A stretch of 20,936 bases of DNA from positions 1 through 20,936 of IMG/VR virus record IMGVR_UViG_3300049002_000018. One strand, 5' to 3'. Of the stretch, positions 1 to 20,936 are shown piece by piece. Within the stretch, counting starts at the first letter, position 1; each line of letters starts with the position of its first letter. The position numbers were made by a program, and so were the translations under genes. The notes under the pieces are model-generated. The model was not told the DNA's origin and ran no database searches. It was given only the letters and a program-made list of their open reading frames with translations. Origin of the DNA: a virus.

Positions 1-1845
1 CTGGTTCTCCGGGTTGCCCATGAACTCGGCGACCTTGTGGACCGCCAGCGCTAGGTTGTCCCAGGCGTCCGTGCTGCCCGCCTTGGTGCCGAACAGGATG
101 TTGATCACGTCGCCGGTGATCCTGGCGAGGTCGGTGAAGATGTCGAAGAGCTTGCCGGTGATGTGCGTGGCCTTCTCCATGAAGGCCGCCAGCTTGCCGT
201 TCTCGTCGATCTTCTTGATCCACTCGGAGAACTGCGTAATGATCCCCGCGAGCTTCTCGCCCAGCATCTTGATGAACGGCGAGGCCGCGGCCGACAGCCG
301 GCCCCAGGCGTCAACCAGAGGTCCGGCGATGGCCTGACCAACATCGCCCAGCGCAACGCGGAACGCGTCGACCCCGGTGGCCGTGTTCTTGATGAACTTC
401 GGGTCGGACAGCGAATCGAACGCCGTCCGCACCACGCCGTTGATCGTGTCGGCCATGTCACCCAGGCTCTTGTGCAGCTGGGGCAGCCACCGTTCGGCCA
501 TGACCCGGAGCTTCTCGGCGAGCCCGGCGAAGAGCCGCTCCTGGATATCCAGTCGCAGCGCATCGAACGCGGGCTTGAGCCGCTTCAGTTCGTCGAGGAA
601 CGCCTGCGCGCTCCTGGCAATCTTCGGCAGCTGAATGCCCAGCCCGCCGCCGGCAGCCGCACCAGCCCCGGCGATCTTCTCGTTCAGCGACTTCTGCGCA
701 TCGGCGAGCTGCTGGAGGGCGAGCTTGTGCTGCTCAACCGCGTCGGAGACCTGACGCTGGGCGTCACGCTCCTTCTTCTTCGCGGCCACGACAGCGTCGC
801 TGCCCTCGACGCCCTTCTGGGCCGCCTCGTCGCTCTCCTTCTGCAGGTCCTCGGTCTTGTCCTTGGCCTCTTCGAGGCTGGCGGCCTGCTTGTCGACGGC
901 GATCTGCGCCCGGCGGATCTCGTCCGGGTTGCCCCGGGCCTCGGCCAGCGCCAGCTGCATGCGAGCCTCGGCGAGGCTCTGGACCGAGTCCTCCTCGTCG
1001 GCACGGGCCGAGGCCAGCGACCGGCGGACATCTTCGATCCGCTCCTTCTCGTCTTCCCGTGCCTTGTTGAGGTCGTTGGTGGCCTCGGTCAGCGCCTCCT
1101 GGGCGTCCGCCACGTCGCGGGCTGAGCGGGTGACCGCGCGCTGCGCCGCCTCGACGGCGCGCAGCTTCGGGGTCATGTCCTGGACGCCGCCCCCACCGCC
1201 GCCCCCACCGCCCCCTCCACCGGAGGGGTGGTTCATCGCCTGCCAGTTCTCGGCGATGCCGCCCATGCCGAGCTTGAGGGTGAACAGCGCCGCGATGGCG
1301 CCGGACAGGAGCCCGGGCAGCGCCGCGGCCGCACCGCCCACGGCGTAGATGGCCGGCGCGGCGAACATCATCGCCGCGGACACCTGGAACGCGGTCATGG
1401 CCAGCTGGGCGTACGGGCCGAGCGAACCCTGCACTGAGCCCAGCGCGCTCGAGAGGGAGCCGCCGAACCCCGAGACGGAGCTGCTGATGCGGGAGAAGAT
1501 CCCGCCCAGGTTGCTGGCCCCGTCACCGAGCCCGTCGGCGTCGCTGTGGGTATCGCGCAGTGCCGACCGGGTCCGCTCCAGGTTGGCGATCAGGGAACGG
1601 TCCCGGGCCATCTTGCCGAAGAGCGTCTTGTCGCCGGTGCGCTCAAACTCCTGCGCCAGCGACCGGACACGAGTCTGGGCCTCTGCGATCTGGTGGTCCA
1701 GGTTGGCGGTGCCAGCGCCGGCCCGGCTCAGCGCGTCCTCGGCCTCCTGGCCAGCGGAGCGGAATCCGCGCTGCACGGCGTTCAGGGCGCGGCCGAGACC
1801 CGAGTCCCGCGCGATGATGTTGAAGATCAGACTCGTGTCGGACAT
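1..1845 (-). CDS. Tail tape measure protein, 3' end cut by the window
   Basis: Sets tail length and is threaded through the tail tube during assembly and DNA ejection. An open frame of 615 codons runs from ATG at 1845 to the window edge with no stop seen; I checked the frame at several points along it. Layout: an N-terminal charged helical part, a hydrophobic Ala/Gly/Met-rich segment at about residues 150-195 typical of tape measures, a run of 12 glycines at 209-220, a long charged coiled-coil-like region at about 225-392 rich in A, D, E, K, Q and R, then mixed helices (for example FLDELKRLKPAFDALR). AGGCGG six bases before the ATG is the ribosome binding site. It sits 10 nt after the frameshifted chaperone stop, the standard position for a tape measure. 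The family call is firm; the C-terminal part lies outside the window. Confidence 0.93.
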   Translation of the reverse strand, partial: MSDTSLIFNIIARDSGLGRALNAVQRGFRSAGQEAEDALSRAGAGTANLDHQIAEAQTRVRSLAQEFERTGDKTLFGKMARDRSLIANLERTRSALRDTHSDADGLGDGASNLGGIFSRISSSVSGFGGSLSSALGSVQGSLGPYAQLAMTAFQVSAAMMFAAPAIYAVGGAAAALPGLLSGAIAALFTLKLGMGGIAENWQAMNHPSGGGGGGGGGGGGVQDMTPKLRAVEAAQRAVTRSARDVADAQEALTEATNDLNKAREDEKERIEDVRRSLASARADEEDSVQSLAEARMQLALAEARGNPDEIRRAQIAVDKQAASLEEAKDKTEDLQKESDEAAQKGVEGSDAVVAAKKKERDAQRQVSDAVEQHKLALQQLADAQKSLNEKIAGAGAAAGGGLGIQLPKIARSAQAFLDELKRLKPAFDALRLDIQERLFAGLAEKLRVMAERWLPQLHKSLGDMADTINGVVRTAFDSLSDPKFIKNTATGVDAFRVALGDVGQAIAGPLVDAWGRLSAAASPFIKMLGEKLAGIITQFSEWIKKIDENGKLAAFMEKATHITGKLFDIFTDLARITGDVINILFGTKAGSTDAWDNLALAVHKVAEFMGNPENQ

Positions 1846-1855
1846 TGACTGCCGC

Positions 1856-2415
1856 CTACCCCTCAGCCTCGGACCGGTTGTGGTTCTCGACCCAGTCGGC
1901 GAGGGCGACGAACTGCTCTATTGGCAGATCGTCAATCTCCCAGGGGCGGATGTGGAGGTAATGCGAGAAGAGGCCCAGAAGTTTCAGCCTTCGTCGTTCG
2001 AGGGCGCTTTTCCCAGGTCGCTCTCTTCGAGGTCCTTCTTGCCGAGCCGGTCCGCGATTTCAGCGTCGAGTCGCTCGATGATGCTGGTCTTCTCGGCGCT
2101 GTCGACCGGCGCCGCCTCGATCTGCGCGCGCAGCTTCTGCAGGTCGGCGATGGAGTAGTCCAGCTCCAGCTCGCCCATGTAGAAGTCGGGGGTGTCTTCC
2201 AGGCGCAGCGTGTGGTGGTCCTTGCGCATCAGATGCCAGAGCAGCACCTTGCGGGACGTGGCGCTGCCGGACTGGATCGACTCGACCCACTTGGTCCAGG
2301 TCATGCCGGACCGCTTCTCGATGATCTCGGCGTCGGACTGGCGGACCCGGTTCGGGTCGAACTCCCAGTCCTGGCCACTGTCCTCGGAACCTTCGGGGCG
2401 GTATTTGACGAGCAT
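1856..2415 (-). CDS. Tail assembly chaperone, long -1 frameshift product (gpGT type)
   Basis: A -1 slip on GGGAAAA at 2014-2008 moves the ribosome from the short chaperone frame into a second frame that continues to a TAG at 1858-1856. After the slip the product reads SALERRRLKLLGLFSHYLH, then IRPWEIDDLPIEQFVALADW, and ends NHNRSEAEG. The aromatic, DD and W pattern with a Trp-Val-Glu-Asn-His-Asn tail resembles the T domain of siphovirus gpGT proteins. In lambda, gpGT coats the tape measure and recruits tail tube subunits; a minority of ribosomes make it. The T part has no start codon or ribosome binding site of its own and would be missed by ordinary gene calling. Frame, heptamer and open extension are seen directly; function follows from the family and from lying just upstream of the tape measure. 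Confidence 0.88.
1984..2415 (-). CDS. Tail assembly chaperone, short product (gpG type)
   Basis: The zero-frame product is about 143 residues, with VKYRPEGSEDSGQDWEFDPN near the start and a charged C-terminus ending KAPSNDEG. Such proteins bind the tape measure in the cytoplasm before tail tube polymerisation. Two ATGs compete: 2421 (only 3 nt after AGAGG) and 2415 (9 nt after it). I chose 2415 on spacing; the difference is two residues. The gene follows a gp10-like protein by a few bases and precedes the tape measure, as expected. The slippery heptamer lies nine codons before the stop, so the long product replaces only the last eight residues. Confidence 0.87.
   Translation of the reverse strand: MLVKYRPEGSEDSGQDWEFDPNRVRQSDAEIIEKRSGMTWTKWVESIQSGSATSRKVLLWHLMRKDHHTLRLEDTPDFYMGELELDYSIADLQKLRAQIEAAPVDSAEKTSIIERLDAEIADRLGKKDLEESDLGKAPSNDEG
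2008..2014 (-). promoter_or_regulatory. Programmed -1 ribosomal frameshift site GGGAAAA
   Basis: On the minus strand the codons read CTG GGA AAA GCG, so the heptamer is G GGA AAA in exactly the X XXY YYZ phase. After slippage the -1 frame is open for 50 further codons and encodes the T-type extension. GGGAAAA is a well-known slippery sequence in tail chaperone genes of actinobacteriophages and other siphoviruses. I did not find an obvious strong stimulatory hairpin immediately downstream. Confidence 0.9.
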
Positions 2416-2428
2416 GCCCATTCGCCTC

Positions 2429-2932
2429 TCAGGTATTGCGAGCGATCCGCTCGGCTGTGTGATCCATGGCCGCTTTCACGGCGGCGCGGTATTCGGCGTG
2501 GCGCTTTTTCATTTCGCCGTCGAACCAGTTCGGCTTTCCGATTTGGCGGACCCAGGCCGCGTCGTTCTTGCGGCCCTTCTTCGGGAAGATCGGGTGGCGC
2601 CAGCCGTCGGTCATGTTCGTGCGCTTGGCCGGGTTGTTGAAGCCGCGGATCTGCTGCTTCTTCACCTTGATCTTGACCTTGGCGGAGCGACCGGAAAGCT
2701 TGGTTTCCTGCTTGATCTCCTTGGCGATGGCCCGCCGTAGCGAGCCGCCCGGGTTGAGCAGGCCGCTGGATGGCATCGACATGATCGAGGCCTTGGCCCC
2801 GACCAGGGCCGGCCTGGTGGCCTTGCGCAGGTTCTGCAACAGCTCCCGGCGCATAGCCTTGCCGTCGTCCTCGTACTTGATCGCGACGGCGAGGTCGGCG
2901 AGATCTTCGCTGGTTACGGATGCGGTGATCAC
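2429..2932 (-). CDS. HK97 gp10-like head-tail joining / tail completion protein
   Basis: 167 residues, very basic, with a helical N-terminus (LADLAVAIKYEDDGKAMRRE), a Lys-rich beta segment (KVKIKVKKQQIRGF) and a C-terminus with WFDGEMKKRHAEYRAAVKAA. This resembles the HK97-gp10 group of small neck proteins. GTG start at 2932 with AGGAGG five bases upstream. It lies after the two major tail proteins and before the chaperones, later than the usual neck position, so it could instead be a tail completion protein. The structural class is likely; the exact role is inferred. Confidence 0.65.
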   Translation of the reverse strand: MITASVTSEDLADLAVAIKYEDDGKAMRRELLQNLRKATRPALVGAKASIMSMPSSGLLNPGGSLRRAIAKEIKQETKLSGRSAKVKIKVKKQQIRGFNNPAKRTNMTDGWRHPIFPKKGRKNDAAWVRQIGKPNWFDGEMKKRHAEYRAAVKAAMDHTAERIARNT

Positions 2933-2948
2933 GCCGACCTCCTCTGCG

Positions 2949-3359
2949 TCAGGCCGTGGCGCGGGTGATGGCGCCGGTGGTCGGGAAGGTCACGCTGAAC
3001 TCGGCGACGTCACCGACCGAGCCGGCGATCGGGTTGTGCTGGCGCACCAGGGCCGAGCCGGTGTACTTCGGGTTGGAGGTGCCGACGGCCGAGGAGTTCA
3101 GCCGGGTCTCGAAGGTCGCGACGGTGCCGAACAGCGGCCACAGGATCGAGTCGAGGGCGGACGCCGCGACATCCTGCTTGAAGGTCAGCGCCAGCGATCC
3201 GCTCTTGATCCCGCCAAGGTTCTCGTGCCAGCCGGCGGAGCCGAACGTGGTGGTGTCCTTCTCTTCGACCTCCACGTTCAGCTCGATCTTGGAGCAGTAC
3301 GCCGACAGGTCGGTGCCGCCGATGGAGATGTAGGACTGAAGCAGTACCTGCTTGGCCAT
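2949..3359 (-). CDS. Major tail protein paralogue 2 (short)
   Basis: 136 residues. The N-terminal half clearly matches the neighbouring 250-residue tail protein: both begin MAK-VL, have GG-DL-Y-K-EL, then share VEVEEKDTT, then a WHE--GGI-S block. This pattern is typical of siphovirus tail tube subunits, which stack as hexameric rings with a beta-sandwich core. The C-terminus (SVGDVAEFSVTFPTTGAITR) is a beta hairpin-like tail. ATG start at 3359 with AGAGGGG five bases upstream. A terminator-like stem-loop separates it from the longer paralogue, so the two may be made in different amounts. Which of the two forms the main tube cannot be decided from sequence. Confidence 0.78.
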   Translation of the reverse strand: MAKQVLLQSYISIGGTDLSAYCSKIELNVEVEEKDTTTFGSAGWHENLGGIKSGSLALTFKQDVAASALDSILWPLFGTVATFETRLNSSAVGTSNPKYTGSALVRQHNPIAGSVGDVAEFSVTFPTTGAITRATA

Positions 3360-3490
3360 GAGGCCCCTCTTTCCGGGTTAGTTGATAAAGCGCTGACCTG
3401 CGGGAACGGCCTGATTTGGCCGCAGCGAAGCCCAGCCAGCAGGTGGTGCCTCGGGTATCGGTTGGCCCGGATTGGGCCGCCCACGAAGAA
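3360..3490 (-). other. Leader of the short tail protein gene
   Basis: This is the part of the 174-bp non-coding gap left after the terminator-like hairpin. I see no convincing ORF or clear promoter pair. An AT-richer patch (GCTTTATCAACTAAC on the minus strand) just before the AGAGGGG ribosome binding site could hold a -10 element, but no matching -35 is evident. Confidence 0.3.
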
Positions 3491-3518
3491 GCCCCCGACG
3501 ACCGAAGTCGGCGAGGGC
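3491..3518 (-). terminator. Intrinsic terminator-like hairpin between tail protein genes
   Basis: On the minus strand a stem pairs GCCC with GGGC and CCGAC with GTCGG around a 7-nt loop, with a 3-nt bulge between the two parts. It is followed by GGGGGCTTCTTCGT, a broken T-rich run. It lies just after the stop of the long tail protein gene. The bulge and interrupted T tract suggest partial rather than complete termination, since tail genes downstream must still be expressed. Confidence 0.55.
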
Positions 3519-3533
3519 CTAAGAAGCGGTGGA

Positions 3534-4286
3534 TCAGGCGATGCCCATGGCGCTCATGAACAGCAGCGACGGCGTGGTGCCGGTGACCGTGTAGTTCAGT
3601 CGCCAGAACGTGTCGGTGATCGGCCCCTGGATGCGGAAGACCTGACCGCCGATGCTGTTCGAGGCGCTGAACGTGATCCGGGTGGTCGGGGAGCCGAAGC
3701 CGACCAGGGCGGCGGACTGGATGGTGGCGGTGACGCTGGGCGTGGTGCCCGCGACGCTCATCGTGTGCAGGGTGCCGATGAGGTAGTCGTTGGCGCCGAG
3801 CGCGGGCAGCGGGCCGATGATGGTGCCGGTGCCGGTGGTGGTCCGCACGGTGGGGCTTGCGAGCACCACGCCGCGGCCGACCGGCCAGTTGCCGGCCCAG
3901 TTGCCGGTCCACGGGGCCACGTCGCCGACCGCACCGCCGAGCACGTAGTTCTGGCGCAGGAAGCCGCTGTTGTAAGCGACCGCTCCGTCGTCCGCGGTGG
4001 ACGGGCAGACGGTGACCGCCTGAACCGCACCGAGGAAGGCGAAGCTGCCGTCGTCGGGGAGCAGCACCCCCGTGGACGGGGTGCTCTGGGCGTCCCACTG
4101 GCCGGAGCCGGCGATCTGCGAGCTGGCGATACCGCCGATCGCCTCGTGCCAGGCCTGGCCGGTCGCGACGAAGGCGGTGGTGTCCTTTTCCTCGACCTCG
4201 ACGCTCAGCTCCGCCTTGGTGCTGTAGGTGGTCAGGTCGGCGCCGCCGGCGAATAGGCGCACGTTGTGCAGCACGAACTTGGCCAC
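3534..4286 (-). CDS. Major tail protein paralogue 1 (long)
   Basis: 250 residues. Residues 1-60 carry the tail-tube signature shared with the 136-residue neighbour (VEVEEKDTT and WHEAIGGI). The following roughly 190 residues are rich in Thr, Gly, Ser and Val with alternating hydrophobic residues, suggesting additional beta domains (TTTGTGTIIGPLPALGANDY, ITFSASNSIGGQVFRIQG). GTG start at 4286 with GGGAG seven bases upstream, only two bases after the previous stop. In tailed phages the longer form with extra surface beta domains often decorates the tube. It is probably a virion component; whether it is the main subunit is unknown. Confidence 0.8.
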   Translation of the reverse strand: MAKFVLHNVRLFAGGADLTTYSTKAELSVEVEEKDTTAFVATGQAWHEAIGGIASSQIAGSGQWDAQSTPSTGVLLPDDGSFAFLGAVQAVTVCPSTADDGAVAYNSGFLRQNYVLGGAVGDVAPWTGNWAGNWPVGRGVVLASPTVRTTTGTGTIIGPLPALGANDYLIGTLHTMSVAGTTPSVTATIQSAALVGFGSPTTRITFSASNSIGGQVFRIQGPITDTFWRLNYTVTGTTPSLLFMSAMGIA

Positions 4287-4288
4287 TG

Positions 4289-4717
4289 TCAGCTCCCAAT
4301 CAAGCGAACGGTGATGTTCGCGCCGTAGAAGGTTTCGTTGTTGCCGACCTGGATCAGGCCGTAGCCGTCGATCCGGTCGATCGAGAGGTCGTCGCAGGCG
4401 CCGTTGAGGGCGAACTCGCCGGGCTCGCCGCGGGCCGCCATCAGGGCGGTGCGCACCGAGTACGGGCCTGAGCGGCTAATCAGCTGGTCGAGCTTGCGTT
4501 GGCCGTCGAGGTCGTCGGCGGCCGATACGAAGACCGAGCACGTGACGACCGCGATGTCGCTGCCGCCGAAGGTGTTGTTGACCTCGACGGAGACCTCACC
4601 GGCGAAGAAGCAGGGCAGGTGAGGGCTGGAGGGCAGGTACGAGTAGGCGTCGAGGCCGGGGATCTCCGCGACCGTGATCGCGTTGGCCAGTTCCTGCTTG
4701 ACGAGCGAGTAGTCCAT
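4289..4717 (-). CDS. Tail terminator-like / minor neck protein
   Basis: 142 residues with alternating helix and strand: an N-terminal helix (DYSLVKQELANAITVAEIPG), a central beta stretch (GEVSVEVNN and IAVVTCSVFVSA), a helix (GQRKLDQLISRSGPYSVRTA) and a C-terminal strand ending in ANITVRLIGS. This layout and the position directly before the tail tube genes match siphovirus tail terminator proteins, which cap the tail tube and join it to the head. ATG start at 4717 with AGAGG seven bases upstream. The family was assigned from position and fold pattern, not from a catalytic motif. Confidence 0.65.
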   Translation of the reverse strand: MDYSLVKQELANAITVAEIPGLDAYSYLPSSPHLPCFFAGEVSVEVNNTFGGSDIAVVTCSVFVSAADDLDGQRKLDQLISRSGPYSVRTALMAARGEPGEFALNGACDDLSIDRIDGYGLIQVGNNETFYGANITVRLIGS

Positions 4718-4727
4718 CAGCGGCCTC

Positions 4728-5582
4728 TCACGCGAAGCCGGGCAGGATCAGGTGGCTGACCAGGGCCTCGACGTCCGGGTCGACGCGGGAAACGCGCACG
4801 GTGCCCCAGTCGGCGTTGGCAATGACGCCCTGCGGGGAGTCCTTGCGGCGGTACAACCGGGCCGCGAGTAGCTGGGTAGCCAGGGCCACCTCGTCCGGCA
4901 CGGTCGGCCAGCCCCAGCGGGCGGTCACCCGGATGCTCGTGACGCCTGAGAGCCAGGCCGAGTTGGCCTGCAGGTAGGTGATCGGCTGGCCGTAAGCGAT
5001 CGCGTTGTCCGGGCCCGGATAGAACGTGCTGACCGAGGAGTAGCTGCCGACCGAGCCGGTCTCCAGGAGCAGGCCGGTCGAGCTGGCCACATCGTCGATC
5101 AGCAGGCCGGCGCCGTACGGGGACCGAAAGACGCGGCGCGCGGTCGGGAAGGTGCGAGCCGATACAGCGCGGTCCGCGTAGAACCGGCGGCCGCAGATCT
5201 GGTCGATCCTTCGGCTGGCCGCCCGGATCGCGATGTCGATCAGGTCGTCGCGGGTGTCGTCGGTCTCCTTGTTCAGCGCGGCTTTGACCATCGCGACGGA
5301 GGTGTAGTTCTGGGGCGCCGGGTTGGCGACGGAGAAGCCGCCGTAGTCGACGTCGGTAACCGCGCCGGTCACCGACCAGACGTAGGTGTGGTCGCCGACC
5401 TGGTCGGTAACGTAGGTGCTGGCGTCGTACTGCCCGAGGCTGGTGCGGGTAACGGAGCCGAGCGCGGTGGTGCCGTCCGGCTTGTTGATGGCGAGCGCCA
5501 CGGTGGCGTCGGTCAGGACGCCGTCGCGGTCGTAGACGAGGTGCCGCAGGTTCACGCCGTCGCCAAGGTCGTACGTGGGCAC
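4728..5582 (-). CDS. Head-tail connector / adaptor protein (gp6-like) with N-terminal Ig-like domain
   Basis: 284 residues in two parts. Residues 1-90 look like an immunoglobulin-like beta domain (VLTDATVALAINKPDGTTAL, YVTDQVGDHTYVWSVTG). Residues from about 95 are the adaptor: SVAMVKAALNKETDDTRDDL, then DLIDIAIRAASRRIDQICGR followed by RFYAD, which is the helical signature of phage gp6/gp15-type connectors, ending with helical VALATQLLAARLYRRKDSPQ. Connectors sit below the portal and close the filled head. GTG start at 5582, with GGGGAGG six bases upstream. The adaptor domain call is strong; the Ig-like domain is a fold inference. Confidence 0.8.
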   Translation of the reverse strand: MPTYDLGDGVNLRHLVYDRDGVLTDATVALAINKPDGTTALGSVTRTSLGQYDASTYVTDQVGDHTYVWSVTGAVTDVDYGGFSVANPAPQNYTSVAMVKAALNKETDDTRDDLIDIAIRAASRRIDQICGRRFYADRAVSARTFPTARRVFRSPYGAGLLIDDVASSTGLLLETGSVGSYSSVSTFYPGPDNAIAYGQPITYLQANSAWLSGVTSIRVTARWGWPTVPDEVALATQLLAARLYRRKDSPQGVIANADWGTVRVSRVDPDVEALVSHLILPGFA

Positions 5583-5594
5583 CTGCGGCCTCCC

Positions 5595-6920
5595 CTATTC
5601 AGTGGTGATCGTTCGATATCGGCTGCTGGTCGTAGTGGTGAGCAGCCGGCCCCGGGTCTCGGAAACCAGCACCTGATTCGGCGAGCTGGTCCTGCCCGGA
5701 GGCGGTGGCTGGACGGCGTCAGCCGCCACTACGGCCGCGGCGGCGCTGACTCCGATGGAGGCCGAGGCGTCGTACGCGGCCACGGAAACCGCCGCGGTCG
5801 CCGCTGGAGCAGACGTCGTGGCGGAGGTGGTGACCGTTGCGTCCAGCGCTGAGGCGGCGACTGCGGCCAGCTCGGCGGGCGGCTGGGCCGCCAGCGTCAT
5901 GGTCGCGTCGTAGCCGGTGACGGCCACCGAAGCGGCCCCAGTGAGGGCGTCGATGGCCACTGACACGCTGGCCAGGTAGGCCGTAGCTGCCACCGCGGCA
6001 ATATCCGCGAGCGTGGCCGCGTCGACCGCCACCGTGTTCGCCGCCACCGAGACCAGCGCCGTCTCCGCCGAGGCGGACACCGAGGAACTGGTCGTGACCG
6101 TGGCGTCGTTGGCTGCTGCGGTAACGCTGGACAACTCGGCCGGAGGCTGGGCCGCCAGCGCGGTGGTCGCGTCGCTGGCGCTAGCGGTGACCGCCGCCGC
6201 CTCGGCAGGTGCCGAGACAGAGGAGCTGGTCGACACACTGGCGTCGTACGCAACAACCGCCGCGGCCGTGGCCTCGGCGTTGGGTTGCGCAGCGACACTG
6301 GCGTCGCCTGCTGCAACGCTGACCGAAGGCGACTCGGCCACCGGGCTGACCGCGAACGTTGCTGCTGCGTCATACGCGGTGGCCGAAACAGCGCTGGTCT
6401 CTGCCAGCCCGCCCGCTGCCAGCACCGCGTCGTAGGCCGCCGCAGCCACGCCGGCCGTTTCGGCCGGCGCAGACACCGAGGCGCTGCTGGACACCGTTGC
6501 GTCGTACGCATCGCTGGCTACGGCTGTTGCCTCAGCCGGCGGGCTTGCCGCCAGGGTCGTCGTAGCGTCGTACGCTGCGGCTGCGACCGCGGCGGCCTCA
6601 GCCTGAGGTGAGATCGCTACAGCGACCGTGGCGTCCTGCGCGGCGACCGCAACCGCGGCCTGTCCGGCGTTGGCGCCCACAGCGGGTGTAGGCGCCTGTG
6701 CCGCCACATCAACTGCCGCGTCCACGGCGTTTGGTCCGGCCGACACAACCGCGGCTTGGGCGGCCGCCGTGACGGCTGTAGCTTCTGCCGGTGGGGCGGT
6801 CAGCCCAGGAGAGGCGTCGTAGGCGGCTGCGGTTACCGCTGCGGCCTCGGCTGGTGCGTTGGTGCTTGGAGGCCCGCCGGAGTCGGCGATGAGGACCAGG
6901 GAGTTGTAGTAGCCGTACAC
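5595..6920 (-). CDS. Ala/Ser/Thr-rich tandem-repeat protein, putative virion surface fibre
   Basis: 441 residues. After MYGYYNSLVLIADSGGPPS it consists of about 18 imperfect repeats of 19-25 residues with the loose pattern PAE-AAV-AAAYDA-V followed by a Ser/Thr-rich spacer. Examples are PAEAAAVTAAAYDASPGLTA, PAEATAVASDAYDATVSSSA and PAELSSVTAAANDATVTTSS. The last 45 residues differ: a PPPP segment and a basic Thr-rich tail (RGRLLTTTTSSRYRTITTE). The regular YDA spacing suggests a repetitive fold such as a solenoid or beta-helical fibre, but I do not recognise the family. GTG start at 6920 with GGGAG seven bases upstream. It is the last gene of the block of structural-looking genes between capsid and connector. 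The repeats are seen; the virion role and glycosylation are inferences. Confidence 0.8.
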   Translation of the reverse strand: MYGYYNSLVLIADSGGPPSTNAPAEAAAVTAAAYDASPGLTAPPAEATAVTAAAQAAVVSAGPNAVDAAVDVAAQAPTPAVGANAGQAAVAVAAQDATVAVAISPQAEAAAVAAAAYDATTTLAASPPAEATAVASDAYDATVSSSASVSAPAETAGVAAAAYDAVLAAGGLAETSAVSATAYDAAATFAVSPVAESPSVSVAAGDASVAAQPNAEATAAAVVAYDASVSTSSSVSAPAEAAAVTASASDATTALAAQPPAELSSVTAAANDATVTTSSSVSASAETALVSVAANTVAVDAATLADIAAVAATAYLASVSVAIDALTGAASVAVTGYDATMTLAAQPPAELAAVAASALDATVTTSATTSAPAATAAVSVAAYDASASIGVSAAAAVVAADAVQPPPPGRTSSPNQVLVSETRGRLLTTTTSSRYRTITTE

Positions 6921-6936
6921 CGGCGGCTCCCTGCTC

Positions 6937-7266
6937 TCAGATCGACCAGACAGCCCAGTCGAAGGCGCGGCCGGTGCCGGAGGTCTGCTTGAGCGTGAAC
7001 TTGGCGCCGTTCGGGCACATGAACGGCGGCGAGATGAACAGCGGGGACGCGTCCACTGCGGTCACGGTGATTACCGCCGCCTGGCGGTAGGTGCCGCCTG
7101 AGGTGATCGTTTTGCTGTAGACCCTCAGCTCCGCGATCTCGCCGGAGACCATGTTGTTGGTGTCCACAACAAACTGGAATGTCCCGGCCGTCGCGGAGTC
7201 GTAGACGGCGTGCTCGGTGCTGATCACCGCAGTCTGGGTCCCCGAGGACGCTACGGAAGCGGCCAT
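6937..7266 (-). CDS. Small beta-rich structural-looking protein
   Basis: 109 residues from ATG at 7266, one base after the stop of the preceding gene, so translation is probably coupled. The sequence alternates hydrophobic and polar residues (GTFQFVVDTNNMVSGEIAEL, RQAAVITVTAVDASPLFISP) with a GAKFTLKQTSGTGRAFDWAVWSI-type C-terminus, suggesting a compact beta sandwich. An in-frame start upstream at 7290 would overlap the preceding gene and is less likely. I do not recognise the family. Its place between the glycine-rich protein and the repeat fibre suggests a virion attachment or decoration role. Confidence 0.72.
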   Translation of the reverse strand: MAASVASSGTQTAVISTEHAVYDSATAGTFQFVVDTNNMVSGEIAELRVYSKTITSGGTYRQAAVITVTAVDASPLFISPPFMCPNGAKFTLKQTSGTGRAFDWAVWSI

Positions 7267-7267
7267 G

Positions 7268-7546
7268 TCACGTCCCGTCCGTAGTGTCAAGCAGGCCCAA
7301 CACGATGCGGATCAGTGCGTTGTTCTGGCGGGTCAGCGCCTTCACCTGCGCAACAACCTGGGCGTTCGTGGGGTTGGCGACGCCGAGCGCTGTGATGTTC
7401 CCGCTGATCGCGTTGCCGGCCTTGGACTTCAGGTCAGCCAGGTTCAGCTGGTCAACGGTTGGATCGGGAACCTGCTCCGTAACCGTCTGGCGAACACGCT
7501 GGCCGGTCCCATCGAAGACCCAGACGTCGTACGTGATCGTGGACAT
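7268..7546 (-). CDS. Small protein with C-terminal helix, putative fibre accessory
   Basis: 92 residues. Residues 1-30 look like strands (MSTITYDVWVFDGTGQRVRQ), the middle contains LNLADLKSKAGNAISGNITA, and the last 35 residues are a probable amphipathic helix (AQVVAQVKALTRQNNALIRI) that could form a coiled coil. ATG start at 7546 with AGGAGG seven bases upstream. It lies immediately after the glycine-rich protein gene. Function unknown; an oligomerisation or base-anchoring protein for the neighbouring fibre-like products is one possibility. Confidence 0.72.
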   Translation of the reverse strand: MSTITYDVWVFDGTGQRVRQTVTEQVPDPTVDQLNLADLKSKAGNAISGNITALGVANPTNAQVVAQVKALTRQNNALIRIVLGLLDTTDGT

Positions 7547-7555
7547 CTAGGCCTC

Positions 7556-8434
7556 CTAGAAGTAAGTCGTGACAATGACGAGGCCGTCGCCGCCAGCGCC
7601 GCCGGCGCCGGAATTGAAGCCGTTGAGGCTTGCACCGCCGCCGCCAGCGCCGCCTGCGGGGAAGCCGCCGGCACCGCCGGCACCGCCAGCGGCGGAATTC
7701 GAGGCGACCCCGGCGCTGCCGCCACCCGAACAGAATCCGATATACCCCAGGTTGACTCCGGGGTTCCCCGCGGTTCCGGCACCGGAGTGGGCGCCGCCTC
7801 GGTTATTAGCGACCCCGGTTGCTCCGTAGTTATTGCCACCGCGTTCGCCGAACGTGTTGACCGTGTCGGAGGAGGTGATGCCGGTGCCAGCAGCACCGCC
7901 CCCGCCACCGCCTTGGCCGATCGCAACGAAGGGGCTCGAAGTGGGGAAGCTATTTCCCACTTCGCCGCCTAGGCCGCTGGAACTTGGCGAGGACAGGGAG
8001 CCTCCCGGTCCGCCGGCGTCACCGCCCGAGGACGGAACACCCGACTGGGTTTGCGAGGAGGTAGATCCTCCGGCGCCGCCTGGGCCGCCGCCCGCATTGA
8101 AATGGTGGAAGGTGCTTGGGCCTCCGTCACCTCCGGCGCCGCCAGAGGTGTCGTTAGAAGTCGCGTTCGCCCCCGCCGTGCCGCCTGCGCCAACCTGCAC
8201 CGAAACCGACGACGGAAGCGCGGAAGCTACGGAGCTGGCCATTACTCGCCCGCCACCGTTGCCACCGGCCCCGCCATATCGGGAAGAGGCGGCGGCACCA
8301 CGCCTTCCGCCACCACCGCCACCACCGGCGCCGATACATGTCACCTCGACGAGCTTGGCGTTCGCCGGCTTCGTCCACGTGCCCGACGTGGTGAATACCT
8401 GGACATCGACTGCGCCGGTGGGCCAGAAACCCAT
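7556..8434 (-). CDS. Glycine-rich adhesin-like phage protein
   Basis: 292 residues. It begins with a short beta domain (VQVFTTSGTWTKPANAKLVE) leading into VTCIGAGGGGGGG, then long Gly/Ala/Ser-rich stretches with repeated GGAGG, GGGG and GGNGG runs, and ends GGDGLVIVTTYF. The FTTSGTWTKP start, Gly-rich body and VIVT-YF end are the hallmark of phage glycine-rich domain proteins found in fibres and tail tips, where polyglycine helices can pack into a receptor-binding tip. ATG at 8434 with AGGAGG five bases upstream. Unusually it is encoded between capsid and connector rather than with the tail tip genes, which hints at a head-side location. Family likeness is strong; receptor binding is inferred. 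Confidence 0.82.
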   Translation of the reverse strand: MGFWPTGAVDVQVFTTSGTWTKPANAKLVEVTCIGAGGGGGGGRRGAAASSRYGGAGGNGGGRVMASSVASALPSSVSVQVGAGGTAGANATSNDTSGGAGGDGGPSTFHHFNAGGGPGGAGGSTSSQTQSGVPSSGGDAGGPGGSLSSPSSSGLGGEVGNSFPTSSPFVAIGQGGGGGGAAGTGITSSDTVNTFGERGGNNYGATGVANNRGGAHSGAGTAGNPGVNLGYIGFCSGGGSAGVASNSAAGGAGGAGGFPAGGAGGGGASLNGFNSGAGGAGGDGLVIVTTYF

Positions 8435-8507
8435 GACCGCCTCCTAGCTCGGAGGCGGCGGCCTCCAACGTTGGTTGGTAGTGGAATGTTGAGCAGGGCA
8501 GGGCCCG

Positions 8508-8990
8508 TCAGGACGAGGTCCAGCGAGCCAGGCCGTTGGCGTTCCAGACGATCGTGAAGGTCCCGGCGGTGACGCTCTGCGCACCGCCGAAGTAGTTGAA
8601 GCAGACGCCCTGGTCGGCCACCGTGCCCGCGGTGATGGTGTCGTCGTAGACGAGGCAGCCGTAGGCGTTGGTGATGGTGACGTTGCCGGCACCGGCCAGG
8701 TCGGCCGCGTCGAACATGCAGACGCCGGTCGCCGGAGCGGTGAAGGTCTTCGAGGCGAGCGCGCGGCCGGTGGAGGTCCAGTTGGTCGCGTCAGTGACCT
8801 CGTTGGTCGTGGTCCACACGCCGGTGTTGAAGCCGGTGCTGGCGACCGCGGCGTCCTTGTCGGGCGTGGTCGTGTTGTTGAACAGGGCCGCCTTGACGGT
8901 GTCGGAGTCCAGACCGGTGTAGCTGGTGCCGGACACCTGCAGGGTCATGATGTTCCACTCGCGGAACACCGAGCTGTTGGTGAAAGCCAT
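8508..8990 (-). CDS. Beta-rich structural-looking protein downstream of the capsid
   Basis: 160 residues, acidic, Thr/Asn/Ala-rich, with no Lys-rich patch. Key stretches are TSYTGLDSDTVKAALFNNTT and GCLVYDDTITAGTVADQGVC, with C-terminal GGAQSVTAGTFTIVWNANGL. The pattern of strands and small residues resembles head decoration or fibre-associated proteins of actinophages. ATG at 8990 with AAGGAG eight bases upstream. Three cysteines are present, including CMF and GVCFNYF. It is followed by a 73-bp gap with short palindromes. I cannot name the family with confidence. Confidence 0.78.
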   Translation of the reverse strand: MAFTNSSVFREWNIMTLQVSGTSYTGLDSDTVKAALFNNTTTPDKDAAVASTGFNTGVWTTTNEVTDATNWTSTGRALASKTFTAPATGVCMFDAADLAGAGNVTITNAYGCLVYDDTITAGTVADQGVCFNYFGGAQSVTAGTFTIVWNANGLARWTSS

Positions 8991-9009
8991 GATCTATCTC
9001 CTTGCGGGC

Positions 9010-9327
9010 TTACGCCGCGCCGTTGGCGTGGGCGGTGGGGGCGAAGACGGCAAGGTCGGTGTGGCCGTCCGGGTACTCGGTGGTGATCGACATGATCGGG
9101 CGGCCGTCGGCGTCGAGCCGGACGTCCTCGGAGCCGAGGTAGTCCTCGCGCTCGTTGGCCGTCACCCGGACCTTCGAGCCGGCCGGCACCATCGGAGCGG
9201 TGAAGCCCTTCAGCCCGGCGCAGGCGTGGAAGCGGGTGTGCGGCTGGACCTCGCGGGTCACGTCGGTCAGCTCGCAGTTGGGGCACTCCCAGCGACGCTC
9301 GGGGACCGTGAACATGGGGATCTGCAC
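9010..9327 (-). CDS. Small zinc-ribbon-like phage protein
   Basis: 105 residues. The N-terminus has WECPNCELTDVTREV followed by HTRFHACAG, giving a C-x2-C plus H/C pair able to bind zinc. The rest is beta-rich and acidic (KVRVTANEREDYLGSEDVRL, SITTEYPDGHTDLAVFAP). GTG start at 9327 chosen because GGAGG lies five bases upstream; the ATG four codons later lacks such a site. It begins right after a strong terminator, so it may belong to a new transcription unit. Similar small zinc proteins occur near actinophage capsid genes; their role is not known to me. Confidence 0.77.
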   Translation of the reverse strand: MQIPMFTVPERRWECPNCELTDVTREVQPHTRFHACAGLKGFTAPMVPAGSKVRVTANEREDYLGSEDVRLDADGRPIMSITTEYPDGHTDLAVFAPTAHANGAA

Positions 9328-9345
9328 GAGCGCCTCCGGGCATGG

Positions 9346-9365
9346 AAAAAGCCCGCCGGAGCGGG
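9346..9365 (-). terminator. Intrinsic terminator
   Basis: On the minus strand CCCGC-TCCG-GCGGG forms a perfect 5-bp GC stem with a tetraloop, followed by C and five T residues. It lies after the stop at 9445 and before the start at 9327, so it would end transcripts carrying the capsid and glycosyltransferase genes. The surrounding gap (9328-9444) is AT-richer than its neighbours. Confidence 0.78.
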
Positions 9366-9444
9366 ACCACTAAATGCTTGTTCTGTGGTGTTTCCTAGAT
9401 CAAAAAGGGCGCGCCATAATCAGCGTTATGTGCGGCTGGAGCCC

Positions 9445-9618
9445 TCAGTCGGTGGGTTCCGGGTCGGTGGCCGCGGGCTTGGCGGTGGCCCGCTTGGCGG
9501 CTGGCAGCTCTACCGGATCCCCCGCCCAGGGCTGGTCCCCCCGCAGGGGCGCGGGGCCCTGGGCGACGTCGGCGGGCGCCGCCTTCGCGGTGTCGTCCGC
9601 GGGACGTTTCGCTGCCAT
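9445..9618 (-). CDS. Short Ala/Pro/Lys-rich, probably disordered protein
   Basis: 57 residues starting MAAKRPADDTAKAAPADVAQ and ending in PAATDPEPTD, with no hydrophobic core, so likely unfolded alone. Its ATG overlaps the stop of the glycosyltransferase gene by one base (TGATG), a translational coupling arrangement. Coupling and codon phase argue that it is real despite its low complexity. A C-terminal tail, linker or small virion peptide are possible roles; I do not recognise it. Confidence 0.6.
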   Translation of the reverse strand: MAAKRPADDTAKAAPADVAQGPAPLRGDQPWAGDPVELPAAKRATAKPAATDPEPTD

Positions 9619-10469
9619 CAGACCGCCTCCAACTCTCTGTCCAGTCGCGCCAGGGCGAGCTGTTGGTCGAAGGCGCCCTCGTCGAGGAACGCCATGCCTT
9701 TTTCGTGCGTGGTCTTGACGGCGGTGTTGACGTGCACCGGGATGCCGCAGGAGGCCAGCCGGACGCAGAACGACAGGTCCTCGGAGAACGTCCGGGGCTT
9801 GCCCTTCAGCGCCGTCGGGTGCGTGATCGGGTCGAACCAGCAGTCGCCCGCGGTCGCCCGTACCGTCTCCAGCACTGAGCGGTGGATCAGTAGGCAGGCG
9901 GCGCCGGTGCCGGCAACCTCCATCACCTGGTCGCGGGGGTAGTCCGGGATCGGGCGGAAGCCGATCTCGTCGCCGGTCTCGATGTACTCGTAGACCGTCG
10001 GGATGATCTTGAATCGCTCCGCGTACAGCGGCGTGGCCGCCGACCCGGCCTTGTCCCGGACGCCGGCGAAGCACAGCCCGCCCATCACCGGCCGGGCGGT
10101 GGGATCCGCCGAGGCGATCAGCCGGTCGAGGGTGTCCGCCGCGAAGCCCATGTCGCTGTCGATGAAGAACAGCCACTCGCCCTGGGTGTTCTCGAGGAAC
10201 CCGCGGGCCACCTTGTTCCGGTTGGCGGGGATGCCGCCGGAGCCGGTGAGCGCGCGCAGCTCGCCCGGGCCGGAGCGGGCCATGCGCTGCTCGTGGAACG
10301 CGTCGTAGATGCACAGGTCGCGGTAGGACAGCCCGAAACAGGCCGACCAGTTGCCGGCGTCGAGGAAGCCGACAACGGCCGAACCTGTGGTCACCGCGAG
10401 GCAGGCTCCGACGTGTCGATCGGCGGCCTTGTCGGGGCAGGCGCAGCGGCCGGTCCCGGCGCCGGTCAC
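9618..10469 (-). CDS. Family-2-like (GT-A fold) glycosyltransferase
   Basis: 283 residues. The core has PANRNKVARGFLENTQGEWL followed by FFIDSDMGF: the DSD at about residues 104-106 is the metal- and sugar-nucleotide-binding DXD motif of GT-A enzymes, preceded by the typical helix and hydrophobic strand. Later GMAFLDEGAF and an SEDLSFC segment (acidic residues before an Arg) fit the acceptor side. The N-terminus has several Cys residues (CACPDK). GTG start at 10469, overlapping the preceding stop as GTGA. It would transfer a sugar from a nucleotide donor to an unknown acceptor. Its position inside the head gene block suggests virion protein glycosylation rather than host or DNA modification; that is inference. 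Confidence 0.85.
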   Translation of the reverse strand: MTGAGTGRCACPDKAADRHVGACLAVTTGSAVVGFLDAGNWSACFGLSYRDLCIYDAFHEQRMARSGPGELRALTGSGGIPANRNKVARGFLENTQGEWLFFIDSDMGFAADTLDRLIASADPTARPVMGGLCFAGVRDKAGSAATPLYAERFKIIPTVYEYIETGDEIGFRPIPDYPRDQVMEVAGTGAACLLIHRSVLETVRATAGDCWFDPITHPTALKGKPRTFSEDLSFCVRLASCGIPVHVNTAVKTTHEKGMAFLDEGAFDQQLALARLDRELEAV

Positions 10470-10720
10470 GGACGCTTGGTGATGCGGCGCTCACCCGGCG
10501 CGCGGGTGGCGGTCTCGATCCGGACCGACTCGACCGGTTCGGGGTGAGCCGACTCCAACTCGTCGTCGCTGACGAACATCCACCGGGCGGCCTGCGCGAT
10601 CGGGTCGTCCTCGTCGTACGGCTGGGCCGGGTTAGGCACCATGTGCGCGCCCAGCTCGGGCACCCATACGGCGCAGGGGCCGCCCATCGACGCGGGGCGA
10701 ACTCGCAAGATCTTGGCCAT
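10466..10720 (-). CDS. Small protein directly downstream of the major capsid gene
   Basis: 84 residues: MAKILRVRPASMGGPCAVWV, then a Pro-rich acidic middle (PNPAQPYDEDDPIAQAARWM) and a basic C-terminus (ETATRAPGERRITKRP). ATG at 10720 with a strong GGAGGAG six bases upstream. Its 97-bp leader contains the four-armed RNA structure at 10740-10795. Such short proteins after the capsid gene are common in actinophages; its role (decoration, scaffold-related or connector) cannot be told from sequence. Confidence 0.75.
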   Translation of the reverse strand: MAKILRVRPASMGGPCAVWVPELGAHMVPNPAQPYDEDDPIAQAARWMFVSDDELESAHPEPVESVRIETATRAPGERRITKRP

Positions 10721-10739
10721 CGTCTTCTCCTCCGCAGGG

Positions 10740-10795
10740 CTCTCGCAGGGCAGACGGAAGGGCCGGGGCGCCCTGCGAGAGGCCCCAGCCCTTCC
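10740..10795 (-). ncRNA. Four-armed A-B-A'-B' RNA structure between capsid and next gene
   Basis: Reading the minus strand: arm A (10795-10782, GGAAGGGCTGGGGC), arm B (10781-10770, CTCTCGCAGGGC), arm A' (10769-10756, GCCCCGGCCCTTCC), a 4-nt spacer, then arm B' (10751-10740, GCCCTGCGAGAG). A pairs A' over 14 positions with one G-U, and B pairs B' over 12 perfect positions. Because B lies in the loop of A-A', the pairs must form a pseudoknot or be alternatives. The single mismatch is G-U only on the minus-strand transcript (A-C on the other), which supports function as minus-strand RNA. Confidence 0.6.
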
Positions 10796-10817
10796 GGTTC
10801 GTGCGTGCAGCTCGGCG

Positions 10818-12215
10818 TTACGCCGAGGTCTTGTCCACCAGCAGTCGGAACGCCGCGAGGTTCGCCGCGTCCGCGCCCGTGCGCCAGTACGCGAAGTAGC
10901 CGCGCCGGCCGTCGGGCAGGTTGTTGGCAGTGTTGAACAGCTGCGGGATGTACTCGACGGACATGCCGCCGGGCTTGTCGACGATCACGTAGTTGCTGAA
11001 GTCGCCGAACAGGATCTCGTTGTCCAGCGCCGTGGTCGTCTGGGTGGTCGGGGCGTCGTCCGACTCGACAACCGGCCGGTTGAGCCAGCGGTCCGCCACA
11101 GCCTGGGTCAGGTCGCCCGAGTAGGACGAGGACCAGGCCGTGCCCAGCCGCTTCACAGCCAGGCTGTAGAGCGGGTTGGTCAGGAAGGTGGACTTCCCGC
11201 GCCAGCGCACCGGGACGGCCCGGTACAGCGCGTGGATGTCGACCTCGCCGATCGTCGCCGCGGTGGTCGAGGTGACCTGCACGCCCGAGGACGCGTTGGC
11301 CGCGGTGAAGATGCCCTTCGGCTGGTTCGAGGAACCCAGACCGCTGGCGTGGGCGACGCCCTCCAGGCGGTCCTTGGCGTCCGCGAACAGCATCATCACG
11401 TCGCTGGTCAGGTTGCTGATGTCCTGGAACGCCGCGATGGAGCCCTGCACGAAGGCCTGCGCGATGTTGGTCGGGATCGACACCGAGCCCATGGTCGGGG
11501 TGTCATCCGACACCTCTGCCAGCTCGCCGTCCCACGACGCGGTGACGCCGGCCGTGGTGACACCATGCCAGACGGTCTCGCCGTTGTTCAGCGTGACGAC
11601 CCGCGACAGGCCGCGGATCACGTTGCTGGAGCCGCTGTTCGTCAGGATCAGCGTCGGGTCCAGGTGGGTCGGCAGCAGGTACCCGCCGTTGGTGTTCGAG
11701 CCCACCGACATCGCGGTGCGCTCCTCGGGCGTGAGCAGCTCGGAGCGGCCCATCATGAGCTTGGCGAAGCCCGACTCGTACTCGGGACGCGACCGGCCCA
11801 GCAGCTCCTCGGCCCACTCACGGCCGCCGGCCTGGCCCGAGTGACGGTTCAGCAGCCGCTCGAAGTGCCGCTGGTTGTCGCCGTCGATCTCGCGGCCCTC
11901 GTTGGCGCGGATGATCGCGCCGACCAGGTTCTGGCGAGTCGCCGCGGGTCCACCGTTGATGGGCGCGAACGGGTCCTGGCGCGAGCCAACCTGCGTGGAG
12001 CCCCAGCGGGCGCGGGACTCGGCGACGCGGGCCGCACGGGCCTCGGTCTCCTCGGCCGCGGACACCTGGCCACGGACCGTGGTCTCCTCGGTGTCGAGGG
12101 TGTCCCAGCGGGTCTGCTGCTCGTCGGTCAGGGCCGCCTCACCGGCGGCCTCGTGGATGCCGCGCCGCTCTGCCTCGATGGCCTCGAGCCGGGCGCGGAG
12201 TTCAGCCAGATTCAT
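10818..12215 (-). CDS. Major capsid protein, HK97 fold
   Basis: 465 residues. Residues 1-75 are a highly charged helical segment (MNLAELRARLEAIEAERRGI onward), the delta-domain scaffold typical of HK97-type capsid proteins and removed by the prohead protease. The body contains GGYLLPTHLDPTLILTNSGS, a FVQGSIAAFQDISNLTSDVM spine helix region, GSSNQPKGIF, and a C-terminal VEYIPQLFNTANNLPDGRRG. These are hallmark HK97-fold features. ATG start at 12215, five bases after the protease stop, with AAGGGG eight bases upstream. It forms the icosahedral shell. The larger open frame upstream (to 12587) only shadows the protease gene. Confidence 0.93.
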   Translation of the reverse strand: MNLAELRARLEAIEAERRGIHEAAGEAALTDEQQTRWDTLDTEETTVRGQVSAAEETEARAARVAESRARWGSTQVGSRQDPFAPINGGPAATRQNLVGAIIRANEGREIDGDNQRHFERLLNRHSGQAGGREWAEELLGRSRPEYESGFAKLMMGRSELLTPEERTAMSVGSNTNGGYLLPTHLDPTLILTNSGSSNVIRGLSRVVTLNNGETVWHGVTTAGVTASWDGELAEVSDDTPTMGSVSIPTNIAQAFVQGSIAAFQDISNLTSDVMMLFADAKDRLEGVAHASGLGSSNQPKGIFTAANASSGVQVTSTTAATIGEVDIHALYRAVPVRWRGKSTFLTNPLYSLAVKRLGTAWSSSYSGDLTQAVADRWLNRPVVESDDAPTTQTTTALDNEILFGDFSNYVIVDKPGGMSVEYIPQLFNTANNLPDGRRGYFAYWRTGADAANLAAFRLLVDKTSA

Positions 12216-12220
12216 GGCCG

Positions 12221-13039
12221 TTACCCCTTCAGGGTTGGGTACAGACGCAGGCGCCGTTGCGCAGGCGTGAGCCCTCCCGAGTGGCGCGCGGCCGAGTCGG
12301 TGGGTGTTGCGGTCGCGAGTCCGGGGTCGTTCGGAGTGCCGGTGACGGCGGGTCCGTTGGAGCGGAGTGCGGTGAGCTTGGAACGCAGGTGGTCGACCCG
12401 CTGCGGGTCCTGACGTGCGAGGTGTTCGTAGTACGTGTCGGTGGCCGAAACGCAGCGCATGCCGGCCGTCGCGGTGGGGGAGGCGGGCCAGGTAACGGGG
12501 CCGGCCTCGAAGACCCGAGCTTCCTTGATCGTCCGCTCGGGCAGCCCGTCCGGGTTGTGGTCGGACTTGTCCGGCTCCTCGTTCCACTCCTCTTTGATCA
12601 CGCGGAACATGAACGAGGAGCCGTAGGCACCGGAACGCAGGCCGGGCAGGAGGTCACGGTTGTAGGAGGTGTCCCACAGCCAGACCGTCGAGCGGGGGCT
12701 GTCGGAGTCCTCGGCCAGCTCCTCGATGTCACCGAGCAGCTTCTGGCCGATGAACAGGTCCTGGCCGTGGTTGAACAGCGTCTTGACGCTGTGCGCGTCG
12801 ACCTTCGTCGCGTCGTTGTGCGCGCCGATGGTCCGCTTGAAGGCGCCCGGGACGGTGCGCTCCAGGAAGGAGCCCTCCCAGTAGCTGTCGATGCGGTACC
12901 AGGTGTTGAACGGCGAGAAGCGCACGTCCATCAGGCCCAGGCCCTCGCGCTCGGCCACTGTGGTGTCGGTCGAGCGCAGGCCGCACGGGACGAGGGTGGT
13001 GCGGACGATGTCCAGGTCGGGCAGCGTCAACGTATTCAT
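12221..13039 (-). CDS. Prohead maturation protease (U35-like serine protease)
   Basis: 272 residues. LFNHGQDLFIGQKL supplies the putative catalytic His (about residue 91) and SGAYGSSFMFRVIKEEW the Ser (about 141-142), in the spacing of caudoviral prohead proteases; RTIKEARVFEAGPVTWPASP is the conserved E-x-G-P-V-x-x-P-A block near the end of the catalytic domain. The C-terminal 70 residues are low complexity. ATG at 13039 overlaps the portal stop (ATGA), with GAGGA just upstream. It would cleave the capsid delta domain during maturation. Confidence 0.92.
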   Translation of the reverse strand: MNTLTLPDLDIVRTTLVPCGLRSTDTTVAEREGLGLMDVRFSPFNTWYRIDSYWEGSFLERTVPGAFKRTIGAHNDATKVDAHSVKTLFNHGQDLFIGQKLLGDIEELAEDSDSPRSTVWLWDTSYNRDLLPGLRSGAYGSSFMFRVIKEEWNEEPDKSDHNPDGLPERTIKEARVFEAGPVTWPASPTATAGMRCVSATDTYYEHLARQDPQRVDHLRSKLTALRSNGPAVTGTPNDPGLATATPTDSAARHSGGLTPAQRRLRLYPTLKG

Positions 13040-14250
13040 GCGTCCTCGCCCTTCGCGTTGGTGTTGGGGCTGGGGTCGGCGGGAGCCTTGGTCAGCGCAA
13101 AGGGCTTCGCCCCCCACGAGACGGGGCGCATGTCTTCGTCCTGGCGAACCTCGTCGATGACCCGGAAGCCGGTCCTCAGCGCGATTTCGTAGGCGCGGTA
13201 GCGGTCCAGGGTGGTCATTTCGAGCAGGGCGTCACGGTCGATCCGGACGTACTGCGACTGCGGCAACATCTCGGTAAGCAGCCGCTCCAGCCGGCGCAGC
13301 CACTTGTTCAGCGAAAACTGCAGCAGGTCCGCGGATCGGTCCACGCGGTTGGTGTAGGTCAGCGACCCGCCGCCGTTGCCCGTCGACCCGTAGCCGAGGA
13401 CCTCGGCTACACCGGGGCCGAAGATGCGAGCGCACTCCGCGGCAGACCAGCCCTGGGTCTCCAGGAACTGGGACTCCTCCGGGGCGATCTGTACCGCCTG
13501 GTACTTCCAGCCCTTGCCCATGACGACCGGCTCGCGGGTGCCGCGCAGGGCGGCCATGAACCGCTCCTTGGCGGTCTTCGACTGCGTCTCGTTCAGGTCG
13601 GTTTCCTCGTTGGTGAGGATCCCGCCTGGGTGGGCGCCGTCCTGGAACCACTGCAGGCCGAACTGGGTTGTGGTCAGCGACAGGCCGATCTGCGCGGCAT
13701 GCGCGGAGATCGCCGACAGGCCGAGCACCCGGCCCGGCACCGCATTGGCGCGGCGGTGCAGGAAGTCCGCCGGCCGTTCCACCAGCTGACCCATGACCCG
13801 CCAGCGCACATTGCCGTCGGAGTCGATGAATCCGGCAACGTCGTCGGGGTGCAGCAGGGAAATCTGGGTCGGGAAGCCGTACTGCGACGACCTGTCCAGG
13901 ACCTCGCCGAACGCGTTACCGCGCAGCAGCCACGACTGGAGGATCTGGTAAGACCAGTCCTGCAGCCCGTGACCGTCGCCGGCCGGGTCGAGCAGGTAGC
14001 TCGGGGTGGCCAGTTGCTTGCGATCGGCTCCGCTACCGCGGTAGACGTGCGCCGGCAGCTCGGAGGTCAGCGAGCAAATCAGGTCGACCGCCGCGCGCAC
14101 CGCCACGGACTGCATCGCGGTCTCGCCGACCGTGACATCCACCGCGGTGTACGACGGCGGCCCGGTCGGGATCGAGTAACCGGGGATGCGGACCGAGCGG
14201 GCCTGAGCAACCGGCTGCTGGTTCCGTCCCTGGCCAAAGAACAGACCCAC
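13036..14250 (-). CDS. Portal protein, HK97 family
   Basis: 404 residues. It has the signature VAVRAAVDLICSLTSELPAH near the N-terminus, WLLRGNAFGEV, the PGRVLGLSAISAHAAQIGLS block, a FMAALRGTREPVVM segment, and the GYGSTGNGGGSLTYTNRVDR loop followed by a C-terminal helix with LNKWLRRLERLLTEMLP. These are diagnostic of the HK97 portal, the dodecameric ring through which DNA enters and leaves the head. GTG start at 14250 overlaps the preceding stop by one base (TAGTG). Confidence 0.95.
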   Translation of the reverse strand: MGLFFGQGRNQQPVAQARSVRIPGYSIPTGPPSYTAVDVTVGETAMQSVAVRAAVDLICSLTSELPAHVYRGSGADRKQLATPSYLLDPAGDGHGLQDWSYQILQSWLLRGNAFGEVLDRSSQYGFPTQISLLHPDDVAGFIDSDGNVRWRVMGQLVERPADFLHRRANAVPGRVLGLSAISAHAAQIGLSLTTTQFGLQWFQDGAHPGGILTNEETDLNETQSKTAKERFMAALRGTREPVVMGKGWKYQAVQIAPEESQFLETQGWSAAECARIFGPGVAEVLGYGSTGNGGGSLTYTNRVDRSADLLQFSLNKWLRRLERLLTEMLPQSQYVRIDRDALLEMTTLDRYRAYEIALRTGFRVIDEVRQDEDMRPVSWGAKPFALTKAPADPSPNTNAKGEDA

Positions 14251-14441
14251 TACGGCACCCGCCGATCAACTAGCAGCAGGAAACCGCCGGCGGCGATGAA
14301 GCCCAGTGGCAGCCAGGCCCGGTATAGGCCGTAGGACACGAGAAGAGCGCCGAGCACCCCGGGGGTCGTCCGCAGGAACCGGCCAGAGCGGTCAGCGACA
14401 TAGCCGCTGACCTGCTCAACCTTCTTGCGGGCGGGGTTCAT
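14250..14441 (-). CDS. Small membrane protein between terminase and portal
   Basis: 63 residues: a basic N-terminal part (MNPARKKVEQVSGYVADRSG) and then one long or two short hydrophobic segments (GVLGALLVSYGLYRAWLPLG, FIAAGGFLLLVDRRVP), so one or two transmembrane passes. ATG at 14441 with AGGGGG about eight bases upstream. Its stop overlaps the portal start, so it is translated within the late operon. Its function is unknown; with one or two membrane spans a holin-like role is conceivable, but no lysis enzyme is nearby. Confidence 0.75.
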   Translation of the reverse strand: MNPARKKVEQVSGYVADRSGRFLRTTPGVLGALLVSYGLYRAWLPLGFIAAGGFLLLVDRRVP

Positions 14442-14453
14442 GAACGGTGCCCC

Positions 14454-15992
14454 CTACCAGATGTTGACCATTGGGTCGTACTGCGGCTTGGTAAGCAGGT
14501 GTTTGCGGGTCAGGAAGGACCAGTAGGCGAGGGTCGCGGCCACCAGGGGGCTGATGTCCGTGCCGCCCTTGCGGTCCCAGGCGGATCCGCCGGCGAGCGC
14601 CCGCGTCTTCGCGCCGGCCAGCGCCAGGTCGAGCACGTTGTCGTCGCTGTGGAACAGCTGCCGCTGACGCACCGCGTCGACGAACAGGCCGAACGCGGCG
14701 GCGGCGTCACCGGCGGTGGGGATGGCCAGATCGCCGCGTTCCGGCTCGTCGGCGTTGTCGGGTCGGGCAATACCGACCTTCTCGAGGTCCAGCAGCAGGC
14801 TGCCGCCGGGGCCTTTGACGTCCAACCCGATCGCGATGGGGTTGTACTCGGCCCTCAGCTGGGCCAGCTTCGCGGGCACCCAGTCGGTGCCGGCCGCGTA
14901 CGCCACTACCGCGATCTGCATCGGACCGTCGTGGTCCTGGGGTGCGCCCAGCGCGGAGTTCGCCGGACGCGTACCCACGGCCACGATCGCCGCGTGGGTA
15001 CGCGCCGGGTTGATGTCCACCGCGAAGGCCAGGTCGCCGGGGCGGGACGCAGGATCTGCCAGCTCGGCCCAGAGCCTCGGGTCGATCACGCCAGAGCCGG
15101 CCGCGATCTGCCGGGGCCAGATGCCTAGGCGCTCGCGGGCGAAGTCGGCCGGCGGCATCGTCGCCAGTTCGCGGCGGACGAAGTCCAGCGCGATGCGGAT
15201 GCCGGCGGCCGGGTTGGTCAGCAGCCAGTTGTCCTCGCTGCCGAGGTCGACCGTCTCCAGCTCCTCGAGCGAGACGCCCTGCAGGCCGTAGTCGTACCAG
15301 CAGAGGCTGTCGTCGCCCTTGAGCGCGCGGGTGCGCAGGTTGAATAGGTGCTCGCCGGACATGCCGTCGAGCGGCGGGGAGCTGGTGTACCAGATCTGTG
15401 GGTTCGGCCGCGACGACAGCGTCGGGATCAGCGCGGCCATCTGCTCCGGCGTCAGCGCGTACGCCTCGTCGAGGATCACCAGGTCGGCGGAGAAGCCTCG
15501 GCCGGAGCCCTTCGAGCGGGCCACGAACTTCAACCGGGCGCCGTTCTTCAGCTCGATGCCCTCGTTGCCGTTGCTGCGGTGGATCGCCTTGACCAGCTTC
15601 TTCAGCTCCGGGTCGCGGGTGAACAGCTCCTCGCAACGGCGGAACGCCTCGATCGCGGTCTTCATCTCGTGCGCCGACCAGAGGATGAGCTTCTCGCCGA
15701 ACAGCAGCAGCCCCGCCAGGACGCGCGCCTCCAGGACGCTGCCCTTACCGTTCTGGCGGCTGACGATGAGCCCGCACTCGAAGCACGCCCAGTTGCCCCG
15801 GGCGTCCTCGCCTAGCGAGTCGGCGAGAAAGTCCGCCTGCCAGCCGTCGAGGTTGAGGCCCGCCTTGGCGGCCAGCTGGATCGCCTCGGCGCCGGAGGAC
15901 GTGACGCTCGGCGGGACGTTACGAGCCTGCGGATGCCGCGAGCCGTGCTGCCTCCGCCTGGCGCTTGCTCCGTGCAGCAGCGAGCTGGTCAA
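14454..15992 (-). CDS. Terminase large subunit (packaging ATPase/nuclease)
   Basis: About 512 residues. It cuts concatemeric DNA and pumps it into the prohead. Visible motifs: Walker-A-like SRQNGKG (about residues 78-84), Walker B LVILDEAY (171-178), coupling YTSSP (202-206), and nuclease acidic residues in AFAVDINPARTHAAI (Asp about 326) and GLDVKGPGG (Asp about 391). No ATG or GTG lies near the expected N-terminus; I chose TTG at 15992 because GGGGAG lies seven bases upstream and it gives a normal N-terminus before VPPSVTSSGAEAIQLAA. That start overlaps the small subunit gene by 74 bp. A GTG at 16094 would overlap by 176 bp and is less likely. Confidence 0.93.
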   Translation of the reverse strand: MTSSLLHGASARRRQHGSRHPQARNVPPSVTSSGAEAIQLAAKAGLNLDGWQADFLADSLGEDARGNWACFECGLIVSRQNGKGSVLEARVLAGLLLFGEKLILWSAHEMKTAIEAFRRCEELFTRDPELKKLVKAIHRSNGNEGIELKNGARLKFVARSKGSGRGFSADLVILDEAYALTPEQMAALIPTLSSRPNPQIWYTSSPPLDGMSGEHLFNLRTRALKGDDSLCWYDYGLQGVSLEELETVDLGSEDNWLLTNPAAGIRIALDFVRRELATMPPADFARERLGIWPRQIAAGSGVIDPRLWAELADPASRPGDLAFAVDINPARTHAAIVAVGTRPANSALGAPQDHDGPMQIAVVAYAAGTDWVPAKLAQLRAEYNPIAIGLDVKGPGGSLLLDLEKVGIARPDNADEPERGDLAIPTAGDAAAAFGLFVDAVRQRQLFHSDDNVLDLALAGAKTRALAGGSAWDRKGGTDISPLVAATLAYWSFLTRKHLLTKPQYDPMVNIW

Positions 15993-16221
15993 GTTCCGTC
16001 TCCCCGGTGATCTCGGGGAGGTCGTCCAGCTCGCGGACGATCTCGCGCAGTTCTTTGGCGAGGGTGGGGATGGTCCGGGCGTCCGGCGGGACACCGCATT
16101 TGCACTCGCAGCCGCGGCGGTGGCCGGCGTCGCCGTCCAGCTCGGCCGCCAGGCGATCCCTGATGGCCTCCAGGAGCTGCCTACGGCCCCCTGAGGCGCC
16201 TACAGCGACTTTCGGGGTCAC
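15919..16221 (-). CDS. Terminase small subunit (probable)
   Basis: 100 residues, with an N-terminal helix (RRQLLEAIRDRLAAELDGDA), a Cys pair in GHRRGCECKCGVPPDARTIP and a long C-terminal helix (PTLAKELREIVRELDDLPEI) followed by QLAAARSKRQAEAARLAA. This pattern is common in small terminase proteins of actinophages, which recognise the packaging site. GTG start at 16221 with GGGGG six bases upstream. It directly precedes and overlaps the large subunit gene. The position makes the call likely; the DNA-recognition mechanism is not visible. Confidence 0.78.
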   Translation of the reverse strand: MTPKVAVGASGGRRQLLEAIRDRLAAELDGDAGHRRGCECKCGVPPDARTIPTLAKELREIVRELDDLPEITGETELDQLAAARSKRQAEAARLAASAGS

Positions 16222-16412
16222 GGGCCACCCCCAGCGTGTTGATCAAGCCGTAGTAGGGCTGCGGGGAGAGAAATATGTTGGCTGGCGGCGGGGACGACAA
16301 GCCGGCCCTCTGAAAAACCCACCGATGTCGATAGGTACTTCGACCGTGCTCGATGTCGTTGCATACCTTGACCTGCGCAGATACCACGCGTGGGCACAGG
16401 ACTAGAACATGA
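16222..16412. other. Non-coding gap with probable packaging or regulatory role
   Basis: This 191-bp stretch between HNH and the small terminase has no convincing ORF. It holds a promoter-like pair (16272-16300), two direct copies of CGATGTCG at 16323-16330 and 16351-16358, an AGGTA/TACCT inverted pair around them and a TTTTTCA run. In many HK97-like phages with HNH next to terminase, the cos site lies in this gap; that is a location guess, not a motif match. Confidence 0.4.
16272..16300 (-). promoter_or_regulatory. Promoter-like element upstream of the terminase/head operon
   Basis: On the minus strand TTGTCG (16300-16295) and CATATT (16277-16272) are separated by 17 bases, close to a sigma-70-type -35/-10 pair. 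It lies 51 bp upstream of the GTG of the small terminase and would drive the late operon. CATATT stands out as AT-rich in very GC-rich surroundings. Confidence 0.45.
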
Positions 16413-16712
16413 TCACCATGCATGCCTCGGCTGGAAGGTGGGCGCCTGCTCGACGTGGGGTCGAGCACCCCTCTCCTGGTTGCACCTGCGTGGCCTACCG
16501 TCTAGTCGACGTGGACACGTGGCACACCCACGCACACCATGAGCCGAGCGCCAGTTCCCGTAGTCCAGCTTGGTACGCATGACCGACCTGGGCACTGCAT
16601 GGTCCACCTGGTCAGCACCAGGGTGATGGCAGATCCAGCAGATCGGGTTCGCAGCGAGAAACGCTCGGCGCGCCCTGCGGTACCTAGCCCCGTCCTCGGT
16701 GTGCTGAGACAT
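16413..16712 (-). CDS. HNH endonuclease next to terminase
   Basis: 99 residues. CWICHHPGADQVDHAVPRSV contains the two metal-binding Cys and the first catalytic His block (VDH), NWRSAHGVRGCATC the middle, and RRCNQERGARPH the second Cys, Asn and His region: together an HNH/beta-beta-alpha-metal fold. In cos-type HK97-like phages an HNH protein beside terminase assists DNA cutting during packaging. ATG at 16712 with GGGGG six bases upstream; TTG at 16718 is possible. It starts 20 bp after the strong terminator at 16732-16771, so it probably belongs to a separate transcription unit. Confidence 0.88.
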   Translation of the reverse strand: MSQHTEDGARYRRARRAFLAANPICWICHHPGADQVDHAVPRSVMRTKLDYGNWRSAHGVRGCATCPRRLDGRPRRCNQERGARPHVEQAPTFQPRHAW

Positions 16713-16731
16713 GGCCAACCCCCGGACATGA

Positions 16732-16771
16732 CGAAAGCCCCCGCGCGACCAATACGCAGCGGGGGCTTTCG
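16732..16771 (-). terminator. Strong intrinsic terminator at the early/late boundary
   Basis: CGAAAGCCCCCGC (16732-16744) and GCGGGGGCTTTCG (16759-16771) are a perfect 13-bp inverted repeat with a 14-nt loop. The AAAG/CTTT edges let it act in either direction. It lies between the 76-residue gene and HNH, and is the clearest boundary between the replication and packaging blocks. Confidence 0.85.
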
Positions 16772-16803
16772 AGATTCAGGACGGTCTTCTGCCGTTGGCT
16801 AGC

Positions 16804-16832
16804 ATCGTAGCTGCCCTTTAGCAAGGGGGCAA
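16804..16832 (-). promoter_or_regulatory. Promoter-like element just upstream of the terminator
   Basis: On the minus strand TTGCCC (16832-16827) and TACGAT (16809-16804) have a 17-bp spacer, a good actinobacterial -35/-10 match (TANNNT). Transcription would start near 16797 and meet the terminator about 25-65 nt later, so it would make only a short leader RNA unless read-through occurs. Confidence 0.45.
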
Positions 16833-16852
16833 CGACCAGGTAGTTGGTGTCC

Positions 16853-17083
16853 CTATTCGCTGATGATGACGTCGCCTGTGCGCACGTCGATGTACCCGAG
16901 GTACTCCACCACGCCGTCGGTCTCCAGCACGATGGACAGGTTGCCCACCTTGTTGCGCACCACCCTGGCCCCGGGATACTTCATGATCACGGCTGGCAGA
17001 GCCGAGGCCAGGCGGCGGTACCCAGTCAGCAGGTCCGGCAATGGAGTGGCGACTCCCATGCCAGGTATAACGGCTGGGCTCAC
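16853..17083 (-). CDS. Small protein, last gene of the early operon
   Basis: 76 residues. GTG start at 17083 overlaps the preceding stop (GTGA) with AGGG about seven bases upstream. N-terminal helix (PDLLTGYRRLASALPAVIMK), then three strands (GARVVRNKVGNLSIVLETDG, VVEYLGYIDVRTGDVIISE). The pattern suggests a small alpha/beta domain, perhaps DNA- or protein-binding; I do not recognise the family. The longer frame that starts upstream at 17146 lies inside the preceding gene and is rejected. Confidence 0.75.
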   Translation of the reverse strand: MSPAVIPGMGVATPLPDLLTGYRRLASALPAVIMKYPGARVVRNKVGNLSIVLETDGVVEYLGYIDVRTGDVIISE

Positions 17084-17682
17084 GCTGCCACCCTCACCCG
17101 TTCGGCCATGTCCGCCAGGTCTTCGCCTTCCCAGCTGGACTGGCACTCACCGCAGTACGCCAGCTGCTCCGTCCCGTTGACGAAGATCGAGCCCCTGGTG
17201 CTGCAGATCGGGCAGGTGATCCTCGGCCGGAACACCTGCGTCTGCCAGCCCGTCATGACGGCGGCCCAGCGCCGCCAGGTCTTCATCTCCTGGTACAGCG
17301 CGTCCAGGGTGTCCAGGTCGAACCGCGGAGCGACGCCGACCAGCGCCCGGATGTTGGACTCGACGGTGTCCCGCGAGGCCAGCCGGATCGACGTGACCCA
17401 GCGCAGCGCGCCGGCGCAGATGTCGTCGTAGCGGCTGAACGCTTCGATCGCCAGTGGCGGCCGGGACTTCTGCTTGATCCTGCCGCCGCCCTCCTGGGCC
17501 ACCTTGACCGGGTCCACCGCGGCCTCGTACAGCTGGGCCAGCAGGCCGGGCTGGGTGGTGCGGTGCTCGCGGTGCTTGCGGTTGCGGTTGATGTCCCAGT
17601 ACGGGATCCGCTCGATGTGCGCATGCGGCTCGGTCAGCTCGTCGGCGGTGTCCAGCAGGAGGTAGAACGTCGTCTGGCTCAT
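17080..17682 (-). CDS. Phage protein with C-terminal zinc ribbon
   Basis: 200 residues. Residues 1-145 are helical (PGLLAQLYEAAVDPVKVAQE, RYDDICAGALRWVTSIRLAS, DTLDALYQEMKTWRRWAAVM). The C-terminal 45 residues hold CPICSTRGSIFVNGTEQLAY and CGEC, two C-x2-C pairs that make a zinc ribbon, ending in an acidic helix. ATG at 17682 overlaps the stop of the 61-residue zinc protein (ATGA). The combination suggests a nucleic-acid-binding early protein, perhaps a replication or regulatory factor. Family not recognised. Confidence 0.82.
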   Translation of the reverse strand: MSQTTFYLLLDTADELTEPHAHIERIPYWDINRNRKHREHRTTQPGLLAQLYEAAVDPVKVAQEGGGRIKQKSRPPLAIEAFSRYDDICAGALRWVTSIRLASRDTVESNIRALVGVAPRFDLDTLDALYQEMKTWRRWAAVMTGWQTQVFRPRITCPICSTRGSIFVNGTEQLAYCGECQSSWEGEDLADMAERVRVAA

Positions 17683-17864
17683 CGTCCGGCCTCCGGGTGG
17701 TTGGCATCGAGGATCTCCAGGGGCTGCCCGGTGTCACCGCAGTGCTGGCAGCGGTCCCACCTTGCCCAGATGTACTGCGGCACCACGTCGCTGATCCGCG
17801 TGGTCTCTGCCCGGTCCACCCGGCGCGGTTCCTCGCAGCGCCGGCAGAGGTGGGTCGCCCTCAT
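17679..17864 (-). CDS. Small zinc-finger protein
   Basis: 61 residues with CRRC near the start and CQHC near the middle (RWDRCQHCGDTGQPLEILDA), enough for one zinc site. Its ATG at 17864 overlaps the stop of the resolvase-like gene (ATGA), with GGAGG seven bases upstream. That GGAGG is in the last codons of the upstream gene, which ends HPEAGR; this gene also ends HPEAGR and supplies the same signal to the next gene. Confidence 0.78.
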   Translation of the reverse strand: MRATHLCRRCEEPRRVDRAETTRISDVVPQYIWARWDRCQHCGDTGQPLEILDANHPEAGR

Positions 17865-18220
17865 CGGCCGGCCTCCGGGTGGTAACCCAGCCTCTTCAAG
17901 ATCTCCATGAACTCGGCACCAGACATAACGACGGCCCAGTCCCGGGCGTCGCCCTTGCCGCGCAGCTTGAACCAGCACGCGCCGACCTCGGCCTTCGCGT
18001 TCGCCTTCTCGGCCGCGACCTCCTTCAGCCAGGCGCCGATCGTGATGGCGGAGCAGTTCTTCGCCTCGATCATCACCGGGAACCCGCCGATGTTGATGTC
18101 TCCGCGGTCCTCGGCTCCAGCCAGGGCGCGCCGCTCGGCGTGCACCCAGCCCGCCTCGATGAGCGCCTTGACGATGCCGGTCTCGCCGGCCGTTCCCTTG
18201 GCCTTCGACTTGTTGACCAT
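17861..18220 (-). CDS. Holliday-junction-resolvase-like PD-(D/E)XK nuclease (probable)
   Basis: 119 residues. GTAGETGIVKALIEAGWVHA supplies the N-terminal helix with Glu, EDRGDINIGG the Asp, and GFPVMIEAKNCSAITIGAWL the E-x-K pair of a PD-(D/E)XK core. The later KAEVGACWFKLRGKGDARDW and VVMSGAEFMEILKRLGYH are the final strands and helix. This fits small Hjc-like resolvases or restriction-like phage nucleases that process replication intermediates. ATG at 18220 overlaps the preceding stop by one base (TGATG). A longer in-frame start upstream would overlap the regulator gene. Confidence 0.82.
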   Translation of the reverse strand: MVNKSKAKGTAGETGIVKALIEAGWVHAERRALAGAEDRGDINIGGFPVMIEAKNCSAITIGAWLKEVAAEKANAKAEVGACWFKLRGKGDARDWAVVMSGAEFMEILKRLGYHPEAGR

Positions 18221-18612
18221 CAGAACGCACCGTCCGACCGCGGGCTGATCTTGTGTAGGGCCTCGACCGTGCGGTCCCGGTGAATCGAGCCCAGCGTCAG
18301 AGGGGCGTTTGTAGCCGCTGCCGCGGCGCGGATGATCGCCACCATGTCCGCCTGGCTGAGCCGCAGCAGCCGGTGCAGGTGCGGCGGGACGAAGGCGACC
18401 TCCAGGTCCAGGGCCTCGCAGAGCGCCAGCACGGTGTCGATGCCGGGCACGCTGTCGCCGGCCTCGATCCGGCCGATGGTCTGGCGACTGACGGCCCCGA
18501 CCCGGATCGCGAGCTGGGTCTGGCTGGCGCCGAGTTCTTCGCGGCGGCGGATCAGCTGCCGGAGCAGAGGCAGCCACTGACGGAGGTAGTGGTTGATGTG
18601 GCGGACAGGCAT
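18220..18612 (-). CDS. XRE-type helix-turn-helix regulator
   Basis: 130 residues. The HTH spans ELGASQTQLAIRVGAVSRQT followed by IGRIEAGDSVPGIDTVLALC, with the QTQLA turn, GAVSRQTIGRIE recognition helix and LALCEALDL tail of Cro/C1-like proteins. An N-terminal helix (NHYLRQWLPLLRQLIRRREE) and a C-terminal helical domain could mediate dimer formation. I chose ATG at 18612 because GGAGG lies five bases upstream; the upstream in-frame starts lack one. It is inside the replication operon and probably regulates phage genes, though its operators are not proven. Its stop overlaps the next start. Confidence 0.85.
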   Translation of the reverse strand: MPVRHINHYLRQWLPLLRQLIRRREELGASQTQLAIRVGAVSRQTIGRIEAGDSVPGIDTVLALCEALDLEVAFVPPHLHRLLRLSQADMVAIIRAAAAATNAPLTLGSIHRDRTVEALHKISPRSDGAF

Positions 18613-18651
18613 GCGGTCCTCCGGGTCGTTGCTGATCATCAGGGTGGTGCG

Positions 18652-18695
18652 CCGGCCAAGCGCCGCCTCGCGCGTCAACACGAGGCGGCGGCCGG
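18652..18695 (-). terminator. Strong stem-loop between early genes
   Basis: CGCCGCCTCG and CGAGGCGGCG (18661-18690) form a perfect 10-bp stem with a 10-nt loop, extended by an outer CCGGC/GCCGG pair across a 4-nt bulge. No T tract follows on the minus strand, so it may be a processing or stability structure or a weak terminator. It lies after the Cys-rich gene and before the regulator gene. Confidence 0.5.
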
Positions 18696-18701
18696 GTAGA
18701 G

Positions 18702-19244
18702 CTACTCGGGCTTCGGGATGCTCTGGTGGCACGAGGTGCAGGTGCCGAACTCGTACAGCAGCACGCCGAGCTGCACCATGCCGGGGAAGACTCCGTCGTC
18801 GTTATCTGGCCCCGTGCATTCGTGCCCGCATCCGTCGCAGGTCCGATCGGCGAGAGAGCCACGCCGATTGGAGAGCAAATGCGTGCACCGGACGCAGACG
18901 ACCAGGCCTGGCTTCCAAGCGCAGGCGACGAGCGGCTGCGGCCTGGTCGGCTCTGGGTTGTGGCAGCACGTAGAGGCCTCCCCCAAGATCCAGGTAGCTA
19001 ACGCGTCGCACACGCCCAGTCGAAGCCACTCTGGGTGGCTCTCTGCCGCCACGTACCCGCCACGGAAGCGCTCGGGGGACAGGGCCGCCAGGATCGAGTT
19101 GCGGACGCCGTCGGTCTCGCCGAACGCCGCATCAGCCTGGTCTCGGAACGAAACCGGCGCCATGCTCCGCAGCACTTCCGCTGCTCGCGCATACCGCGGG
19201 TCGGTAAGCATCCCCTCCATCGCCAGGGTCAAAGACGGCTTCAT
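18702..19244 (-). CDS. Cys-rich zinc-binding phage protein
   Basis: 180 residues. The N-terminal part is helical (AMEGMLTDPRYARAAEVLRS, MLTDPRYARAAEVL), the middle has AALSPERFRGGYVAAESHPE and a TCCHNPEP segment, and the C-terminus has CVRC, CDGCGHEC and CTSCH clusters, enough for two or more zinc sites. I chose ATG at 19244, with GAGAGG seven bases upstream; the frame is open to 19289. Zinc knuckle proteins of this kind are frequent in actinophage replication blocks; the role is unknown. Confidence 0.8.
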   Translation of the reverse strand: MKPSLTLAMEGMLTDPRYARAAEVLRSMAPVSFRDQADAAFGETDGVRNSILAALSPERFRGGYVAAESHPEWLRLGVCDALATWILGEASTCCHNPEPTRPQPLVACAWKPGLVVCVRCTHLLSNRRGSLADRTCDGCGHECTGPDNDDGVFPGMVQLGVLLYEFGTCTSCHQSIPKPE

Positions 19245-19295
19245 GCGGGTTCCTCTCGAATGGGGCAGCCGTGCCGGATAGATCACCATCTATGC

Positions 19296-19309
19296 GCATC
19301 CTAGGATGC
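19296..19309. promoter_or_regulatory. 14-bp perfect palindrome centred on CCTAGG
   Basis: GCATCCTAGGATGC is a perfect palindrome lying in the 85-bp gap after the initiator gene and before the Cys-rich gene. Its core is the same CCTAGG found six times in the iteron cluster 0.4-0.5 kb away. A weak -35 (TTCACG) and -10-like (ATAGAT) lie on either side on the minus strand, so it could be an operator bound by the initiator. Confidence 0.5.
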
Positions 19310-19329
19310 CGTGAAGGTTGTTCGCTTCC

Positions 19330-20154
19330 TCATGCCGCCGCAGGTGCTGAGCGGTGGGCTGGGTGCCCAGCCGGCAGATTGCACGAGTCACAGGTCTGGT
19401 CGTCCAAGCCAAGGACCAAATCGCACCGGGGCCCGGTATAGACGCGAGGCGGGGTTGCTTCTTCTTCGTACTGGTCGAGGTTGTCGGCCGCGATGACGCT
19501 GGCGACGTAGGCCGCCGGGTTCCGGATTTCCCTGCCCTCCAGGATCTTCTTGAGGACCGCTTCGGCTGTGGCCAGATCCCAGTCCGGCCGGGCTTGAAGG
19601 ATCTTGCGAACTGGCCCCTTCACCGCCACTGCTGCTGCTGTTGTTGTAGTTGAGATGGAAGAAGAGATGGTTGAGGGCACCTGGCGCACCCCCCCTAGGG
19701 CGCCTGGCGCACCCCCCCCGTGCAGGAGGTGCCCTAGGGCATTCTCCGCATTCCGGACAACTGCCTGGTCAGTACCTAGGGCACCTGGCGCACGCCCTAG
19801 GGCACGTGGCGCCCTAGGGGGGTGCGCCTCATGCCCTAGGGCATTAGGGACGAGTTGGACATCCGGGATCAGGAGACGGTACGTGGTTCGCTCCCCCGCG
19901 CCGAGCGCCTGGGCGGTCGTCGGGCGGTCTCGCTTGATCCACCCCTCCTCTTCGGCGAGGTTCAGGTGCTCCTGGATGGCGCGCCGAGAGAACCCGGTGA
20001 TCTCGACGAGCTTGGCCAGCGAGGGGCTGTAGCGGTCCGGGATGACCCCGCCGGGCCAGTCGGCGAGTACGCCCATGTGCATCAGCAGCGCCCGGGTGAC
20101 CGCCTTGAGTTTGGATGCCTGGAGGGCGCGGTTGAACTGCCACTGCTCCATCAC
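19330..20154 (-). CDS. Replication initiator, lambda O-like, with in-gene iterons
   Basis: 274 residues. Residues 1-97 are a winged-helix DNA-binding domain (SPSLAKLVEITGFSRRAIQE, HLNLAEEEGWIKRDRPTT). Residues 100-160 are a low-complexity Ala/Gly/Pro linker with five ALG triplets coded by the iterons. Residues 161-178 are a Ser/Thr run (STISSSISTTTTAAAVAV). The C-terminal part (PDWDLATAEAVLKKILEGRE, IRNPAAYVASVIAADNLDQY) resembles helicase-contacting tails of phage initiators, and the end carries CDSC-NLPAGH. GTG start at 20154 overlaps the helicase stop. It would bind the iterons and load the neighbouring DnaB-type helicase. Initiator role is inferred from domains, iterons and the helicase neighbour. 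Confidence 0.82.
   Translation of the reverse strand: MMEQWQFNRALQASKLKAVTRALLMHMGVLADWPGGVIPDRYSPSLAKLVEITGFSRRAIQEHLNLAEEEGWIKRDRPTTAQALGAGERTTYRLLIPDVQLVPNALGHEAHPPRAPRALGRAPGALGTDQAVVRNAENALGHLLHGGGAPGALGGVRQVPSTISSSISTTTTAAAVAVKGPVRKILQARPDWDLATAEAVLKKILEGREIRNPAAYVASVIAADNLDQYEEEATPPRVYTGPRCDLVLGLDDQTCDSCNLPAGHPAHRSAPAAA
19641..19673. other. AT-rich tract, candidate DNA unwinding element
   Basis: About 39% GC by my count (13 of 33), against a very GC-rich background, with purine/pyrimidine skew (TGAGATGGAAGAAGAGATGG on the plus strand). It lies directly beside the iterons and encodes part of the Ser/Thr run of the initiator. Iterons next to an AT-rich skewed stretch is the layout of lambda ori. 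Confidence 0.5.
19674..19842. repeat. Iteron cluster, probable replication origin
   Basis: Six CCTAGG hexamers start at 19694, 19733, 19775, 19796, 19813 and 19835; three are within perfect GCCCTAGGGC palindromes. Centres are 39, 42, 21, 17 and 22 bp apart. A second motif, AGGGCACCTGGCGCACC, occurs as direct repeats from 19674, 19697, 19778 and, degenerate, 19799. Five hexamers are read as Ala-Leu-Gly but one (19813) is read in another frame as Pro-Arg-Ala, arguing that the DNA rather than the protein is conserved. Confidence 0.72.
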
Positions 20155-20936
20155 GCTTTCACCGCCATGTCAGCCATGTCGACGAAACGTGCCCGGTGGA
20201 GCTGGGCCGCCACGACGATGGTGTCGGTGGGGCCGCCGCGGTGCTTGACGACGATGAGGTCGGCCTCGCCGACCCGCGGGGACTCCTTGTCGTAGTAGTC
20301 GTCCCGGTGGACCATGATGACAAGATCAGCATCCTGCTCGAGCGCCCCGGATTCGCGAAGATCACTCAGCTGCGGCCGCTTGTCGCTGCGCATCTCGGAG
20401 TTGCGGTTGAGCTGCGCGACCGCGATCACGGGCACGTCCAGCTCCTTGGAGAGCAGCTTCAGCCCGCGGCTCATGTCAGCGACCTCCTGCTGCCGCGAGT
20501 CCGTCTTGCGGGCTCCGGGGGTGAGCAGCTGCAGGTAGTCGATGACGAGCAGCCGCAGCCCGTGGCGCTGCTTCATCCGGCGCGCCTTTGACCTGATCTC
20601 GGTGAGCGTTGCACCGGGGCTGTCGTCGATGTGCAGTGGCGCCGGGCTGATCCGGTCAGCCGCGTGGTGCAGGGCGTCCCAGTCCTCGTTGGTGGCCTTG
20701 CCACTGGTCAGCATGTACAGCGGGACCTTGCTCTCCGCCGACAAGATCCTGGTGTTGATCTCGTCTCTGGCCATTTCGAGCGAGATGATGCCGACGGGCA
20801 GCCCGTCAGTGATGGCGTTGGCCCGGCAGACGTCGACGGCGAAGGTGCTCTTGCCCTGCCCGGGCCGTCCGGCCACGACGATGAACTGGCCACCTCGCAG
20901 GCCACTGGTGAGCCGGTCGAGGTCCCGGAACCCGGT
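20151..20936 (-). CDS. DnaB-type replicative helicase, C-terminal part (5' end outside window)
   Basis: The open frame runs to the window edge and begins in TGFRDLDRLTSGLRGGQF, so the N-terminus lies to the right; the visible GTG at 20876 is internal. Seen are Walker A GRPGQGKST, Walker B LLVIDYLQLL, the AQLNRNSEMRSDKRPQLSDL segment with ESGALEQDAD, and the HRDDYY region near the end, all hallmarks of the RecA-like C-terminal domain of DnaB-family hexameric helicases. It unwinds DNA at the fork. Its stop overlaps the initiator start, so helicase and initiator are co-translated. Confidence 0.95.
   Translation of the reverse strand, partial: TGFRDLDRLTSGLRGGQFIVVAGRPGQGKSTFAVDVCRANAITDGLPVGIISLEMARDEINTRILSAESKVPLYMLTSGKATNEDWDALHHAADRISPAPLHIDDSPGATLTEIRSKARRMKQRHGLRLLVIDYLQLLTPGARKTDSRQQEVADMSRGLKLLSKELDVPVIAVAQLNRNSEMRSDKRPQLSDLRESGALEQDADLVIMVHRDDYYDKESPRVGEADLIVVKHRGGPTDTIVVAAQLHRARFVDMADMAVKA

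What the first reader, a model, noticed from the sequence alone, without database searches (positions are those of the whole stretch)
5595..10720. Five-kilobase surface-protein module with its own glycosyltransferase between capsid and connector
In typical HK97-like phages the capsid gene is followed by connector genes. Here nine genes intervene: a small capsid-adjacent protein, a GT-A glycosyltransferase with DSD, a disordered peptide, a zinc-ribbon protein, three small beta-rich or helical proteins, a Gly-rich adhesin-like protein and an Ala/Ser/Thr repeat protein. The gene order suggests head-side fibres or decorations, with Ser/Thr-rich spacers as possible sugar acceptors. This combination may be an undescribed glycosylated capsid-appendage system.
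Basis: partly seen in the sequence, partly recalled or inferred. Interest (0 to 1): 0.66.

Follow-up and report, generated by a model that had tools for sequence, protein, structure and literature searches.

The report
Capsid glycosyltransferase beside swappable virion-appendage genes
In a large group of phages that probably infect actinobacteria, the coat-protein gene is followed by a small gene and a sugar-transferase gene, and next to them is a slot where different phages carry different surface-protein or sugar-modifying genes; this phage fills the slot with seven such genes, so it has two modules side by side, not one dedicated system.

Summary
The nine genes are real. They form separable modules rather than one system. 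(1) MCP–p84–GT is a conserved capsid cassette. All 11 loci found by MCP similarity alone, with an MCP at least 50% identical and enough downstream DNA, carry the GT; 77 non-redundant loci carry MCP, GT and connector. In 30 of the 77 the connector follows the GT directly, including a close relative with 72% MCP identity, L004. The GT has a confident GT-A fold with an invariant DxD and looks catalytically intact. (2) The GT–connector interval is an insertion slot. Relatives put second GTs, epimerases, methyltransferases, 2OG-Fe oxygenases or beta-rich and repeat proteins there. (3) The window's insert is itself a mosaic. ZnR105–b160 is an independent pair (79 of 88 b160 loci, most without the GT), Gly292–h92 recurs in L131, and Ala-repeat ORFs were found only in b160 loci. 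Best reading: the GT glycosylates the capsid, probably the MCP, while the neighbours are exchangeable virion appendages. Whether the GT also sugars the appendages is open. No virion data exist. New variant of a known kind.

The parts
10818..12215 (-). HK97-fold major capsid protein, likely acceptor of the GT (inferred)
   Evidence: PHROG 10, E 1.2e-44; homologues 55-72% identical in L002-L016
10466..10720 (-). p84: small conserved protein between MCP and GT, conserved C-terminal ATRxPGExR-type motif
   Evidence: present in 81 of 92 non-redundant MCP+GT loci; sequences; no Pfam, PHROG or NCBIfam match
9618..10394 (-). GT-A glycosyltransferase (258 aa from a GTG start; the longer ORF reaches 10469)
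   Evidence: PHROG 34859 glycosyltransferase, E 1.6e-16; invariant RN, DxD, ED and H-x-K columns; AlphaFold pLDDT 95.6; VIA Z 20.1 to STIV A197, Z about 18 to LH3
9445..9618 (-). short disordered Ala/Pro-rich peptide overlapping the GT stop, with an RGDxPWxG motif shared with L093
9010..9327 (-). ZnR105: zinc-ribbon-like protein, obligate-looking partner of b160
   Evidence: 79 loci, all of them among the 88 b160 loci
8508..8990 (-). b160: beta-rich putative virion appendage protein (PHROG 644 family, function unknown)
   Evidence: AlphaFold pLDDT 91.5; no PDB match with E at or below 0.001; BFVD matches include a structural protein of phage 7-7-1; MiniFlayer gp6 homologue directly after its MCP
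7556..8434 (-). Gly292: glycine-rich adhesin-like protein
   Evidence: PF21722 at 43 bits; tail-fibre and minor-tail PHROGs; homologue in L131 between GT and connector
7268..7546 (-). h92: small protein with a helical C terminus, partner of Gly292
   Evidence: only other homologue found is in L131, directly behind its Gly-rich protein
6937..7290 (-). b117: small beta-rich protein
   Evidence: 11 homologous loci, one (L246) between MCP and connector
5595..6920 (-). Ala441: Ala/Ser/Thr/Val repeat protein, period about 22 aa (xAYDATVxxxxxxAPAExxxV), likely a beta-repeat fibre or spacer (inferred)
   Evidence: comparable repeat ORFs in 5 other b160 loci and in none of 167 non-b160 loci
4728..5582 (-). 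head-tail adaptor with an extra N-terminal domain of about 80 aa
   Evidence: PHROG 442, E 4.3e-23; the extension is more common in loci with long inserts

Best explanation
The region is two adjacent modules. Module 1 is a conserved capsid cassette, MCP-p84-GT, in which a GT-A enzyme most likely transfers a sugar from a host nucleotide-sugar onto the capsid, probably the MCP. Module 2 is an exchangeable insertion slot between the GT and the head-tail adaptor. This phage carries there ZnR105-b160, Gly292-h92, b117 and an Ala-repeat protein, which most likely build a head- or neck-side appendage for surface adhesion. Shown: gene content, conservation, enzyme motifs and predicted fold, and modularity across relatives. 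Inferred: the acceptor, the sugar, the virion location and the adhesion role.
For: GT tracks the MCP: 11 of 11 loci fetched by MCP similarity, with MCP at least 50% identical and enough downstream DNA, carry it. 77 non-redundant MCP+GT+connector loci have inserts ranging from none (30) to about 8 kb. p84 accompanies the GT in 81 of 92. GT active-site motifs are invariant and the model is a confident GT-A fold. Prophages of Nonomuraea, Acrocarpospora, Streptomyces, Amycolatopsis and Spongiactinospora carry the cassette. Relatives' inserts hold more sugar-related genes: a second GT, an epimerase, 2OG-Fe oxygenase, deacetylase, nucleotide-sugar dehydrogenase and methyltransferase-like genes. b160 and its partners occur elsewhere without the GT. 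The b160 fold recurs in a virion protein of phage 7-7-1, which has capsid fibres, and a b160 homologue sits directly behind the MCP of satellite MiniFlayer. Capsid glycosylation by phage GTs is established in mycobacteriophages Che8 and Corndog (PMC12363180).
Against: No virion proteomics or glycan data for any member. In isolated Gordonia and Pelagibacter phages b160 homologues lie away from the head genes, in Keelan directly among minor tail genes, so b160 could serve the tail. The 7-7-1 match is structural only; the profile comparison did not confirm it (probability 1.3%). GT co-inheritance with the MCP does not prove that the MCP is the acceptor; p84 is as good a candidate by linkage.
Confidence: 0.65

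Rival explanations
1. One coupled glycosylated-appendage system: the GT glycosylates the Ser/Thr-rich repeat or Gly-rich appendage proteins beside it.
For: Adjacency in the window; relatives with long inserts often combine extra sugar genes and beta-rich or repeat proteins in the same interval (L071, L074, L220, L024); Ser/Thr are abundant in Ala441.
Against: GT without any insert in 30 of 77 loci, including a close relative, L004; ZnR105-b160 and Ala-repeat ORFs mostly without the GT.
Confidence: 0.13
2. The GT acts on the host surface (receptor masking or lipid/teichoic-acid modification) and merely sits in the head operon.
For: Many phage GTs modify host glycans (general knowledge); TarP, WrtF and GlfT2 appear in the structural match list.
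Against: Tight linkage to MCP and p84 across diverse phages and prophages, in the late structural region rather than among lysogenic-conversion genes; no membrane or flippase partner gene recognised beside it in the window.
Confidence: 0.12
3. The seven downstream genes are tail-fibre or baseplate genes placed in the head module by recombination, used at the tail tip.
For: In several isolates b160 homologues lie in or near the tail region; Gly292 resembles minor tail and tail-fibre PHROGs; a GH-like apiosidase follows b160 in L220.
Against: In several loci b160 lies between the MCP and the adaptor or tail genes; MiniFlayer gp6 is directly behind the MCP.
Confidence: 0.25

Closest known systems
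Virion glycosylation in mycobacteriophages Che8, Corndog and Myrna (Freeman et al. 2023, known here through PMC12363180 and PMC11256854)
   Same: Phage-encoded glycosyltransferase, phages of actinobacteria, capsid protein as likely acceptor.
   Different: No tblastn similarity between this GT and any record of those phages at E 1e-5. In the related F1 phage Maravista the GTs lie near the 3' end of the genome, whereas here the GT is fixed between the capsid and connector genes.
phi29 head fibres, T4 Hoc and phage 7-7-1 capsid fibres
   Same: Proteins that protrude from the head; 7-7-1 has a structural protein with a b160-like predicted domain.
   Different: No sequence homology shown; position on the virion unknown; the 7-7-1 fibre protein itself is not identified in the paper.
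MiniFlayer satellite adsorption module (Streptomyces)
   Same: b160 homologue directly behind the MCP and before the adaptor; the authors propose that hypothetical proteins next to the tail fibre may aid attachment.
   Different: No GT or ZnR105 homologue detected there; podovirus-like satellite; a 1376-aa protein of its own.
Glycine-rich phage adhesins (Gly_rich_2, tail-fibre PHROGs)
   Same: Gly292 matches PF21722 above the cut-off and tail-fibre PHROGs.
   Different: Encoded in the head module here; no fibre shaft fused to it.

Membership tests
GT-A fold glycosyltransferase | DxD metal-binding motif | tested here: met
   D79 and D81 invariant in 83 sequences
GT-A fold glycosyltransferase | GT-A fold | tested here: met
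   AlphaFold model pLDDT 95.6; Z 14-20 to many GT-A enzymes
GT-A fold glycosyltransferase | Transferase activity | not testable with these tools
   Conserved ED and C-terminal H-x-K columns are only consistent with it
Virion-glycosylating phage GT (Che8 gp110 / Corndog gp38 type) | Sequence kinship with those GTs | tested here: inconclusive
   tblastn of phage records gave 4 hits, none of them mycobacteriophages; distant kinship not excluded
Virion-glycosylating phage GT (Che8 gp110 / Corndog gp38 type) | Sugar on virion proteins | not testable with these tools
   needs mass spectrometry
Coupled glycosylated-appendage system | GT and appendage genes co-occur across relatives | tested here: not met
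   30 of 77 loci have no insert; b160 between GT and connector in 7 of 77
Glycine-rich adhesin (PF21722) | Profile score above the curated cut-off | tested here: met
   43 versus 24.3 bits for Gly292
Head fibre / capsid decoration | Gene in the head module near the MCP | tested here: met
Head fibre / capsid decoration | Protein present on the capsid | not testable with these tools
   needs proteomics and cryo-EM
Phage 7-7-1 structural protein 7-7-1_000107 family (b160) | Shared fold | tested here: inconclusive
   Foldseek BFVD E 1.2e-5, TMq 0.70, identified with 7-7-1_000107 by its length of 502 aa; the sequence-profile comparison did not support it

The most novel reading that the evidence does not exclude
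The MCP-GT-adaptor interval is a dedicated virion-modification island: the GT, joined in some relatives by 2OG-Fe oxygenases, second GTs, epimerases and methyltransferases, builds a modified-residue glycan coat on the capsid, and the adaptor's extra N-terminal domain anchors an exchangeable, possibly glycosylated neck appendage.
Probability: 0.15. Interest if true: 0.8.

Novelty: new variant of a known kind. Interest (0 to 1): 0.5.

Why it matters
It points to capsid glycosylation as a conserved trait, co-inherited with the capsid gene, of a large phage group found in metagenomes and actinomycete prophages, beyond the few mycobacteriophages where it has been shown. It also gives cultivable prophages in which it can be tested. 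It separates the enzyme from the appendages, so each can be tested alone, and it flags b160 (PHROG 644), a widespread family with no solved relative found here, as a likely virion surface protein.

Tried and rejected
Coupled GT-appendage module: rejected as a general rule. GT as a member of a named Pfam or NCBIfam family: only a sub-threshold GT2 hit and none in NCBIfam. LH3 and collagen-galactosyltransferase resemblance as evidence for a hydroxylysine-type pathway: not used, because the match falls on residues 293-536 of LH3 (as I recall, its non-catalytic accessory domain) and many GT-A enzymes score nearly as well. b160 in the PDB: no match with E at or below 0.001. Adaptor extension versus insert length: 17 of 20 extended adaptors versus 17 of 57 others have inserts over 1 kb, Fisher p 4e-5, but only about 3 to 0 independent pairs, so not significant once relatedness is considered. 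Gly292 and the 1419-aa L188 repeat protein against phage records: no match, low-complexity filter on. b117 versus the DUF4082 protein of L009: unrelated. An early distance table used HMM instead of sequence coordinates; it was redone. Freeman 2023 itself was not held.

Full report
What is there. The window is a 20.9-kb virus record of a siphovirus-like phage, with genes on the minus strand: DnaB-like helicase, several small genes, TerL, portal, protease, MCP, then nine genes, then head-tail adaptor, tail terminator, two related major tail proteins, two tail genes and what looks like the start of a tape measure. The nine genes are p84, GT, a disordered peptide, ZnR105, b160, Gly292, h92, b117 and Ala441. 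Two of the frames (Gly292, Ala441) are atypical by codon composition. Gly292 is backed by Pfam and by a homologue in L131. Ala441 rests on its repeat order and on similar ORFs elsewhere.

Relatives. I fetched relatives by MCP, connector, GT, b160 and b117, and searched all open frames with iterated profiles (redone with correct coordinates). After removing GTs at least 90% identical, 114 GT loci remain, and 77 hold MCP, GT and connector. In 30 of them no gene fits between GT and connector, 13 have 150-700 nt, 23 have 0.7-3 kb and 11 have more than 3 kb. b160 lies between GT and connector in 7. p84 is present in 81 of 92 loci with MCP and GT. To avoid selecting on the GT, I looked only at loci fetched by MCP similarity: all 11 with MCP identity of at least 50% and enough downstream DNA have the GT. 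More distant MCPs have it in some cases only. The GT therefore travels with the capsid gene.

The enzyme. The GT has invariant RN, DxD, ED and H-x-K positions (near-invariant for N) and a high-confidence GT-A model. The best structural matches are STIV A197 (Z 20.1), LH3, mimivirus R699, Mnn9 and ColGalT1. Donor and acceptor cannot be read from this.

The slot. In relatives the interval holds a second GT family, NAD-dependent epimerases, methyltransferase-like proteins, 2OG-Fe(II) oxygenases, a PhyH-type oxygenase, a polysaccharide deacetylase, a UDP-glucose-dehydrogenase-like protein, a GH-like apiosidase and beta-rich or repeat proteins. It looks like a hot spot for genes that decorate the virion chemically or structurally. 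The adaptor carries an extra N-terminal domain of about 80 aa in 20 of 77 loci, mostly those with long inserts, but this is not significant after accounting for relatedness.

The window's insert is a mosaic. ZnR105 was found only with b160 (79 of 88 b160 loci), in head or tail regions of very different phages, mostly without the GT. Ala-repeat ORFs of the same style occur in six loci, all with b160, and in none of 167 without it; L178 and L188 show MCP ... ZnR105-b160 ... Ala repeat with no GT. Gly292 and h92 recur together in L131 behind a GT. So the appendage part does not depend on the GT.

What b160 may be. It belongs to the PHROG 644 family (39 of 63 homologues match). The model is confident (pLDDT 91.5) with no PDB match. 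Among predicted viral structures it matches a structural protein of Agrobacterium phage 7-7-1 and a protein of Atu_ph07. 7-7-1 has capsid fibres whose protein is unknown (PMC12796354), and Atu_ph07 has capsid-associated whiskers (PMC6102473). This is a lead, not a proof: sequence profiles do not confirm the 7-7-1 match. In MiniFlayer the homologue lies directly behind the MCP; the authors suggest that hypothetical proteins of its putative adsorption module may aid attachment (PMC10690885).

Interpretation. The simplest reading is a conserved capsid-glycosylation cassette next to an exchangeable appendage slot. Phage capsid glycosylation is known in mycobacteriophages (PMC12363180), where a Che8-related phage carries its GTs near the 3' end of the genome (PMC11256854). 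Here the GT is locked to the capsid gene in a wide group that includes prophages of Nonomuraea, Acrocarpospora, Streptomyces and Amycolatopsis. That the acceptor is the MCP, that the sugar comes from host nucleotide-sugars, and that the appendage is on the head or neck are inferences.

Noticed in passing
window 2949-4286 (-): Two related major tail proteins in tandem (250 and 136 aa), conserved as a pair in many relatives; a similar duplication is reported for Rhodococcus cluster CB phages (PMC13313380).
   Followed up: partly
L074, L160, L225, L024 (GT-connector interval): 2OG-Fe(II) or PhyH-type oxygenases next to capsid GTs in several relatives, suggesting hydroxylation followed by glycosylation of virion proteins.
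   Followed up: partly
L220:9499-10833, L241:9435-10853: Apiosidase/collagen-binding-like glycoside hydrolase (Pfam hit in L220; L241 looks similar) directly behind b160, a possible enzymatic tip of the appendage.
   Followed up: no
L062 (MiniFlayer) 5186-5620: MiniFlayer gp6, annotated hypothetical, belongs to the b160 family (profile probability 99.5%) and could be one of its attachment proteins.
   Followed up: partly
window 9010-9327 (-): ZnR105 was found only together with b160; why a zinc-ribbon protein is needed for this beta protein (assembly factor?) is unexplained.
   Followed up: no
L005:9607-10140, L024:568-1227: HNH-type endonuclease-like genes inserted right after the MCP, and a resolvase-like gene in L099's GT-connector gap, possible agents of the gene swapping at this site.
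   Followed up: no
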